Shown piece by piece: positions 1 through 64,000 of a DNA stretch of 64,000 nt. Location of the stretch: positions 62,001 through 126,000 of the forward strand of contig NZ_JAUDEA010000006.1 in NCBI RefSeq assembly GCF_030372065.1, written 5' to 3'. This DNA is from Thermophilibacter provencensis (lineage in GTDB: Bacteria > Actinomycetota > Coriobacteriia > Coriobacteriales > Atopobiaceae). Numbering within the stretch: the stretch's first letter is position 1; each line of letters begins with the position of its first letter. The position numbers and the translations under genes are program-made. The notes under the pieces were generated by a model. The model was given only the letters and a program-made list of their open reading frames with translations. It ran no database searches and was not told the DNA's origin.

Positions 1-1
1 C

Positions 2-235
2 CCCGCCATCTCCATGGTGGAGAGCGGCGGCGGCCGCGTCTGCTTTAGGCCCCACAACGCCTGGGGCTGGGGCAGCTCGAGCTGGGGCAGCTGGGAGGAG
101 GCCATCTACGCCCACGTTGCCGGCCTGGCCTCGGGATACGGCGGGCACCTCACCTACGCCGGCGCCCAGATGTACTGCCCGCCCAACGCGGACGCCTGGT
201 ACTCGAGCGTCCTCGCGTACATGGAGAGCATCTAG
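2..235 (+). CDS. Glucosaminidase-like peptidoglycan hydrolase, C-terminal fragment
   Basis: The reading frame is open from the window edge, so the start lies outside; about 78 C-terminal residues are visible. The stretch AISMVESGGGR, then FRPHNAWGWGSSSWGSWEEAI and the late YCPPNADAWY look like the end of lysozyme/glucosaminidase-type wall hydrolases, in which the first motif carries an active-site-proximal Glu and the NAWGWG motif lines the substrate groove. The protein is probably exported, but its N-terminus is not visible. A strong terminator follows 5 nt after the stop, so this is the last gene of its transcript. The family call rests on motif recall from a short fragment. Confidence 0.6.
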   Translation, partial: PAISMVESGGGRVCFRPHNAWGWGSSSWGSWEEAIYAHVAGLASGYGGHLTYAGAQMYCPPNADAWYSSVLAYMESI

Positions 236-240
236 GCCTT

Positions 241-268
241 GCCCCCACCGCCTGGTGGGGGCTTTTTT
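241..268 (+). terminator. Rho-independent terminator
   Basis: A 9-bp perfect stem (GCCCCCACC at 241-249 with GGTGGGGGC at 254-262) has a GCCT loop and is followed by six T. It lies just after the wall-hydrolase stop and is the clearest intrinsic terminator in the window. Confidence 0.93.
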
Positions 269-290
269 GGCGCCCGCCTTGCGCCGAGCG

Positions 291-1214
291 CTACGCCGTG
301 AGGTAGACCATTGCGATGATGAGGGCAAAGCCCACGATCTCAGCCATCGAGAAGGGCGTTGCCAGCCACACGACCGTGGCCACCGTGGCCGTCACCGGCT
401 CGATGGTGCCGAGCAGGCTCGCGCGCATGGAGCCGGCGTCCTTCACGCCCTGCAGGTAGAGCGCATAGGCGCCAAAGGTTCCCACCACGACGCAGAGCGC
501 GAGCACGCAGACGGCCACGCCGTCGAGCGCGGGCATGTGCTCCCACGGCCGGTAGACCACGGTGAGGATGAGGCCCGAGCAGAGAAACGCGAGGCCGTTC
601 ACCGTGAAGTTGCCCCAGCGCGCCATGGGAGCAGCGGGCAGGATCGAGAGACAGGCGGCTGCCGCGGCGCATGCAAGCCCCCAGAAGAGGCCCTCGGGCG
701 GGAGGCTCAGCTGCCCGGGGTTGCCTCCCGTTGCCACGAGATAGGTTCCCACGAGCGCCAGCGCCACGCCCAGCAGCTCGCGCCTGCGCGGGCGACGCGC
801 CATCTTGACGCACACGTAGACGAGCACGAGCACCATGCCCAGGCTCTGCATGATCGTTGCCGTGGCAGAGTTGGTCCAGTCGATGGCCTCGAGGTAGGCA
901 ACCTGGGAGAAGAGAATCGCGCCCAGGCTCACGCCCAGGATGGCGAGAAGGTCGCGCGGACTTCTCCACACGCCGGCGAGCTGCTCGCGCCCGCGCGCCG
1001 TCAGCGCCGCCGCGGCGAGGAAGAGCCAGCACGCGGAGAGCTCGCGCAGGCAGACGAGCCAGAGCGGGTCGATGGCATAGGCGTCCATGAGCCACTTTGA
1101 GACGGTGCCGTTGAGGCCCCAGAAGATGCCCCCGACGAGCGTGGCCACGATGCCGCGCCTCACGCGGCGCCGGCGCTCCAGGTCCTTCTCGGTAAGCTCG
1201 CTCTTCTTGGCCAC
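291..1214 (-). CDS. EamA/DMT-family transporter
   Basis: A 307-residue integral membrane protein with about ten hydrophobic segments in two similar halves, as in the drug/metabolite transporter superfamily (EamA, RhaT-like). The first helix contains GGIFWGLNGTVSKWLM and the second half ends in IEPVTATV followed by a helix, both typical of EamA repeats. The GTG at 1214 is chosen because GGGGGAGGG lies 5 nt upstream; a longer frame upstream runs through the repeat array and has no such site. The substrate cannot be read from sequence; relatives export amino acids, sugars or metabolites. It is transcribed away from the preP-like gene, with array A filling the divergent promoter gap. Confidence 0.85.
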   Translation of the reverse strand: MAKKSELTEKDLERRRRVRRGIVATLVGGIFWGLNGTVSKWLMDAYAIDPLWLVCLRELSACWLFLAAAALTARGREQLAGVWRSPRDLLAILGVSLGAILFSQVAYLEAIDWTNSATATIMQSLGMVLVLVYVCVKMARRPRRRELLGVALALVGTYLVATGGNPGQLSLPPEGLFWGLACAAAAACLSILPAAPMARWGNFTVNGLAFLCSGLILTVVYRPWEHMPALDGVAVCVLALCVVVGTFGAYALYLQGVKDAGSMRASLLGTIEPVTATVATVVWLATPFSMAEIVGFALIIAMVYLTA

Positions 1215-1281
1215 GCTTTCCCTCCCCCGTAGGATTTGCCCGCGATAGCCTACCACGCACCGCCCACGCGGGACACCAGAC

Positions 1282-1505
1282 GCCGAGAAAAGTCGTCCTC
1301 TGTACCATCCTCGCGAGGATGCACCGAGAAAAACCCGCCGCTGTACCAATGCCCGGAATCAGATGCCGAGAAATGCCGGCCTCTGTGACGCCGGCGACTC
1401 CACAGGAGGTACAGAGGGTCGGTTTTCTCGGCCCCACCTGGTACAGCAGCCGGGTTTTCTCGGCGCGCTTCCTCAAATCTGGTACAGCGGCCGGGTTTTC
1501 TCGGC
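1282..1505. repeat. 41-bp-period repeat array A
   Basis: Six 26-nt units. Three are in plus orientation (1282-1307, 1323-1348, 1365-1389), of the form GCCGAGAAAA, a variable centre, then CTGTACCA. Three are inverted (1408-1432, 1439-1464, 1480-1505), of the form TGGTACAG, centre, then TTTTCTCGGC. Start-to-start distances are 41 and 42 in the plus block and 31 and 41 in the minus block. The array fills the divergent intergenic region between the DMT gene and the M16 protease gene. Homologous arrays lie at 6498-6837 and 43512-43744. It encodes no supported protein. Confidence 0.9.
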
Positions 1506-1576
1506 ATCGTAGGACGACGGGGCGCCCCGGCCAATGCGCTATCCTCTTCTCGTGAAACCGCGTCTCTGGAGGACCC

Positions 1577-4507
1577 ATGACCAAGAAGAACCGCTTTGCC
1601 ACCCCCAATCCCGCCCTTGCCGTGGGCACCGCCCACGCGGGCTTCACCGTCACGCGCGTCGAGGCCGTCCGCGAGATCTCCGGCACCGCCTACCTCATGC
1701 GCCACGATGCCACGGGCGCGCGCATGCTGTGGCTTGCCTGCGCTGACACCAACCGCTCCTTCTCCATCGCGTTCAAGACGCCACCGGTGGACGACACGGG
1801 CGTCTTTCACATCCTCGAGCACTCGGTGCTGTGCGGCTCCGACCGCTACCCGGTGAAGGAGCCCTTTGTCAACCTGCTCAAGACGAGCATGCAGACCTTC
1901 CTCAACGCCATGACCTTCCCCGACAAGACCATGTACCCCGTGGCCTCCACCAATGTGGCCGACCTCGAGAACCTCATGGGCGTGTACCTTGACGCGGTCC
2001 TGCACCCGGCGATCTATCACCGCCCGCGCATCTTTGAGCAGGAGGGCTGGCACCTCGAGGCGGACGAGTCGGGCGCGCTCTCCTACAACGGCGTGGTCTT
2101 CAACGAGATGAAGGGCGCGCTCTCCGACCCTGAGGACCGCCTCTACCAGGAGGTCTGTCGCCAGCTCTTCCCCGACACCGCCTACGGGCACGAGTCCGGC
2201 GGCAACCCGCGCGCCATCCCGAGCCTCACCTACGAGGCCTTCCTCGACACCCATGCGCACCACTACGCGCTCGCCAACAGCTACACCATCCTCTACGGCG
2301 ACCTCAACATAGACCGCGAGCTCGCCCTCATCGACGAGCGCTTCCGCGAGGCCACCGCACACGAGGCCGGCGCCCCCAACCCGCTCGCCCTCCAGGCGCC
2401 CGTCCGCGCCCCGCGCGTCACGATCGAGATGGCAACGGCGCCGAGCAACTCGTCGATCGCCCTCTCCTACGTTCTGGGCACCGCGGCGGACCGCGCGCGC
2501 GTGCTCGCCGTGGACGTGCTGCTCGACGCCCTCTGCGGCTCCAACGAGGCCCCGCTCAAGCGCGCCGTTCTCGACGCGGGCATCGCTGACGACTTCTCGG
2601 CCATGCTCGTCGACGGGGTGCTCCAGCCCCAGGCGCTCCTGATGCTCCGCGGCCTCAGGCCGGGCGCGGGCGAGAAGTTCCGTTCACTCGTTGAGTCCAC
2701 CTGCGCCGAGCTCGCCGAGGGCGGCATCCCGCGCGACAAGCTCGAGGCGTCGCTCGCCCAGGCAGAGTTCAACCTGCGCGAGGGCGACTTCGGCGGCTAC
2801 CCGGACGGCATCGCGCTCTCCATAGCCGCCATGTCGAGCTGGCTCTACGACGACGAGCGCCCCCTCGACTACCTGCGCTACGAGGACGCGCTCGCCGAGC
2901 TCAAGCGCGGGCTTGACGACGGCCTCTTCGAGCGGCTGCTGCGCGAGCTCGTCTGCGAGAGCGCGCACAGCGCCGAGGTCGAGCTCGTCCCCTCCGAGAC
3001 GGGTGACGCCGCAGAGGAGGCGGCCGAGCTCGAGCGCCTGCGCGCGGGCATGAGCGAGAAGGACGTGGAGGCCGTTCGTGCGGAGGTAGCCGCGCTGCGC
3101 GCCGAGCAGGAGGCGCCGGACTCGCCCGAGGCCCTCGCCGCGCTGCCGCGCCTTGGCATCGCCGACGTGGAGCCGCCCGCGCCCGAGCCCGAGGCGCTCG
3201 AGGCGGAGGCGCCGCTGCCCTGCACGGCGCATGAGCTGGACACCCACGGCATCGCCTACGTCTACCACTACTTTGATCTGCGCCGCCTTGAGTTCTCGGA
3301 CCTCCCCTACGTGGGGCTCCTGAGCGACCTTCTGGGCAAGCTGGACACGGAGCTCCACCCCGCCTCCGACCTCGACACCCTCGTCGAGACCAACCTCGGC
3401 GGGCTCGACTTCTTCACGGAGACCTACGCGCGCGACGAGGACCTCGCCTATGCCGCGCCCGCGCTCGTCGTTGGCGCCTCGGCCCTCAGCGAGAAGGTCG
3501 ACGCGCTCGCCACGCTGCCCGCCGAGGTGTGGGGCAAGACCCGCTTCGACGACCTCGCCCGCATGCGCGACATCCTCACGCAGCGCAGGGTCGCCCTCGA
3601 GCAGTACTTTGTGAGCTCGGGTCACACGGCCGCCGCGGCGCGCGCCAACGCGTACTTCTCGTCCGCCGCCGTGGCCTCGAGCGCGATGGCGGGGCTCGAG
3701 TACTATCTCTTCCTGCGCGATCTTCTCGGCAACTGGGAGGAGCGCTCGACCGAGCTGCCCGCGCGCCTCTCCGAGCTTGCGGCGCGCGTCTTCACGGCCG
3801 ACGATGTGCTGGTGAGCTTCACCGGCTCCCCGGATGACCGCGAGCGCTTCTGGGCCGCGGGCGGCACGCTCGCTCTACCCGTCACCGGGGGCGCCGAGCA
3901 CCGCCTCTCGGTCCCCACGCCCAGCCCGAGAAACGAGGCCTTCGTCATCCCCTCGGACGTGTGCTACGTCGTGCGCGCCAGCGGCCGCAGCGGGCGTGAC
4001 GCGGGCACCATCGGGTGCTGGCAGGTCGCCACGCGCCCGCTCTCCTATGACTATCTGTGGAACGAGGTGCGCGTGAAGGGTGGCGCCTATGGCTGCGGCT
4101 TCAGGCGCACGAGCGAGCGGCTGAGCGCGTTCTGGAGCTTCCGCGACCCCTCCATTGACGCCACGCTCGCGCGCTACGACGGCGCCGCCGCGTGGCTGGC
4201 AGCGTGGGACGGCACGGACGAGGAGCTCGAGGGCTACGTCGTGGCCACCGTGGCCTCCCACGACGCGCCCGTCAAGCCCCGCCAGATGGCGCGGCGCCAG
4301 GACGTTGCGCGCTTTGGCGGCAAGGAGCCCGGCTGGCGCGACGTCGTTCGCGCCGAGGAGCTGGCCGCCACGGCCGATAACGTGCGCGCGCTCGCGACGG
4401 TTCTCGCCGACGAGAGCGTCCCGCGCGGCATCTGCGTCTTTGGCGGGCGCGACGCCATCGAGGCGAGCACCGTGCCCTTTGACGCGGTGGTCGAGCTCGT
4501 GCGCTAG
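1577..4507 (+). CDS. PreP-like M16C metallopeptidase (insulinase family)
   Basis: A 976-residue protein of the size of M16C presequence proteases. The inverted zinc motif HxxEH is seen as HILEH at about residues 78-82, followed by SVLCGSDRYPVKEPF, a hallmark of PreP/Cym1-type enzymes. The distal Glu ligand region NGVVFNEMKGA lies about 95 residues later. The C-terminal half carries the second M16 pair, including the R/Y region around WNEVRVKGGAYG. These enzymes enclose and cut unstructured peptides, so a role in intracellular peptide turnover is likely. No signal peptide is seen. GGAGG sits 5 nt before the ATG. The gene ends at an 18-bp palindrome before a convergent gene. Confidence 0.93.
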   Translation: MTKKNRFATPNPALAVGTAHAGFTVTRVEAVREISGTAYLMRHDATGARMLWLACADTNRSFSIAFKTPPVDDTGVFHILEHSVLCGSDRYPVKEPFVNLLKTSMQTFLNAMTFPDKTMYPVASTNVADLENLMGVYLDAVLHPAIYHRPRIFEQEGWHLEADESGALSYNGVVFNEMKGALSDPEDRLYQEVCRQLFPDTAYGHESGGNPRAIPSLTYEAFLDTHAHHYALANSYTILYGDLNIDRELALIDERFREATAHEAGAPNPLALQAPVRAPRVTIEMATAPSNSSIALSYVLGTAADRARVLAVDVLLDALCGSNEAPLKRAVLDAGIADDFSAMLVDGVLQPQALLMLRGLRPGAGEKFRSLVESTCAELAEGGIPRDKLEASLAQAEFNLREGDFGGYPDGIALSIAAMSSWLYDDERPLDYLRYEDALAELKRGLDDGLFERLLRELVCESAHSAEVELVPSETGDAAEEAAELERLRAGMSEKDVEAVRAEVAALRAEQEAPDSPEALAALPRLGIADVEPPAPEPEALEAEAPLPCTAHELDTHGIAYVYHYFDLRRLEFSDLPYVGLLSDLLGKLDTELHPASDLDTLVETNLGGLDFFTETYARDEDLAYAAPALVVGASALSEKVDALATLPAEVWGKTRFDDLARMRDILTQRRVALEQYFVSSGHTAAAARANAYFSSAAVASSAMAGLEYYLFLRDLLGNWEERSTELPARLSELAARVFTADDVLVSFTGSPDDRERFWAAGGTLALPVTGGAEHRLSVPTPSPRNEAFVIPSDVCYVVRASGRSGRDAGTIGCWQVATRPLSYDYLWNEVRVKGGAYGCGFRRTSERLSAFWSFRDPSIDATLARYDGAAAWLAAWDGTDEELEGYVVATVASHDAPVKPRQMARRQDVARFGGKEPGWRDVVRAEELAATADNVRALATVLADESVPRGICVFGGRDAIEASTVPFDAVVELVR

Positions 4508-4519
4508 ACCTGCCCATGC

Positions 4520-4558
4520 CCCGTGTCCACCTTGTACTGGGTACAAGGTGGACACGGG
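4520..4558. terminator. Palindrome between convergent genes
   Basis: 18-bp perfect arms (4520-4537 and 4541-4558) with a 3-nt loop lie between the convergent M16 and nitroreductase genes. There is no T-run on either side, so it is a probable bidirectional terminator or a repeat. Its core TGTCCACCTTGTAC resembles the palindrome at 5186-5216. Confidence 0.6.
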
Positions 4559-4565
4559 ATGCGCG

Positions 4566-5144
4566 CTAGACGAGAAGATCCTCGAGCCGCAGCTTGGGCA
4601 CGCAGTGGGTCCCGTCCGGCTCGCGCCAGTACGTGAGGCCGTGCTCGGTGTCCGGCCCCTCGAGGACCACCCGCTCGCCGTGGCCGCCTATAGCGAGCAC
4701 GAGCGCGGGCACCAGACCGTCGGGAAGGTCGAGCTCGTCGGCAAGGCCGGCATCAAAGCTGCGCAGCATGCAGCACCCCAGCCCGCGCGCCGCGGCGGCA
4801 AGTGCCATCGTCTGGGCGGCAATGCCCACGTCGATGAGGCGGATCGCGTTTCCCTTAAGGCCCTCCGGCACGCAGATCACCACGTAGCCGTGCGGGCGCT
4901 CGCCCTCGGCGGGACCGTCCCAGTCCTTGTAGAGGGCGGCCCAGCGCAGGTGAGGGAAGACCGCGTCGCACGCGTCCTTCTCGCCCACCACGCGAAAGCG
5001 CAGCACCTGCATGTTGTTGCCGCAGGGGGCAAGCCGCGCCGCGTCAACGAGGCCGGTGAGGACCGTCGAGCCCACGCGCTGGTCGCTGAAGCGACGATAC
5101 GTCCTGGAGGACGCCACCAGATCCTGGAACTCAAGAGCGTTCAT
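4566..5144 (-). CDS. Nitroreductase-family flavoprotein
   Basis: 192 residues, the normal size for FMN-dependent nitroreductases. The N-terminal SSRTYRRFSDQ followed by APCGNNMQVLRF is the FMN phosphate-binding region of the family, and GIAAQTMALAAAARGLGCCML is the helix usually matching the second FMN-contact motif. The reaction is probably NAD(P)H-dependent reduction of an unknown substrate. The ATG at 5144 follows AGGGGAG at good spacing; the longer upstream frame runs into a palindrome. The gene is co-oriented with and 76 nt downstream of the aminotransferase gene, so the two could share a transcript, but a palindrome lies between them. Confidence 0.88.
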   Translation of the reverse strand: MNALEFQDLVASSRTYRRFSDQRVGSTVLTGLVDAARLAPCGNNMQVLRFRVVGEKDACDAVFPHLRWAALYKDWDGPAEGERPHGYVVICVPEGLKGNAIRLIDVGIAAQTMALAAAARGLGCCMLRSFDAGLADELDLPDGLVPALVLAIGGHGERVVLEGPDTEHGLTYWREPDGTHCVPKLRLEDLLV

Positions 5145-5185
5145 GAGTCTCCCCTTCTCCACGTGTCCAGAGCGAACCCGGCACA

Positions 5186-5216
5186 TGTCCAAAATGTACC
5201 CGGTACAAAGTGGACA
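5186..5216. repeat. Short palindrome between aminotransferase and nitroreductase genes
   Basis: TGTCCA and TGTACC on the left pair with GGTACA and TGGACA on the right around a short loop, with a 3-bp mismatch in the middle of each arm. It shares the TGTCCA/TTGTAC core with the palindrome at 4520-4558, so the nitroreductase gene is bracketed by two related palindromes. Confidence 0.55.
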
Positions 5217-5220
5217 CAGA

Positions 5221-6381
5221 CTAGATGCCCGCGGCGCCGATGGCCGCAACGACCTCGCGCAGCTGCTCGGGCGGCATGACGAGCGCCATGCGCACGTAGC
5301 CCTCCCCCGACGGGCCAAAGCTCGACCCTGGCGTCACGATCACGCCCGCACGCTCCATGAGCTCGAGCACAAAGGCCGCCGAGTCCGTGCGCCCACCGGG
5401 AAGCTTGGCCCATACGAACATGGAGCCGTGCGCGTTGGGGCGCTCCCAGCCTATCGACTCCAGACCATCGCAGAGGGCGTCACGGCGCCCCTGGTAGAGC
5501 AGGCGCTGGCGCTCCACCTGGTCGCGCGGGCCGGTGAGCGCTGCGATGGCGGCGTCCTGCTCGGGGTAGAACATGCCAAAGTCGATCTGGCTGCGGAGCT
5601 TGCGCGCGGCAGCCACCACGTCCGGGCGGCCCACCAGGAAGGACAGGCGCGCGCCGGTGACGTTGAAGGACTTTGAGAGCGAGAGGAACTCCACGCCCAC
5701 GTCAAGCGCCCCGGGGTACGAGAGGAACGAGCCGCCCGCGGGGCCGTCGAAGACGATGTCGGAGTACGCGTTGTCATGGATGACGATGAGGTCGTGCTCG
5801 CGCGCGAAGGCGATGACCTCCTCGTAGACCTCCGGCGTTCCCACCGAGCCCACGGGGTTTGCCGGCAGGGAGACGATGAGGTACTTGGCCGCGTCCGCCA
5901 CCTCGGCGGACACGTCAGCCAGGTGCGGCAGGAAGTCGTGCTCGGCGGTGAGCCGGTAGTAGTGCGGGCGGGCGCCGGCGAGCAGCGTCGCGTTCTGAAA
6001 GACCGGGTAGCACGGGTCGGGCACGAGGGCCACGTCACCCGCGTCCACGAGCGCGGAACACACGTGGACGAGGCCCTCCTGCGTTCCGCGGCAACTCATG
6101 ACCATGTCCGGCGTGATGCCCTCCACGCCATAGCGCTCGGCGTAGTAAGCGCAGACGGCGGCGAGCAGCTCGTCCTTATCGTGAAGCGAGTACCTCCAGT
6201 TGACCGGGTCCGCGGCACTCGCTCGCAGGGCCTCGACCACGTGCGGGGCGGGCTCGAAGTCCGGCGTGCCCACGGAGAGGTCGTACACCCGCCTGCCCGC
6301 CGCCTCAAGCTCGCGCCGGCGCGCGTTGAGCGCGGCAAACACCTCGTCGCCAAAGAGGTCGAGTCGCTTAGAGAACTCCAC
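5221..6381 (-). CDS. PLP-dependent class I/II aminotransferase (LL-DAP/aspartate aminotransferase-like)
   Basis: 386 residues, fold-type I. Visible motifs are DLSVGTPDFEPAPHV near the N-terminus, SLPANPVGSVG (the NP substrate/PLP motif), HDNAYSDIVFDG (PLP pyridine-binding Asp and Tyr) and SLSKSFNVTGARLSF with the Schiff-base Lys. Family members transfer amino groups between amino acids and 2-oxoacids; the overall look is closest to the group containing LL-diaminopimelate, MfnC-like and aspartate aminotransferases, and substrate cannot be fixed. The start is GTG at 6381, preceded by AAAGGAG at 6-7 nt spacing. The upstream region holds repeat array B. Confidence 0.85.
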   Translation of the reverse strand: MEFSKRLDLFGDEVFAALNARRRELEAAGRRVYDLSVGTPDFEPAPHVVEALRASAADPVNWRYSLHDKDELLAAVCAYYAERYGVEGITPDMVMSCRGTQEGLVHVCSALVDAGDVALVPDPCYPVFQNATLLAGARPHYYRLTAEHDFLPHLADVSAEVADAAKYLIVSLPANPVGSVGTPEVYEEVIAFAREHDLIVIHDNAYSDIVFDGPAGGSFLSYPGALDVGVEFLSLSKSFNVTGARLSFLVGRPDVVAAARKLRSQIDFGMFYPEQDAAIAALTGPRDQVERQRLLYQGRRDALCDGLESIGWERPNAHGSMFVWAKLPGGRTDSAAFVLELMERAGVIVTPGSSFGPSGEGYVRMALVMPPEQLREVVAAIGAAGI

Positions 6382-6497
6382 GTTCGCTCCTTTCAAGCGG
6401 TTTTGGTACCCACTGTAGCGCTCGCAGCGCCGCAGGCGCCGAGCTGTGCCCATGTGGAAACCTTGGGCGCGCGCCTGTCGCCGCGCGATGCCGACGT

Positions 6498-6837
6498 GCC
6501 GAGAAAACCCAGGGGCTGTACCACTTTCCCAACAAGGCGCCGAGAAAACCGACGGTCTGTACCACCGTCTCAAAGTGATGCCGAGAAAAGACAGCGAGTG
6601 TACACGCCCCATGCCGCCCCTGCCGAGAAAGTCCGCCCTCTGTACCAGTCAACGTGCCTGCCCGCCGAGAAATGCGAAGGCGTGTACCAACCGCGCCCGC
6701 ACTTCTCGCCCGCCGCTGGTACAGAGGGCCGCTTCTCTCGGCATCATTTGCTAAAACTGGTACAGCGGCCGGGTTTTCTCGGCGCGTGAGCGGGAGGGGC
6801 GGCCCCTGCCGAGGCACAGCGGGCGGGTTTTCTCGGC
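6498..6837. repeat. 41-bp-period repeat array B
   Basis: Eight 26-nt units. Five are plus (starts 6498, 6539, 6580, 6622, 6664; spacing 41, 41, 42, 42) and three are inverted (6717, 6758, 6812; first spacing 41). Ends are conserved (GCCGAGAAA and CTGTACCA), centres vary, and the roughly 15-nt spacers are unrelated. The array lies in the 782-bp gap between the divergent aminotransferase and nrdD genes. The rest of that gap to 7017 is AT-richer and holds nothing recognised beyond the NrdR-box candidates. Confidence 0.9.
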
Positions 6838-7017
6838 GCTGCAGGAAGCTCTTCTCGCCACAATGGCGGGGGCATTTTTCCGGAGCCTCAACCATCCGCC
6901 GAAACCCCCACGCCACCCACACATTCGTCAACGGGCAATTGAGAAAAAGCTATTATCCCGACGCTTTGAAACTACCTGCGCCGATATGGCTTATCAACAC
7001 GCATTTCACCACGTTAT

Positions 7018-7065
7018 CAACAATATCTAGTGTATTTTGTCACCACAAACCACAACCAGTTGTGC
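7018..7065 (+). promoter_or_regulatory. Putative NrdR box pair upstream of nrdD
   Basis: Two 16-mers, CAACAATATCTAGTGT (7018-7033) and CCACAACCAGTTGTGC (7050-7065), fit the NrdR consensus acaCwAtATaTwGtgt at the key C-w-A and T-w-G positions. They start 32 bp apart, about three helical turns, which is the normal arrangement for this repressor. They lie 100-145 bp before the nrdD start. NrdR represses ribonucleotide reductase genes in most bacteria; its gene is not in this window. Confidence 0.7.
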
Positions 7066-7163
7066 CATAGTTATTCTTGCGCACAAGCGGGCGCATCCAG
7101 ATGACAAACACGGGCGGGCACGTGGGCAAACGTGCCTTTTGGCGGAAAAGGGGTCGGACACAC

Positions 7164-9386
7164 ATGAAAATCATCAAGCGCAACGGCTCGGAGGTCACCT
7201 TCGACATCTCCAAGATCGAGAACGCCATCCGCGCTGCCAACAACGAGGTGCCCGCCAGCGAGCGCCTCACCGAGCGCGAGATCAAGTTCGCCTCCCTGAA
7301 CGTCACGGACGAGTGCATGGAGGCCGGCCACACCGTCACCGTCGAGGAGGTCCAGGACCTCGTGGAGGACCAGCTCATGGCCCTCGACCACTTTGAGGTC
7401 GCTCGTCGCTACATCATCTATCGCTACGTGCAGAACCAGAAGCGCCACAAGAACACCACCGACGACAAGATCCTCGCCCTCATCGAGTGCAACAACGAGG
7501 AGGTCAAGCAGGAGAACTCCAACAAGAACCCCACCGTCGTCTCTGTTCAGCGCGACTACATGGCCGGCGAGGTCTCCAAGGACCTCACCATGCGCGAGCT
7601 GCTCCCCGCCGAGGTCGTAGAGGCCCACAACGAGGGCATCATCCACTTCCACGACTCCGACTACTTTGCCCAGCACATGCACAACTGCGACCTCATCAAC
7701 CTCGAGGACATGCTGCAGAACGGCACCGTGATCTCCGGCACCCTCATCGAGCGCCCGCACAGCTTCTCCACCGCCTGCAACATCGCCACGCAGATCATCG
7801 CGCAGGTAGCCTCCTGCCAGTACGGCGGCCAGTCCATCTCGCTCACGCACCTCGCGCCCTTTGTGGACGTCTCCCGCAAGAAGATCCGCCGCCAGGTGGA
7901 GGCCGAGATGGAGGTCATCGACGCTCACCCCGGCGAGGCCAAGATTGCGGAGATCGTCGAGAAGCGCCTGCGCGAGGAGGTCTCCCGCGGCGTCCAGACC
8001 ATCCAGTACCAGGTGGTCACCCTCATGACCACCAACGGCCAGGCGCCGTTCATCACGGTCTTCATGTACCTCAACGAGGCCAAGAACGAGCAGGAGAAGG
8101 CCGACCTGGCCCTGTGCATCGAGGAGATGCTCAAGCAGCGCTACCAGGGCGTCAAGAACGAGGCCGGCGTCTGGATCACCCCCGCCTTCCCCAAGCTCAT
8201 CTACGTGCTCGAGGAGGACAACGTCGCCGAGGGCACCCCGTACTTCTACCTCACCAAGCTCGCGGCCAAGTGCACGGCCAAGCGCATGGTGCCGGACTAC
8301 ATCTCCGAGAAGAAGATGAAGGAGTACAAGCTCTCCAAGGGCGAGACCGAGGGCAACGGCGACTGCTACACCTGCATGGGCTGCCGCTCCTTCCTCACGC
8401 CGGACCGCTCGGGCAACGGCTTTGACAACGTGGCCAACGCCGGTAACTACGAGCCCGGCAAGCCCAAGTACTACGGCCGCTTCAACCAGGGCGTCGTGAC
8501 CATCAACCTCGTGGACGTGGCGCTCTCCGCCAACCGCAGCATGGACGAGTTCTGGAAGATCTTCGACGAGCGCCTGGAGCTCTGCCACCGCGCCCTGCGC
8601 TGCCGTCACGAGCGCCTGCTCGGCACCACCTCCGACGCCGCGCCGATCCTCTGGCAGTACGGCGCCCTCGCGCGCCTCAAGAAGGGCGAGAAGATCGACA
8701 AGCTCCTCTACGGCGGCTACTCCACCATCTCCCTCGGCTACGCGGGCCTCTACGAGTGCGTCAAGGCCATGACCGGTCACAGCCACACCGACAAGGAGGC
8801 CACGCCGTTTGCCCTCGCCGTCATGCAGCGCATGAACGACAAGTGCGCCGAGTGGAAGGCCGCCGAGAACATCGACTACTCGCTCTATGGCACGCCGCTC
8901 GAGTCCACCACCTACAAGTTCGCCAAGTGCCTGCAGCGCCGCTTTGGCATCATCCCCGGCATCACGGACAAGGGCTACATCACCAACAGCTACCACGTCC
9001 ACGTGACCGAGGAGATCGACGCCTTCACCAAGCTGCGCTTTGAGTCCGAGTTCCAGCGCCTCTCCCCCGGCGGCGCCATCTCCTACGTCGAGGTGCCCAA
9101 CATGCAGGACAACCTCGAGGCCGTCATCTCCGTCATGCAGTACATCTACGACCACATCATGTACGCCGAGCTCAACACCAAGAGCGACTACTGCCAGGTG
9201 TGCGGCTTTGACGGCGAGATCCAGATCGTGGAAGACGACGGCAAGCTCGTCTGGGAGTGCCCGCACTGCGGCAACCGCGACCAGTCCAAGATGAACGTCG
9301 CCCGCAGGACCTGCGGCTACATCGGCACCCAGTTCTGGAACCAGGGCCGCACCGAGGAGATCAAGGACCGCGTGCTGCACCTGTAG
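7164..9386 (+). CDS. nrdD: Anaerobic ribonucleoside-triphosphate reductase, large subunit
   Basis: 740 residues. It opens with an ATP-cone (MKIIKRNGSEVTFDISKIENAI), the allosteric nucleotide-binding domain. The C-terminus holds a zinc-binding pair CQVCGFDGE...CPHCGN and the glycyl-radical loop RRTCGYIGTQFWNQGRTEEI, in which Gly of CGYIG carries the radical. It reduces ribonucleotides to deoxyribonucleotides under anoxia, after activation by NrdG encoded 350 bp downstream. The ATG at 7164 starts exactly at the ATP-cone; an in-frame upstream start at 7077 would add 29 unconserved residues. Putative NrdR boxes lie upstream. A 28-bp hairpin follows the stop. Confidence 0.97.
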   Translation: MKIIKRNGSEVTFDISKIENAIRAANNEVPASERLTEREIKFASLNVTDECMEAGHTVTVEEVQDLVEDQLMALDHFEVARRYIIYRYVQNQKRHKNTTDDKILALIECNNEEVKQENSNKNPTVVSVQRDYMAGEVSKDLTMRELLPAEVVEAHNEGIIHFHDSDYFAQHMHNCDLINLEDMLQNGTVISGTLIERPHSFSTACNIATQIIAQVASCQYGGQSISLTHLAPFVDVSRKKIRRQVEAEMEVIDAHPGEAKIAEIVEKRLREEVSRGVQTIQYQVVTLMTTNGQAPFITVFMYLNEAKNEQEKADLALCIEEMLKQRYQGVKNEAGVWITPAFPKLIYVLEEDNVAEGTPYFYLTKLAAKCTAKRMVPDYISEKKMKEYKLSKGETEGNGDCYTCMGCRSFLTPDRSGNGFDNVANAGNYEPGKPKYYGRFNQGVVTINLVDVALSANRSMDEFWKIFDERLELCHRALRCRHERLLGTTSDAAPILWQYGALARLKKGEKIDKLLYGGYSTISLGYAGLYECVKAMTGHSHTDKEATPFALAVMQRMNDKCAEWKAAENIDYSLYGTPLESTTYKFAKCLQRRFGIIPGITDKGYITNSYHVHVTEEIDAFTKLRFESEFQRLSPGGAISYVEVPNMQDNLEAVISVMQYIYDHIMYAELNTKSDYCQVCGFDGEIQIVEDDGKLVWECPHCGNRDQSKMNVARRTCGYIGTQFWNQGRTEEIKDRVLHL

Positions 9387-9394
9387 GGCTTCCG

Positions 9395-9480
9395 GGCGGA
9401 CCCCAGGAGATGAGGTCCGCCGCTCAAACAGCTTTGCTGCGCAAAGAACTCGCGGCGGACCTCATCTCCTGGGGTCCGCC
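9395..9480. repeat. 28-bp-arm hairpin with conserved 30-nt loop (copy 1)
   Basis: Perfect 28-bp inverted arms (9395-9422 and 9453-9480) enclose a 30-nt loop containing its own hairpin CTTTGCTGCGCAAAG and starting CTCAAACAG. The same loop recurs at 30753-30783 and, decayed, near 25740-25770, with unrelated arm sequences. It may stop or protect the nrdD transcript. The rest of the 9387-9735 gap holds a 13-bp hairpin (9559-9571 with 9580-9592, loop TCTCGCCC) and a weak imperfect GC hairpin near 9665-9705. Confidence 0.9.
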
Positions 9481-9735
9481 GCGAGCCTTTTCGGGGTACG
9501 GCACGCGGGCCTTGGCTCGGCTGCGGCCCTTCGGCTCTTCCCGACGGTTGACTCAGCGAAAGTCACGCTTTTCTCGCCCAAAGCGTGACTTTGAGCGAGC
9601 TGTGACGGCGCGCGCCGCGGGCGAGCGAGACCTCCACAAAGGGTGATGTATACTAATCGCGCAAGCCCCGTGATGACCGCTGGTTTCCATGTCACCGGGG
9701 CCTTTTCGTACTCACAACCTCGAAAGCCGGACTCC

Positions 9736-10296
9736 ATGAACTACGCAAACATCAAGTACTGCGACATCGCCAACGGCGTGGGGGTGCGCACGACCCTCTT
9801 TGTCTCCGGGTGCCGCCTGCACTGCCCCAACTGCTTCAACGAGGAGGCGTGGGACTTCAACGCCGGCGAGCCCTTCACGGCAGAGGTTGCCGAGAAGATC
9901 ATGGACTCGATGGACGTGCCGTACGTGGACGGCCTCACCATCCTGGGCGGCGAGCCGATGGAGCCCGAGAACCAGCAGGGACTCGTGGGGTTTCTCGAGG
10001 CGGTGCGCAAGCGCTTTGGGAACAGCAAGTCCATCTGGCTCTTCTCGGGACACACGTGGGAACAGCTGGCACCGGGAGGTGCCTGGAACCTGGGGGACGT
10101 GACCGACCGCCTGCTCGACACGCTCGACGTGCTGGTGGACGGGCCCTTTGTGCAGGAGCTCCACGACATCACGCTGCGCTTCCGCGGGTCCTCCAACCAG
10201 CGGCTCATTGACGTGCGGGCCACCCTGGAGGCACCGGGCAACGACGTTGTCTGGTGGGAGGACGAACCGATCTTCTCCACGCACACGATGGAGTAG
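9736..10296 (+). CDS. nrdG: Anaerobic ribonucleoside-triphosphate reductase activating protein
   Basis: 186 residues; a small radical SAM enzyme. The cluster-binding motif is CRLHCPNC (CX3CX2C), followed by FNEEAWDFNAG, which is typical of NrdG, and the SAM-binding GGE motif appears as ILGGEPM. It transfers an electron to S-adenosylmethionine to create the glycyl radical on NrdD. The ATG at 9736 gives the usual family N-terminus (MNYANIKYCDIANGVG); its ribosome-binding site is weak, and an upstream in-frame start at 9643 is possible but would add an unconserved tail. It is separated from nrdD by hairpins, so it may have its own promoter. Confidence 0.95.
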   Translation: MNYANIKYCDIANGVGVRTTLFVSGCRLHCPNCFNEEAWDFNAGEPFTAEVAEKIMDSMDVPYVDGLTILGGEPMEPENQQGLVGFLEAVRKRFGNSKSIWLFSGHTWEQLAPGGAWNLGDVTDRLLDTLDVLVDGPFVQELHDITLRFRGSSNQRLIDVRATLEAPGNDVVWWEDEPIFSTHTME

Positions 10297-10320
10297 CTGC
10301 CCAAGGGCGGAAAACGTCGC

Positions 10321-10662
10321 CTAGAAGAAGCTCCTGACCACGCTGAGTACGTTGGTCATGAACTCGCCTGTGGGATCAAGGCTCGCAACGATGCGGGCAT
10401 TTCTCGCCGCGAGGTCAAAGCAGCGAAGCTGCTCGAGCACCACCCAGCCATGGCACCCATCAAGCTCCGGAAGCTCCAGGTGCAGCGGAAAACCGTTGTC
10501 GCGCGTGGTGATGGGACAGATAAGCGCCATAGAAGTTGCCGCGTTAAAGTCAAAGCTGCTCACCACCAGGCCGGGGCGCCTGCCAAGCGGCTCGTGCCCC
10601 ACCGAGGGGGAGAAGTCAAACTCAACAACATCGCCCGCACAGAACGCAACCTCGTTTACCAC
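10321..10662 (-). CDS. mazF: MazF/PemK-family toxin (endoribonuclease)
   Basis: 113 residues. GDVVEFDFSPSVGHEPLGRRPGLVVSS is the signature start of the PemK/MazF fold, and ALICPITTRDNGFPLHLEL follows with the conserved T-T-R and P-L-H stretch; RNA cleavage residues in this family are the Arg and Thr of these motifs. The start is GTG at 10662, inside the last codons of the antitoxin gene (7-nt overlap), so translation is coupled and the antitoxin is made first. It probably cleaves mRNA at short sequence motifs. It is the second gene of a two-gene operon. Confidence 0.92.
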   Translation of the reverse strand: MVNEVAFCAGDVVEFDFSPSVGHEPLGRRPGLVVSSFDFNAATSMALICPITTRDNGFPLHLELPELDGCHGWVVLEQLRCFDLAARNARIVASLDPTGEFMTNVLSVVRSFF

Positions 10663-10892
10663 AGCTCCCTCCCCACAGGCGCGCCAAGCTCAACAAGCTC
10701 CGGTGCGGGGCCCTCGTAGCCGCGCATAAGCGATTGCAGCGTCATCGGTTTGCGAACGGGCGTGAGTCTAAGCGACTCGCCGTCATACTCTATGGTCACC
10801 TTATCCCCAAGCTCAAAGCCCGGGCGACGAAACTCCTTGGGGATGGCCACCCCAACGGAGTTACCCATGCGCGTGAGCGTTACCGTAGCCAT
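10656..10892 (-). CDS. mazE: MazE/AbrB-type antitoxin
   Basis: 78 residues. MATVTLTRMGNSVGVAIPKEF is a classical SpoVT-AbrB swapped-hairpin DNA-binding domain (GNSxGVxIPK), followed by LGDKVTIEYDGESLRLTPVRKP. The acidic-hydrophobic tail (YEGPAPELVELG) would wrap the toxin. AAGGAGG precedes the ATG. A 22-bp-arm palindrome begins right at this ribosome-binding site and is the probable operator for autoregulation by the MazE-MazF complex. Confidence 0.92.
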   Translation of the reverse strand: MATVTLTRMGNSVGVAIPKEFRRPGFELGDKVTIEYDGESLRLTPVRKPMTLQSLMRGYEGPAPELVELGAPVGRELW

Positions 10893-10901
10893 CTCAGCCT
10901 C

Positions 10902-10953
10902 CTTGTACGAACGCCGTACGTACAGTATATCGTACGTACGGCGTTCGTACAAG
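10902..10953. promoter_or_regulatory. Large perfect palindrome at the mazEF start (probable operator)
   Basis: Perfect 22-bp arms (10902-10923 and 10932-10953) flank an AT-rich 8-nt centre AGTATATC. The arm contains GTACGTAC and GAACG steps. The promoter-proximal edge overlaps the Shine-Dalgarno of mazE (10898-10904), so binding or hairpin formation could control both transcription and translation. Confidence 0.85.
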
Positions 10954-11000
10954 AGCCTCAACCTCTCTCAACGTTCGCTCGGAGCCACCCGACTCACCAC

Positions 11001-11111
11001 GAGGGTGTGTACACGGTTGCGGTCCCTGTGTGGCTCCCCCATCAATAAAACCGCAGGTAGCGCATCAACAAGAAGAAAATCAAATCTACAACCGCGCACA
11101 TGCCATTGAGG
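11001..11111. repeat. About 110-nt hairpin element H1 (degenerate copy)
   Basis: It opens with GAGGGTGTGTACACGGTTG and ends near CAACCGCGCACATGCC. The interior ATCAATAAAACCGCAGGT and CAAGAAGAAAATC matches the other copies at 12465, 15151 (inverted) and 19395. Arms are more decayed than in those copies. No gene is seen in it. Confidence 0.75.
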
Positions 11112-11129
11112 CCGACCGACGACCCCGCA

Positions 11130-11155
11130 GTTGTCCGCAAATTAGTGCGGACAAC
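11130..11155. repeat. GTTGTCCGCA palindrome, single copy
   Basis: GTTGTCCGCA-AATTAG-TGCGGACAAC: 10-bp perfect arms around an AT-rich 6-nt centre. This is the same 26-nt palindrome found in pairs at 19525-19613 and 21552-21640. It lies 12 nt beyond the 3' end of the Sel1 pseudogene. Confidence 0.9.
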
Positions 11156-11167
11156 CGCAGGGCCATC

Positions 11168-12262
11168 CTAGAGCCCGGCGAGAAGCGCCCGGGCATCGTC
11201 GCGCCCTCGCTCGTCGCGCGGGTTGTTGACCGCCGTCTCGGCGTAATAGCGCGCAAGGTCGTAGTCCCTGGGAACCCCGTCACCGTCGCGGTAGCATTCC
11301 GCCAGGTAGAGCTGAGCCAGGGAGTTTCCCCGGTCAGCCGAGCGATGGTACAGCTCGATGGCCCGCTCGAGGTTCCGCTCGACCCCCAGGCCATCGTAGT
11401 AGCAGGCGCCCAGGTTGACCAAGGCGTTGTCCTCGCCGGCGTCTGCCGCGAGCTGATACCAGTAGATCATCTTGTCGAGGTCCTTCTCGACGCCATAGCC
11501 GTGCTTGTAGCAGTTGCCAAGGCCGTTCTCTGCCGAGGGAACGCCCTCCTCGGCCGCCTTGACAAACCAGTCGTAGCAGGCCTCGTGGTTCTGCGTCGTC
11601 CCATAGCCGTTATACAGGCATTTGCCGACCATTGCCTGCGCAAGCACGTCCCCCTCGTTGGCTGCGGACAAGAAGTGGTCGTACGCTTGGTCGTAGTCCT
11701 TGGTGGTTCCGCAGCCGTAGAAGTAGCATTAGCCCAGGTAGTACTCTGCCTCCACGTCACCCAGACCAGCTGCCTGAGAGAACAGCTCAAAGGCGTGGCT
11801 TGCGTCGTTGTAGTTGCCCGTGGTCTCAAACGAGTTGAGCAGCACGATGCCGTCGCCCGTCAGCTGGGAGGGGTCCTCGTCAGTTGCGTCCTCGTCAGCC
11901 GGTGCGTCATACGGAACAAACACCACGTGCTCGAGCGGCCGAGCCTGCTCGTCAACCGGCTCTTCCCCCTCGTCACTGGCAGCGGGCTGCGAGAACGCGC
12001 CCTTGAGGATCGTGGGAACCACCAGGGCAAGCCCGAGAACAACGGCAACGACAGCAACCGCCACCCCAGCGCGCCGCAGCCACCTTGCGTCCCCAAACTC
12101 ATCGGCCCGATGCGTGTCACGAACGGGCGTCGAGAAGGGCGCGGTGTCGGAAGGGCCCAGCCTTGCCTGGTCGGAATCGCCCGGCCGCGGCTGTTTGGCC
12201 CCGCACTCCGGACAGAACCTCACATCATCAGCTATCTTTGCCCCACACTGTAGGCAGAACAC
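11168..12262 (-). pseudogene. Zinc-ribbon, membrane, Sel1-repeat protein broken by an in-frame stop
   Basis: Starting at GTG 12262 (AAGGAGG upstream), the frame encodes FCLQCGAKIADDVRFCPECGA (a two-CxxC zinc ribbon), a linker, one transmembrane helix (VAVAVVAVVLGLALVVPTIL), a low-complexity acidic stretch, then Sel1/TPR-like repeats (AEYYLG...CYFYGCGTTKDYDQAY, GLGNCYKHGYGVEKDLDKM, NLGACYYDGLGVERNLERAI, YLAECYRDGDGVPRDYDLA). A TAA at 11729-11731 interrupts the first repeat in the same frame, where Gln (CAA) would be expected; reading resumes with no frameshift. Either it is a recent nonsense mutation, an error in the read, or two shortened products exist. Relatives are anchored cytoplasmic scaffold proteins of unknown role. 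Confidence 0.82.
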
Positions 12263-12464
12263 GCTCTCCTCCTTGTCTCGACGAGCTGCGCCCGCGCCCC
12301 GCCATGCCACGCCCTCCGCACCCGCTCTGGCGTAAATACTGAAACCTCATGGAGGGCGTTTGCGGCCTTTGACACAATCAAGCGCCGTCATGTCACTTTA
12401 AGGGCGCGGAACCCACGAACGGCATGCGGAAGAGTGGCGCGCCAACCTGGTTTCGCTGAGCCTC

Positions 12465-12574
12465 GCGAGGGTATGCACACAGTTGCAGGCTTTATGCGAC
12501 CCCAAGCCAACAAAACCGCAGGTCACGCCCCGGTGAGAAGAACATCAATCCCGCAACTGTGTACATGCCCTCGC
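12465..12574. repeat. About 110-nt hairpin element H2
   Basis: The 22-bp arms (12465-12486 and 12553-12574) differ at two positions only, each a transition that keeps G-U pairing on one strand. The interior is TTTATGCGACCCC, CCAACAAAACCGCAGGTCACG and GGTGAGAAGAACATCA, nearly identical to H4 at 19395. The remainder of the 12263-12678 gap holds only a terminator at its left end. Confidence 0.9.
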
Positions 12575-12622
12575 AGGGCGCCGGGGGGATGAAGGCGTCC
12601 GTAGACCCCAGCGACAAAAGCG

Positions 12623-12660
12623 GGGCGGCGGGAACCCCATTGCTTGGGTTCCAGCCGCCC
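12623..12660 (-). terminator. Terminator of the first DUF5648 gene
   Basis: The stem GGGCGGC-G-GGAACCC pairs with GGGTTCC-A-GCCGCCC, with one mismatch. On the minus strand it is followed by CGCTTTTG. It lies 18 nt after the stop of the gene at 12679. Confidence 0.75.
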
Positions 12661-12678
12661 GTTAATGCCCTGATGGGG

Positions 12679-15012
12679 CTACTCGACTACCGTGACCTTG
12701 CAGATACGCTCGAAGTGATTTGCATTCCCGCCAATAGTCGTTCCAAACCGGACGCGAATGTACGTTTCCCCCGGAGCACGGGCTGTAATAGTTGCGGCCA
12801 TCTCATTGTCATCAACATCTGCCGTGGCTATTCTCCAGTCATCCTCGCTCCATGTCCAGACCTTTTTGCCGTCGTACTCAAATCCGTGCTTGTTATACAA
12901 ATCTGTAACCGACTGAGAAGCTTCAAGCTTGAAAGTGTCTCCAACGTGCATCGTGAGCGAGTATTGCGAGAGCTCTAGGGGGAATTCCTCTGTCTCGCAG
13001 GTATCAAATGTGACCGAAGGAATCTGCGAACGCCACGCCCCCTCTCCCGAGCAATGGATACTCCACACCTTCACTCGTCCAACCAGCACTTCAATCGTAA
13101 TAAAGTCATCATCATTCAAACTATCCGGATGCATCAGGACACCTGTGCTGAGCTGAGCATTGGTTTGAGTCTTAGTTCGATAAACAGTATTCCCATCAAT
13201 GCCGAACATCAAACTAGCGCTATAGTCCTTCGACGTCTTTATCGTCACCGACGTACCCGCGTTGATGTAGAACGGCTCGGCAAGCTCAGCGTCGCCGTCC
13301 TCGTCCTCCTGCCATATCGGCTCGGTGCCCCAGCCCTCATCTGTGAGGAAGGGCATGCCATCAAAGTCGGGATCGGTGCCGGTCTGCACGTCCCCCGACG
13401 GGCCCTCGGGTTCTCCAGGCTTCTCGCCGTCCTTACCGTACGTGCACTCCGGCACGCGCTCGCCGTCCTCGAAATGCCAGGCGAGCTTGAGCGGGGAGTT
13501 CTTCTCGTTAATGAGGTCCTTGTCGAGGGTCCAGCCGAGCTTGACCAGGTAGTTGGTGCCGGTGCCCACCTCGACGCCCAGGTACGCGTACGCGTTGAGG
13601 TCGCTGCAGGTGAGGCCCGTCTCGCGGACCGTAGTCTTGGCGGTGCCGTCGGCGCCGGCGTCCACGGCGGCGTCGACCAGCTGGACCTCGAGCCACTTGA
13701 GCTCGGCGCCCACCTTGCCGCCCAGACGCATGTGGATGGCGGCGGAGAGCTCGGTCGTGAACGTGCTGTTGTCCTTGGAGACCCACTCGCCGTCGTCCAG
13801 GCGCACGGTGGTGTCCATCTGGTAGTCAACGGAGGCCGTGAGGTCGCCCTCCAGGCTCACGTGCACGTACAGTGGGATGTCGACGGAGAAGCCGTAGGCG
13901 ATGGGCACCTTGGCCTCGAGAATCTTGACGTCCTTGCCCGCGTTCTTGTTCTGGACGTGCGCCTGGGCGTTGATGCTCGCGTCGCCCTCGAGCTCCAGCA
14001 CGCAGCGCTCGAGACCGCCGAAAAGGGTCCACTTGACGTCGTAGCCGATCGTGGGCTTGACGCTGAAGTTGCCCTTCACGTAGCTGCCGCTGTTGTCCAG
14101 CTTGATGTTGAAGCCGTCACCGATGGCGCCGCCCGAGGGAGACCAGCTGTCCTCCGCCGAGACGCCGCCCGCGCCCGAGACCGCACCCTCAACCTCGGCC
14201 ATGGAGGAGTCAATCGCAACGTCCCACTGCGTGGCCTCGAGACTGTAGAAGACCTCGGAGGGGTCGGTCGCCTGCTTGAACGTCACGGAGACGGTGCCGT
14301 CGGAGTTCTTGGTCACGGCAGTGACGGTACCAGCCGCGCCGAAGGGGTTCTCCTCGGTCGCCTCGAGGACGATCTTGTCGCCCACCTTGAGGTCGCTCTG
14401 CGAGGAGGGCGCCTTGAACGAGGTGTCGCCGGTGGGGGTGTAGTCCTCGAGCTGAGTGACGCCGCTGCGCAGCACGTAGTCGTAGCCATTCGCGCCGCCG
14501 GAGGAGCCTGCGTCAACGCCGTACCACGCCGTGCCCTCGTAGCGCCAGCCGATCTTCACGAGGGCGTCGCGCTCCTCGGCGCCCGCGGTGTAGTGGTGCG
14601 TGCAGGACTGCGCGTAGGGGTTGAACAGGCGGTGGAGCTCAACCCCCTTGTCGTCGTCGGAGTACCAGCCGACGCCCTCCTTGCGCCAGCCGATCCTCCC
14701 GAGCTCGTCGTACTCGTTCTCGTCGGTGGTGTAGTGGTGGTCGCCCTGGGGCGCGTAGGGGTTGTAGAGGCGGTAGACGGGGGTGCCCGACTTCGTCGGC
14801 GCGACCCAGCCCTCGCCCTCCTTGGTCCAGCCGAGCCCGGCCAGCGCGTCGCGCTCCTTGGCGTCCGCGGTGTAGAGGTGCTCCCCGCTCCACTGGTTGT
14901 AGAGGCGGTACATCACCTGCGTGTCGGCCGCGTGCGCCACACCCGGGCCGGCGAGCGCTGCCACGACGGCAAACGCCACCGCGAGCAGCGCGGCGAGTCT
15001 CCTGCGTCTCAT
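12679..15012 (-). CDS. Secreted protein with three N-terminal DUF5648 repeats
   Basis: 777 residues. A signal peptide (MRRRRLAALLAVAFAVVAALAG ending AHAA) is followed by three repeats of about 40 residues beginning MYRLYNQWSGEHLYT, VYRLYNPYAPQGDHHYT and LHRLFNPYAQSCTHHYT, each ending in a GWxxEGxxW unit; this is the DUF5648 pattern, also seen in cell-surface and lectin-like proteins. A long beta-rich region follows with no motif I can name, and a C-terminal about 90-residue domain (SLTMHVGDTFKLEASQSV ... TYIRVRF) resembling bacterial Ig-like folds. No sortase motif or transmembrane tail is seen, so it is probably released or held through its repeats. AAGGAGG precedes the ATG. Confidence 0.85.
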   Translation of the reverse strand: MRRRRLAALLAVAFAVVAALAGPGVAHAADTQVMYRLYNQWSGEHLYTADAKERDALAGLGWTKEGEGWVAPTKSGTPVYRLYNPYAPQGDHHYTTDENEYDELGRIGWRKEGVGWYSDDDKGVELHRLFNPYAQSCTHHYTAGAEERDALVKIGWRYEGTAWYGVDAGSSGGANGYDYVLRSGVTQLEDYTPTGDTSFKAPSSQSDLKVGDKIVLEATEENPFGAAGTVTAVTKNSDGTVSVTFKQATDPSEVFYSLEATQWDVAIDSSMAEVEGAVSGAGGVSAEDSWSPSGGAIGDGFNIKLDNSGSYVKGNFSVKPTIGYDVKWTLFGGLERCVLELEGDASINAQAHVQNKNAGKDVKILEAKVPIAYGFSVDIPLYVHVSLEGDLTASVDYQMDTTVRLDDGEWVSKDNSTFTTELSAAIHMRLGGKVGAELKWLEVQLVDAAVDAGADGTAKTTVRETGLTCSDLNAYAYLGVEVGTGTNYLVKLGWTLDKDLINEKNSPLKLAWHFEDGERVPECTYGKDGEKPGEPEGPSGDVQTGTDPDFDGMPFLTDEGWGTEPIWQEDEDGDAELAEPFYINAGTSVTIKTSKDYSASLMFGIDGNTVYRTKTQTNAQLSTGVLMHPDSLNDDDFITIEVLVGRVKVWSIHCSGEGAWRSQIPSVTFDTCETEEFPLELSQYSLTMHVGDTFKLEASQSVTDLYNKHGFEYDGKKVWTWSEDDWRIATADVDDNEMAATITARAPGETYIRVRFGTTIGGNANHFERICKVTVVE

Positions 15013-15150
15013 GGGTCCTCCTTCTCTTTGGGCCTCTCGCGTGCCGCCTCCCACGCTAGGCGAAGGGGCGCCTGTGCGGGAGCCGCCGTCAAAATCGGGC
15101 CTGCCGGCGTCACTTTCGCCGCGCGGGGCGGCCGGGCGGCGCGGCGGGCG

Positions 15151-15260
15151 GCGAGGGTATGCGCACAGTTGCGAGATTGATGTCCTTCTCGCCGAGACGC
15201 GACCTGCAGGTTTGTCGGAGCTGAGGGCACATCAGAATCGCAACAGTGCGCATACCCTTT
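15151..15260. repeat. About 110-nt hairpin element H3 (inverted copy)
   Basis: The 20-bp arms (15154-15173 and 15239-15258) have one mismatch and are built on AGGGTATGCGCAC. The interior is the reverse complement of the core seen in H2 and H4: ACAAACCTGCAGGTCGCG and GGCGAGAAGGACATCA read on the minus strand. It occupies most of the gap upstream of the first DUF5648 gene. Confidence 0.88.
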
Positions 15261-15288
15261 TGGCCGGGACCCCGCAGCCCGGCAGCCC

Positions 15289-16224
15289 TCACTCCCCCAG
15301 CGGCAGCACCACGCTCGTAGTCCATACGCCGTCCTGCCCCGAGGCCACGACGCTCCCGCTATGCCGACGGGCAAGCGCCTCCAGGATGGAGAGCCCCCAG
15401 CCGTGCAGCGGCGCGCCGTCCTTCTCGCCGCCGGAGGTCGCGCGCCGCGAGACCCCTTCGTCATAGGGGTTGGTCGCGCGCACCACCAGATGCCCCGCCC
15501 GCACGCTCGCGCGCAGCATCACCCAGCGTCGGCTCTCGTCGCTCAGCTCCGCGCTCGCCGCGAGCGCGTTGTCCAGCACGTTGGCAAAGACCGCGCAGAG
15601 CTCCACGTCGGGGACGTCGCAGCTCCCGGGAACGCTGGCCAGTACGTCGAGCCGCACGCCCCGGGCACGAGCCTCCGTCACCTTTGACGCCACGAGCGCG
15701 TCCACGCTCGCGTTCTCACAGAACCGCTCGTCAACCGGGGCCACGACCTCGGACATCCGCCTCAGCCCCGAGCGCGCCGCATCCGTGTTGCCCGCATCGA
15801 GCGCGCGCCCCACGTCGTCAAGTCCCGTCGCAAGGCTCTCCCGCAGGCGCGCGAGGGAGTCCCCGCTCGCACGAAGCTCCTCCAGCGCCTCCCAGCACTT
15901 CTCGGCACGCTCCTGAAGAAGCGCCTCGCGCGCCCGCTGGGCCTCCAGCTGCTCGGAGCGCTCGAGCATCCTGAGCAGCCACGGGTCAATCAGAGCACAG
16001 GCCGCGCCAGTGCAGGAGATCGCGAACAGGCCGTCCGCTCCCAGGCCAAACCGGCCGACCGACCATAGCGCATACGCAACCAGCACCAGCTGGCTCATCG
16101 GGTACCCCACGCGCGCCAGGCGCCGCCGGGCGGGGAGCCCCTTGGAGGCCAGCCAAAACCGCACGGAGACAGCGCCGAGAAGCATCAGAGACAGCACCGA
16201 CGCCGCGTACGCAACCGCCATCAT
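15289..16224 (-). CDS. GHKL-type kinase subunit lacking the phospho-acceptor His
   Basis: 311 residues: three to four transmembrane helices, a coiled linker (residues 88-120), a helical segment aligning with the AgrC-type dimerisation domain, and a GHKL ATPase with N-box FANVLDNALAAS (about 213-224) and G-box HGWGLSI (274-280). The segment ARLRESLATGL (125-135) aligns residue for residue with ARLRHDLRNHL of the neighbouring kinase subunit, with Glu129 in place of His. By itself it could bind ATP but has no standard phosphorylation site. Its ATG overlaps the stop of that neighbour by 4 nt (ATGA), so the two are translationally coupled and probably act together. Confidence 0.85.
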   Translation of the reverse strand: MMAVAYAASVLSLMLLGAVSVRFWLASKGLPARRRLARVGYPMSQLVLVAYALWSVGRFGLGADGLFAISCTGAACALIDPWLLRMLERSEQLEAQRAREALLQERAEKCWEALEELRASGDSLARLRESLATGLDDVGRALDAGNTDAARSGLRRMSEVVAPVDERFCENASVDALVASKVTEARARGVRLDVLASVPGSCDVPDVELCAVFANVLDNALAASAELSDESRRWVMLRASVRAGHLVVRATNPYDEGVSRRATSGGEKDGAPLHGWGLSILEALARRHSGSVVASGQDGVWTTSVVLPLGE

Positions 16225-17162
16225 GGCCGCTCTCCGACTGCGGGCGCCTCCTGCGGGCCATCCCCTTCTGTGGTACGCAGGCGGCCCGCCACGTCGTGTG
16301 CGTACGCGCCCGCCCGGTCGGTCTCACCGCGCTCGAGCAGCGCATCCATAACCTGAAGATGATTGCGCAGGTCATGGCGCAGGCGCGCCGTCTCGGCGTT
16401 CTTCTCGCCCTGCCGGGACATCTCCGCGAGATACCCCTCAAGGCGAAGCTCCGCCTCGTCCGCCGCGTCCATGGATTCGCTCACCTGCTCCGCCCGGCCG
16501 GAGTCCCGCACGAGCAGCACGTCCACAGCCACCATCATGGCGCTCAGCGGCAGGAGCCCCACAAAGAAGCCCGTCGTGTCGTCAAGGCTCAGGAGGCAGA
16601 AGAACATGAGGACCCACACGAAGACCATCTGCAGCGCAAAGAGCCCAACATACGGGGCCAGGCTTCCCATCGGGCGCTTGGATGCATGCCCGCCGCGCGC
16701 CCGATCGAGCAGCCATCGCATCCCCAGGCCCAGGCACCACATGATCACGCACCACTGGACGTTGGCGAGAAGCCAGGCAATCAGGTGATCGGAGATCTGC
16801 GCGTTCCCAATCGGCGCGCCGCCCGTCATGACCTCCCAGACAGCCGCGCCCGTTGCCTCGCAGACGAACCTCGCCACAAAAATGAGCATGACGCCCAGGA
16901 CGCGGAGCCTGACCTCGCAGGTCCAGAAGAGCATCGGGAGCACGAGGAGCTCGAGCAGGCCCACAGGCAGGCGCGACCAAAAGAAGTAGTCGCGCACAAA
17001 CGCCACGGAGGCAACGAGGAAGCAGAGAAACAGAAAGAGGGCGCGCCGGCGCATTGGCAGGATGCGACTTGCGACCACGTCCGCCACCATGGAGTTGATT
17101 ACGGCGTTGACGTTGAGCAGGGCGAGAAGAACGCCCGCGGGAAGGCCTTCCAGGACACCCAT
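16221..17162 (-). CDS. Membrane histidine-kinase subunit with H-box but no ATPase domain
   Basis: 313 residues. About six to seven hydrophobic segments (residues 8-215) resemble AgrC/ComD-type sensor domains. A cytoplasmic helix pair then carries the H-box ARLRHDLRNHLQVMDALLERGE, with His263 as expected phosphate acceptor. The protein ends about 50 residues later in a Pro/Gly/Glu-rich tail, with no N- or G-box, whereas normal members continue for another 130 residues with the ATPase. The missing half is supplied by the overlapping downstream gene. It starts 7 nt after the response-regulator stop. The signal it senses is unknown; no AgrD/AgrB-like pair is nearby. Confidence 0.83.
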   Translation of the reverse strand: MGVLEGLPAGVLLALLNVNAVINSMVADVVASRILPMRRRALFLFLCFLVASVAFVRDYFFWSRLPVGLLELLVLPMLFWTCEVRLRVLGVMLIFVARFVCEATGAAVWEVMTGGAPIGNAQISDHLIAWLLANVQWCVIMWCLGLGMRWLLDRARGGHASKRPMGSLAPYVGLFALQMVFVWVLMFFCLLSLDDTTGFFVGLLPLSAMMVAVDVLLVRDSGRAEQVSESMDAADEAELRLEGYLAEMSRQGEKNAETARLRHDLRNHLQVMDALLERGETDRAGAYAHDVAGRLRTTEGDGPQEAPAVGERP

Positions 17163-17169
17163 GCGCGTC

Positions 17170-17910
17170 CTAGGAGCTCTGGAGAAACTCGAGCAGGGCG
17201 TCTTGCGTCGCGCGCCTCCGGCTCTGGCTCACGGGCACGACGTCACCCGTCGAAAGAACGAGCTCTCCGGTACGGTGGCCCGAGACAAAGGCGACGTTCA
17301 CGAGAAAGCTCTTATGGCAGCGCACGAATGCGCCGTCAAGCCTCTTCTCGTAGTCCCCGAGCTTGCCGTAGGCCTCCACCACCTCATCTGCGAGGTGAAT
17401 CCTCACCACGCGACGGTTACTCTCAAGGTAGACGATCTCATCCGGGCGCACGAGGCGCTCGCTTGCGCGCGCACGCACCACCAGCGGCCTCGGGGCCCTT
17501 CTCCGCAGGCGCTCCAGCGCGCATCCGAGGGCAAACTCCATCTCGGAGTGCTCCACGGGCTTGAGCAGAAAGCAGGCGTGCTCGGTCTCGTACGCGCGCG
17601 TGTGGTACCCCTCGTAGCCCGTCACGTAGACCACCTCGGGATCTGCGCCCAGCGCTCGCACGCGCTTGACCAGGTCTATGGCAGTCTGGGGCTCCCCCTC
17701 GCCCTTCTCGGCGGCAAGCGCGGGCTCGCCCAAGACGACGTCTGCCACCAGAAGCTCGGGCGAAAAGCCCCGGACCAGGCACTCCACGAGCGCGTCGGGG
17801 CCGGCGCAGCGCTCCACGCAGGCTCCCTCGTCGGTGAGACAGTCCTCCACCATGGACGCCAGCAGCTCGAGCTGGACCGGGTCGTCCTCGATCACCGCAA
17901 CGCTGAGCAT
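17170..17910 (-). CDS. LytTR-family response regulator
   Basis: 246 residues. The receiver domain has the acidic pair EDD (8-10), the phosphorylated Asp in LLVADVVLG (about residue 57) and the late Lys in FLLKPVEH. The C-terminal domain (about 140-246) is LytTR (VYLESNRRVVRIHLADE, GAFVRCHKSFLVNVAFVS), which binds DNA as in AgrA, ComE and LytR. It is the first gene of a three-gene operon with the split kinase. A 14-bp inverted repeat lies just before the start and may mediate autoregulation. Plausible targets are the flanking secreted DUF5648 genes; this is inference from proximity only. Confidence 0.9.
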   Translation of the reverse strand: MLSVAVIEDDPVQLELLASMVEDCLTDEGACVERCAGPDALVECLVRGFSPELLVADVVLGEPALAAEKGEGEPQTAIDLVKRVRALGADPEVVYVTGYEGYHTRAYETEHACFLLKPVEHSEMEFALGCALERLRRRAPRPLVVRARASERLVRPDEIVYLESNRRVVRIHLADEVVEAYGKLGDYEKRLDGAFVRCHKSFLVNVAFVSGHRTGELVLSTGDVVPVSQSRRRATQDALLEFLQSS

Positions 17911-17922
17911 GGCAGGCACACC

Positions 17923-17965
17923 CCCTCCCTCAAGTACCACTCTCGTTACTATACTTGAGGGAGGG
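17923..17965. promoter_or_regulatory. Inverted repeat upstream of the LytTR operon
   Basis: CCCTCCCTCAAGTA (17923-17936) and TACTTGAGGGAGGG (17952-17965) are perfect 14-bp arms with a 15-nt spacer. The left arm lies about 13-26 nt before the response-regulator start, over its G-rich ribosome-binding region. It could be an operator or an RNA hairpin that hides the ribosome-binding site. The spacer holds TATAGT on the minus strand. Confidence 0.75.
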
Positions 17966-18081
17966 TCAAGCGAGACGAGACTTTACTCACCGGTTCCATT
18001 GCGACGGTCAGGGGCAGGCGCGGCCTCGGCGCCCGGGCACGCGGCGGACACCGACGGCCGAAAGCGCCCAAACCGTCTCGC

Positions 18082-19224
18082 TCAGTTTCTGACCAAGCCC
18101 GACCCCACGAGCGTCCGCACCTGCGTGCGCACAATCGAGGTGAGGTGGCAGCCGAAGAGGCTCTCATCGTCACGTTGGACCTCCACGCGATAGCTTGCCA
18201 CCGTGGAGTCGGCGATGCCGTCGGAATAGGTGACCTCGGCGTCAAAGGTCACGGAGTCCCCGCTCGTCTGCCAGTTGCTCGTCTTGATGTTTCGGCCAAA
18301 CGGGCCGTCCGCCATGCCCATCCTCCAGCCGTCCCCAACGTAGGTAAGGTACGTTCCGCTGAACTGGCTGAGATTGCTCGGGCAGCTCCCGTAGATTGAG
18401 GAGATGATCTGTCGACCGGTCTCTGATGGCACAAAGAAGTTCACAAAGTCATCGAGCTCAGCATAGACGAGCCCATAGGCGTTGTTGGGGTAGTTGAGCG
18501 TCTCGCGCCCGCTGGCAAACGTCTTATAAATCATCGAGTAGATAAGCTCTTCATCGCGCGTCGTATCCCCGCCGGGGCGTCGCATGACGTTGACGTCTGT
18601 CGTGCTGCTCTCGTCGTAGCCCGGAATCCATGCCGTATAGAGCAGCACCAGGTCCTCTGCCGCGGTTCGGTTGAAGCCGTTCTCGTCAATCTCCCAATCA
18701 AAGTCCTGAGCGGCATCTCCTGTATCGATACCGTACCAGGCAACGCCCTCGTAGCACCAACCCCTGGCGATGAGGGAGCTGCACTCGTCAAGGTTTGCGG
18801 TGTAGTGGTGCGCACCCGTTGCCGCATAGGGGTTAAAGAGGCGCTGCAGCGCTGTGCCCTTCTCGTCATCCGAGTACCAGGCGATGCCCTCTCCCTCCCA
18901 GCCTATGGTCTGGAGCTGGTCGTACTCTTGCTCGCTGGTGGTGTAATGGTGATCGCCTCCTGGAGCGTAAGGGTTATAGAGTCGCCAAACGGGAGTCTGG
19001 GACTTAATGGGTGCCGTCCACGCCGCCCCCTCGGCGAGCCAACCATATGCAGGCAGCGAGCTGTACTCTTTTTCACTGGCGGTGTAGAGGTGCTCTCCGG
19101 TCCACGGGTTGTAGAGCCTGTACATTGTTACGGACTCGGCGGCGCTTGCCACAGAGGGCACAGCAAGGCAGACGAGAAGCGCCATGAGCGCACTCAGGAT
19201 GTGCGGTCTCCACGCTGGCTTCAT
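18082..19224 (-). CDS. Secreted protein with three N-terminal DUF5648 repeats, short form
   Basis: 380 residues. A signal peptide (hydrophobic stretch to about residue 28, cleavage after VASAA) precedes three DUF5648 units: MYRLYNPWTGEHLYT, VWRLYNPYAPGGDHHYT and LQRLFNPYAATGAHHYT. A C-terminal domain of about 200 residues follows (YGLVYAELDDFVNFF, GTYLTYVGDGWRMGMADGPFG, then a DAEVTYSDG...YRVEVQRDDE beta region) that I do not recognise. No anchor is seen. The repeat block is the same as in the neighbours at 12679 and 19702, but this C-terminal domain is different, suggesting a shared targeting module with varied cargo. AGGAGG lies before the ATG. Confidence 0.82.
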   Translation of the reverse strand: MKPAWRPHILSALMALLVCLAVPSVASAAESVTMYRLYNPWTGEHLYTASEKEYSSLPAYGWLAEGAAWTAPIKSQTPVWRLYNPYAPGGDHHYTTSEQEYDQLQTIGWEGEGIAWYSDDEKGTALQRLFNPYAATGAHHYTANLDECSSLIARGWCYEGVAWYGIDTGDAAQDFDWEIDENGFNRTAAEDLVLLYTAWIPGYDESSTTDVNVMRRPGGDTTRDEELIYSMIYKTFASGRETLNYPNNAYGLVYAELDDFVNFFVPSETGRQIISSIYGSCPSNLSQFSGTYLTYVGDGWRMGMADGPFGRNIKTSNWQTSGDSVTFDAEVTYSDGIADSTVASYRVEVQRDDESLFGCHLTSIVRTQVRTLVGSGLVRN

Positions 19225-19394
19225 AGGAACCTCCTGTCACGGATGGTCTTGTAGGACTGAACATAGCCCAAGCGGTGTCGGGCGGCGCCACGTCGAAATA
19301 ACTAACCGTGTCCTTGTCAAAACTAACGTGCGGGGCCGACGGGCGGAAATCTGGGCGGAGCACAGGCTTTCGGGGAGCCGGTAGAGATGAGCAG

Positions 19395-19503
19395 CGAGGG
19401 TATGTACACTGTTGCAGAATTTATGCGACTCCCCCACCAACAAAACCGCAGGTCACGCGTTGGCGAGAAGAACATCATTTCTACAACTGTGTACATACCC
19501 TCG
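19395..19503. repeat. About 110-nt hairpin element H4
   Basis: The 20-bp arms CGAGGGTATGTACAC-T-GTTG (19395-19414) and the complement at 19484-19503 have one mismatch. The interior TTTATGCGACTCCCCCACCAA, CAAAACCGCAGGTCACG and GGCGAGAAGAACATCA matches H2 closely. It sits in the 477-bp gap between two DUF5648 genes, beside the double palindrome at 19525. Confidence 0.9.
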
Positions 19504-19524
19504 AGGCCGGGCCGGTGACCCGCT

Positions 19525-19613
19525 GTTGTCCGCAAAAAAGTGCGGACAACAGCGCTTGGCGGGCGAGAAGAACCCGGGTGGCCCCGCGTTGTCCGCACTT
19601 ATTTGCGCACAAC
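19525..19613. repeat. 89-bp double-palindrome element, left copy
   Basis: Two 26-nt palindromes GTTGTCCGCA-N6-TGCGGACAAC (19525-19550, and 19588-19613 with one arm mismatch) are spaced 63 bp start to start. They enclose a 37-nt spacer ending in GGCGAGAAGAACCCGGGTGG. Another copy, near-identical outside the palindrome centres, lies at 21552-21640, so the pair brackets the DUF5648 gene at 19702-21414. Confidence 0.9.
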
Positions 19614-19640
19614 GCGGCCCCTCCACTTCATCGCAAAGAA

Positions 19641-19678
19641 GGGCCCGCCCCACCCTGATCACGGGTTGGGGCGGGCCC
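19641..19678 (-). terminator. Terminator of the third DUF5648 gene
   Basis: A GC-rich stem (GGGCCCGCCCCA with TGGGGCGGGCCC) is followed on the minus strand by TTCTTTG. It lies about 25 nt after the stop at 19702. Confidence 0.75.
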
Positions 19679-19701
19679 CGAGGTCCGTCAGCCTCCCGAG
19701 G

Positions 19702-21414
19702 CTACTTGGCGCTCACTGCGTACCAGCCGGCGCCCTCGGCGCGCCAGCCGATCTTCACCAGCGCGTCGTTCTCCTCCCTGCTGACGGTGTAGTTGTGGGT
19801 GGCGGTCACCGCGTAGGGGTTGAACTGGCGCAGCACCGGGACATCGCCGCCCGAGTACCAGCCCACGCCCTCGTCGCGCCAGCCGAGCCTCTTGAGCGCG
19901 TCGCGCTCGTCGGCCTTCATGGTGTAGTGGTGGTCGTCGCTGTAGGGGTTGAAGAGGCGGTAGACGGGGTCTCCCGTGGCCGGTGCCACCCAGCCCACGC
20001 CCTCGTAGGTCCAGCCGATGGACTTGAGGGAGTCGCGCTCGGAGGCCGAGGCCGTGTAGAGGTGCTCGCCGGTGTACTGGTTGTAGAGGCGGTACATCGT
20101 AATGGTTTTCGCGGTCTGATCTGTGTCGGGTTTCTCATCCGGGGTAGTTCCGGGCTCCGTCGACGCCTTCTCTACGATTCGAATGACCGAGGAGTTCCAG
20201 GCTCTCAGAGTGGATACATAGTGATTACAGACGATGGCGGCATATCCCTCAGGCGTTGCATGCGTTGCTCCGTCAGGAGTACCGAAGCCGTCAATGTTCC
20301 CAAAGTTATAGTGCCCCGTCTTGATGGTGAACGTTCCGTTCCCGTTGTTGGTTGCCACTATCCACTTGCAGTCATCGGGCGTAGTTCCAGCCGGAATGGT
20401 CTGGCTGATGTCCCATGAGAACGCGCCGAAATCTCCGTCATCTCCCCGCCTCTGGAAGAGATCGTCAGCATACCCATAGACTTCTTTGGCGTTGGGCAGG
20501 GAGATGGTGACCTCATACACGGCGATGTCTCCCCCAAGCTGTTGGCCCGCAGGCAACTTTTCGCTGTAAATCTTGACACTGTCGCTAGCAACGTAATAGT
20601 AGTCATACGACCCATCATCGTTCATGGCCGCAAGCTGGAAGCCCGTATCGATATCTGCCCTAACTTCCATGGTCGCGGGAACGTTATAGATAGAGACGTG
20701 GGTCGACTTCGTCTCGCTCAAAAAAACGTCTGACCGCCCCTCCGTAGGGTATTGGAGGCTCACACTGGTTTCTTGGCACTCCGTCAGCACCGGAATGTCA
20801 AACGAGACGTCGTGAAACTCAACGGAATCGCCATCCGGGAGCTCTACGACGTTTTTTGCGCACGCCACGGTTTTATTCTGTTGCTCCATTTCGTGCTCGG
20901 GATCTCTGAACGCATGCTTTGACATGGAGGAACTTCTTGCCGTGTCAACAAGATGGACTGTCATTGAGGCGTCGGAGCCGGCAACCGTCCCGTCCGACAC
21001 CCAAATGGGAACGAGGTAGAGATCGCTCTCCCCGCTCATCGGTACCACATTCCCCGAATCAATATGACTCAAACCCGTGTTAATCATGTCCGGGTTCCAG
21101 TATGTAGTGCCGTATCCTGCAGATTCGGGGTCTTTTGCGAGCACGTAGTAGAGAACGGGCTCCTCTCCGTCTTTGGTCGGGTGCTCAATGTCCGCCTTCA
21201 CGTTCTCAAGAGGCTTAGACGTCACCCAAAAGTTGTTCGGGGTATAGGTTCCCACAGTCTTTTCCCATGTCCCATCATTCAGGACGTAGAGATCTATGGG
21301 ATGGGGATCCTCGGGTGGGTCAATCGGTGATGCGTTAGCAGTTAACGGAAGCAGTAGAAGAGCGAGGAACGTGCAAAGTAGTCCGATGATGGTTTTTCTC
21401 GCTGGAAGTCTCAT
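19702..21414 (-). CDS. Secreted protein with three C-terminal DUF5648 repeats
   Basis: 570 residues. A signal peptide (hydrophobic IIGLLCTFLALLLLPLT, then ANASP) is followed by about 400 residues of beta-rich sequence without a motif I recognise, an acidic Pro/Thr linker (STEPGTTPDEKPDTDQTAK), and at the C-terminus three DUF5648 units: MYRLYNQYTGEHLYT, VYRLFNPYSDDHHYT and LRQFNPYAVTATHNYT. The repeat block is at the opposite end from its two neighbours, so the module has been shuffled. The first 300 codons are visibly less GC-rich than the repeat block. AAGGAGG lies before the ATG. The gene is bracketed by 89-bp direct repeats. Confidence 0.83.
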   Translation of the reverse strand: MRLPARKTIIGLLCTFLALLLLPLTANASPIDPPEDPHPIDLYVLNDGTWEKTVGTYTPNNFWVTSKPLENVKADIEHPTKDGEEPVLYYVLAKDPESAGYGTTYWNPDMINTGLSHIDSGNVVPMSGESDLYLVPIWVSDGTVAGSDASMTVHLVDTARSSSMSKHAFRDPEHEMEQQNKTVACAKNVVELPDGDSVEFHDVSFDIPVLTECQETSVSLQYPTEGRSDVFLSETKSTHVSIYNVPATMEVRADIDTGFQLAAMNDDGSYDYYYVASDSVKIYSEKLPAGQQLGGDIAVYEVTISLPNAKEVYGYADDLFQRRGDDGDFGAFSWDISQTIPAGTTPDDCKWIVATNNGNGTFTIKTGHYNFGNIDGFGTPDGATHATPEGYAAIVCNHYVSTLRAWNSSVIRIVEKASTEPGTTPDEKPDTDQTAKTITMYRLYNQYTGEHLYTASASERDSLKSIGWTYEGVGWVAPATGDPVYRLFNPYSDDHHYTMKADERDALKRLGWRDEGVGWYSGGDVPVLRQFNPYAVTATHNYTVSREENDALVKIGWRAEGAGWYAVSAK

Positions 21415-21551
21415 CGATGCGCCTCCTTCATTTCAGGCAAACCGCAGATATCTGAAATGTTAGTAAAGGAAGCACTGAATTCATCATCCCCCCCCCACTC
21501 ATTTTCGGTAAACGGACCGCAACAGCTCCCCAACAGGCAGGAAGGGGTCGC

Positions 21552-21640
21552 GTTGTCCGCAAAATAATGCGGACAACGGCGCTTGGCGGGCGAGAAGAAC
21601 CCGGGTGGGGCCGCGTTGTCCGCACTATTTTGCGGACAAC
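21552..21640. repeat. 89-bp double-palindrome element, right copy
   Basis: Palindromes at 21552-21577 and 21615-21640, again 63 bp apart, are each perfect over 10-bp arms, with the same 37-nt spacer as the left copy (GGCGAGAAGAACCCGGGTGG). In the 474-bp gap 21415-21888 nothing else is recognised beyond a run of nine C near 21489. Confidence 0.9.
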
Positions 21641-21888
21641 GCGGGCATCCGACGGGTCTGAGGACGGAGCGGTAACGTCCGTGACGCAAACCAATCGGCC
21701 ATATATGCAATTTCAGATCACTCAGGCCGCCCGGGGCGCTCTGGCGACCATTCGCAGAGTTTTTTGGCACGGCATCCAACACGGCACCGTGCGTCACCTC
21801 GGCACGCAGACAGCGGGAAGATAACGGACAGACAAGCATCCGCAAACGCTGGTAGCCTCCTTCGCACGGCGAACGAGGGAGGAACAGC

Positions 21889-22590
21889 ATGAGAAGATGC
21901 ACAACGACCATCGGAGACGTCCTCGACCAGGCACGGGCACCCTACACGCACATGGACGAGAAGGACACCGAGCTCTTCTACTCCACCATGAACGCGCTTC
22001 TCGTCTATGCCAACGAGCGGCTGGGTGTTGTTGACCCCGCGCTAGTCCACGAGCGGCCGGAAAGCCCCACCATGCTCTACACGCAGGGCGGGCGCGTAGC
22101 CGAGGCGCTCTGGCGACACCGCGCCCTTGTGGACGACTTTGTGCGCGAGAACCCCGCGGGGCTCTCAGACGAGGCGCTTGCCTGCGCGCTCCCCTGGCGC
22201 CATGCCCTGCGCGACATGTTCACCTGCGTGGACGCCAACGAGGACCGTCTCGTCATCATGAACCGCGACCGACTCTTTGTGGTGGGCGCGATGCAGGACC
22301 CTGCAGACAGCCACGTGCACCACATTCCGTCTCTCCAGCTCCTGGTACTGCTACCCTTCAAGGGAGGCATCGTCACGGACGGAAAGACGCTCCATCTCTC
22401 GCCGCGGCCCCGGCCCGAGGCGCTCCCGCTCATAGCTGAGCAGCTGAGGGACCTCTGTGCGCACCCGCTCGTGGAGAGCGCCGAGCAGCTCCTTGACTAC
22501 GCGCGAGACATCCCGGATGCCGAGAACCGCGTGTCGCCACGCTTTCAGAGGACCGTTGACCAGGCGTTCTCACAGGGACTGCTCGCCTAG
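21889..22590 (+). CDS. Uncharacterised protein, 233 residues
   Basis: Real gene by its clear ribosome-binding site (GAGGGAGGA before ATG), full-length frame and terminator. No signal peptide, transmembrane helix or catalytic motif is seen. It is acidic and mostly helical at the N-terminus (VLDQARAPYTHMDEKDTELFYSTMNALLVYANERLG), with a central beta-like segment (RLVIMNRDRLFVVG ... SLQLLVLLPFKGG). The MYTQGGRVAEALWRHRALVDDFV stretch suggests a compact cytoplasmic fold. No function is proposed. It is transcribed toward malY with a shared terminator between them. Confidence 0.75.
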   Translation: MRRCTTTIGDVLDQARAPYTHMDEKDTELFYSTMNALLVYANERLGVVDPALVHERPESPTMLYTQGGRVAEALWRHRALVDDFVRENPAGLSDEALACALPWRHALRDMFTCVDANEDRLVIMNRDRLFVVGAMQDPADSHVHHIPSLQLLVLLPFKGGIVTDGKTLHLSPRPRPEALPLIAEQLRDLCAHPLVESAEQLLDYARDIPDAENRVSPRFQRTVDQAFSQGLLA

Positions 22591-22595
22591 GAAAG

Positions 22596-22636
22596 GCGCG
22601 GCGCCGCACGTCACGTTTTGACGAGCGGCGCCGCGC
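22596..22636. terminator. Bidirectional terminator between convergent genes
   Basis: 11-bp perfect GC stem (GCGCGGCGCCG at 22596-22606 and its complement at 22626-22636) with a 19-nt loop holding CGTTTTG. It lies between the uncharacterised gene and the convergent C-S lyase gene. Confidence 0.6.
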
Positions 22637-22645
22637 GCTGGGTCA

Positions 22646-23854
22646 TCAGGCGTTGAAGACGTGAGCGTCGAGGCGCTCAAAGGCCTCCTGCACGCGCGAG
22701 AGCGGCAGAGCGAGGTTCATCCGGATGTGGCAGGGGCCGTTGAACGCGCGGCCGTCCTGCCAGTACACGCCCACGCGCCACCCCTCGCGCAGCAACCACT
22801 CGACGTCACGCCCGTTCTTCTCGCACCATTGAGAGCAGTCGAGGAAGAGCATGTAGGTGCCCTGGGGCTTGAAGACGTCAACGCCACCAAAGTGCTCTGC
22901 TATGTAGCCGCACGCCCAGTCGACGTTACCGGCAATCACCTGGTTGAGCTCGTCCGCCCACGCGCGGCCATCTGCGGAGTAGGCGCCGATAAGCGCATGC
23001 TGCGAGAGCACGTTCATCGAGTTGTAGTGGGTCTTCTTGCCCCGCGTGGTCACGCGATCGCGCAGGTAGTCGCTGTAAATGACGTGGTAGCTGCCAATGA
23101 GGCCGGCGAGGTTGAAGGTCTTGCTCGGCGCGTAAAGGGCAACCGTGCGCATGCGCGCGTCCACGGACACGGACTGCGTTGGGATGTGCGTGATTCCGGG
23201 GCGCACGATGTCGGACCAGATCTCGTCCGAGATGACCACGCAGTCGTACTTCTCGTACAGCGCCATCGCGCGCTCGATCTCCCAGCGCTCCCAGACGCGC
23301 CCGCAGGGGTTGTGCGGGGAGCAGAAGATGGCCACGTGGATGCGCTCGTCGGCAAGGCGGCGCTCCATGTCCTCGTAGTCCATGCGCCAGACGCCCTCCT
23401 CGTCTCGCACGAGCGGCGAGTGGACGATCCTGAAGCCGTTGTCCTCAAGGCTGTGCGTGAAGCCCACGTAGGTGGGGCTGTGCACGAGCACGGGGTCTCC
23501 CGGCGCCGCAAATGCGTGCAGCGTGGACACCACGCCGCCGAGCACGCCGTTCTGATAGCCAATGTGGTGCGGATCGAGGTCCGTCACGCCCTTGCGCGTG
23601 CGATGCCAGTCAATGATGGCCTGGTAGTAGGCATCGCTTGCGTTGAAGTAGCCAAACGTCGGGTACTGCAGGCGCTCCTGAATGGCGCGCGTGATCGAGG
23701 GGGCCACGGGGAAGTTCATATCTGCGACCCACATGGGAATGGGGTCAAAGCCCGCGTCCGGCGCGGGGTAGCCAGAGCCGGGAGCCCCGATGGCGTCAAC
23801 GGCGATGGCATCGTGGCCGGCTCGGTCGAGAATCGAGGTGAAGTCGTAGGTCAT
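22646..23854 (-). CDS. MalY/PatB-family PLP aminotransferase (probable cystathionine beta-lyase)
   Basis: 402 residues. MWVADMNFPVAPSITRAIQERL is characteristic of the MalY/PatB group. Further motifs are FCSPHNPCGRVW (the NP motif), VVISDEIWSDIV (PLP Asp) and YAPSKTFNLAGL with the Schiff-base Lys. Members usually cleave C-S bonds of cystathionine or cysteine conjugates; some double as regulators. GAAGGGA precedes the ATG. It is monocistronic between a convergent terminator and a palindrome. No met or mal genes are adjacent, so the physiological substrate is open. Confidence 0.9.
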   Translation of the reverse strand: MTYDFTSILDRAGHDAIAVDAIGAPGSGYPAPDAGFDPIPMWVADMNFPVAPSITRAIQERLQYPTFGYFNASDAYYQAIIDWHRTRKGVTDLDPHHIGYQNGVLGGVVSTLHAFAAPGDPVLVHSPTYVGFTHSLEDNGFRIVHSPLVRDEEGVWRMDYEDMERRLADERIHVAIFCSPHNPCGRVWERWEIERAMALYEKYDCVVISDEIWSDIVRPGITHIPTQSVSVDARMRTVALYAPSKTFNLAGLIGSYHVIYSDYLRDRVTTRGKKTHYNSMNVLSQHALIGAYSADGRAWADELNQVIAGNVDWACGYIAEHFGGVDVFKPQGTYMLFLDCSQWCEKNGRDVEWLLREGWRVGVYWQDGRAFNGPCHIRMNLALPLSRVQEAFERLDAHVFNA

Positions 23855-23969
23855 GGGCGTCCCTTCGTCGAGGTTTCCGGGTGATAGGATACCGCTCGGT
23901 CACCGCGCGGGGACTCAAGGCGACACTTCTCACGCCCAAAACGTCGGGATGCGCCCACGATAAGAACGC

Positions 23970-24019
23970 GGGGACGCGGGCCGACACTTTCACGAGAAGA
24001 AGCGTCGGCCCGCGTCCCC
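23970..24019 (-). terminator. 16-bp hairpin downstream of leuB
   Basis: Perfect 16-bp arms GGGGACGCGGGCCGAC (23970-23985) and complement (24004-24019), with an 18-nt loop holding CACGAGAAGAAG. It lies 33 nt past the leuB stop and is followed on the minus strand by GCGTTCTTATC. A related but broken unit (CGCGGGGACTCAAGGCGACACTTCTCACG) lies just left at about 23906-23934. Confidence 0.7.
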
Positions 24020-24052
24020 AAACAGGAGCAAGGTATCATGCGCCCGGAGCGC

Positions 24053-25183
24053 CTAGCCCAGGGCCTCCACGATCTTGTCGCCCATCGCCGCGGTGCCGAG
24101 CACCTTGTCTGCGGGCGTGCTCTCGTCGGCAATGTCCACGGTGCGCCAGCCCTCGTCGAGCACGCGCGTGACCGCGGCTGCCAGCTCGTCGGCGGCAGCG
24201 TCCATGCCAAAGCTATAGCGCAGCATGAGCTCAACGGAAAGGACCTGCGCGATCGGGTTGGCAATCCCCTGCCCCGCGATGTCCGGAGCGGAGCCGTGGC
24301 TCGGCTCATAGAGGGCCGTGCCATCACCCAGGCTCGCGGAGGCGAGCATGCCAAGGGAGCCCGTGAGCATGGAGGCCTCGTCGGAGAGGATGTCGCCGAA
24401 GGTGTTCTCGGTCACGAGCACGTCAAACTGGCGCGGGTTGGCAACGAGCTGCATGGCGGCGTTGTCCACGTACATGTCCTCGAGCGTGACGTCCGGGTAC
24501 TCGGCGGCAACGTTGTGGGCCACCTCGCGCCACATGCGGGAGGTGTCGAGCACGTTGGCCTTGTCGACGGAGTGCACCACGCCCCTGCGGCGACGCGCCG
24601 CGTCAAAGGCCCAGCGCACCACGCGGTCAACCTCGTACTCGGAGTACTCGAGGATGTCGCGCGCGTACTCGCCGCGGGTACCACCCACGCCGGCGCCCTC
24701 CACGCCCATCATGCGCTCGTGGCCGCCAAAGTAGAGGCCACCCGTAAGCTCGCGGACGATCACCAGGTCAACGCCCGTAAGCACCTCGCGCTTGAGCGTG
24801 GAGGCATCGATCAGCGCATCGAACATGCGCACCGGGCGCAGGTTGAGGTAGAGCCCCAGCTCCTTGCGGATGGCAAGAAGCCCCTGCTCGGGACGAACGG
24901 CGCCCACGCGCGTGTCGGTCCACTTGGGTCCGCCCACCGCGGCGAGAAGAACCGCGTCAGCAGCGCGCGCGGCATCGAGCGTGGCGTCCGGAAGCGCGCT
25001 CACGGGACCGCCCGCCGCCTCGGTGGCGTCGATGGCAGCGCCGCCGATGAGCTGGTCCTTACAGACGAACTGGACGTCGTACTTCTCGCCAAGCGCCGCG
25101 AGGACCTTCTTGGCCTCGGCGATGATCTCGGGCCCGATGCCATCGCCCGGCAGGGTGCAGATGCGGTAGGTCGTGGAAGACAT
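24053..25183 (-). CDS. leuB: 3-isopropylmalate dehydrogenase
   Basis: 376 residues, full length for LeuB. Motifs: [13 protein letters not shown] at the N-terminus, [17 protein letters not shown] (substrate Arg), [34 protein letters not shown] (the Mg2+/isopropylmalate and NAD site) and [18 protein letters not shown] (nucleotide loop). It oxidises and decarboxylates 3-isopropylmalate in leucine biosynthesis. Its ATG overlaps the leuD stop by one base, so leuD-leuB are translationally coupled. It is separated from leuA-leuC by two sugar genes. Confidence 0.97.
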
Positions 25184-25692
25184 TACTCGGTGCCGCCCTT
25201 CTCGGCCATGACGCGCTTGGTGCGCGCGACAAGACCGCCGTCGTTGATGATCTCCTGGATGAACGGCGGGAACGGCTGCGCGTGGAACGTGGCGCCCGTC
25301 GTCTCGTTAGTGATGGTGCCGGTGTCCGCGTCCACGCAGACCACGTCACCGTTTTCGATGGCGTCAACGGCCTCGGGGCACTCGAGGATCGGCAGGCCCA
25401 TGTTGATGGAGTTGCGGTAGAAGATGCGCGCAAAGCTCTTGGCAATGACGCAGGACACGCCGGCCTCCTTGATGGCCACGGGCGCGTGCTCGCGGGAGGA
25501 GCCGCAGCCAAAGTTCTCCTCGGCAACGACGATGTCGCCGGGGCTCACGCGGCTCACAAACGTGGGGTCGAGGTCCTCCAGGCAATGCTTGGCAAGCTCG
25601 GCCGGGTCGGAGGTGTTGAGGTAGCGCGCCGGGATGATGACGTCGGTGTCGATGTCGCGCCCGTAGCGAAAGACGGTCCCCTTGAACTGCAT
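25183..25692 (-). CDS. leuD: 3-isopropylmalate dehydratase, small subunit
   Basis: 169 residues. [18 protein letters not shown] and [21 protein letters not shown] are the defining LeuD/aconitase swivel-domain motifs, the latter forming the substrate pocket. It works as a heterodimer with LeuC, encoded 4 kb upstream, to isomerise isopropylmalate. The start at 25692 is chosen because AAAGG stands 7 nt before it; the ATG at 25698 touches that site and is unlikely. It overlaps leuB by one base. Confidence 0.96.
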
Positions 25693-26045
25693 GATCATCC
25701 TTTCTGTACGCCCGTGGTGCCGCCGGGATCATCCCTGCGCCCAAACAGTTTGCTGCGCAAGAACTGCGCGAAAACCGTTCCGGCAGCTCATGGTCGAGAA
25801 GAACGTACGGATACGTTGGCGTCATTCTAACGTCGGAGCCGGCGAGCTCTTGCGGAAAGGGGAACGGGTTCTTCGAGCTGAAACGGAAGCGGCCACGAAG
25901 GACGCGCGAGCCGCGGACGATTTGGCGGCCCAAAGCGTCCACGGCCCGCGCGCATGGCAAACGGGCGGCCTGCGGACAGTCCCTTTGGGAGAGACGCCCG
26001 CAAGCCGCCCGCTCTTCTGGTCAGGTCAGCCGAGCAATCCCAGCC
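25693..26045. other. Intergenic region with decayed loop-hairpin (copy 3) and terminator
   Basis: This 353-bp gap between the isomerase gene and leuD contains two recognisable things. Near 25740-25770 is the third copy of the conserved loop (CCAAACAGTTTGCTGCGCAAGAACTGCGCG) with arms that no longer pair well. At about 25960-26010 a stem GGGCGGC-TGCGG with CCGCA-GCCGCCC lies 35-85 nt past the isomerase stop and probably terminates it. No open frame with a ribosome-binding site is seen; the leuD promoter should lie here but no clear -35/-10 is visible. Confidence 0.6.
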
Positions 26046-27548
26046 TTACGCGAAGGGGTTCTCCGTGGGGTACGGGAGGCTCTTGGGCTGGTTGTAGGCG
26101 ATGTCCTCAACGCCCAGGAAGCGCAGGGCGTCAAAGAGGACGCGGCCGCAGTGGTTGAAGGCAACCGCGCCGTGGTGCGGGTAGCGCTTCTGGATCAGGA
26201 CGTGGCGATAGAAGCGGCCCATCTCCGGGATGGCAAAGACGCCGCGGCCGCCGAAGGAGCAGGTCGTGACCGGCAGGACCTCGCCCTCGGCAACGTAGCT
26301 GCGCAGGACGCCGTCGGAGTCGCACTGCAGGCGGTAGAACGTGATCTGGCTCGGGGCAATATCCGCCTCGAGGGTGCCGCGGGTGAAGTCCGGCTCGGAG
26401 CCGGCGGGCTCGAGCAGGCGGTGCTGGATGAGCTGGTACTTGACCGCGCGGTCGGCGCAGAGCTTGCAGCTCGGGGTGTTGCCGCAGTGGAAGCCCATGA
26501 AGGTGTCCGTGAGCTTCCAGTCCTGATCGAACTTGTCGGCGATCTGCTCCTCGTAGAGGGAGGCGGGCACGGAGTTGTTGATGTCGAGCAGGGTCACCGT
26601 GTCGTCGGAGGCGCACATGCCGATGTACTCGGAGAGGGCGCCGTAGATGTCGACCTCGCAGGCCACGGGGATGCCGCGGGTAACGAGGCGGGAGTTCACG
26701 TAGCAGGGCTCAAAGCCAAACTCCTCGGGGAAGGCGGGCCAGCACTTGTCGGCAAAGGCCACGTACTTGCGGGCGCCCTTGTGCTGCTCGGCCCAGTCGA
26801 GCAGGGTCAGCTCAAACTGCGCCATGCGCTCGAGGAGGTCGGGGTAGTAGTTGCCCTCGCCCATCTCGGCGGCCATGTCGGCGCAGACGTCTGCGATGCG
26901 CGGGTCGTTGGCGTGGGCCTTGTAGGCAACGAGAAGGTCGAGCTCGGAGTTCTCCTCGATCTCAACGCCAATCTGGTAGAGGCCCTTGATCGGGGCGTTG
27001 CAGGCAAAGAAGTCCTGCGGGCGCGGCCCGAAGGAGATGATCTTGAGGTTGCGCACGCCGATGACCACGCGGGCCACGGGCACAAAGTCCTTGATCATCT
27101 GCGCGACCTCGGGGGCGGTGCCCACCGGGTAGGCCGGGATGTGCGCCGTGAGGTGACGCATGCCAAGGTTGTAGCTGCAGTTGAGCATGCCGCAGTAGGC
27201 GTCGCCGCGGCCGTTCACGAGGTCGCCGTCACCCTCGGCGGCGGCCACGCACATGGCCGGTCCGTCGAACTTCTGGACGAGCAGGGTCTCCGGCGTCTCG
27301 GGACCAAAGTTGCCGAGGAACACGACAAGCGCGTTGGCGCCGGCGGCAACCGCCTCGGCGAGGGCGGGCTCGACGTCGGCCTCGGACTCAACGGTCTTCT
27401 TCACCTCGACGGCGTCGACGCCGAGCTCGGCCGCGGCGGCCGCAACGGCGGCGCGGCGGCGCTCGGAGAGCTCGATCGGGAAGCAGTCGCGCGAGACGGC
27501 GACGATGCCAACCTTGACGTCAGGGATGTTGCTGGACGTGATGGCCAT
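26046..27548 (-). CDS. L-fucose/L-arabinose isomerase family protein
   Basis: 500 residues, a two-to-three-domain cytoplasmic enzyme of the L-fucose isomerase fold. Visible signatures: VGIVAVSRDCFPIELSERRR near the start, NALVVFLGNFGPETPE in the first domain, a Cys-rich stretch FHCGNTPSCKLC, and the C-terminal HHGAVAFNHCGRVLFDALRFLG. Metal ligands of this family are Glu, Asp and His in the central and C-terminal parts. It likely converts a pentose or deoxyhexose aldose into a ketose, used by the kinase encoded upstream. The exact sugar cannot be assigned. Two TAAACGTTTA operators lie in its promoter region, suggesting LacI-type control. Confidence 0.82.
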   Translation of the reverse strand: MAITSSNIPDVKVGIVAVSRDCFPIELSERRRAAVAAAAAELGVDAVEVKKTVESEADVEPALAEAVAAGANALVVFLGNFGPETPETLLVQKFDGPAMCVAAAEGDGDLVNGRGDAYCGMLNCSYNLGMRHLTAHIPAYPVGTAPEVAQMIKDFVPVARVVIGVRNLKIISFGPRPQDFFACNAPIKGLYQIGVEIEENSELDLLVAYKAHANDPRIADVCADMAAEMGEGNYYPDLLERMAQFELTLLDWAEQHKGARKYVAFADKCWPAFPEEFGFEPCYVNSRLVTRGIPVACEVDIYGALSEYIGMCASDDTVTLLDINNSVPASLYEEQIADKFDQDWKLTDTFMGFHCGNTPSCKLCADRAVKYQLIQHRLLEPAGSEPDFTRGTLEADIAPSQITFYRLQCDSDGVLRSYVAEGEVLPVTTCSFGGRGVFAIPEMGRFYRHVLIQKRYPHHGAVAFNHCGRVLFDALRFLGVEDIAYNQPKSLPYPTENPFA

Positions 27549-27625
27549 GCTGTTACTCCTCTCCTCGGGGCGCGAGAAGCGCGGTGCGCCCCAGCCAATT
27601 TGCTCTATAGATAGGGTCAGTTTAT

Positions 27626-27725
27626 TAAACGTTTAGGCCTGACACAAATCTGCGAACGGTAGCATTTCTCTCGGTATCGGCATACCGCGAGCAAAACGTG
27701 GGTACACGGTGTTTATAAACGTTTA
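27626..27725. promoter_or_regulatory. Pair of TAAACGTTTA operator-like palindromes
   Basis: Two identical 10-bp perfect palindromes TAAACGTTTA at 27626-27635 and 27716-27725, exactly 90 bp apart, lie in the 239-bp gap upstream of the isomerase gene. The second is embedded in TTTATAAACGTTTATATACGTT. A central CG flanked by AT-rich arms is typical of LacI/GalR-family operators; the spacing would permit looping. No repressor gene of that type lies in the window. Confidence 0.75.
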
Positions 27726-27787
27726 TATACGTTCAAGGATGCTCGGGCTCTCGTGTGGCAAGGGACGGGTCCTCCACGGAACAGGCC

Positions 27788-29275
27788 TCAGTCGTTGCGG
27801 GCTCCCATCGTTTCAAACGTATCCCTCAGCGCGGGGTACAGCCCATGCCAGATCTGATAGCGCCGCTCGTACGCTGCGGTGAGCTCGAGCTTGGGCTCGA
27901 TCCTCTCGCGTTCGCCCACGATGGCGCCCGCACACGCCGCAACGGAGGGGTAGGCGCCCGCCGCAACGGAGGCGAGCATGGCCCCGCCGTAGCCCGGCCC
28001 CTGCTCGGTGGTGGGCAAGACGAGCTCGATGCCCAGCACGTCAGCGAGCATCTGCAGCCAGAGGCGGCTCTTCGCGCCGCCGCCGCACACCGTCGAGGTC
28101 GTCACGTCAACGCCGAGCGAGCGCGCGATCTCCACCGAGTCGCGCACGGCAAAGGCAACGCCCTCGAGCACGGCGCGCGTGAGGTCCGAGCGCGTGGTGG
28201 ACATGCTCATGCCCACGAAGGCGCCGCGGGCGTTGACGTCGTTGAGCGGGGTGCGCTCGCCCATGAGGTACGGCAGGAAGTACGGGAGGTCGGCGCGGGC
28301 AGAGGACCCGTCGATCCCCGCCTGCTCGGCCGCCATGTCGTCTGTGCCGAGCACGTCGTTCACCCACCAGGCGTTGCAGCTCGCCGCCGAGAGGATGCAC
28401 CCCATGAGGTGCCAGGCCCCGTCCGCGTGGCAGAAGGAGTGGATGCGGTCCCCCACCCCCGAGGCAAACTCCGCGGTGGGAATGAACACGGTGCCGGACG
28501 TGCCGAGGCTGATGTTCATCGTGCCCGCGCCCACGGCGCCCGTCCCCACCGCCGCGGCGGCGTTGTCGCCCGCGCCGGCGGCCACGACCACGCCTCGTGG
28601 AAGCCCCAGCTCGTCGGCGACCTCGGGAAGCAGCGTGCCGATGGGCTCGTAGCTCTCGTAGACGCGCGGCATCTGCGCCGGGGTGAGGCCGCAGAGCTCG
28701 AGCATCTCGTCGCTCCACGTGCGCCGCTCCACGTCAAAGAGCAGCATCCCCGAGGCGTCCGAGACGTCGGTTGCGTACTCGCCCGTGAGCAGGTGGTTCA
28801 GGTAGTCCTTGGGGAGCAGCACGTGCGCGATGCGCGAGAAGAGCTCGCTCTCCTCGTCGCGCATCCACAGGAGCTTAGGCGCGGTGAAGCCGGCGTAGGC
28901 GATGTTGCCGGTGAGCTTGAGCAGCCGGGAGATGCCCACCTCCCCGTTAAGGAAGCGGACCTGCTCGCCGGTCCTGCCGTCGTTCCAGAGGATGGCGGGA
29001 CGAATCACCTGGTCCTTCTCGTCCAGGGCAACCAGGCCGTGCATCTGGCCGCCGCAGCCGATACCCGCCACCTGGGAGGCGTCAAAGCCCGCGAGCAGCT
29101 CGGGAACACCCTCGCGCACCGCGCGCCACCAGTCCTCGGGGTTCTGCTGGCTCCAGCCGGGACGCGGGTACTCAACGTCGTAGGACCCGCTCGTGATGTT
29201 GAGAATCTCGCCCCGCTCGTCCATGAGCAGGAACTTGCAGGCAGACGTGCCCAGGTCGACGCCAATGAAGTACAT
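27788..29275 (-). CDS. xylB: FGGY-family carbohydrate kinase, xylulokinase-like
   Basis: 495 residues. The N-terminal phosphate-binding loop FIGVDLGTSACKFLLMDERG, CGGQMHGLVALD, the catalytic Asp region AAGAGDNAAAAVGTGA and the C-terminal FGGY segment GGGAKSRLWLQMLADVLG all fit xylulokinases. It phosphorylates a ketose, most likely D-xylulose, with ATP, placing the sugar in the pentose phosphate pathway. The start at 29275 gives MYFIGVDLG; an upstream in-frame codon has less support. It pairs with the isomerase downstream (239-bp gap with its own operators). Confidence 0.9.
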   Translation of the reverse strand: MYFIGVDLGTSACKFLLMDERGEILNITSGSYDVEYPRPGWSQQNPEDWWRAVREGVPELLAGFDASQVAGIGCGGQMHGLVALDEKDQVIRPAILWNDGRTGEQVRFLNGEVGISRLLKLTGNIAYAGFTAPKLLWMRDEESELFSRIAHVLLPKDYLNHLLTGEYATDVSDASGMLLFDVERRTWSDEMLELCGLTPAQMPRVYESYEPIGTLLPEVADELGLPRGVVVAAGAGDNAAAAVGTGAVGAGTMNISLGTSGTVFIPTAEFASGVGDRIHSFCHADGAWHLMGCILSAASCNAWWVNDVLGTDDMAAEQAGIDGSSARADLPYFLPYLMGERTPLNDVNARGAFVGMSMSTTRSDLTRAVLEGVAFAVRDSVEIARSLGVDVTTSTVCGGGAKSRLWLQMLADVLGIELVLPTTEQGPGYGGAMLASVAAGAYPSVAACAGAIVGERERIEPKLELTAAYERRYQIWHGLYPALRDTFETMGARND

Positions 29276-29360
29276 GGTTGCCCCTTCTCTCCCCATGACG
29301 CTCACCGATCTGCATTCTTTTATAAGGCACTTTGGCTGCGTGCGCCCCGACGAGCAAGAA

Positions 29361-29415
29361 GAGCGGGCGGGCCATGGACGTTGTTCCCAGAAGATCGTCC
29401 ACGGCCCGCCCGCTC
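29361..29415 (-). terminator. 20-bp hairpin downstream of leuC
   Basis: 20-bp arms (29361-29380 and 29396-29415) with one mismatch and a 15-nt loop. On the minus strand it follows the leuC stop by 34 nt and continues TTCTTGCTC. It probably ends the leuA-leuC transcript before the sugar genes. Confidence 0.75.
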
Positions 29416-29449
29416 CGGAGACGGCGGCTGGGCGGCAGCCTGCGGAGCC

Positions 29450-30712
29450 CTACAGGTCAGACGGCAGGGCGATGTGGCCCGCCACGGCGGACGCCGCGGC
29501 AACGGCCGGGCTCGCGAGGTAGACCTCTGAGGTCGGGTCTCCCATGCGACCGACGAAGTTGCGGTTGGTGGTGGAGACGCAGCGCTCCCCCGCCGCGAGG
29601 ATGCCCATGTAGCCGCCCAGGCACGGGCCGCAGGTGGGCGTTGAGACCACGCAGTGCGCGTTGATGAAGATGTCCATGAGGCCCTCGTGGACGCACTCGA
29701 GCCAGACGCCCTGCGTGGCGGGAATCACGATGCAGCGAACGCCGTCGGCGACGGTGCGCCCGCAGAGCACCTCGGCCGCGGCGCGCATGTCCTCGATGCG
29801 ACCGTTGGTGCAGGAGCCAATGACGACCTGGTCAATCGTGATGTCGCGGCTCTCTGCCACGGGATGCGTGTTGCTCGGCAGGTGCGGCCAGGAGACCGTG
29901 GGGACGATGTCCGCGGCGTCGATGTGGATGACCTGCTTGTACTGGGCGTCCTCGTCGGGGTGGTACTCGACGAAGGCTCGCTGGCTGCGGCGGCGCACGT
30001 ACTCGCGGCACGTGTCGTCAACCTCAAAGAGCCCCGCCTTGCCGCCCGCCTCGATGGCCATGTTGGCAATGGTGAGGCGGCCCTCCACGGAGAGGGCCTC
30101 GATCGTGGAGCCGGCAAACTCCATCGCGCAGTAGAGGGCGCCGTCCACGCCGATCTTGCCGATCACGTAGAGGATGACGTCCTTGGCGGAGGCACCAGCG
30201 GGAAGCTCGCCGTCCACGACGATGCGGATGGTCTCGGGAACCTTGAACCAGGCGCGCCCGGTGGCCATGCCCACGCCGGCGTCGGTGGAGCCCACACCGG
30301 TGGAGAAGGCTCCGATGCCGCCGTAGGTGCAGGTGTGCGAGTCCGCGCCGATCACAAGGTCGCCGGGGACCACGATGCCGCGCTCGGGGAGAAGGGCGTG
30401 CTCAATGCCCATGCAGCCCTGCTCGTAGTAGTGCTCGATCTCGTACTCGTGGGCAAAGTCGCGCGTGACCTTGGTCTGCTCGGCGCTCTTGATGTCCTTG
30501 TTGGGGGCGTAGTGGTCGGGCACGAGGCAGATCTTGGTGCGGTCGAAGACGCCAGCGCCGATCTCGCGCACGGTCTTGATGGCGATGGGCGCCGTGATGT
30601 CATTGGCGAGCACGAGGTCGAGGTCGCACTCCACGAGCTGCCCGGGGACGACCTCCTCGAGCCCGGCGTGGGCGGCCAGGATCTTCTCGGCCATGGTCAT
30701 GGGACGTGCCAT
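29450..30712 (-). CDS. leuC: 3-isopropylmalate dehydratase, large subunit
   Basis: 420 residues, the shorter LeuC type that pairs with a separate LeuD. Iron-sulfur ligands are seen in [20 protein letters not shown] and [19 protein letters not shown] (CxxC). [25 protein letters not shown] is the substrate/cluster motif. It isomerises 2-isopropylmalate to 3-isopropylmalate with LeuD. GAAGGAGAG precedes the ATG at 30712. It lies downstream of leuA with a conserved-loop hairpin between them. Confidence 0.97.
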
Positions 30713-30732
30713 GTCTCTCCTTCCGTAGAGCT

Positions 30733-30803
30733 CGCGGGAGGTTGTCCCCGTGCTCAAACAGCTTTGCTTCGCAAAGAACTGCGCGCGGGAACAACCTCCC
30801 GCG
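30733..30803. repeat. 20-bp-arm hairpin with conserved loop (copy 2)
   Basis: The arms 30733-30752 and 30784-30803 pair at 18 of 20 positions; the loop 30753-30783 (CTCAAACAGCTTTGCTTCGC then AAAGAACTGCG) is almost identical to the loop at 9423-9452. It lies between leuA and leuC within the presumed operon, so it is not a simple full terminator unless leuC has its own promoter. Confidence 0.88.
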
Positions 30804-30850
30804 GAAGGCAGCTCGATGAAGGCTGCAGCGGCGAGAAAAGCTTCTAGCCG

Positions 30851-32386
30851 CTACTTACCCTCCTTGGAACGGGTGGTTTGGATCATGCGGTTGATGGCGT
30901 TCACGTACGCCTTGGCGCTCGAGACGATGATGTCGTTGTCGGCGCCGCGGCCGGTGTAGACGCGGCCGTCCTCGGCCGTGATGCGCACCGTGACCTCGCC
31001 GATGGCGTCGATGCCGCGGGTGATGGCCTTGACGGAGAACTCCGCAAGGTCTCCGTGGACCGCCACGACCTTGTCGATGGCCTGGTAGGCGGCGTCAACG
31101 GGGCCGGCGCCGGTGGCGGCCACCACGTGGCTTACGCCCAGCTCGTCAGTGATCGTGGCCGTGGCCGTGGGGATGAGCGGGTCGCCGCAGGAGACCTGCA
31201 GCGCCTCGAGCGTGTAGACGGCGGCAACGTCGCGCTGGCGCTCTTGGACCATGGACTCGAGGTCCTCGTCGTAGACCTCCTTCTTCTGGTCCGCGATCTC
31301 AAGGAAGCGCTGATAGACCTCATCAAACTCGGCGTCCTCGAAGGTGTAGCCAAGCTCGGCCAGGCGGTGGCGCAGCGCGGCGTGGCCGGAGCGAGCAGAG
31401 AGGATGATCTCGGAGCCGGCGGCGCCCACGTCGGCGGGGTCGATGATCTCGTAGGTGTTGCGGGCCTTGAGGACGCCGTCCTGGTGGATGCCCGAGGAGT
31501 GCGCGAAGGCGTTGGCGCCCACGATGGCCTTGTTGGCCTGGACGCTCATGCCCGTGATGCGGCTGACGAGGTGGCTCGCACGCGTGAGCTCCTGGGTCAC
31601 GATGTCGGTGTGAGCGTCGAGCTCCTCGCCGTGCATCTTGATGGCCATGACGACCTCCTCGAGCGCGGTGTTGCCGGCGCGCTCGCCCAGGCCGTTCACG
31701 GTGCACTCGATCTGGCGGGCGCCGTTCTTCACGCCCTGGAGGGCAAGGGCCGTGGCCATGCCGAGGTCGTTGTGCGTGTGCACGGAGATGATGACATTCT
31801 CGATGCCAATGACGTTGTCCGCGAGCCCCTTGATGCGCCGGCCGAAGTCCTCGGGCAGCTGGTAGCCCGTGGTGTCCGGAATGTTCACGACGGTCGCGCC
31901 GGCCTTCACCACGGCCTGGATCACGCGCTCGAGGAACGCCTGGTCGGCGCGGCCCGCGTCCTCGGCGTAGAACTCGACGTCCTCCACGTAGCGCTTGGCG
32001 TACTCCACGCAGTGGATGGCGCGCTCGACGCACTCGTCCTCGGTGATGCGCAGCTTGTCATGCAGGTGAGAGGGCGAGACGCCAATGCCGGTGTGGATGC
32101 GCGGGCGCTTGGCGGTAGCCAGCGCCTCTGCCGCGCGGTCGATGTCCTTCTCGACGGCGCGCGTGAGGCCGCAGACCACGCAGTCGTCGCCCGCCAGGCG
32201 GCCGATCTCTGCCACGGAGCGGAAGTCACCGGGAGAGGAGATGGGAAATCCCGCCTCGATGACGTCCACGCCCATGCGGATGAGCTGCTGGGCGATGACG
32301 AGCTTCTCCTCGGTGTTCATGGAGGCGCCGGGGCTCTGCTCGCCGTCGCGCAGGGTGGTGTCAAAGATGTGAATCTTCCTGGTCAT
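30851..32386 (-). CDS. leuA: 2-isopropylmalate synthase
   Basis: 511 residues. [19 protein letters not shown] holds the catalytic Arg-Asp of the DRE-TIM family; [18 protein letters not shown] supplies metal-binding His residues; [12 protein letters not shown] is conserved. The C-terminal about 120 residues ([27 protein letters not shown] ...) form the LeuA allosteric dimer domain for leucine feedback. It condenses acetyl-CoA with 2-oxoisovalerate. The start at 32386 follows AAAGG; a longer frame upstream is not conserved. It is the first gene of the leu cluster, divergent from the HAD gene. Confidence 0.97.
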
Positions 32387-32840
32387 GTGAGCTGCCTTTC
32401 TCGTATGCCGTGGGCTTGGCTTCTCTGGCGCATGGCTCAAAAGAAAGTGCCCCGTTCCCAAGGGGAGCGGCGGCACGGACGCGCGCGCAAGGGTATGGGC
32501 CACTCCCTAGCGCGCGCCAGGTAGCGAGAGTAGGTTCTCGGCGAGAGGGGCACATGCGCGCCTGATAGCTCGAACGTCAGCTGTCCTGCGCTCCGCCATA
32601 CCCTGCCCCCCGTGATCGTTGCGCCCTCGGACGGGCGCCCCTTTTGTCGCACTATCCCATAGATTCGGAGCGCCGTGCGGAACGGTTTCTGGTACGTAAC
32701 AATCCGTTCCGCAGGCGGTTTCGGCGAGTCGCCCACGGTGCGGGTGGGAGGCCCTGCGGTCAAAGCCGTCCGGAGACCGCCGCGCTTCCCGCCGCGTACA
32801 ATTGACGAGAAGAGCCACGTGACGAAAGCGAGCCCAGCCC
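32387..32840. other. Divergent gap leuA / HAD phosphatase
   Basis: 454 bp. On the minus strand it would be the leuA leader. I see a long-range inverted pair AGGGTATGG (32490-32498) / CCATACCCT (32597-32605) with GGCGAGAGGGGCACAT between them, which looks like a degenerate member of the 110-nt hairpin family (H1-H4). A GC hairpin ending in CTTTCTTTT stands about 50 nt before leuA and could be an attenuator. I find no T-box consensus and no leucine-rich leader peptide. Confidence 0.5.
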
Positions 32841-33671
32841 ATGTACCGACTCATCGCCAGCGACCTTGACGAGACCCTGCTCGACAGCAGCCACCGCATC
32901 CCCGATCGCGTCCGCGCCGCCATCCGTGCCGCGCGCGAGCTGGGCGCCCGATTTGTGCCGGCGACGGGGCGCCCCTTCAACTCCGTTGACGACACCCTTG
33001 CCGACCTTGAGCTTCTTGGGGCGCCGGGCGAGTACGTGCTCTCCTTCAACGGCGGCGTCATCATCGAGAACTCCAACGCCAGCAGCCCCCTCACCAGCTG
33101 CGAGCTCTCCCCCGCCACGGCAGGCGCACTCTATGAGGAGGGCGTGCGGCGCGGCCTCTGCATGCACCTCTACACCCTCGAGCACGTCTACCTCTACAAC
33201 TACCTTCCCATTGAGCGCTCCTACATCGAGGGACGCATGAACATCGTCGAGACGCACGAGCGCACCCTGGACTTCCTCAGGGAGGCGGGCGAGAAGACCG
33301 TGAAGCTCCTCTTCATGAGCACCAGCATGGACGAGCTGCGCGCGACGGAGCGCGAGCTGGCAGACCTTGGCCTCACGGACGGACTTGACGTGGTGTACTC
33401 GTCAAACCGCTACCTCGAGTTCAACGCGCCCGGGGTCAACAAGGGCTCGGGACTGCTCGAGCTCGCGCGGCGGCTCGGCATCTCCCCCGAGGAGACCATG
33501 GCCATAGGCGACAGCTCCAACGACATCCCCATGATTCGAGCCGCCGGGCTGGGCGTGGCCGTGGCAAATGCGACAGATGAGGCAAAGGCCGCAGCCGACT
33601 ACGTGTGCGCAGCAGACAACAATGCGGGCGGCGTGGCCGAGGCCATCGAGCGGTTTGTCCTCGGCGCGTAA
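32841..33671 (+). CDS. Cof-type HAD-IIB phosphatase
   Basis: 276 residues. HAD motif I is IASDLDETLLDS (nucleophile and acid Asp), motif II is the T of VPATGRPF, and motif IV is GDSSNDIPMIRAAGLGVAVANA; Lys in GVNKGSGLLELARRLG is motif III. The large cap between about residues 85 and 190 is the type IIB form. Such enzymes dephosphorylate sugar phosphates, cofactors or nucleotides, often loosely; the in vivo substrate is not readable. The ribosome-binding site is weak (GAAAGCGAG). It is monocistronic and divergent from leuA. Confidence 0.93.
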   Translation: MYRLIASDLDETLLDSSHRIPDRVRAAIRAARELGARFVPATGRPFNSVDDTLADLELLGAPGEYVLSFNGGVIIENSNASSPLTSCELSPATAGALYEEGVRRGLCMHLYTLEHVYLYNYLPIERSYIEGRMNIVETHERTLDFLREAGEKTVKLLFMSTSMDELRATERELADLGLTDGLDVVYSSNRYLEFNAPGVNKGSGLLELARRLGISPEETMAIGDSSNDIPMIRAAGLGVAVANATDEAKAAADYVCAADNNAGGVAEAIERFVLGA

Positions 33672-33889
33672 GCGGCGGAATTGACAGACCGTTTCCTTAT
33701 CTGTCCACTGTGATTAGATTTTTGCAGCGCGGGCAGCTCCTCTGTGCACGTGTACTTCAATCATATACAGTCACAGTGCCATAGATTAACTGGTTCAATG
33801 GTTGGTTTTTTCAGGTAACTGGCATCCAAAATCGGACATATACCCCCAGGTCTATTATTCACACCTGTCAGCAACCTGAAGGAACCAGC
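33672..33889. other. AT-rich upstream region of the radical SAM locus
   Basis: 218 bp, clearly less GC-rich than its surroundings. It contains an 8-bp inverted repeat CACTGTGA (33706-33713) / TCACAGTG (33771-33778) and a TATTAT (33853-33858) 32 nt before the radical SAM start that could be a -10. No -35 is convincing. It is the probable promoter/operator region of the downstream operon. Confidence 0.45.
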
Positions 33890-35131
33890 ATGAGACTTTC
33901 TAGCAGCACGCGGCTCTTCTCGCTCTCTGGCATACCCATGGTCGGAAACGTTGTGACGGGCGCAATCATCGGACTCACCGTCTCAGGAAGCGCCCTCTGC
34001 CACAAAATGGCAGAGGGCGACGTCAGCGAGGACGAGGTCCCCGAGGACTGCGCGGAGCTCGTCGAGCATCTCCGCGCAGGTGCCTACCTCAAGGGCGCGC
34101 CTCTCCCCCAGCCACGCGTCACCAGCGCCTACCTGCACGTCACCCAGCGCTGCAACCTCGCCTGCCGATTCTGCTACTCGGAGGACGCTGGGAGAAACGC
34201 GCTCGCGGACCCAAGCCTTGATGACCTCATCCGCGCCATCAATCTTCTTACATCCCTTGGCGTCACGCGACTCGTCATATCTGGAGGCGAGCCCTTTCTG
34301 CGCCCCGACCTTCCCCACATTGCGGAGCACGCCAAGCGCTCCGGCGTGGAGGAGCTCATTGTTCTCACCAACGGGCTGCTCGTCACCAGGGAGCGCGTTG
34401 AGCCGCTCGTGGGAACTGTGGACTGTGTGGCGGTTGCCTTTGACGGGGCCTCCGCATCCGACCCCGCCCACCTTCGCGGAGAGCAGAGGTTCGACCTCCT
34501 CGTCTGCGCCGTCGAGACGGTCCGCTCGCTGGGCATCGGGGTACGGGTGCTGCCGACCCTCCACGCGAGAAACCTCTCGGACATGAACCGCTATCAGGAC
34601 CTTGCCGATCGGCTGGGCGCAACCCTCGGCTTTAGCCTGCTCACCGGAAACGTCTGCGAGCTGGGAGATCTCTCGCCAACCGACGATCAGCTCAGGGAGA
34701 TGGGCAGGAGGGCACGTGAGCTCGCCGGTTCCGGGAGCGACCCCCTTACGGAGAGGGGCTCGTCTTTTGCCGCCCGCCGGTCATGCGGCGCGGGCGTCCG
34801 AACGCTCAGCGTTGCCGCGGATGGCACGGTGTACCCCTGCCACATGCTGCACGACCAACGGCTCGCGATGGGAAGCGCGTTTTCCGACACTCCCGAGAAG
34901 ATCATGGGCGGCCCCGTGGCGCAGCGTCTCAGGTGCCTGGACGTTGCGGAAATCGACGGCTGCGCCGCCTGCGACGCGCGTTACCTCTGCGGCGGCGGGT
35001 GCCGGGCACGCGCGCTCATGTCCGCGGGGAGCCTCACCGCCGCCGACCCCTACTGTGAGCTCCCGCGCTCGCACTACGAGCATATCGGCGAGCGGCTTGC
35101 CAGCGGGTTCGCGCCGAGGGGAGGTGGATGA
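33890..35131 (+). CDS. Radical SAM/SPASM peptide maturase with PqqD-like N-terminal domain
   Basis: 413 residues. Residues 1-70 resemble a PqqD/RRE leader-binding wing (VGNVVTGAIIGLTVSGSALCHKM ... CAELVEHLRAGAYL). The radical SAM core starts near residue 83 with the motif CNLACRFCY (CX3CX2C), then VISGGEPFLRPDL (GGE motif). The C-terminal SPASM domain has CGAGVRTLSVAADGTVYPCHM and CAACDARYLCGGGCRARAL, Cys patterns that bind auxiliary 4Fe-4S clusters. Such enzymes crosslink or epimerise residues in ribosomally made peptides. The only candidate substrate is the 22-codon gene starting 1 nt after its stop. GAAGGAA precedes the ATG. Confidence 0.92.
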   Translation: MRLSSSTRLFSLSGIPMVGNVVTGAIIGLTVSGSALCHKMAEGDVSEDEVPEDCAELVEHLRAGAYLKGAPLPQPRVTSAYLHVTQRCNLACRFCYSEDAGRNALADPSLDDLIRAINLLTSLGVTRLVISGGEPFLRPDLPHIAEHAKRSGVEELIVLTNGLLVTRERVEPLVGTVDCVAVAFDGASASDPAHLRGEQRFDLLVCAVETVRSLGIGVRVLPTLHARNLSDMNRYQDLADRLGATLGFSLLTGNVCELGDLSPTDDQLREMGRRARELAGSGSDPLTERGSSFAARRSCGAGVRTLSVAADGTVYPCHMLHDQRLAMGSAFSDTPEKIMGGPVAQRLRCLDVAEIDGCAACDARYLCGGGCRARALMSAGSLTAADPYCELPRSHYEHIGERLASGFAPRGGG

Positions 35132-35132
35132 C

Positions 35133-35201
35133 ATGCTGTTTGACACTGCGGAGCGGGCAACGGTCTGCGTTGAGATCTTCGGCATCATCATCGGCACGTA
35201 G
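35133..35201 (+). CDS. Candidate RiPP precursor peptide, 22 residues
   Basis: A 23-codon frame starts 1 nt after the maturase stop, with GGGGAGGTGG 6-8 nt before its ATG. The peptide begins MLFDTAERA and ends TVCVEIFGIIIGT: an acidic/polar N-terminal half and a hydrophobic C-terminal half with one Cys (position 12) and three consecutive Ile. This is the layout of a minimal leader plus core. Its position between a radical SAM/SPASM gene with a leader-binding domain and a membrane protein, with its own ribosome-binding site, supports translation. It is shorter than most annotation cut-offs. The modification cannot be predicted; Cys-to-alpha-carbon (sactionine) or C-C bonds are possible. Confidence 0.72.
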   Translation: MLFDTAERATVCVEIFGIIIGT

Positions 35202-35215
35202 TAAGGAGTCATCCC

Positions 35216-35710
35216 ATGCCAGAGGAAGTCAGGAGCACATATCAGACAGCGAGAAGGTCGGCGACCATCGGGGCGGTCGCGATGGGGGTGGTCGGGGCGC
35301 TGCAGCTCCTCGTCCTCGTCACGTGCCTCGCAGCGGTCTTTGGCGACGTGGGCCCCTCGCTCATGGGGACGCCGCGCGGGTGGACGCTTCTTGCCTCCAT
35401 CGCCACGACGCTCGCCTCCACCGTCCTTCTCGGGCGCTTCTTCTGGTTCTTTGGGAGGGACAGGTCCCCGTTTGGAACGAGGCAGTCGCTGAGGCTGCTC
35501 GTTGCCGCGGGGCTCTACCTGGCGAGGGTGGGCGTTGACGCGCTCATGCCCGCCCTCGCCTCCGTCGAGCTTGCCGGAGGGGCAATCTCCATCACGCAGC
35601 AACCGGGAATTGACCTCAAGACAGTTGCGGTTGTCGTTTTTCTCGGCTGTCTTGCGATGGTTATGCGCTATGGGGACGCTCTCAAGGAGGATTCGGACAG
35701 TATCGCGTAG
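35216..35710 (+). CDS. Four-helix membrane protein, DUF2975-like
   Basis: 164 residues with four hydrophobic segments (about 20-42, 55-80, 92-112, 132-150), no signal peptide and a charged tail (RYGDALKEDSDSIA). The size, topology and the immediately following YozG-type gene match the DUF2975 family, whose members are normally paired with such a regulator. The role is unknown; here, next to a peptide maturase, it might export, sense or be protected from the mature peptide (inference). AAGGAG precedes the ATG, which lies 14 nt after the peptide stop. Confidence 0.75.
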   Translation: MPEEVRSTYQTARRSATIGAVAMGVVGALQLLVLVTCLAAVFGDVGPSLMGTPRGWTLLASIATTLASTVLLGRFFWFFGRDRSPFGTRQSLRLLVAAGLYLARVGVDALMPALASVELAGGAISITQQPGIDLKTVAVVVFLGCLAMVMRYGDALKEDSDSIA

Positions 35711-35749
35711 AATGGGTGCAACATACACCGCTTTCCAGGGAGGTACAAG

Positions 35750-36031
35750 GTGCCCATCGTTATGCGACTCGACCGAGTCATGGCAGAGAAGAAGATTTCC
35801 TCGACGGAGCTTGCCGCTCGTATCGGCACCTCCACGGTCAACCTCTCCAACATCAAGAACGGCCACATCCGTGGGGTCCGCTTCTCCACGCTCGAGGCCC
35901 TCTGCCAGGTCCTCAACTGCAAGCCCGGAGACCTGATCGACTACGTGTCCCCCGAGGACCTCGCGCAGGAGCGCGCCCTCGGAGAGATCACGGAGCGCAG
36001 CTACCCGCGCCGCGGCGAGAAGAACGCCTAG
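35750..36031 (+). CDS. YozG-like small XRE/Cro transcriptional regulator
   Basis: 93 residues. A compact helix-turn-helix (MRLDRVMAEKKISSTELAARIGTSTVNLSNIKNGHIRGVRFSTLEALCQVLNCKPGDLIDYV) of the YozG type, usually found next to DUF2975 membrane proteins. The GTG at 35750 has AGGGAGGT 7 nt upstream. It likely represses its own operon. Its stop overlaps the stop of the convergent nudC by 3 nt, leaving no room for a terminator. Confidence 0.9.
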   Translation: MPIVMRLDRVMAEKKISSTELAARIGTSTVNLSNIKNGHIRGVRFSTLEALCQVLNCKPGDLIDYVSPEDLAQERALGEITERSYPRRGEKNA

Positions 36032-36930
36032 TCTCCCCAGGCCCCGCGTCCGTACAACCTAAACCGCTCGATCATCTCGCCCGTGAGGCTGGCGCGGTCG
36101 CTCGTGCGCTCAAGGGGTATCTCGTCGCGCCTGAACCACCGGGCCTCCTTGAGCTCGGAGTGGTCGACGCGGAGGGCGTCGGCGCCGTCGACCTCGCACC
36201 AGAAGCCGGCCATGAGAGTGTCCGTGAAGCTCCACGGCTGGCTCTTGTAGAAGCGCAGGCCCTTGACGGAGAGCCCGACCTCCTCCATCACCTCGCGGCG
36301 CACCGTCCCCTCGAGCGGCTCCCCGATCTCGGTGAAGCCGGCGACGAGCGCCCAGAGCGCGGTGGTGCGCCCCGCGTAGCGCGTGAGCACAATGCGGTCG
36401 TCCGCGGGGTCGTCCGCGAGGCTCACCACGGCGACGATGACGCCGGGGCAGATCTTGGGGTACACGATGCGCGCGCATTCCGGGCACACGATCTCCCTGC
36501 TTGACGGGGCAAGCTCGGTGGGATGCCCGCAGCGGCCGCAGAAGCGGTTCTCGCGATACCAGCGGTCAAGCTGAGAGGCCGTTGCGGCCGCAAAGAGCAG
36601 GTGCTGGGGCTCGGCGTGGCGCAGCCAGTTGACGGACTCGTAGGAGAAGCCCGCCGGGACGGGCAGGCTGTCATCAAGCGCCAGGAAGAGACGCTCCTCC
36701 CCCAGCGAGAAGAGATACGTCACGCGAGAAGGACGGCGCGGGTAGTCGGCGAGCCGCGGAAGGTCGATCACCTCACCGGAGTCGCCCGCGTCGGCGTCCG
36801 AGCCGCCCACGTGCGTGACGCGCGTCAGGCAGCCGCGGTCGCGGAAGTGCAGGACATAGTCCTTCTCGCCCGGCTCGCAGGGCTCAAAGTGGTTGTCGTA
36901 GGCGTACTCCGCACCAAATTCCTGAATCAT
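36028..36930 (-). CDS. nudC: NAD+ diphosphatase (NUDIX hydrolase)
   Basis: 300 residues in the NudC layout: a variable N-terminal domain, a zinc ribbon (FCGRCGHPTEL ... IVCPECARIVYP) and a NUDIX fold with AGFTEIGEPLEGTVRREVMEEVGL, the GX5EX7REUXEEXGU box. The downstream SQPWSFTDTLMAGF is the SQPWPFPxS NADH-specificity motif with F-T-D in place of F-P-x. It hydrolyses NAD(H) to NMN(H) and AMP and can remove NAD caps from RNA. GGGGGAG precedes the ATG. Confidence 0.93.
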   Translation of the reverse strand: MIQEFGAEYAYDNHFEPCEPGEKDYVLHFRDRGCLTRVTHVGGSDADAGDSGEVIDLPRLADYPRRPSRVTYLFSLGEERLFLALDDSLPVPAGFSYESVNWLRHAEPQHLLFAAATASQLDRWYRENRFCGRCGHPTELAPSSREIVCPECARIVYPKICPGVIVAVVSLADDPADDRIVLTRYAGRTTALWALVAGFTEIGEPLEGTVRREVMEEVGLSVKGLRFYKSQPWSFTDTLMAGFWCEVDGADALRVDHSELKEARWFRRDEIPLERTSDRASLTGEMIERFRLYGRGAWGD

Positions 36931-37039
36931 GGCTCCCCCTCTGCGCGGATGGCCGTCACCCGCGCGCGTTGGGGCGACTTCTGGACGCTTTTGTGGTCCA
37001 TTGTGTCCTGGAGCCGCCCGTTCTTTCCGTACGGGCAGC

Positions 37040-38005
37040 TTACGGACGTTCTTTCGCCCCGGACCGTCCGGAACTCGCCCGCTTGCGCCCAAGGCCGAAC
37101 TCGCTCACGAGAACGGCGACGAAGATGGTTCCAAAGCCCACGGCAATTCTCGGCGTCACGAGCTCGTTATAGAAGATGACGCTCGAGACCACGGCAAAGA
37201 CACTCTCGAGCGAGAGCAGAAGCGACGCCTGGGCGGGCGGCACGTGGGCCTGCCCCAGGTTCTGCACCACCATGCACACGCAGGACGAGAGAAGCACGAG
37301 GTAGGCAAGGGAGAACCACACGTCGGCGCTCGCAAAGGCCGAGGGTGCGGGCGGCGGCCCCATGACGACGGCGGTCCCGAGGGCCACGAGGGCGCTCACG
37401 CCGAGCTGCACCACCGTGAGCGTCATGACGTCGTGCGCGGACGAGAAGCGCGCCACGAGCACGATGTGCACGGCAAAGAGCACGGCCGCCACGAGCGTGA
37501 GCCAGTCGCCGCCGCTCATGATGAGCGAGAGGTCGTCGCCAAGCGCCACCAGGCCAACGCCCACGATGGCAAGAAGCGCCGCCACGAGGTTGCCCGCGTC
37601 GGGGCGACGGCGCGTCACAAACCAGTTGATGAACGGCGTCATCACGCAGTAGGTTGCCGTGAGGAAGGCGTTTCTGCCGGGCGTGGTGTCGTCGAGGCCC
37701 ACGTTTTGCACCACAAAGGCGGCGCCCGAGGCAAGGCCCAGGATGGCGCCCATGGCAAGGTGGCTCAGGTCCAGGTTGTCGCGCAGGCGCCTCCAGAAGA
37801 GCGCGCCCACTATGACGGTCGAGGCCGCAAAGCGGATGCCCATGAGCCACGCCGGGGGGATCACGTCGAGCGTGTCCTTCATGACCACAAAGGACCCGCC
37901 CCAGATGGCGGCGCACACCGCAAGCGAGAGCTTCCACGCCCACTGCGGCACGACGCGGCGCCCGGGTCGCGCAGTATTGTCTGCTATGTCCTTCTCGATA
38001 GTCAC
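37040..38005 (-). CDS. EamA/DMT-family transporter, second copy
   Basis: 321 residues, about ten transmembrane helices in two EamA repeats (AAIWGGSFVVMKDTLDVIPPAWLMGIRF in the first, ASLLLSLESVFAVVSSVIFYNEL in the second). The substrate is unknown. It differs from the transporter at 291-1214, so this is not a recent duplication. The GTG at 38005 has no clear ribosome-binding site; a TATAAT at 38019-38014 on the minus strand ends 8 nt before it, so the mRNA may be leaderless. The long charged C-terminus (RKRASSGRSGAKERP) is cytoplasmic. Confidence 0.85.
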   Translation of the reverse strand: MTIEKDIADNTARPGRRVVPQWAWKLSLAVCAAIWGGSFVVMKDTLDVIPPAWLMGIRFAASTVIVGALFWRRLRDNLDLSHLAMGAILGLASGAAFVVQNVGLDDTTPGRNAFLTATYCVMTPFINWFVTRRRPDAGNLVAALLAIVGVGLVALGDDLSLIMSGGDWLTLVAAVLFAVHIVLVARFSSAHDVMTLTVVQLGVSALVALGTAVVMGPPPAPSAFASADVWFSLAYLVLLSSCVCMVVQNLGQAHVPPAQASLLLSLESVFAVVSSVIFYNELVTPRIAVGFGTIFVAVLVSEFGLGRKRASSGRSGAKERP

Positions 38006-38013
38006 GAGACGTG

Positions 38014-38019
38014 ATTATA
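38014..38019 (-). promoter_or_regulatory. Perfect TATAAT -10 box for a leaderless DMT mRNA
   Basis: TATAAT on the minus strand ends 8 nt before the GTG start. A start site 6-8 nt downstream of the -10 box would fall at or next to the GTG. No good -35 is visible. Confidence 0.5.
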
Positions 38020-38146
38020 CCCAAGAAGAACCGTGAGATTGATGCCGCTCTGGCCTTCTCGCGCGCCGTTTTGCCGTAAACTAGATGGGACTGGCAGCAC
38101 GGCCGGTCGCATGGCACCGACCTGATATCACGGAGAGGAGCACTAC

Positions 38147-38881
38147 ATGCAGTATTCCGCAGAAGTCGAGAATATGTGCCCCGTTGCCAAGGGCGCATAT
38201 CACGGCCCCGCGCCCATCCCCGAGGAGGGCAAGTGGGTCCAGGCCAAGGAGATCAAGGACATCTCCGGCCTCACGCACGGCGTTGGCTGGTGCGCGCCCC
38301 AGCAGGGTGCCTGCAAGCTCACCCTTAACATCAAGGAGGGCGTCATCGAGGAGTGCCTCGTCGAGACCCTCGGCTGCTCCGGCATGACCCACTCTGCCGC
38401 GATGGCCTCCGAGATCCTCCCGGGCAAGACCATCCTCGAGGCCCTGAACACCGACCTCGTCTGCGACGCCATCAACGTCGCCATGCGCGAGCTGTTCCTC
38501 CAGATCGTCTACGGCCGCTCCCAGACCGCCTTCTCCGAGGACGGCCTGCCCGTCGGCGCCTCTCTTGACGACCTCGGCAAGGGCCTGCGCTCCCAGGTGG
38601 GCACCATGTTTGGCACCAAGCTCAAGGGCGCCCGTTACCTCGAGCTCGCCCAGGGCTACGTCACCCGCATGGCCCTGAACGAGAACAACGAGATCGTTGC
38701 CTTCGAGTTCCTGAACCTCGGCAAGTTCACCGACGCCCTCAAGAACGGCAAGTCTCCTGAGGACGCCATCGCCGGTGCCATGGGCCACTACGGCCAGTGG
38801 GAGAATGCCGCCAAGTACATCGACCCGAGGACGGACGAGGAGACCCACACGGTCGCCAACGTCTTCCCCGTTCACGAGTAG
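38147..38881 (+). CDS. NifU-like iron-sulfur scaffold-family protein (GGGtGRT partner)
   Basis: 244 residues. The N-terminal part resembles IscU/NifU N-domains: GVGWCAPQQGACKL, then LVETLGCSGMTHSAAMASEIL and LNTDLVCDAINVAMRELF, giving Cys residues placed like cluster ligands. The C-terminal half (ELAQGYVTRMALNENNEIVAFEFLNLGKF) is specific to the group next to GGGtGRT proteins. It may assemble or use an Fe-S cluster, but it is a distinct branch and its role is not established. It lies 18 nt upstream of its partner, with GGAGAGG before its ATG. Confidence 0.8.
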   Translation: MQYSAEVENMCPVAKGAYHGPAPIPEEGKWVQAKEIKDISGLTHGVGWCAPQQGACKLTLNIKEGVIEECLVETLGCSGMTHSAAMASEILPGKTILEALNTDLVCDAINVAMRELFLQIVYGRSQTAFSEDGLPVGASLDDLGKGLRSQVGTMFGTKLKGARYLELAQGYVTRMALNENNEIVAFEFLNLGKFTDALKNGKSPEDAIAGAMGHYGQWENAAKYIDPRTDEETHTVANVFPVHE

Positions 38882-38899
38882 AAAGGGAGGGAAAACCAA

Positions 38900-39904
38900 A
38901 TGGCAGTTTCGTTTGAGGGCTATGAGCGCCGCATCGACAAGATCAACAAGGTGCTCGCTGAGAACGGCATCTCCTCCCTCGAGGAAGCCGAGCAGATCTG
39001 CCTCGACAAGGGCGTGAACCCGCGCGAGATCGTCGAGGGCGTCCAGTCCATCGCGTTCGAGAACGCCAAGTGGGCCTACGTCTGCGGCTGCGCGATCGCC
39101 ATCAAGAAGGGCGCCAAGAGCGCCTCTGAGGCCGCCGCCCTTATCGGCGAGGGCCTCCAGGCCTTCTGCGTCCCCGGCTCCGTTGCCGAGGACCGCAAGG
39201 TCGGCAAGGGCCACGGTGACCTCGGCGCCATGCTCCTCGGCGACGACACCGAGTGCTTTGCCTTCCTGGCCGGCCACGAGTCCTTCGCTGCCGCCGAGGG
39301 CGCCATCGGCATCGCGCTCAACGCCAACAAGGCCCGCAAGAAGCCGCTGCGCGTCATCCTGAACGGCCTCGGCAAGGACGCCGCCCAGATCATCGCCCGC
39401 ATCAACGGCTTCACCTACGTGAAGACCCAGTTTGACTACTTCACGAGCGAGCTCAAGGTCGTCGAGACCATCCCGTACTCCGACGGCCCGCGCGCCGCGG
39501 TCAACTGCTACGGTGCCGACGACGTCCGCGAGGGCGTTGCCATCATGTGGCACGAGAACGTTGACATCTCGATCACCGGCAACTCCACCAACCCCACGCG
39601 CTTCCAGCACCCCGTAGCTGGCACCTACTTCAAGGAGCGCGTGCTTGCCGGCAAGAAGTACTTCTCCGTCGCCTCCGGCGGCGGCACCGGCCGCACCCTG
39701 CACCCGGACAACATGGCTGCCGGCCCCGCCTCCTACGGCATGACCGACACCATGGGCCGCATGCACTCCAGCGCCCAGTTCGCCGGCTCCTCCTCGGTGC
39801 CCGCGCACGTTGACATGATGGGCCTCATCGGCATGGGCAACAACCCCATGGTCGGTGCGACCGTCGCCTGCGCCGTCGCCGTCAACGCCGCTCTCAACGA
39901 GTAG
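38900..39904 (+). CDS. GGGtGRT-family protein
   Basis: 334 residues. The name-giving motif occurs as ASGGGTGRTLHPDN near residues 255-270; other conserved stretches are GHGDLGAMLLGDDTECFAFLAGHESF and MMGLIGMGNNPMVGATVACAVA. This family is cytoplasmic, found mostly in anaerobes and nearly always next to the NifU-like protein above, but has no assigned reaction. AAAGGGAGGG precedes the ATG. A terminator follows at 39944. Codon usage is strongly biased to C/G-ending optimal codons in both genes, suggesting high expression. Confidence 0.88.
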   Translation: MAVSFEGYERRIDKINKVLAENGISSLEEAEQICLDKGVNPREIVEGVQSIAFENAKWAYVCGCAIAIKKGAKSASEAAALIGEGLQAFCVPGSVAEDRKVGKGHGDLGAMLLGDDTECFAFLAGHESFAAAEGAIGIALNANKARKKPLRVILNGLGKDAAQIIARINGFTYVKTQFDYFTSELKVVETIPYSDGPRAAVNCYGADDVREGVAIMWHENVDISITGNSTNPTRFQHPVAGTYFKERVLAGKKYFSVASGGGTGRTLHPDNMAAGPASYGMTDTMGRMHSSAQFAGSSSVPAHVDMMGLIGMGNNPMVGATVACAVAVNAALNE

Positions 39905-39910
39905 CGATGC

Positions 39911-40007
39911 TGACAAAGGTGACAGGGTAAACTGTCACGTTTCGGGCCGTCACCCCCCCCCGGGTGGCGGCCCTTTTTCATGACAAAGGTGACAGGGTAA
40001 ACTGTCA
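39911..40007. repeat. REP-like elements a and b with a terminator between
   Basis: Two identical 27-mers (39911-39937 and 39981-40007) begin TGACAAAGGTGACAGGGTAA and end ACTGTCA. Each holds a stem TGACAG/CTGTCA with loop GGTAAA. Between them a terminator (GGGCCGTCACCC with GGGTGGCGGCCC, then TTTTT; about 39944-39976) serves the GGGtGRT gene. Copy b touches the RAYT stop codon exactly. Confidence 0.93.
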
Positions 40008-40790
40008 TCAGTCGTTGCCCTGCGCTTCTCGCTCCCGGCGAAGCACGTAGGCAATTGTCCCCCTCCCCACCCCCGTCATGCGCTCGATGCGCCGTATGGA
40101 AAAGCCCAGTTTGCTCAGCACCACGATGGCCTTGTTCCTCCTGGGCTTGGAGAGTCCCTTGACGTCACCGGGAGCGCAGAGGCCTGCGGCGAGAAGGGCA
40201 TCTGTGGCAATTGTCAGCGCGTCGTCCTCATCCAACAGCTCGCAGCGCGGGACATACGCATAGGCATCATCCGGCTGACGAATCAGCCTGGCAAATCCTT
40301 CCGTCCCCTGAAGCATGTCCAGCACGATATCGGTTCTCGTGAGCTGAGCCGTCTTGTTTCCAACGTATTCGGAATAGCTGCTCCACCGGTACTTCTCGGC
40401 AGCACAGAGCCCGCCCTTTTCAGGGTTGAGGTGAACGTACCTCACGGCAGCAAGCAGTTGTCGATCGCTTTCGATCGTCTCGCTGAAAAAGCGCTCCTGA
40501 AAGACGTGCCCCACATGACCGGTACGCGCGTTAAATCGGTTTGCATAACGGGTCAGAAGCGTGCGCATGACATCGCTGAGCCTGCCGTCCGGGTCCAGCA
40601 GAACAATGTGCACGTGGTTCTCCATGAGGCACCAGGCAATGACGCTCACCCCCTCTGAGTGCGTACACTCCCGGAGCAGCCTTACAAACGCAGCGCGATC
40701 TTCGTCGCTTTCAAAGATGATCTGCTTGCCGTTGCCTCGCGTCACAACGTGGTAAAACCCCGATTCGGCAACCCTGCGGGCAGCCCTCAT
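40008..40790 (-). CDS. RAYT: REP-associated Y1 (HUH) transposase with C-terminal helix-turn-helix
   Basis: 260 residues. GFYHVVTRGNGKQIIFESDED opens the Y1 domain; CLMENHVHIVLLDPDG carries the HUH metal-binding motif (HVH); FQERFFSETIESDRQLLAAVRYVHLNPEKGGL contains the late-domain Tyr candidates. The C-terminal LGFSIRRIERMTGVGRGTIAYVLRRERE is a helix-turn-helix tail as in TnpA-REP proteins. RAYTs cut and move REP hairpins rather than themselves. The gene is flanked by 27-nt REP-like elements on both sides. AGGAGAGGAG precedes the ATG. Confidence 0.92.
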   Translation of the reverse strand: MRAARRVAESGFYHVVTRGNGKQIIFESDEDRAAFVRLLRECTHSEGVSVIAWCLMENHVHIVLLDPDGRLSDVMRTLLTRYANRFNARTGHVGHVFQERFFSETIESDRQLLAAVRYVHLNPEKGGLCAAEKYRWSSYSEYVGNKTAQLTRTDIVLDMLQGTEGFARLIRQPDDAYAYVPRCELLDEDDALTIATDALLAAGLCAPGDVKGLSKPRRNKAIVVLSKLGFSIRRIERMTGVGRGTIAYVLRREREAQGND

Positions 40791-41066
40791 GACCTCTCTC
40801 CTCTCCTTAGATGATGAGATAACAATTCCCCAAAGAGATTCAGAGTATTCAGTGATTTTTAATTTCTACTTGTTTCTTTTATAGTGATAGTTATCAGCTA
40901 AATAATGGGAAGATATGAGGAAGCCAGCAGGCAGTTTGATGACAATCTACCCTGTCACCTTTGTCACCTTTGTCATGTCATTCGGCGAGCGGTATTGTCG
41001 CCCCTTGTGGTTGTGATAAATTGCCCACTGACTTGATTCACCCACGAATCTGGGAGGATTGAAGAC
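40791..41066. other. AT-rich RAYT promoter region with REP-like element c
   Basis: 276 bp, the most AT-rich stretch seen in the window (40800-40920), presumably the RAYT promoter. Element c (40940-40966) is in reverse orientation: TGACAATCTACCCTGTCACC then TTTGTCA, followed by an extra CCTTTGTCA. Confidence 0.8.
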
Positions 41067-41501
41067 ATGCAAGCCACCGATTTGGACCTCGCCCGCGCCC
41101 TGCTCATCGCCAACAAGGGGGCCACCCTCGTCGCCGTGCGCGGGGACGAGATCTACACCTGCACCGAGCGCGGCGTGAAGCCGCTCCTCAAGTGGGTGCT
41201 CGACCACAAGAGTCTGCGCGGCTTCTCCGTGGCCGACAAGGTCGTGGGCAAGGCGCCCGCGCTGCTCTACGCCATTCTGGGGCCCGAGGCCGTCTTCTCC
41301 CCCGTCATGTCCTGGACCGGCCGCGCGGTGCTTCTCGCCAGCGGCATTGCCACGAGCTACGACCTCCTGGTGCCCCACATCTCCAACCGCAGCCGCACCG
41401 GCCAGTGCCCCATGGAGGACACCGTCGCCAACGTCTGGGAGCCCTACGAGGCCGTGAGCGCGCTCGAGGAGCGCGCCTGCCAGATGGGACTTCTCATCTA
41501 G
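41067..41501 (+). CDS. DUF1893-family protein
   Basis: 144 residues. The opening LDLARALLIANKGATLVAVRGDEIYTCTERGVKPLL and GFSVADKVVGKAPALLYAILGPEAVFSPVMS are typical of DUF1893, a small family with a cytidine-deaminase-like fold and no established reaction. Cys in MEDTVANV-preceding GQCPMED could be part of a site. No signal peptide. GGGAGG precedes the ATG. A strong terminator follows. Confidence 0.85.
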   Translation: MQATDLDLARALLIANKGATLVAVRGDEIYTCTERGVKPLLKWVLDHKSLRGFSVADKVVGKAPALLYAILGPEAVFSPVMSWTGRAVLLASGIATSYDLLVPHISNRSRTGQCPMEDTVANVWEPYEAVSALEERACQMGLLI

Positions 41502-41526
41502 CGGGCAAATCAACAGAGAAGCGCAA

Positions 41527-41562
41527 CGCGCGGGCGAGAAGAACGGTCTTCTCGCCCGCGCG
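41527..41562 (+). terminator. Terminator of the DUF1893 gene
   Basis: A 16-bp perfect stem CGCGCGGGCGAGAAGA / TCTTCTCGCCCGCGCG has a 4-nt loop and is followed by TTTCGT. The stem itself contains the recurrent GGCGAGAAGA motif in both directions. Confidence 0.75.
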
Positions 41563-41577
41563 TTTCGTAACGGTTCA

Positions 41578-41643
41578 TGACAGTTTACCCTGTCACCATT
41601 GTCATCATGACAGTTTACCCTGTCACTTTTGTCACCTTTGTCA
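41578..41643. repeat. REP-like elements d1 and d2
   Basis: Two reverse-oriented 27-mers (41578-41604 and 41608-41634), 30 bp apart, beginning TGACAGTTTACCCTGTCAC; d2 carries an extra CCTTTGTCA as element c does. They lie 3 nt beyond the pspA stop. Confidence 0.93.
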
Positions 41644-41646
41644 TCA

Positions 41647-42327
41647 TTAGAGGCCCATGTCGGCTTTGAGGCGGGCGAGCTCGTCCTCCACGGCGGCGTC
41701 GCTGGCGGCGTCGGCGTACTTGGCCTCAAGCGCCGCGGCATCGTCGACAGGCTCCTCACTGAGCTCCGCCATGGCGTCGGCGGTGTCGAGCATCTTGTCG
41801 GCCTTCTCCTCCATGCGGTTGAACGCCTCGATGGCGCTCTCGGCCTTGTCGGCGCCGGAGGTGAAGCCGGCGACCTTCTCCTGCGTCTTGGCAACGGCCA
41901 TCTTGGCCTTGATCGTCTCGCGGCGGCTCTTCAGCTCCTCGATGTCGCCCACGAGCTTGTCGTGCATCTGACGCATCTTTTCGGCGTTGGCGTGCGCGGC
42001 GTCGGCGGCCTTTGCCATCTCGGCGCCCGCGGCCTCGAGCTTCTGCTTCTTGGCGAGAAACACGCGCGCGTCGTCCTCGTTGCCGGCGGCGAGCGCCTTG
42101 CGCGCGAGACCCTCCATGCGGGCGACTTCCTCGGCGTTGGCATCGACGGAGCGCTTGGTGCGCGCCTCCTCCGCCATCACGGCTGCCGTCTCCTGCTTGA
42201 CCTCGGCAAGCGACTCGGTGAGGTCAACAAGGTACTGGTCGACCATCTTGGCCGGGTCCTCCGCCTTGTCGAGCAGTTCGTTGACGTTGGCCTTCACGAT
42301 GGTGGCAAAACGATCCAGGATTCCCAT
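41647..42327 (-). CDS. pspA: PspA/IM30-family membrane-stress protein
   Basis: 226 residues, almost wholly helical coiled coil, as in PspA/Vipp1. The N-terminal amphipathic helix MGILDRFATIVKANVNELLDKAEDP is the typical membrane-binding start, then EDPAKMVDQYLVDL, which is conserved. These proteins polymerise on damaged inner membranes. It lies 20 nt downstream of the TPM-domain gene, and the two likely form an operon for envelope maintenance. AAGGGA precedes the ATG. Confidence 0.9.
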   Translation of the reverse strand: MGILDRFATIVKANVNELLDKAEDPAKMVDQYLVDLTESLAEVKQETAAVMAEEARTKRSVDANAEEVARMEGLARKALAAGNEDDARVFLAKKQKLEAAGAEMAKAADAAHANAEKMRQMHDKLVGDIEELKSRRETIKAKMAVAKTQEKVAGFTSGADKAESAIEAFNRMEEKADKMLDTADAMAELSEEPVDDAAALEAKYADAASDAAVEDELARLKADMGL

Positions 42328-42347
42328 GTCTGTTCCCTTCTAGAGAG

Positions 42348-43436
42348 CTAGTCCTTGTCCCCGCTCACGGGGCCGTCCTTCTCGTACTTGTCCGCAAGGT
42401 CCTCGACGTCCTTCTCGCCGAACTTCTCGAGCGGGGTGTTGAGGATGTCCTCCATCCTCTTCTGCTCCGCCGCCTCCTTTGCCTTGCGCTGGCGAACCAC
42501 AACGTAGGCAACAACACCCACCACGGCAACAACCGCGACGACGACGCCCACGGTGCCAAACGTCTCCTCGCGCGCCTGCTCGTCCGCAGCGGACATGATG
42601 CGGTCGGCCGTGTTGCGGAAGGCGTCCGAGAAGACCTCCTCATCGCTCTCGGCGTTGTTGTAGGCGTCGTTAAGCTCGTCCGCCAGGATGTCAAGCGCCT
42701 CGGAGTCCATTATGGCAGAGGCCTCCGTGCCAACCACGTACCCGCAGTTGAAGGAGCCGTGCCCGTCGTCGCAGAAGACGAGGAGAAGGTGCCCCTCGTC
42801 CGAGAAGAGCTCGTCATAGAGCGTCTCCGCGCGCGCCGTGAGCTCTTCGACGGACGCACTCTCACCGTTGGGGAGAATGTAGACGTAGGGCTGCACGCCG
42901 GTCTTGTCAAAGAAGTGCTCGAGGCCGCTCGTGAGGGCGCCCGCGCTGTGGATCCAGTCACCATCGGCGTCCGTGTACCAGTCCGTCTTGGAGACGGCGC
43001 TGGCAGGGAGCTTCTCGCGCACGGTGCTCGACGCCTGGGTCTGGGACTGGCTGGAGGAGTACCCGTACCCGTAGCCGCCGCTGCAGCCCGGAAACGCCGT
43101 CGAGAAGAGCGCAAAGACCAGGGCGAGAACCACGATGGCGGCAAGGATGCCAGCGCAGCCGCCGCACCCGCAGCCGCCGGCACCGCCGTAGCCCGGGGTC
43201 ACGACGACGGGACGGTGCCAGCCGCCAAAGAAGGGCATGCCCATATGGGGACGAGGCATGGGGCCCGGACCACCGGGATGCGGCCCGCCCGCGGGATGGA
43301 AGCCGCCAAAGCCGCCCGACCTGCCGCCGGAGCGTCCGCCGCCGCCCGAGAAGCCGCCCGAGCGACGTCCGCCACCCGAGAAGCCCCCGCTGCGGCCGCC
43401 TCCGCCGCCCGACCTGCCGCCACCAGATCTACCCAT
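42348..43436 (-). CDS. TPM-domain membrane protein with Gly/Arg/Pro-rich N-terminus
   Basis: 362 residues. Residues 1-80 are low-complexity (SGGGRSGGGGGRSGGFSGG, then Pro/His/Gly-rich). A transmembrane helix follows (AGILAAIVVLALVFALFSTAF), then a TPM-type domain (SGLEHFFDKTGVQPYVYILPNGES ... LLLVFCDDGHGSFNCGYVVGTEASAIMDSEALDILADEL) and a second helix (FGTVGVVVAVVAVVGVVAYVVV) with a charged tail. TPM proteins act in photosystem repair or envelope functions; here the neighbour is pspA. The start at 43436 has AGAGGGGAT upstream. Confidence 0.83.
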   Translation of the reverse strand: MGRSGGGRSGGGGGRSGGFSGGGRRSGGFSGGGGRSGGRSGGFGGFHPAGGPHPGGPGPMPRPHMGMPFFGGWHRPVVVTPGYGGAGGCGCGGCAGILAAIVVLALVFALFSTAFPGCSGGYGYGYSSSQSQTQASSTVREKLPASAVSKTDWYTDADGDWIHSAGALTSGLEHFFDKTGVQPYVYILPNGESASVEELTARAETLYDELFSDEGHLLLVFCDDGHGSFNCGYVVGTEASAIMDSEALDILADELNDAYNNAESDEEVFSDAFRNTADRIMSAADEQAREETFGTVGVVVAVVAVVGVVAYVVVRQRKAKEAAEQKRMEDILNTPLEKFGEKDVEDLADKYEKDGPVSGDKD

Positions 43437-43511
43437 GGCATCCCCTCTCAGATAAGGTTCTCTTGCCAGTATGCCAGAACGCGCTCCGGCACTCCCCCAG
43501 CACCCCGTCAT

Positions 43512-43744
43512 GCCGAGAATTGCCGCCCTCTGTACCACCTTTTCAAAATCGTGTCGAGAAAAGCCCGCCTCTGTACCGCTGCCTCAACCGCAATGACCGC
43601 TCGCCGGCACAGAGGGCATTGTTTCTCGGCACCTAGTGGTACAGGGGGCCGATTCCGTCGGCATAAGCACGCGAGAGTGGTACAGACCCCTGGTTTTCTC
43701 GGCACCAAACGCAGCAGCTGGTACAGAGCGCCGATTCTCTCGGC
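43512..43744. repeat. 41-bp-period repeat array C
   Basis: Six 26-nt units: two plus (43512, 43553; 41 bp apart) and four inverted (43605, 43637, 43678, 43719; the last three 41 bp apart). Consensus ends are as in arrays A and B. The array begins 76 bp upstream of the TPM start; the REP-like element e (43766-43792, loop variant GGCAAG) follows 22 bp beyond the array. Confidence 0.9.
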
Positions 43745-43765
43745 ACGGTGGTGACAGGACGGCGA

Positions 43766-43792
43766 TGACAAAGGTGACAGGGCAAGCTGTCA
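43766..43792. repeat. REP-like element e
   Basis: A 27-mer beginning TGACAAAGGTGACAGGGCAA with stem TGACAG/CTGTCA and loop GGCAAG. It lies 14 nt past the stop of the small membrane-protein gene. Confidence 0.9.
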
Positions 43793-43805
43793 CCCTTGTC
43801 CACCT

Positions 43806-44087
43806 CTACTGCAGGAACATCCAGAAGGCCAGCAGGCCAAAGACGATCACGCCGAGAAACGCCACGTAGACGCAGCCCACCGTGAGGCCTGCGCGAAGGG
43901 CGCCGAGCATCATCCAGAGGCGCTCCTTCGTGGTGAGCTCAACCTTTGGTCGACGCGGCGCACGCGGCTCCCGTGGCCCGCGCCGCTCCGGCAGGTGCCC
44001 AAGGAGCGACGGCCGCTCCACCGCCGACATATCGGCGATGACGCGGCCGTCGTCCTCAAAGTCGTCTGTCCTGCGCCTCGCAGCCAC
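43806..44087 (-). CDS. Small single-pass membrane protein at the end of the opp operon
   Basis: 93 residues: a charged, Arg/Pro-rich cytoplasmic part (RRGPREPRAPRRPKVELTTKERLWMMLGA) and one long or two short C-terminal hydrophobic segments (GLTVGCVYVAFLGVIVFGLLAFWMFL) ending at the last residue. It starts with GTG 5 nt after the oppF stop, so it is likely translated by coupling. No family is recognised. Its place suggests an accessory role in the peptide transporter operon, but this is untested inference. Confidence 0.65.
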   Translation of the reverse strand: MAARRRTDDFEDDGRVIADMSAVERPSLLGHLPERRGPREPRAPRRPKVELTTKERLWMMLGALRAGLTVGCVYVAFLGVIVFGLLAFWMFLQ

Positions 44088-44092
44088 GGGCC

Positions 44093-45127
44093 CTACTCGT
44101 CGTAGAGGTGGCAGGAGACAAAGTGACCCGGCTCAAGCTCCTTCTGCTCGGGCGCGATCTCCTTGCAGCAGTCCTTGGCAAACGGGCAGCGCGTGTGGAA
44201 CTTGCAGCCCTTGGGCGGGTTTGCCGGCGAGGGAATGGAGCCCTCGAGCACGATGCGGTTCTGCTTGGCCTTGGGGTCCGGGATGGGAATGGCCGAGAAG
44301 AGCGCCTTGGTGTAGGGGTGCAGCGGGTTGCGGAAGATGTCTTCCGTGAAGCCATACTCGACCATGCCGCCGAGGTACATGACGCCCACCGCGTCGGAGA
44401 TGTGCTCGACGACGGAGAGGTCGTGGCTGATGAAGAGGTACGTGAGCCCGCGCTCCTCCTGCAGGTCGTGCAGGAGGTTGATGATCTGCGCCTGGATGGA
44501 CACGTCGAGGGCGGAGACGGGCTCGTCGCAGACGATGAACTCGGGGTTCAGCGCCAGGGCGCGCGCGATGCAGATGCGCTGGCGCTGGCCGCCGGAGAAC
44601 TCGTGCGGGTAGCGCATCTTGTGGTACGGCTGCAGGCCGCACTCCTCCATGACCTTGTCGATGTAGTCGTCAAACTCGTCCTTGGGCACGAGGTTGTGCT
44701 CGCGGACGGCTTCGCCCACGATCTCGGAGATCGGGAGGCGCGGCGAGAGGCTCGAGTACGGGTCCTGGAAGATGATCTGCATCTTGGTGCGGGCGTCGTG
44801 GAGCTCTTTGGCGGTGAAGTCATAGACCTCGCGGCCGTTGAAGAGCACCTGGCCGCCGGTCTTCTCGCCGGCAAGGCGCAGGATGGTGCGGCCGGTGGTG
44901 GACTTGCCGCAGCCGGACTCGCCGACGAGGCCCATCGTGTGGCCGCGGCGCAGCTTGAAGGACACGCCGTCAACGGCCTTGACGAAGCCCTGGGTGCGGT
45001 TGAACATGCCGCCCTTGATGGGGAAGTACTTCTTGAGGTCGTTGACCTCGAGGATGATGTCCTCGGTGCCGGGGGCCGCGGGGGCCTGCGTGGACGTGAC
45101 GTCCACAGTCGTGTTCGTGGATGCCAT
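44093..45127 (-). CDS. oppF: Oligopeptide ABC transporter ATP-binding protein
   Basis: 344 residues. Walker A GLVGESGCGKSTTGRTIL, signature FSGGQRQRICIARALAL, Walker B FIVCDEPVSALDVS and the switch His in FISHDLSV. The C-terminal oligopeptide extension carries Cys residues CKFHTRCPFAKDCC, a cluster-like motif usual in OppF/DppF. It powers peptide uptake with OppD. The ATG follows the oppD stop directly (0 nt). Confidence 0.96.
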   Translation of the reverse strand: MASTNTTVDVTSTQAPAAPGTEDIILEVNDLKKYFPIKGGMFNRTQGFVKAVDGVSFKLRRGHTMGLVGESGCGKSTTGRTILRLAGEKTGGQVLFNGREVYDFTAKELHDARTKMQIIFQDPYSSLSPRLPISEIVGEAVREHNLVPKDEFDDYIDKVMEECGLQPYHKMRYPHEFSGGQRQRICIARALALNPEFIVCDEPVSALDVSIQAQIINLLHDLQEERGLTYLFISHDLSVVEHISDAVGVMYLGGMVEYGFTEDIFRNPLHPYTKALFSAIPIPDPKAKQNRIVLEGSIPSPANPPKGCKFHTRCPFAKDCCKEIAPEQKELEPGHFVSCHLYDE

Positions 45128-46354
45128 TTACTTGTCCTCCCCCTCCGTGCCGGTGCCAGAGATGAGCTCGTCGAGAACCGCGGCGGTCTCGTTGGCGGCA
45201 TCGGCCGTGGCGTTGTCGTAGTAGCGGTAGCAGCTCACCTCGTGCGTGGGCGAGAGGCGCACCATGTGCGGGTACTCGCCGTCGCACGCCTTGACGCAGA
45301 GCTCGCAGCGGTCCTTGAAGTAGCAGTAGTTGGGCATGTTGACCGGGTTGGGAACCTTGCCCGGGATGGAGTAGAGGCGCTCCACGTGCTTGCCCACCAC
45401 GGGCTTGGAGGCCATGAGGCCAATGGTGTAGGGGTGGGCGGGGTGATCGAAGATCTCCTCGGCGGTGCCGCGCTCGACGATGCGGCCGGCGTACATGACC
45501 ACCACGTAGTCGGCCATCTCGGCGACGACGCCCAGGTCATGCGTGACCAGGATGATCGAGGAGTTGATCTTGTCCTTGAGAGAGCGCAGGAGGTCGAGGA
45601 TCTGCGCCTGGATGGTCACGTCGAGGGCCGTGGTGGGCTCGTCGGCGATGATGATGCGCGGGTTGCAGGCAAGCGCGATGGCGATCATGATGCGCTGGCG
45701 CATGCCGCCGGAGAGCTCGTGCGGGTACATCCCGTAGACGCCCTCGGAGTTGGCGATGCCAACGGTCTCGATCATCTCAATGGCGCGAGCCTTGATCTGC
45801 TCCTTGGACCAGTCCTTGCCGTCGTGGAGGGCGATGACCTCCTCGATCTGCTCGCCCACCTTGAAGACGGGGTTGAGCGAGGTCATGGGCTCCTGGTAGA
45901 TCATGGAGACCTCAGAGCCGCGGATCTTCTGCATGGCCTCCTCGGGCGCCTTGGTCACGTCGATGGCGTGGTCGCCCAGGTTGAGGCGGATGGAGCCGCC
46001 CGTGACCTGGCCCTGCGGGCGCTGGAGGAGCTGGATGAGCGAGAGGCAGGTGACGGACTTGCCGCAACCGGACTCGCCCACCACGCCCACGGTCTTGCCC
46101 ACGGGGACGTCGTAGGACACGCCGTCGACGGACTTCACCACACCCGTGTCCGTGAAGAAGCAGGTGTGCACGTCGTCAAACTCGACGGCGTTGTTGGGGT
46201 CGCGCATCTCGCAGGCGTACTCGGACGGGTCCACGTTCTTGCGCTTGCGCTTCTTCTCGTACTGCTCGGTGATCTTGCGGTTCTCGCGCGAGATCTTGCG
46301 GGACTCCTTGGCGGAGAGGTAGCCCGCCTCTTTCTTCTTGTCAGATCCAAACAT
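45128..46354 (-). CDS. oppD: Oligopeptide ABC transporter ATP-binding protein
   Basis: 408 residues, longer than average OppD because of about 55 charged N-terminal residues (KKKEAGYLSAKESRKISRE ...). Walker A GVVGESGCGKSVTCLSL, signature LSGGMRQRIMIAIALAC, Walker B IIIADEPTTALDVT, switch LVTHDLGVV. The C-terminal CYFKDRCELCVKAC fits the OppD Cys motif. It forms the second ATPase of the transporter. Confidence 0.96.
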   Translation of the reverse strand: MFGSDKKKEAGYLSAKESRKISRENRKITEQYEKKRKRKNVDPSEYACEMRDPNNAVEFDDVHTCFFTDTGVVKSVDGVSYDVPVGKTVGVVGESGCGKSVTCLSLIQLLQRPQGQVTGGSIRLNLGDHAIDVTKAPEEAMQKIRGSEVSMIYQEPMTSLNPVFKVGEQIEEVIALHDGKDWSKEQIKARAIEMIETVGIANSEGVYGMYPHELSGGMRQRIMIAIALACNPRIIIADEPTTALDVTIQAQILDLLRSLKDKINSSIILVTHDLGVVAEMADYVVVMYAGRIVERGTAEEIFDHPAHPYTIGLMASKPVVGKHVERLYSIPGKVPNPVNMPNYCYFKDRCELCVKACDGEYPHMVRLSPTHEVSCYRYYDNATADAANETAAVLDELISGTGTEGEDK

Positions 46355-46375
46355 TGGCTTGTCTCCTCTCTGCCC

Positions 46376-48043
46376 TTAGCGGTTCATCTTCGGGTCAAAG
46401 GCGTCGCGCAGACCGTCGCCCACGAAGTTGAAGCCGAGAACCGCGAGCAGCAGGCAGATGCCAGCGGGAATCCAGATGAACCAGTAGTTGGTCATGACGA
46501 ACGCGTTGTTGACGTCAGAGATGATGTTGCCCCAGGAGGCAAACGGGAACTTGACGCCCAGGCCGAGGAACGAGAGCGTGGCCTCGGTGATGATCGTCGA
46601 GCCGAGGCTCATGGTGCAGGAGACGATCAGCTGCGGCATGACGTTGGGGATGAGGTGGCGAATGATGCGGTGCGGGACGGAGATGCCCGTGGCCTCGGTG
46701 GCGAGCATGAACTCCTGCTCGCGCAGCGACAGGATCTGGCCGCGCACGAGACGCGCGATTCCGGGCCAGGACAGGAAGCCGAGGATGAGCATGAGGTAGA
46801 TCATGCGGATCCAGGGGTCCAGGCGCATGGCGTCCATCGCCGAGCCCAGGATGATGATGATCGGCATCGAGGGCAGGCAGTAGAAGACGTCGACGATGCG
46901 CATGATCAGGTTGTCGACCCAGCCGCCAAAGTAGCCGGAGATGCCGCCCATGATGACGCCCAGGCCCGCCGCGATGAAGACGACGATGAAGCCGATGATG
47001 AGCGACACGCGGCCGCCGTACATGAGGCGCGTGAGCATGTCCATGCCGTTGCCGTCCGTGCCGAGCCAGTGCTCGAGCGACGGCGAGGCGTAGCGGTCGT
47101 AGACGAGGTTCTCGGTGGTCTCGGTGACGTTGTAGACCTTGGAGTAGGCGTCATAGCTGATGGTGTAGGTGTGCTCGGCGCCGTTGGCGTCCGTGTAGAC
47201 GACCTCGGAGGCGTCGGCCTCGATGGCGGTGAGCAAGGCCTGACGGAGGTCGTCGGGGATGACGGTGTTGCCGTCGGAGGCGGACATGACGAACGGGCTC
47301 ACCATGGCGACCACGGTGCCGGAGCCGTCCATGACGTTGCCGGCCTCGTCGAAGGAGTAGGTGGCGCCGTCGACCTCGAAGGTGTTGCCGGCGGCCTCTG
47401 CTTCGGCGGCGGCGTCGGCGGCGTCGCCCTCGTCGCTCTCCACGACGACGGTGCCGTCCTCTGTGACCTCGGGCGCGTCGGCCGCGGGCTCCTCGGCCTC
47501 GTCAGCAGCGGTGATGGCCGTGATGGCGGCAACCTGGAACTCAAAGGACGGGGCGGTCGCGCCCGCGGGCACGCTCACCACGTTGGAGGAGGCGTAGGCC
47601 ACGACCTGACCACCCTGCGAGAAGGTGTAGAGGTCGGGCGTGGGCTGGTCGATCGTGTAGACCACGCCGTCGCGCTCAAAGCTCGTCTCGCCAGCGTTGA
47701 TGGCGGAGTTGGCCTTGGACTGCACCAGCGCGCCAAACTCGGCGTCGGGGGCGGCGGTGTAGCGAAGCGACGTGGTCTCCGTGATGCCAGCGTACTGCGT
47801 GTTGAGCTCGGTCATGGTGGAGAAGGTCTCGTCCTGGCCGTAGGGGCTGATCACGCCGCCCACAAACGAGAACAGGAACATGGCCACAAGGATGACGAGT
47901 CCCACGACGGCCAGACGGTTGCGGAAGAAGCGCTTGGCGATAAGGGCGCCCGGCGAGAGGACCTTCACGCGACGGTCGTCGTTAAGGGAGTACTCCTGCT
48001 CCTCTGCCTGATCGGCGGGCTTGACGTTCTTGTCGTTGCTCAT
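46376..48043 (-). CDS. oppC: Oligopeptide ABC transporter permease with large extracellular insert
   Basis: 555 residues where OppC proteins have about 300. TM1 (LAVVGLVILVAMFLFSFVGGV, 44-64) is normal. The family motif HWLGTDGNGMDMLTRLMYGGRVSL appears only at residue 325, so about 245 residues (70-315), rich in Ala/Asp/Glu/Thr/Val, are inserted in the first external loop. Five more helices and the EAA loop (EATGISVPHRIIRHLIPNVMP) follow. The insert may be an extra substrate-capturing or wall-facing domain. It is encoded in frame with the same codon use. Confidence 0.93.
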   Translation of the reverse strand: MSNDKNVKPADQAEEQEYSLNDDRRVKVLSPGALIAKRFFRNRLAVVGLVILVAMFLFSFVGGVISPYGQDETFSTMTELNTQYAGITETTSLRYTAAPDAEFGALVQSKANSAINAGETSFERDGVVYTIDQPTPDLYTFSQGGQVVAYASSNVVSVPAGATAPSFEFQVAAITAITAADEAEEPAADAPEVTEDGTVVVESDEGDAADAAAEAEAAGNTFEVDGATYSFDEAGNVMDGSGTVVAMVSPFVMSASDGNTVIPDDLRQALLTAIEADASEVVYTDANGAEHTYTISYDAYSKVYNVTETTENLVYDRYASPSLEHWLGTDGNGMDMLTRLMYGGRVSLIIGFIVVFIAAGLGVIMGGISGYFGGWVDNLIMRIVDVFYCLPSMPIIIILGSAMDAMRLDPWIRMIYLMLILGFLSWPGIARLVRGQILSLREQEFMLATEATGISVPHRIIRHLIPNVMPQLIVSCTMSLGSTIITEATLSFLGLGVKFPFASWGNIISDVNNAFVMTNYWFIWIPAGICLLLAVLGFNFVGDGLRDAFDPKMNR

Positions 48044-48062
48044 GTTGGTACACCCGCCTTTC

Positions 48063-49049
48063 TTAGGAGATGCGAACGCGGGGGTCGACCACCGCGTAGA
48101 GGATGTCGGTCAGGAGGTTGGAAAGCAGCGTGATGATGGCGATGAAGGTGAGGAAGAACATCGTGTAGGGGATGTCTCCGGCCGTCATGGCCTGGTAGGA
48201 GGTGTAGCCGGTACCCGGGATCATGAAGAGCGTCTCGGTGATGAGAGCGCCCGAGAAGAGGCCGGGGAGAGACCCGCCGATGACGGTCACGAGCGGGATG
48301 AGGGTGTTGCGGAACGCGTGCTTGTAGATGACCTTGTGCTCGGGCAGACCCTTGGTGCGCGCCGTGCGGATGTAGTCGGCGTTCAGGACCTCGAGCATGT
48401 TGGTGCGCGTGTAGCGCATGAGCGAGCCGATCTGGATGACTGTGAGCGTCACGACGGGCATGACCATGTGCTTGACGATGTCGATCATCTGGCCAACGGC
48501 GTCGAGCTGGGCGTAGTCGCGGCCCATGAGGCCGTAGAGGTCAAACCAGCCCAGGCCGACGGAGAAGACGAGCTTGAGCAGGGTTGCGAAGAAGAACGTG
48601 GGAAGCGAGATGCCGGCGAGGGCGACGGCGGAGATGATGTAGTCGCCCTTGGAGTACTGGTGCGTTGCCGCGAGGATGCCGAGCGGCACGGCGATGACCG
48701 TGGAGAACACGAAGGCAAGGCCGCCCATGGCGAAGGAGATGCCAATGGTGTTGTAGAACTCCGTGAGCACCGGCACGTTGAACTTCCAGGAGTCACCAAA
48801 GTTACCGGTGAGGAAGTCACCGAGCCAGGTGACGTAGCCGATGGGCACCGGAAGGTCGAGGCCGTACTGGGCGTTGAGCTGGGCGAGCCACTCCTCGTAG
48901 GGCTTGGCGCCCGGCGCCTGGGAGAGCTGCATGGCCATGGTCTCCACGTAGGAGGACGGCAGCGAGCGCATCAGGCCGTAGATGATGAAGGTCACACAGA
49001 ACAAGATGATGACCGAGATTCCGATGCGCTTGGCGATGTAGGTTCTCAC
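48063..49049 (-). CDS. oppB: Oligopeptide ABC transporter permease
   Basis: 328 residues, six helices. MRTYIAKRIGISVIILFCVTFIIYGLMRSLP is the OppB start, LNAQYGLDLPVPIGYVTWLGDFLTGNFG the external loop, and DYIRTARTKGLPEHKVIYKHAFRNTLIPLVT the EAA motif that docks on the ATPases. The GTG at 49049 (GAGGAG 9-10 nt upstream) is preferred to a TTG two codons earlier. It forms the channel with OppC. Confidence 0.95.
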   Translation of the reverse strand: MRTYIAKRIGISVIILFCVTFIIYGLMRSLPSSYVETMAMQLSQAPGAKPYEEWLAQLNAQYGLDLPVPIGYVTWLGDFLTGNFGDSWKFNVPVLTEFYNTIGISFAMGGLAFVFSTVIAVPLGILAATHQYSKGDYIISAVALAGISLPTFFFATLLKLVFSVGLGWFDLYGLMGRDYAQLDAVGQMIDIVKHMVMPVVTLTVIQIGSLMRYTRTNMLEVLNADYIRTARTKGLPEHKVIYKHAFRNTLIPLVTVIGGSLPGLFSGALITETLFMIPGTGYTSYQAMTAGDIPYTMFFLTFIAIITLLSNLLTDILYAVVDPRVRIS

Positions 49050-49198
49050 TCGCAAACGCTCCTCTCACTCATGCCCGCGCCTCTGGCGGGCGTAGAGACC
49101 CCTTTTCTGCGCTGGAAGAGCAGCGCAAGACGCTTCTCCCAGCACGGGAAGGAGGTCTCTCACTCCAACAGGGAAGGCCCCTCTGCTACTACGCGGCG

Positions 49199-49227
49199 GG
49201 GCGCGGCGGCACCTTGCCGCCGCGCCC
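49199..49227. other. GC hairpin in the oppA-oppB gap
   Basis: 13-bp perfect stem (49199-49211 and 49215-49227) with a 3-nt loop, about 36 nt after the oppA stop, no T-run. Such hairpins commonly stabilise the oppA part of the mRNA so that the binding protein is made in excess. A smaller stem GCGCTG/CAGCGC lies at about 49109-49126. Confidence 0.7.
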
Positions 49228-49262
49228 AGCGCGTTTAGCTCGGGAAAGACTCAGGAAGAGCT

Positions 49263-51530
49263 CTACTTGAGCTCGAGCTTCTCGATCTCGTCCTTCCAGG
49301 TCCAGTACGGGGTCTGATCCTTGACGACGGACTCGACGTTGACGCGCTCAGAGGAGACGAGCGTGCACTCGGAGCGCTGGTAGACGGGAAGCTCGACGCC
49401 CCAGTCGAGGATGATGTCCATGGCCTCCTTGTAGATCGGCTTGCGGCTCTCGGTGTCGAGGGTCTGACGGCCGGCCTCGATGAGCTCGTCGAGGTCGGGG
49501 TCGTCGATCTCGTAGTAGTTCGTGGAGCCCTGGCTGTGATAGAGCTGGTACATGTCGGGATCGGCCGTGGACTGCCAGGCGGCGCACCACATCTCGGCGG
49601 CGCCAGACTGGTAGGAGGCGAAGAGGTCGGCGGAGTTGGCGATGTCGTTCACCGTGAAGGTCATGCCGATCTTCTCGAAGGCGTCAGCGGCCTCCTGCAG
49701 GATCATGAACGTCGGGTGGTCGCCCTGGCCGCCGCCACCGATGTTGCAGCGGTACTCGAGCTTGGCGCCGGCGGGGGCAGCGGTGAGCTTGCCGTCGGCA
49801 ACGGTGTAGCCAGCGGCCTCAAACCAGGTGAGGGCGCCCTCGAGGGCGGCGTTGACGCGGTCCTCGTCGCTCATGTCAGCGGTGTAGAGCGGGTTGCCGG
49901 AGGCATCCGTGGAGTAGCAGACCGCATAGCCCGGGTCGGTCTCGTTGGGCGAGGCCCAGGAGGACGTGGAGATCGGGTAGTTGAGGACCGTGGCGGTGTC
50001 GCCGTAGTAGGAGGCGATGCCGGAGTCACGGAACACCGCGATGACGGTGCAGAGGGCCTTGCGGAGGGCCTTGGAGGCGTCGGAGCCCGGCTCGCCGTTC
50101 ACGCAGACGTTGCCGGCGGAGATGGCGAGGTAGCCGTAGCCGCGGAAGTCGTGCAGGAAGGTGGAGAGGACGTCACCGGTGGTGGAGTCGTTGCCGTTGA
50201 TCTCCTTGATCTGGGTCTCGACCTCCATGGAGTAGGACGGCTGGGAGATGTCGAGCGTGCCGGCCTGGACGCCGGTCACCATATCGGCCTCCTGGGTCTC
50301 CACGACGTTGAGGTTGGAGACCTTCGGGGCGCCCTTGTAGTAGTCCGGGTTGGCGGACATGAGAACCTGGCCGCCCTCGTAGCTGTCGAACTTGAAGGCG
50401 CCGGAGCCCATGGGCTGGCCGTTGAGGCTACGAGCCTTGGAGAGGTCGCCCTTGGTGAAGCCGAAGGAGTTGTTCTCGTAGTCGTAGAGGGACTCGTCTC
50501 CGTAGTACTTGTAGGAGCACGGGGCAATGGAGAGCTGGTAGATCATCGTGGCGTCGACGCCGTTGGTGGTGACGGTCATCGTGTAGTCGTCAACGCGGAC
50601 GATGCCGGAGACGTTGGCGGCGGCGTCGCCGGTCTCAACGCCCTGGGTGCCCATGGCGTAGACGTCCTCGGGGATGAGGTCGGAGAGGGCGGTGCCGGCG
50701 GTCTCGGCCTCGCACGCGGAGAAGTTCCAGTCGTAGGCGGCGCCGATGGCCTCGAAGAAGTCGGTGGCGGTGGCGTCGGCGGGGAGGTCGGGGTAGTTCC
50801 AGCCCGCGGCGGCAGAGGCGACGTCGGTGGCGCCGTTCTCCATCATGTAGTCGACGATCTCCTGGGCAAACTTGGTGCCGCCGTCGTCAACGGCCGCCCA
50901 GAAGGCCTCCTGCTGCTCCTGCGTGAAGTTGGTGAAGTCGGTGTTGTCACGGCCGGCGTTGCCGATGAGGGAAGCCAGCGTGGCCATGCCGGTGCGGTAC
51001 TCCTGCAGGCCAACGATGTCGTTGGAGTAGAGGGTGGCGGAGCCGTCATAGGTGGGGTCGAAGTACGCGTAGAAGGTGAAGATGGCGTCATCGATGGTGA
51101 CGGGGGTGCCGTCGTGGAACTTGAGGTCGTCACGCATCTTCACGGTGTAGGTAACGGTGCCGTCGGCGTTCTCCTCCATCGTGATGTCGGCGGGGCCGGT
51201 GTAGGTGTAGTCGGTGCCGTTGTACTCGCGGGTCTCGCCCTCGATGGCGTTGAGGACGGGCTCGGCCATGCGGTCGGTCATGAGCAGCGCGATGTTGTTG
51301 AAGCTCACGACGTCCTGGTCAGCCGCGGAGGCGGTGAACAGGGGGCAGAACTTGCCCTCAAGGCCGTTGCCGGCAACGACGAGGGTGCCAGCGTGCTCGT
51401 TGGAGCCGCCGTTCTCGCCCTCTCCGCCGGTCTGCTCACCGGTGGTGGAGCCGTTGTTGCACGCGGCAAGCGCGAGCGCGCCCATGGTGGCTGCAGAGAG
51501 CCCGAGCATCTTCCTTCTGGTAACGAGCAT
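49263..51530 (-). CDS. oppA: Oligopeptide-binding lipoprotein
   Basis: 755 residues, unusually long for the SBP family 5 (commonly 520-600). The lipoprotein signal peptide is [18 protein letters not shown], so Cys24 is lipidated; a Gly/Glu/Asn linker follows. The family motifs [26 protein letters not shown] and [29 protein letters not shown] are clear. It captures peptides outside the membrane for OppBCDF. It is first gene of the oppABCDF operon. GGAGG precedes the ATG. Confidence 0.95.
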
Positions 51531-51875
51531 GTTTCCCTACCTTTCCTCCCGTTAAGTGGGGATTTTCCTCACCGGGCGGGTTTGCGCCCGGCGTAGAGCC
51601 CAGATTCGGCGCGATTTCTAGAGAATTCGCGCTTACGGCATGTTACTTTTTGGAAATCTCAAGTTGGGGCTCGTCGGGATACCGTTCACGCTTTGGTTAC
51701 AAACGGCGTACACACAGTCCCCTCTCGCCACGAGCGCGCTTGGGACACCTTTGGCAAGAAGAACGGTCGCGACCTGCCCGTTTTGCTGTGCGGGCCACTG
51801 CTGGCACCCAACGTTGCCAACGTGTCGACCGTGGTCAACGCCCCGGCGATCGCACCCCAAAGAGGGCCGTCAGGC
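51531..51875. other. Gap between regulator gene and oppA
   Basis: 345 bp, presumed opp promoter region. Left part AT-richer, with TTGAGA on the minus strand near 51660 but no convincing -10 at the right distance. A small palindrome CGTTGCCAACG is near 51812. A plus-strand open frame at 51640-51879 has no ribosome-binding site and is not called. Confidence 0.5.
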
Positions 51876-53105
51876 CTAGCACGCCCCTCCTGCCCCGCCA
51901 CGCCCGGCGGGCGCGGGAATCTTGAGCGGGAAGTCGCGCTCAAGCTCAAAGGCCGCGCGATACTGGCGGTTGGCGGTGTACCACTCGCGCACCCACGGCA
52001 GGTGGAACGCGGCAAAGCCGATGGGCAGCTCCGCCCGGCAGCGCGCAAAGACCTCGAGCAGGGCCTCGCCGTACTCGGGACGGCGAAGGTAGTCGGGGTT
52101 CTCCAGGCGAAAGCGCACGAGGCCGCAGAACTTCTCGGCAAGGTCCTCCGCCACGTCCGAGCCCTCCTCGCGCCGCGCCGTGCCCACGCGGTCGAGCGCC
52201 GCGAGCGCCTCGTCGCGCCGGCCCAGGCGCTCGCAGCACACCGCAAGCTTGTGGAGGTCCAGCATCGAGGGGTCCTCACGGGCCGAGAAGAACTCGTACG
52301 CCTCCTCGTAGCTGCCGCGCTCTATCAGAACGGCCGCCCTGTTGTAGGAGATCGTCTGCAGCAGGTCGTTCTCGCCCAGCGTGCGCGCGAGACGCTCAAC
52401 CACGCGGTACTCCACCTCCATGTTCTGGAAGTCGAGCTGGTTGCTGTAGCAGTTGCCCAGGCAGACCTTGGCCGAGAGCATCACGTGCACGCGGCCCTCC
52501 TCCGCAGCGAGCGCGTAGGCCCTTCTCAGGCGCTCTATTGCCGTGGCGTTGTTTTTCTCGCCGCTCTTGTAGGCCGCAGCGCCCGCCTTCAGGTAGACGT
52601 GCGCGCAGGGGTTGAGCCGGAGGGCGTTGTCGTAGCGATGCTGGGCCAGACGCTGAAGTCCCAGCAACCGCCCGTCGAGAAGGGCCTCGAGCTCGGCATC
52701 CACGGGGCGCACGGGCTTGGAGAGGAGGCCGTCAAGCAGCGCGGCCTCCGCCGCGAGCGGGCTCGACGAGAGGCTGTCCGCACAGGCGGCGAGCTCCTCG
52801 CGCAGGGCGACGCGCGCGGGCTCGTCGTTGGAGAGCACGGCGTCAAAGCCGCGGTCCAGAAGCGAGCGGCCGCTGGCGAGAAACGCCTCGTCGTCGTGCC
52901 ACGCAAGCCCGAGGCGCGCCATGAGCGCGCGCACGATCTCCGGGCTGGGGTCGGCCTCGCCGCGCTCGATCTTGGAGAGGTACGAGACGGCGCAGATGCC
53001 GTGGGCGAGCCCCTTGAGGCTCAGCCCCCGCCCGAGGCGCTCGCGTCGGACGAGCGCGCCGGCAAACCTGTTGGCCGGGGATATCTCCTGGCTCGCGGTC
53101 GTCAT
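51876..53105 (-). CDS. XRE helix-turn-helix plus TPR regulator (RRNPP-like architecture)
   Basis: 409 residues. An N-terminal Cro/CI helix-turn-helix (LVRRERLGRGLSLKGLAHGICAVSYLSKIERGEADPSPEIVRALMARLGL, about residues 20-68) is followed by about 320 residues of helical repeats with TPR-like pairs (HVYLKAGAAAYKSGEKN, MLSAKVCLGNCYSNQLDF, ISYNRAAVLIERGSYEEAYEFF, LHKLAVCCERLGRRDEALAAL). This is the architecture of peptide-sensing RRNPP regulators such as PlcR and Rgg. It lies directly upstream of the peptide importer operon. The ATG at 53105 follows GAGAGGAGC. Confidence 0.85.
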   Translation of the reverse strand: MTTASQEISPANRFAGALVRRERLGRGLSLKGLAHGICAVSYLSKIERGEADPSPEIVRALMARLGLAWHDDEAFLASGRSLLDRGFDAVLSNDEPARVALREELAACADSLSSSPLAAEAALLDGLLSKPVRPVDAELEALLDGRLLGLQRLAQHRYDNALRLNPCAHVYLKAGAAAYKSGEKNNATAIERLRRAYALAAEEGRVHVMLSAKVCLGNCYSNQLDFQNMEVEYRVVERLARTLGENDLLQTISYNRAAVLIERGSYEEAYEFFSAREDPSMLDLHKLAVCCERLGRRDEALAALDRVGTARREEGSDVAEDLAEKFCGLVRFRLENPDYLRRPEYGEALLEVFARCRAELPIGFAAFHLPWVREWYTANRQYRAAFELERDFPLKIPAPAGRGGAGGAC

Positions 53106-53181
53106 CCGCACGCTCCTCTCTTCCGTCACTCATCTGAACGTCGGGCACGCATGGGAAACCGCCCCCATTGTACGGACGCGT

Positions 53182-53700
53182 CTAGCAGGGCTCCCAGGTG
53201 GCGGCAAGGCACGCCTGGCGCAGCGCCACGAGGGCGACCACGCTCACGGCCTCGCAGGCGAGAAACGCCAGCTCGGGGGCACCGGGCGCCGCGGAGCTCA
53301 CGATGAGGAGGACGATCTCCCCCACTACGGCCACAAGGCCGAACGCCGCCGCGACGACGGAGCGGCGGGGCAGCGCGCCGAAGGTCTCGTCGCGCACGTA
53401 GGCGCGCATGCGCTCGCCCGCCACAGAGAGCCTGCCCATGGCCCAGATGACCGAGACCATGGCCACAAACTGACACATGTACGGGAGCACCACGTAGGGG
53501 CAGCCCGAGAGCCCTCCCGGATTGGCGAGGGAGGCGCCCAGCACGGCGAGCGTCGCCACGCCGCACGCCGCCCACAGCGTGGTGACGATGCGGCGGCGAT
53601 CCTGCCCGTCGGCCAGCCTCACGTGCTCGCCGAGGTAGGCCAGCTTGCCGTTCTCGTCGGTTCCAAAGTCCTTGAGCCGCTCGCGCGCCTTCTTCCTCAC
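53182..53700 (-). CDS. Uncharacterised four-helix membrane protein
   Basis: 172 residues with a charged N-terminus (RKKARERLKDFGTDENGKLAYLGEHVRL) and four hydrophobic segments arranged as two pairs. No family is recognised. The GTG at 53700 is taken as start because GGGGAGG stands 10 nt before; a TTG eight codons upstream lies inside that G-rich stretch. It is co-oriented with the XRE-TPR gene (76-nt gap) and may be co-transcribed with it. Confidence 0.65.
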   Translation of the reverse strand: MRKKARERLKDFGTDENGKLAYLGEHVRLADGQDRRRIVTTLWAACGVATLAVLGASLANPGGLSGCPYVVLPYMCQFVAMVSVIWAMGRLSVAGERMRAYVRDETFGALPRRSVVAAAFGLVAVVGEIVLLIVSSAAPGAPELAFLACEAVSVVALVALRQACLAATWEPC

Positions 53701-53729
53701 GTCCTTCTCGCCTCCCCCTACCAAAAACC

Positions 53730-53786
53730 TGACAAATCACCCTGTCACCATTGTCATCATGACAAAGGTGACAGGGTTGTTTGTCA
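53730..53786. repeat. REP-like elements f1 and f2, facing pair
   Basis: f1 (53730-53756, reverse; TGACAAATCACCCTGTCACC...) and f2 (53760-53786, forward; TGACAAAGGTGACAGGGTTG...) face each other with a 3-nt spacer, so the pair can fold as one larger hairpin like a BIME. It ends 4 nt before the pepF stop. Confidence 0.93.
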
Positions 53787-53790
53787 TAAA

Positions 53791-55506
53791 TTATGCGATG
53801 CCGGTGAGGTCGTAGGACTCGAGCCAGGCGGTGGCGCGCTCGCAGATGGCCTTGAGGCAGCCCTCGTCAAAGGGCGAGGTCATGCCCGCGTGAGCGAGCA
53901 GGTCCGTGAAGGCGCGCGTGCCGCCCTGGCGCGTGTAGGCCATGTAGTGCTCCCAGGCGTTTGCAAAGTCGTCCTGCGACATGGCCCAGAACTCGAGCGC
54001 CACCGTCTGTGCGAGGCAGTAGTCGATGTAGTAGAGCGGGTTCTCGTAGATGTGGCTCTGACGCTGCCAGCCCTCGCCCTCGGCGTAGAAGGGAATCTCG
54101 CCGTCAAGGCGCATCCACGGCATGTAGGTGCCGAGCAGGCGCTTCCAGGTGGCGTGGCGCTCGGCGGGCGTCATCTCGGGGTGCTCGTAGACCTCGTGCT
54201 GGAAGTGGTCGACCATCGTGCCGTACGGCAGGAAGGTGATGGCACCGGCCAGGTGCGCGTAGCGGTACTTGCGCGCGTCGTCGCCGAAGAACTCCTCGGC
54301 CCACGGCCAGGCCATGAACTCCATGGACATGGAGTGGACCTCGCAGGCCTCCATCGAGGGCATGGAGAGGCCGATCGGCGTCTTGTCCGTGTTCATGTAG
54401 TAGGAGAACGCGTGGCCAGCCTCGTGCGTGACCACCTCGACGTCGCCCTGCGTGCCGTTGAAGTTGGCAAAGATGAAGGGCACGTCGTAGTCCGGGATCT
54501 GCGTCATGAAGCCGCCGCCGGCCTTGCCCTCGGTGGAGAGCACGTCCATGAGGTCGCGCTCGAGCATCATGTCAAAGAAGGCGCCGGTCTCGGGGCTGAG
54601 CGCGCGGTAGAAGGTGCGGCCGGCCTCGAGGACGTCGTCGGCGGTGCCGCGCGGCGCGGGGTTGCCGGAGCGGAAGGAGAGCGCCTCGTCGGCAAAGGAG
54701 AGCGGGTACTCCACGCCCAGGCGCTCGGCCTGCGCGCGGTAGATCTTGTCGGCCAGCGGCACCACGTAGGTGCGCACGGCCTCGCGGAAGCGCTCCACGT
54801 CCTCGCGGCCGTAGGAGAGGCGCCCCATGCGGTCGTAGCCCAGCGGCAGGTAGTTCTTGTAGCCGAGCTTCTTGCCCATGGCGTCGCGCACGTGGGTGAG
54901 CTCGTCGTAGATACGGTCAAGGTCGGCCTGGTGCTCCTTGTACCAGGCGCCCTCCGCCTTCCAGGCGGCAAGGCGCTCGGCGTCGTCGGCAGACTTCTTG
55001 AACGGCGTGAGCTGCGAGAGCGTGTAGGTGCCGCCCTCAAAGGGGATCTGCGCGGAGGCGATGAGCTTCACGTACTCCTGCGCGAGGGCGTTCTCGCGCT
55101 TCATGTCCTCCACGATCTCCGGCTTGATGGTGCGGCGCTCCTGCTCGGCCTGGGCAAAGAGCAGCGTGCCGTACTTCTCCTCCAGCTGCGCGCGGAAGGG
55201 AGAGGCAAGAAGGGCCGCGGTGAAGGCGTCGGCAGCGGACTGCAGCTCGGGCTGGGCCTCGTCCCAGAAGGCGGCCTCGGTGTCATAGAACTCGTCGCGC
55301 GTGTCGATGACGTGGCGGATCATCGCCAGCTCGGCGGCCGTCTGCGTGTGACGGTCGAGCTGGTCCTTCTCGAGGAAGGCGGCCTCCGCGGCCTCGGGGG
55401 TCTCGGCGCCGGCAAGCTCTGCCGCTAGGCGCGCGTACTCGGCCTTCACTGCCTCCAGGTCCGGGCGCTCGTAGGCCATGTCCTTGAACGAAACGGAATT
55501 GCTCAC
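53791..55506 (-). CDS. pepF: Oligoendopeptidase F (M3 metallopeptidase)
   Basis: 571 residues. The zinc site HEAGH is in GDVEVVTHEAGHAFSYYMN (about residue 360), with the third ligand Glu in MPSMEACEVHSMSMEFMAW about 25 residues later, as in the M3 family. PIPF-like segments AGGGFMTQIPDYDVPFIFANFNGT are typical of PepF. It is cytoplasmic and would degrade peptides brought in by the Opp system. The GTG at 55506 has GAGGAGG 8 nt upstream. Confidence 0.95.
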   Translation of the reverse strand: MSNSVSFKDMAYERPDLEAVKAEYARLAAELAGAETPEAAEAAFLEKDQLDRHTQTAAELAMIRHVIDTRDEFYDTEAAFWDEAQPELQSAADAFTAALLASPFRAQLEEKYGTLLFAQAEQERRTIKPEIVEDMKRENALAQEYVKLIASAQIPFEGGTYTLSQLTPFKKSADDAERLAAWKAEGAWYKEHQADLDRIYDELTHVRDAMGKKLGYKNYLPLGYDRMGRLSYGREDVERFREAVRTYVVPLADKIYRAQAERLGVEYPLSFADEALSFRSGNPAPRGTADDVLEAGRTFYRALSPETGAFFDMMLERDLMDVLSTEGKAGGGFMTQIPDYDVPFIFANFNGTQGDVEVVTHEAGHAFSYYMNTDKTPIGLSMPSMEACEVHSMSMEFMAWPWAEEFFGDDARKYRYAHLAGAITFLPYGTMVDHFQHEVYEHPEMTPAERHATWKRLLGTYMPWMRLDGEIPFYAEGEGWQRQSHIYENPLYYIDYCLAQTVALEFWAMSQDDFANAWEHYMAYTRQGGTRAFTDLLAHAGMTSPFDEGCLKAICERATAWLESYDLTGIA

Positions 55507-55605
55507 GGGGGTTCCTCCTCTTCTTGCGGCACCGGCCCGTTGGGGTTCTCGCCGCGCACTTAGGCTATGATTCGGTTTGGTATTGTACCCGTCAGAGGAG
55601 TTTCC

Positions 55606-56490
55606 ATGCCTGACTACGTTCTCAGCTGCTGCTCCACCGCCGATGTGACGCGCGAGTGGCTCGAAGGCCGCGACATCAAGTACCTCTACTTCAACTACTA
55701 CCTCAACGGCGAGATGTGCAAGGACGACTTTGGCACCACCAACTCCCCCGCCCAGCTCTACGCCAAGATGCTCGCCGGCGCCGACGCCAAGACCTCGCAG
55801 ATCAGCGCGGGCGACTACATGGCCCACTTCGAGAAGTACCTCGCCGCGGGCAAGGACGTCCTGCACGTGACGCTCTCCACCGGCATCTCCGGCACCTACA
55901 ACTCCGCCTGCACCGCGCGTGACCAGCTCGCCGAGAAGTACCCGGAGCGCAAGGTCATCGTCATCGACTCGCTCGCCGCCTCCTCCGGCTTTGGCCTGCT
56001 CATGGACAAGCTCGCCGAGCTGCGCGACGCCGGCATGGGGATCGACGAGCTCGCCGCCTGGGCCGAGGAGCACAAGAGCGAGGTCCAGCACTGGTTCTTC
56101 TCGTCCGACCTCACGTTCTTCGTGCGCGGCGGGCGCGTCTCCAAGGCAGCGGGCCTCGTGGGCGGCATGCTCAAGATCTGCCCCGTGATGGACGTCGAGC
56201 CCGACGGCTCGCTCGCCGTCAAGGAGAAGATCCGCACCAAGGCCAAGGCCGTGAGCCGCGTGGTCCAGAAGATGGAGGAGCTCGCCGAGGGCGGCCTCGA
56301 CTACTCCGGCAAGTGCTACATCTCGCAGTCCGAGTGCATCGACGACGCCCAGGAGGTCGCACGCCTCGTTGAGCAGAAGTTCCCCAAGCTGAACGGCAAG
56401 GTGGAGATCTTCCCCATTGGCGCCACCATCGGCGTCCACACCGGCCCCGGCACCGTTGCCCTCTTCTTCTGGGGTAAGAAGCGCGCGTAG
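55606..56490 (+). CDS. DegV-family fatty-acid-binding protein
   Basis: 294 residues. SCCSTADVTREWLEGRDIKYL, KTSQISAGDYMAHFEKYLAAGKDVLHVTLSTGISGTYNSA (the TSQ/SxGxS lipid head-group site) and FFVRGGRVSKAAGLVGGMLKICPVMDV are diagnostic for DegV. Members bind a fatty acid and in Firmicutes act as FakB, presenting it to FakA kinase. GAGGAG precedes the ATG. A clear terminator follows. Confidence 0.92.
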   Translation: MPDYVLSCCSTADVTREWLEGRDIKYLYFNYYLNGEMCKDDFGTTNSPAQLYAKMLAGADAKTSQISAGDYMAHFEKYLAAGKDVLHVTLSTGISGTYNSACTARDQLAEKYPERKVIVIDSLAASSGFGLLMDKLAELRDAGMGIDELAAWAEEHKSEVQHWFFSSDLTFFVRGGRVSKAAGLVGGMLKICPVMDVEPDGSLAVKEKIRTKAKAVSRVVQKMEELAEGGLDYSGKCYISQSECIDDAQEVARLVEQKFPKLNGKVEIFPIGATIGVHTGPGTVALFFWGKKRA

Positions 56491-56522
56491 CGCGTGACGC
56501 TGGCGTCAGGTTCATTTGTCAC

Positions 56523-56550
56523 GGCCGTCGCCCCCGGGCGGCGGCCTTTT
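56523..56550 (+). terminator. Terminator of the DegV gene
   Basis: GGCCGTCGCCC pairs with GGGCGGCGGCC (one G-T pair) followed by TTTT. Confidence 0.85.
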
Positions 56551-56593
56551 GTTATGGCGGCGCCAGATTTTGCCTGTGATTCTAGGCGGGCGC

Positions 56594-56714
56594 ACGTTGT
56601 GTGCGGTTTTTGAAAGGGGCCCCATGTAGACCGGCAAATTGCCCTACAAAAGCGCAGGTCAGAACAACTTCGATTGCCCGATACCCGACCCTCCTCCAAA
56701 AAACCGCACACAAC
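56594..56714. repeat. 120-nt hairpin element H5
   Basis: 17-bp perfect arms CGTTGTGTGCGGTTTTT (56594-56610) and complement (56698-56714). The interior ACAAAAGCGCAGGTCA resembles the ACAAAACCGCAGGTCA core of H2 and H4 although the arms are unrelated. It lies between the convergent degV and murI genes. Confidence 0.82.
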
Positions 56715-56744
56715 GGGCGGGGTGCGTGGGCAAGGCGAGGCGCC

Positions 56745-57524
56745 CTAGAGCGGAAGCGAGAAGAACCTCTCGTAGAGGGCGAGCTCCTCGGGCGTGCTCA
56801 GGCTCGAGGCAAACTCAACGCGGCCCGCGCGGTTGCGCTCGGCAAGAAGCCCCTCCTGTGCGAGGCGGGAGCGAAGCTGACGCGCCGTGCCCGCGCCGCC
56901 GTCGAAGAAGCGCACGCCCTCGCCGAGCACGCGCGAGATGAGGGGCCGCACGAAGGGGTAGTGCGTGCAGCCGAGCACCACCGCATCGACCGTCCCGGCA
57001 TAGCGGCCCACAAGGCCGTCGATCATCTCCGCCAGGTCGGGAGCGTCCAGGTCGCCCCGCTCGATGCGCGCCGCGAGCCCCGGGCATGGGACGGAGATGA
57101 CCTCGCACTCCCCACCCCAGGCGCGCGCGAGCTCGTGGTACTTCTCCAGGCGCAGCGTGACCTCGGTGGCCATGACGAGGATGCGCCCGTGCGGGAGCGC
57201 GCGGGCGGCGGGCTTGAGGGCTGGCTCGATGCCCACGATGGGAACGTCGGGATGGGAGGCGCGCAGCGCTGCGGCGGCAACGGAGGTCGCGGTGTTGCAC
57301 GCGATCACGATCGCCTTGGCGCCGCCGTCCAGGAAGCGCTCGACGATGGTGCGGGAGAGCGCGAGCACCTGCTCCTCGGTCTTCTCGCCGTAGGGAGCGT
57401 TGGCGGAGTCCCCGAAGTAGTGGAAGTCCTCGTGAGGGAGCTCGTCCACGAGCGACCTCAGCACGCTGGTGCCGCCCAGCCCGGAGTCAAAGACCCCCAC
57501 AAATCCGTCGCTTCTCTGTTCCAC
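56745..57524 (-). CDS. murI: Glutamate racemase
   Basis: 259 residues. VGVFDSGLGGTSVLRSL holds the first catalytic region, IVIACNTATSVA contains Cys1 and VVLGCTHYPFVRP contains Cys2, the two Cys that act as acid and base; DSANAPYGEKT is conserved. It makes D-glutamate for peptidoglycan. The start is GTG at 57524 with GGGGAGGTG 5-6 nt upstream; the longer frame lacks conservation. Confidence 0.96.
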   Translation of the reverse strand: MEQRSDGFVGVFDSGLGGTSVLRSLVDELPHEDFHYFGDSANAPYGEKTEEQVLALSRTIVERFLDGGAKAIVIACNTATSVAAAALRASHPDVPIVGIEPALKPAARALPHGRILVMATEVTLRLEKYHELARAWGGECEVISVPCPGLAARIERGDLDAPDLAEMIDGLVGRYAGTVDAVVLGCTHYPFVRPLISRVLGEGVRFFDGGAGTARQLRSRLAQEGLLAERNRAGRVEFASSLSTPEELALYERFFSLPL

Positions 57525-57697
57525 GGAGCACCTCCCCTCGACCCTAGAGAATGGCACAAGGATAGCGCAACGCCGGTGGACGCCACTCGCCCCTCAAACA
57601 TTGCCATTCACAGTTATATTTCTGCAAAGGTATATCGACACACATAGTAATGTTGGGTACGATACACATAACGACAGCGGACAGGAGGAGGTGACCC

Positions 57698-58048
57698 ATG
57701 GCATCGAGAGACGCTGAGAGCGACCTCATCCGGGGCAACATCGACGCGATCGTGCTGTGCACGCTCTCGGACGGCGACTCCTACGGCTACGAGATCCTGA
57801 AGGACGTCGCGCAGACGAGCGAGGGGGCGTACGAGATGAAGGAGCCCTCCCTCTACACGAGCCTCAAGCGCCTTGAGGGGCAGGGGCTCGTGGAGAGCTA
57901 CTGGGGAAACGAGTCCCAGGGCGCGCGCCGGAAGTACTACCACATCACCGACGGCGGGCGCGCCGAGCTCACGGAGGCAACGGCGCGCTGGGTGCGGGCA
58001 AGAAACATCATCGACCGACTCCTCAGACAGGGCGGAGGCAGCAAATGA
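57698..58048 (+). CDS. PadR-family transcriptional regulator
   Basis: 116 residues. NIDAIVLCTLSDGDSYGYEILKDVAQTS, then EPSLYTSLKRLEGQGLVESYWGNESQGARRKYYHITDGGRAEL is the PadR winged helix with its YxxLxRLExxGLV core. Such regulators repress the adjacent gene, here a membrane protein overlapping by 4 nt. GGAGGAGGTGA precedes the ATG. Confidence 0.93.
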   Translation: MASRDAESDLIRGNIDAIVLCTLSDGDSYGYEILKDVAQTSEGAYEMKEPSLYTSLKRLEGQGLVESYWGNESQGARRKYYHITDGGRAELTEATARWVRARNIIDRLLRQGGGSK

Positions 58049-59196
58049 GCGGCAGAAGCGACATCAGGATGTACGTCGAGCACCTCTTTGAGGGACGCAC
58101 GCTCGACGCCGAGACCATCGAGCTCAAGGAGGAGATATACGGCAACCTCGTCGCGCGCTTTGACGACTACGTGGCGCAGGGCATGGGCGAGGACGAGGCG
58201 TACGCGCGCACCTGCGAGGCCGTGACGAGCGTGGACGACGTCATGGGCGAGAAGGACGCGGGCGATAAGGACGACCCGCTCGACGCCACCGTCGCGGCAC
58301 CGGCCGCAGCGGTTGCGCCCGAGCCCGAGCCCACGACCGTGATCGGCACGCCCGAGCCGCCCGCGTCGCAGGGTGCGCCCGCGGGCGCACAAACGCGCTG
58401 GTCGACGGGCATGATCGTGGCGGTGGTCGCGGTCGTTCTCCTGGTTGCCGGCATAGCGGGCTGCACCGTGTTCAACCTGCTGGACACCCAGAGGGGGCTG
58501 GAGGACTACCAGTCCCAGACCTCGCAGACGGTCCAGCCGGTAGATCAGCCCGATGACACCACCTACACGGACGACGCGGCCACGGGTGACGCGGCCACGG
58601 GCCAGACGACCGGCAACAACGCAACCAGCGACGACGCAACGAGCACGTCCCCCAACAACGGGAGCGCCCCGCAGGACGGGACGGGCAACCGCTACGGCGC
58701 CCCGTCGCAAAGCGGCACGGGCCTCACCGCCGAGGTGCGGGCGCACTCCGTCGACGAGCTCACCGGGTACGCGGGAACTGCGCTCTCGGACGCGGCGCGC
58801 GTGGAGGAGCTCGTGCGGGCGCTCCCCGTTGGCGAGTACGTGACGGGAGTCACCGCCGACCCCGCCACGAAGACCGTTGAGGTCACCTACACCTACCAGG
58901 ACCGCGACCTGGTCGCACGCGACGATGACCACGTGGACCTCGCCCTTGTTTACGACGCCGTGGCTCTCATGAGCACCCTTGACGGGATGGACACGCTGCG
59001 CATGGTTGAGATTGAGGACGACGGCTACGAGTATGACCGGGGCCTGCAGGTCTTTGAGCGCAGCATGCTCGAGTGGCTGCTCGGTGTGACCCTTGACGCC
59101 AGCCAGCTTACGGCCGAGGCCTGGGAGAGCGTCCGTGGGCAGGTCATGACCGAGTACGTCTACGAGGAAGCGTGGGACCGCGCAGAGCGCAGCTAG
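58045..59196 (+). CDS. Membrane protein with DUF4825-like C-terminal domain, PadR partner
   Basis: 383 residues. Residues 1-75 are a helical cytoplasmic domain like those at the start of PadR-linked membrane proteins (MYVEHLFEGRTLDAETIELKEEIYGNLVARFDDYVAQGMGEDEAY). A Pro/Ala linker, one helix (TGMIVAVVAVVLLVAGIAGCTVF), a Thr/Asp/Asn-rich external stalk (about 160-235) and a C-terminal DUF4825-type domain (VRALPVGEYVTGVTADPATKTVEVTY) follow. It probably senses or transduces an envelope signal; no enzyme motif. It starts inside the PadR stop (ATGA overlap). Confidence 0.78.
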   Translation: MSGRSDIRMYVEHLFEGRTLDAETIELKEEIYGNLVARFDDYVAQGMGEDEAYARTCEAVTSVDDVMGEKDAGDKDDPLDATVAAPAAAVAPEPEPTTVIGTPEPPASQGAPAGAQTRWSTGMIVAVVAVVLLVAGIAGCTVFNLLDTQRGLEDYQSQTSQTVQPVDQPDDTTYTDDAATGDAATGQTTGNNATSDDATSTSPNNGSAPQDGTGNRYGAPSQSGTGLTAEVRAHSVDELTGYAGTALSDAARVEELVRALPVGEYVTGVTADPATKTVEVTYTYQDRDLVARDDDHVDLALVYDAVALMSTLDGMDTLRMVEIEDDGYEYDRGLQVFERSMLEWLLGVTLDASQLTAEAWESVRGQVMTEYVYEEAWDRAERS

Positions 59197-59202
59197 ATCG
59201 CC

Positions 59203-59264
59203 AACCTTACACGAAGGGAAGATCAGGCTACATTATGGTGTGGAATCGCCCTTCGTGTAAGGTT
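59203..59264. other. 16-bp-arm palindrome with 30-nt loop
   Basis: AACCTTACACGAAGGG (59203-59218) pairs perfectly with 59249-59264. The 30-nt loop is AT-richer and holds TACATTATG, which could be a -10 for the slyD gene. It may be a terminator for the PadR operon or an operator. Confidence 0.7.
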
Positions 59265-59332
59265 CACCTCTGTAGACCGGCTGACTTCTGTCACAATCTT
59301 GGGTCGCTACGCACCCAACCGAAGGGAACCAC

Positions 59333-59761
59333 ATGAGCAACGACGGCAAGAAGGTCAAGGTCCACTACGTGGGCACGCTCGACGACGGCACCAAGTTCGA
59401 CTCCTCGCGCGACCGCGGCGAGCCGCTGGCCTTCACCTGCATGGCCGGCCAGATGATCAAGGGCTTTGACGAGGCCGTGCGCGAGATGGAGGTCGGCCAG
59501 GTGGTGGACGTCCGCCTCGAGCCCGCCGAGGCCTACGGCGAGCGCGACGAGCGCCTCGTCCAGACCGTGCCCGTCTCCGCGATGCCCGGCGCCGAGACCC
59601 TCTCCGCCGGCGACCGCGTGATGCTGGCCTCCCCCACCGGTCAGCCCTTCCCTGCGACCGTCGCGGCCGTGGAGGACGGCAACATCACCTTTGACATGAA
59701 CCACGAGATGGCCGGCAAGGCGCTCAACTTCAACATCGAGCTTCTTGAGGTCGAGGAGTAA
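59333..59761 (+). CDS. slyD: FKBP-type peptidyl-prolyl isomerase, SlyD-like
   Basis: 142 residues. KVKVHYVGTLDDGTKFDSSRDRGEPLAFTCMAGQMIKGFDEAV is the FKBP core, interrupted from residue about 68 by the IF chaperone insert (PAEAYGERDERLVQTVPVSAMPGAETLSAGDRV), and it closes with FDMNHEMAGKALNFNIELLEV as in SlyD. It catalyses prolyl isomerisation and holds folding chains. It lacks the His-rich metal tail of E. coli SlyD. A terminator follows. Confidence 0.93.
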   Translation: MSNDGKKVKVHYVGTLDDGTKFDSSRDRGEPLAFTCMAGQMIKGFDEAVREMEVGQVVDVRLEPAEAYGERDERLVQTVPVSAMPGAETLSAGDRVMLASPTGQPFPATVAAVEDGNITFDMNHEMAGKALNFNIELLEVEE

Positions 59762-59784
59762 CCGCACGGCGATTCGCCGCCCGA

Positions 59785-59820
59785 GGCCCGCGACGCCAAC
59801 CGCGTCGCGGGCCTTGTTTT
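59785..59820 (+). terminator. Terminator of slyD
   Basis: GGCCCGCGACG (59785-59795) pairs with CGTCGCGGGCC (59803-59813) followed by TTGTTTT. Confidence 0.9.
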
Positions 59821-59821
59821 A

Positions 59822-59848
59822 TGACAATCTACCCTGTCACCTTTGTCA
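59822..59848. repeat. REP-like element g
   Basis: A reverse-oriented 27-mer TGACAATCTACCCTGTCACC... that ends at the base before the lacZ stop codon (59849-59851). The variant stem TGACAG/TTGTCA keeps a G-T pair. Confidence 0.93.
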
Positions 59849-62872
<3,024 letters not shown>

Positions 62873-62946
62873 TCACACAACAAGACGGGCCGCCGGGCGA
62901 GAAGTGCCCGACGGCCCAGAGCGTCTCATGGCGATCTGCCCTGTTA

Positions 62947-63006
62947 TGACAATCTACCCTGTCACCTTTGTCATGATGATGACAGTTTACCCTGTCACCT
63001 TTGTCA
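62947..63006. repeat. REP-like elements h1 and h2
   Basis: Two reverse-oriented 27-mers (62947-62973 and 62980-63006), 33 bp apart. h2 ends at the base before the metY-like stop codon (63007-63009). Confidence 0.93.
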
Positions 63007-64000
63007 TCAAATGGCGGCGAGGGCCTGCTCGATGTCGGCGATGAGGTCCTCGGTGCCCTCGAGGCCGCACGAGAAGCGCACCATCGCGGGCGAGATGCCG
63101 GCGGCTGCCAGCTCATCGTCGTTCATCTGGCGGTGCGTCGCGGAGGCCGGGTGCAGGCAGCAGGTGCGGGCGTCCGCCACATGCGTCTCGATGGCGGCAA
63201 GGCGCAGGGCGGCCATGAACTTCTCGGCAGCAGCACGGCCGCCGGCCAGCTCAAAGGACACCACGCCGGAGCCGCCCTCGGGCAGGTACTTCTGGGCGAG
63301 CGCGTAGTACGGGTCGCTCGGCAGGTGCGGGAAGCGCACCGAGGTCACCTTGTCGCTCTTCTCGAGGAACTCCGCCACGGCAAGGCCGTTCTTAAAGTGC
63401 TGCGGCATACGAACGTGCAGGCTCTCGAGACCCATGTTGAGGTAGAACGCGTTCTGCGGGCTCTGGATGGAGCCGAGGTCGCGCATGAGCTGCGAGGTTG
63501 CCTTGGTGATGAAGGCGCCGGCCTGGCCGAACTTCTCGGCGTAGACGATGCCGTGGTAGGACTCGTCCGGGGTGGTGAGGCCGGGGAACTTCTCCGCGTG
63601 CGCCATCCAGTCAAAGTTGCCGGAGTCCACGATGGCGCCGCCCACGCCCACGCCGTGACCGTCCATGTACTTGGTGGTGGAGTGGGTCACGATGTCGGCG
63701 CCCCACTCGATGGGACGGCAGAAGACCGGCGTGGGGAAGGTGTTGTCCACGATCAGCGGCACGCCGTGGTCGTGGGCTGCCTTGGCAAAGCGCTCGATGT
63801 CCAGCACGTCAAGCGCGGGATTGGCAATCGTCTCGCCAAAGACGGCGCGCGTGTTGGGGCGGAAGGCCGCCTCAAGCTCCTCGGGCGTGCACTCCGGTGA
63901 GACGAACGTGGACTCGATGCCCATCTTGGCCATGGTGTGCGCGATGAGGTTGTACGTGCCGCCGTAGATGGCCGAGCTCGCCACGACGTGGCTGCTCGCC
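63007..64000 (-). CDS. metY: O-acetylhomoserine sulfhydrylase-like Cys/Met-metabolism PLP enzyme (5' end cut off)
   Basis: The frame is open to the window edge; 330 C-terminal residues are visible of a usual 420-430. SSHVVASSAIYGGTYNL is the PLP-contact Tyr region, VPLIVDNTFPTPVFCRPIEWGADIVTHSTTKYMDGHG includes the PLP Asp and the Schiff-base Lys, and TCCLHPASATHRQM is conserved near the end. The long spacing and HGVGVGG favour O-acetylhomoserine aminocarboxypropyltransferase (MetY) over cystathionine lyase. It would make homocysteine or methionine from O-acetylhomoserine. Confidence 0.88.
   Translation of the reverse strand, partial: ASSHVVASSAIYGGTYNLIAHTMAKMGIESTFVSPECTPEELEAAFRPNTRAVFGETIANPALDVLDIERFAKAAHDHGVPLIVDNTFPTPVFCRPIEWGADIVTHSTTKYMDGHGVGVGGAIVDSGNFDWMAHAEKFPGLTTPDESYHGIVYAEKFGQAGAFITKATSQLMRDLGSIQSPQNAFYLNMGLESLHVRMPQHFKNGLAVAEFLEKSDKVTSVRFPHLPSDPYYALAQKYLPEGGSGVVSFELAGGRAAAEKFMAALRLAAIETHVADARTCCLHPASATHRQMNDDELAAAGISPAMVRFSCGLEGTEDLIADIEQALAAI

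Follow-up and report, generated by a model that had tools for sequence, protein, structure and literature searches.

Gene content of the cassette

The stretch of DNA analysed here, which we call the window, is 64,000 nucleotides long. It carries four genes on one strand (+), for a maturase, a 22-codon peptide, a DUF2975-like membrane protein and an HTH_26 regulator. The preliminary description had placed these genes, their common strand and their tight spacing correctly throughout, and the features of the locus are as follows.

33672..33889, + strand: AT-rich upstream region, presumed promoter/operator (G+C 0.468 vs 0.653 in the window)
33890..35131, + strand: radical SAM/SPASM peptide maturase, 413 aa (Pfam, invariant Cys, structure model)
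33890..34078, + strand: maturase N-terminal domain, residues 1-63, RRE/PqqD-like by predicted fold (AF2 secondary structure)
35120..35127, + strand: Shine-Dalgarno of the peptide gene, within the maturase 3' end (sequence; similar in orthologues)
35133..35201, + strand: candidate precursor peptide, 22 aa, MLFDTAERATVCVEIFGIIIGT (conservation; family member in 60/64 loci)
35216..35710, + strand: DUF2975-like membrane protein, 164 aa (alignment, model, Lysinibacillus homologue passing Pfam DUF2975)
35750..36031, + strand: small Cro/C1-type regulator, HTH_26, 93 aa, GTG start (Pfam HTH_26)

The 22-codon gene starts with an ATG at 35133, one base after the maturase ends, and stops with a TAG (35199-35201). 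The strong ribosome-binding site attributed to it earlier is the Shine-Dalgarno GGAGGTGG at 35120-35127. Since a GGAGG/AGGAG site precedes only 8 of the window's 435 ATG ORFs of 15-40 aa, with nested starts counted separately, the peptide gene appears to be more than a chance ORF. The upstream region does differ from its surroundings, as had been noticed: 0.44% of the 218-nt stretches of the window are as low in G+C. Upstream motifs are common only within sub-clades, such as AACTGGTT at about -102, and a motif search of the upstream regions found no operator common to all loci.

The candidate precursor peptide and its relatives

We compared the cassette across two sets of loci that overlap in genomes. 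The orthologue set comprises the window and 20 relatives; the scan of named genomes gave 68 loci, of which we kept 64, dropping L121, L123, L124 and L126 as distant and without the N-terminal region. A family peptide is present in 20 of the 21 loci of the orthologue set, and in the 21st the maturase lies near a contig end while the peptide precedes the DUF gene, on a different contig from the same genome. In the larger set, a micro-ORF of the one family adjoins the maturase or the cassette in 60/64 loci. Orthologous maturases do have the micropeptide beside them, the point on which the preliminary description had made its proposal hinge. The peptide search pattern demands the Leu-Phe of MLF, and it has no match in control DNA from the 64 loci (0 in 547,315 minus-strand and 0 in 316,305 distant plus-strand bases, 864 kb). 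A pattern-free scan of the maturase ends finds an ORF with a ribosome site in 46/64 loci, 44 of these starting MLF. Seven further cassettes (L193-L199) have DUF and HTH matches in every case; four have an MLF precursor, the precursor of L195 has an early break in its frame, L198 has a precursor starting MLS that was read by eye, and L199 has no recognisable precursor. Nine of ten further stretches contain an MLF precursor. None is within the tenth, L213, which is from the same genome as L092, and the precursor of L092 is outside the L213 stretch.

In a sample of 396 genomes from the window's class, 67 encode the maturase, and named members of the family include Olsenella, Collinsella, Gordonibacter, Eggerthella, Adlercreutzia, Lysinibacillus, Neobacillus and Paenibacillus. 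Seven maturases of the class-wide genome set appeared to have internal TAG codons, which are in fact terminal stops. Plasmids gave no match to the Bacillus maturase at E <= 1e-50, and ten distant radical SAM proteins on viral contigs (21-30% identity) were set aside.

In the family pattern, MLF is followed by one or two C-x(3-4)-G units, and a Gly stands close to the C-terminus. The window peptide has one Cys (Cys12, codon 35166-35168), and its Gly21 is encoded at 35193-35195. Neither residue varies among the sixteen members of 22 residues in the 21-locus set, and the same holds for M1, L2 and F3, which the search pattern requires. The core is variable at most positions. The relatives' peptides are 21-38 residues long and have one or two motif Cys, many of them two, the C-x3-G unit being doubled together with its Cys. 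The Gly of the last unit is invariant, also in members that have lost the second Cys, and a conserved Ile adjoins it. Several loci have tandem precursor copies: four in the Lachnospiraceae locus L097, three in L117, and two each in L113, L118 and L217.

These copies bear on whether the micro-ORF, tightly spaced between the maturase and the DUF gene, could be a leader that regulates the membrane gene or couples its translation, instead of a substrate. We find that hardly credible. Tandem copies suggest substrates rather than translation leaders, the third codon positions are the most divergent in the gene, and the motif is retained before the DUF gene when the maturase is elsewhere and after the maturase when no DUF gene is nearby. 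Judged by this comparison of sequences, the 22-residue gene is a real, conserved, substrate-like peptide. Neither the window peptide nor five representative precursors match anything in NCBIfam, in agreement with the earlier remark that the precursor is not of a recognised family, and the window peptide has no match in Pfam or PADLOC.

The maturase and its predicted chemistry

The window maturase matches Radical_SAM (67.1 bits) and SPASM (31.1 bits) in Pfam, both above the cut-off. It has CX3CX2C at residues 88/92/95 and SPASM Cys at 299, 317, 358, 361, 367, 371 and 389, which make up a full two-cluster SPASM motif. Those ten Cys and G312 are invariant in 21 aligned sequences. The structure model has a pLDDT of 88.7. 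AF2 gives residues 1-63 three strands and two helices (E7-12 E15-20 E26-28 H31-42 H52-63), a predicted fold that fits the PqqD-like leader-binding region proposed earlier; Pfam does not bear the proposal out, with no PqqD match for the window maturase or seven relatives.

The best PDB match is 5why/5wgg, both by sequence profile (5.1e-26) and by fold (Foldseek, 2.2e-20), at 19-21% identity. It is likewise a SPASM enzyme, its entry title names thioether formation, and we take it to be CteB, the enzyme of a SCIFF ranthipeptide. Because the SPASM Cys pattern is complete and the best structural match forms thioethers, the peptide is probably Cys-thioether cross-linked, with the kind of cross-link read by analogy from these families. 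The substrates differ: passages of PMC8326336 give SCIFF precursors six Cys in forty-five residues, whereas the window peptide has one Cys, and its relatives, of 21-38 residues, have one or two in the motif.

The lower-ranking Foldseek matches include SuiB, the streptide enzyme, and EpeE, an epimerase. With a peptide core rich in Val and Ile, these would suit a maturase that epimerises Val/Ile or forms a C-C bond, the Cys having some other role. This seems to us quite improbable, as Cys12 is invariant, relatives double the C-x3-G unit with its Cys, and both the two-cluster motif and the best match argue for the thioether.

For NCBIfam we considered the best 25 of the 82-92 matches of each maturase (25 of 89 for the window protein). 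Among the matches listed, the general SPASM domain model TIGR04085 is above its cut-off in L118 (63.6 vs 27), and no family-level model reaches its cut-off for any maturase, so that homology is a weak guide to the chemistry here. The best match of the window maturase and of 3/5 relatives is the streptosactin maturase StsB (NF045574). The L106 alignment starts at residue 8, so that the N-terminal domain is common to both, but scores of 106-132 bits, where the cut-off is 625, set the window family apart from StsB proper. PapB, a ranthipeptide maturase and also a SPASM enzyme, forms an i+4 thioether in C-x3-D/E substrates, a motif near the C-x(3-4)-G unit. The window maturase, however, scores 74 bits against a PapB cut-off of 340 (NF047865), and residue 16, at +4 from Cys12, is Glu in only 1/16 members, Gly in 6/16 and F, A, L or N in the rest. 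The SCIFF model TIGR03974 is absent among the best 25 of 89 matches of the window protein; among the matches listed, it appears for two relatives with 73-74 bits vs 425, and the AlbA model, of the sactipeptide type like StsB, for two relatives with 73-88 vs 850.

The PqqE and mycofactocin maturase models are among the sub-cut-off matches of the window maturase. A 22-residue precursor, a putative leader-binding domain and no obvious exporter in Coriobacteria also resemble the PqqA/MftA systems, and the peptide could in principle give rise to a redox cofactor, as the precursors of PQQ and mycofactocin do. We regard this as very unlikely. The PqqE and mycofactocin scores are 88 vs 381 and 90 vs 265 bits, and the window peptide matches no NCBIfam model of a PqqA-like precursor. 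PqqA has a fixed Glu/Tyr pair and MftA a C-terminal Val-Tyr; the family here has neither, and its variable core, its tandem copies and the ABC transporter of Bacillota speak against a cofactor.

A defence-system identity was rejected, since PADLOC viperin models give 72 bits, much like other radical SAM families.

The membrane protein, the regulator and their proposed role

The membrane protein has four long predicted helices (model pLDDT 76.9) and a conserved C-terminal tail, RYGDALKEDSDSIA (35666-35707). The mean top-residue frequency is 0.25 in outer loop 1 and 0.88 in the tail. As to its earlier label, DUF2975-like, the window protein itself has no DUF2975 (PF11188) match in Pfam; of four homologues found by its own profile, the Lysinibacillus one (L109) scores 35.4 against a cut-off of 27, L120 with 23.7 and L102 with 16.7 are below it, and L084 has no match. 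Foldseek found no PDB match at E <= 0.001, and a sequence-profile match to a designed coiled coil (8.5e-4) was disregarded because no stretch passed. The regulator matches HTH_26 (PF13443) at 76.5 bits vs a cut-off of 22 and has a mean column identity of 80% (15 sequences); the nearest solved chain is 3tyr (2.5e-5).

The four-gene unit recurs in other genera, also with its order permuted, which answers the search for the same gene order that had been suggested. DUF and HTH are both present in 47/52 non-Bacillota loci and in 2/12 Bacillota loci. The non-Bacillota order is maturase, peptide, DUF, HTH; in seven loci it is peptide, DUF, HTH, maturase. The two Bacillota loci with the pair have DUF, HTH, maturase, peptide, and the pair is absent from the other 10/12. 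Five same-genus genomes retain only DUF and HTH, between the same two flanking genes.

ABC transporters and proteases are common beside the genes of exported peptides. Bacillota loci have ABC ATPase and permease homologues in 11/12 cases and a Rce1-like protease downstream in 8/12. In the 52 non-Bacillota loci, a search for the Bacillota-type genes found no homologue of the permease, the protease or the small membrane protein (0/52) and an ABC ATPase homologue in 4/52, so that these genes do not account for the putative export there.

We take YoaS to be a DUF2975 protein and YozG to be its partner, a pair that by description is like ours, with an HTH_26 regulator beside a DUF2975-related membrane protein. 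A passage of PMC2701414 presents YoaS-like membrane proteins as recurrent partners of Xre regulators, with neither peptide nor maturase in that passage, whereas the cassette pair is tied to RiPP genes; given that partnership, the DUF/HTH pair may serve another role. A functional analogy, with no homology claimed, is offered by SdpI/SdpR and YitQ/YizB, in which a hydrophobic toxin peptide is accompanied by a small regulator and a membrane immunity protein; as passages of PMC6818787 describe them, these systems do not include a radical SAM modification. According to the same passages, sdpRI homologues also occur alone in some strains (PMC6818787), and the solitary pairs resemble these.

We found no description of this cassette in the open-access literature, and it is best read as a new family within a known kind, the radical SAM/SPASM RiPPs. 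On sequence grounds, its recurrence in Coriobacteria and Bacillota suggests a family of enzyme-modified peptides not described before, perhaps with a sensing or immunity pair of its own. We favour, with moderate confidence, a radical SAM/SPASM RiPP cassette in which the DUF2975-like protein is an immunity protein or sensor and the HTH protein its regulator. The putative N-terminal leader-binding domain would bind the micropeptide by its conserved MLF(E) front, and the maturase, with its auxiliary iron-sulphur clusters, would close a thioether ring between the conserved Cys and a carbon of the hydrophobic C-terminal half. Each ring would mean a loss of 2 Da; the window peptide would have one ring, and relatives with two Cys would have two. 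The candidate acceptor region is the last unit's invariant Gly together with the conserved Ile adjoining it. Going by architecture, the front would then be cut off and the small hydrophobic peptide would exit or insert into the membrane. The DUF2975-like protein, with its variable outer loops and conserved cytosolic tail, would be the immunity protein or sensor for it, and the HTH protein a partner repressor held or released via that tail, so that the peptide level would set cassette expression.

It is somewhat unlikely, in our judgement, that the peptide is a pheromone without toxicity, with the DUF2975-like and HTH proteins as a receptor/regulator pair and solitary pairs eavesdropping. This proposal has the same chemistry as the RiPP reading above and overlaps its sensor branch, and the likelihoods of the two do not add up to one. 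It would suit a core that varies in a fixed frame and the variable outer loops. Clostridial relatives have a GHKL kinase (L110) and AgrB (L115) nearby, but these genes may serve a peptide of their own, and the ABC and Rce1 modules of Bacillota resemble immunity or export. In passages of PMC8326336, a review, SCIFF ranthipeptides are placed under quorum sensing.

More tentatively, and with the balance against it, the cassette could represent a new RiPP family of Coriobacteriia and Bacillota whose C-x(3-4)-G peptides bear a novel thioether (to a Gly or Ile in the terminal unit, for example) and are recognised at the cell surface by a DUF2975-type membrane protein that controls a YozG-type repressor via its tail. 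If so, DUF2975/YozG pairs at large, solitary ones included, would act as receptors for peptides of this kind or as immunity devices against them. With the cassette comes a peptide family whose genes annotation can miss because of their small size, along with a concrete candidate ligand for an unexplained DUF2975-type protein and small regulator. The solitary pairs, permuted orders and one-Cys and two-Cys forms are natural variants for questions of chemistry and of immunity or sensing.

Distances among the DUF proteins track the peptide distances beyond the maturase distances, with a partial r of 0.35 for the outer loops and 0.31 for the rest, by permutations that ignore phylogeny. In this correlation the outer loops exceed the remaining protein by very little.

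Gene layout and the precursor family

On the sequence, the four genes of the cassette lie where the preliminary description had placed them:

33890-35131, plus strand, radical SAM/SPASM maturase (413 aa)
35133-35201, plus strand, 22-codon peptide gene
35216-35710, plus strand, DUF2975-like membrane protein
35750-36031, plus strand, HTH_26 regulator

The spacing agrees as well: the peptide ATG falls one base past the maturase stop and opens 22 codons, and its strong ribosome-binding site is present (GGAGGTGG, inside the 3' end of the maturase gene). Over both strands of the whole window, 8 of 435 ATG ORFs of 15-40 aa, nested starts being counted separately, carry a GGAGG/AGGAG site. The upstream region is AT-rich as described (G+C 0.468 over the 218 bases before the maturase versus 0.653 for the window). 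A motif search of upstream DNA yielded no operator common to the cassettes, which is a point against reading them as peptide cassettes with an immunity/sensor pair. Elsewhere in the window, a 260-aa ORF (40008-40790, minus strand) resembles a REP-associated (Y1-type) transposase.

Searching 60 genomes, the window's own included, we find a full-length maturase orthologue in 20 others (identity 46-92%), giving 21 loci with the window. The preliminary description had named absence of the micro-peptide beside such orthologues as the finding that would speak against it; a micro-ORF stands at the maturase end in 20 of the 21, starting -17 to +5 bases relative to the end of the maturase stop. At the 21st (genome G024), the maturase is followed shortly by the contig end; another contig carries the peptide MLFEITVSRTDCIYIGPVVIGF, ahead of DUF and HTH genes. 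The maturase 3' end there passes into unrelated DNA close to the contig end (tail of stretch L048) and on the contig with the other three genes (L191) the DNA ahead of them differs; this cassette may have been split by an insertion or rearrangement, or by a break in the assembly.

C12 and G21 are unchanged in all sixteen 22-residue members; M1, L2 and F3 are likewise unchanged, but the search pattern demands them. Isoleucine occupies position 15 in 15/16 and position 20 in 14/16, and much of the remainder is variable. Divergence among these sixteen genes is 0.52 at third codon positions versus 0.36 and 0.34 at the other two.

Among named genomes the scan turned up 68 loci; four distant ones were dropped, and 60 of the remaining 64 have a family precursor. 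None was found in L066 and L078, both cut by contig ends, nor in L098 and L119; two loci with sufficient flanking DNA yet no precursor weigh against the reading. The 60 loci hold 67 precursors, with tandem copies in L097 (four), L117 (three), and L113 and L118 (two each); L217, a locus from outside this set, also has two. The motif C-x3-G occurs in 52/67, and either C-x3-G or C-x4-G in 67/67; of the 46 with at least two cysteines, 44 match C-x3-G, two to six residues, C-x3-G. Control DNA gave no match to the precursor pattern in 547,315 minus-strand bases or in 316,305 distant plus-strand bases. Because the pattern requires Leu-Phe, maturase ends were scanned separately without it: an ORF with a ribosome site is present in 46/64 loci, and 44 of these begin MLF. 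Seven further cassettes include four with an MLF precursor, one with a broken frame, one with an MLS start read by eye and one without a recognised precursor; nine of ten further stretches show a precursor. The broken precursor frame among the seven is that of L195 (just after 4978), interrupted ahead of the Cys motif.

The maturase and the proposed cross-link

The window maturase passes both Pfam Radical_SAM and SPASM. Across 21 sequences the CX3CX2C cysteines (88, 92, 95) are invariant, and SPASM cysteines 299, 317, 358, 361, 367, 371 and 389, with G312, do not change. For the PqqD-like leader-binding region proposed earlier the signal is structural: the modelled N-terminus (pLDDT 88.7) has three strands then two helices, an order that fits a leader-binding RRE domain, and Pfam detects no PqqD domain. 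The closest solved structure, by sequence profile and by fold, is 5wgg/5why, which we take to be CteB. Among the best 25 of 82-92 NCBIfam matches for each maturase, no family-level model comes near its cut-off; among the matches listed, L118 does score above the cut-off of the general SPASM model TIGR04085. The maturase is only a distant relative of any characterised enzyme, which counts against the reading. The metagenome-assembled locus L120 has a broken maturase frame (about 4001-5183) and open peptide, DUF and HTH frames.

We regard a thioether formed at Cys12 by the maturase as most likely: this cysteine is the reactive residue that never varies, the unit is duplicated along with its Cys, and thioethers are what the closest solved enzyme forms. 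The terminal unit would be the first candidate acceptor region, because G21 is kept where the second Cys is gone.

We class the cassette among the radical SAM RiPPs, as a new family. Features tested for sactipeptides, SCIFFs, PapB-type ranthipeptides, PQQ and mycofactocin were absent, and for that reason it is assigned to none of them. The open-access literature, to which the search was confined (subscription journals lay outside), yielded no description of such a precursor or cassette, and no NCBIfam model (June 2026) was matched by any tested precursor.

In a class-wide draw the maturase occurs in 67/396 genomes (E <= 1e-80). The single-Cys form of the window is restricted to one maturase clade of 25 rows, from Olsenella/Atopobiaceae and Collinsella (support 100/99): 21 are single-Cys, two (L061, L074) have extra Cys elsewhere in the peptide, and in two no precursor is visible. 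All 12 Bacillota rows group in one clade (support 100/99), placed inside Coriobacterial rows under midpoint rooting.

The DUF2975-like/HTH pair

The fourth protein passes Pfam HTH_26, as expected of the small regulator first described. The DUF2975-like label comes through a homologue: the window protein has no useful-level Pfam match, and a Lysinibacillus homologue found by a profile grown from it passes DUF2975. Four long helices are predicted, with N-tail, middle loop and C-tail assigned inward by the positive-inside rule. Across 18 sequences, outer loop 1 is the least conserved region (0.25), followed by outer loop 2 (0.40), and the C-tail is the most conserved (0.88); column identity averages 80% for HTH (15 sequences), 65% for maturase (21) and 43% for DUF (20). 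With maturase distance removed, DUF distances still track peptide distances, with a partial r of 0.35 in the outer loops and 0.31 in the remainder of the protein (p 0.0005 in both cases, from permutations that ignore shared ancestry). This supports joint change without singling out the outer loops.

The four-gene unit recurs as a gene set, with its order permuted in some loci. Among 52 non-Bacillota loci the DUF gene is present in 48, the HTH gene in 48 and both in 47. Contig ends interrupt three of the loci without the full pair (L066, L078, L103); L098 lacks the DUF gene, and L072 has no HTH on its contig, with a match on another contig of G015, taken as the same genome. Seven loci (L092, L094, L095, L096, L100, L108, L122) have the order peptide-DUF-HTH-maturase, and two from Bacillota (L109, from Lysinibacillus, and L113) DUF-HTH-maturase-peptide-ABC. 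Because linkage persists through reordering, we argue for one functional unit. The remaining 10/12 Bacillota loci lack the pair, and that they manage without it is a point against this reading. Anchored on Pfam identification of the L109 genes, homologues of its ABC ATPase and permease lie downstream in 11/12 Bacillota loci and of its Rce1-like protease in 8/12; the 52 non-Bacillota loci include four with the ATPase and none with permease or protease. In most Coriobacterial cassettes we recognised neither a dedicated exporter nor a peptidase, which also counts against the reading. Upstream of the maturase in two clostridial loci, Pfam identifies a GHKL kinase (L110) and AgrB (L115), and response-regulator-like ORFs were seen by eye near both cassettes.

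The DUF gene is found in all 21 maturase-bearing genomes, the window's own included, and in 8/39 others of the 60, by a profile built from cassette members and so biased toward maturase-bearing genomes. Five of the eight, all same-genus (L183-L187; genomes G006, G008, G010, G016, G018), have DUF and HTH flanked, as in the window, by the HAD-type hydrolase and NudC genes; they gave no maturase match at E <= 1e-3, and no ORF there combines an MLF start with a Cys. Upstream of the pair in 4/5 lies TAACCAAT, a motif picked after inspection and possibly an operator. These solitary pairs resemble the strains, described in PMC6818787, that retain only sdpRI homologues at an sdp locus; immunity or eavesdropping suits them better than a part in peptide production. 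The architecture, the pattern of conservation and the solitary pairs lead us to infer an immunity/sensor function for the DUF/HTH pair. Weighing against a peptide role, YoaS-like/Xre pairs are listed in a passage of PMC2701414 that makes no mention of peptides. In G045, locus L190, which has no maturase match, carries a distant DUF/HTH pair behind three genes that by eye resemble those for an ABC ATPase and two membrane proteins.
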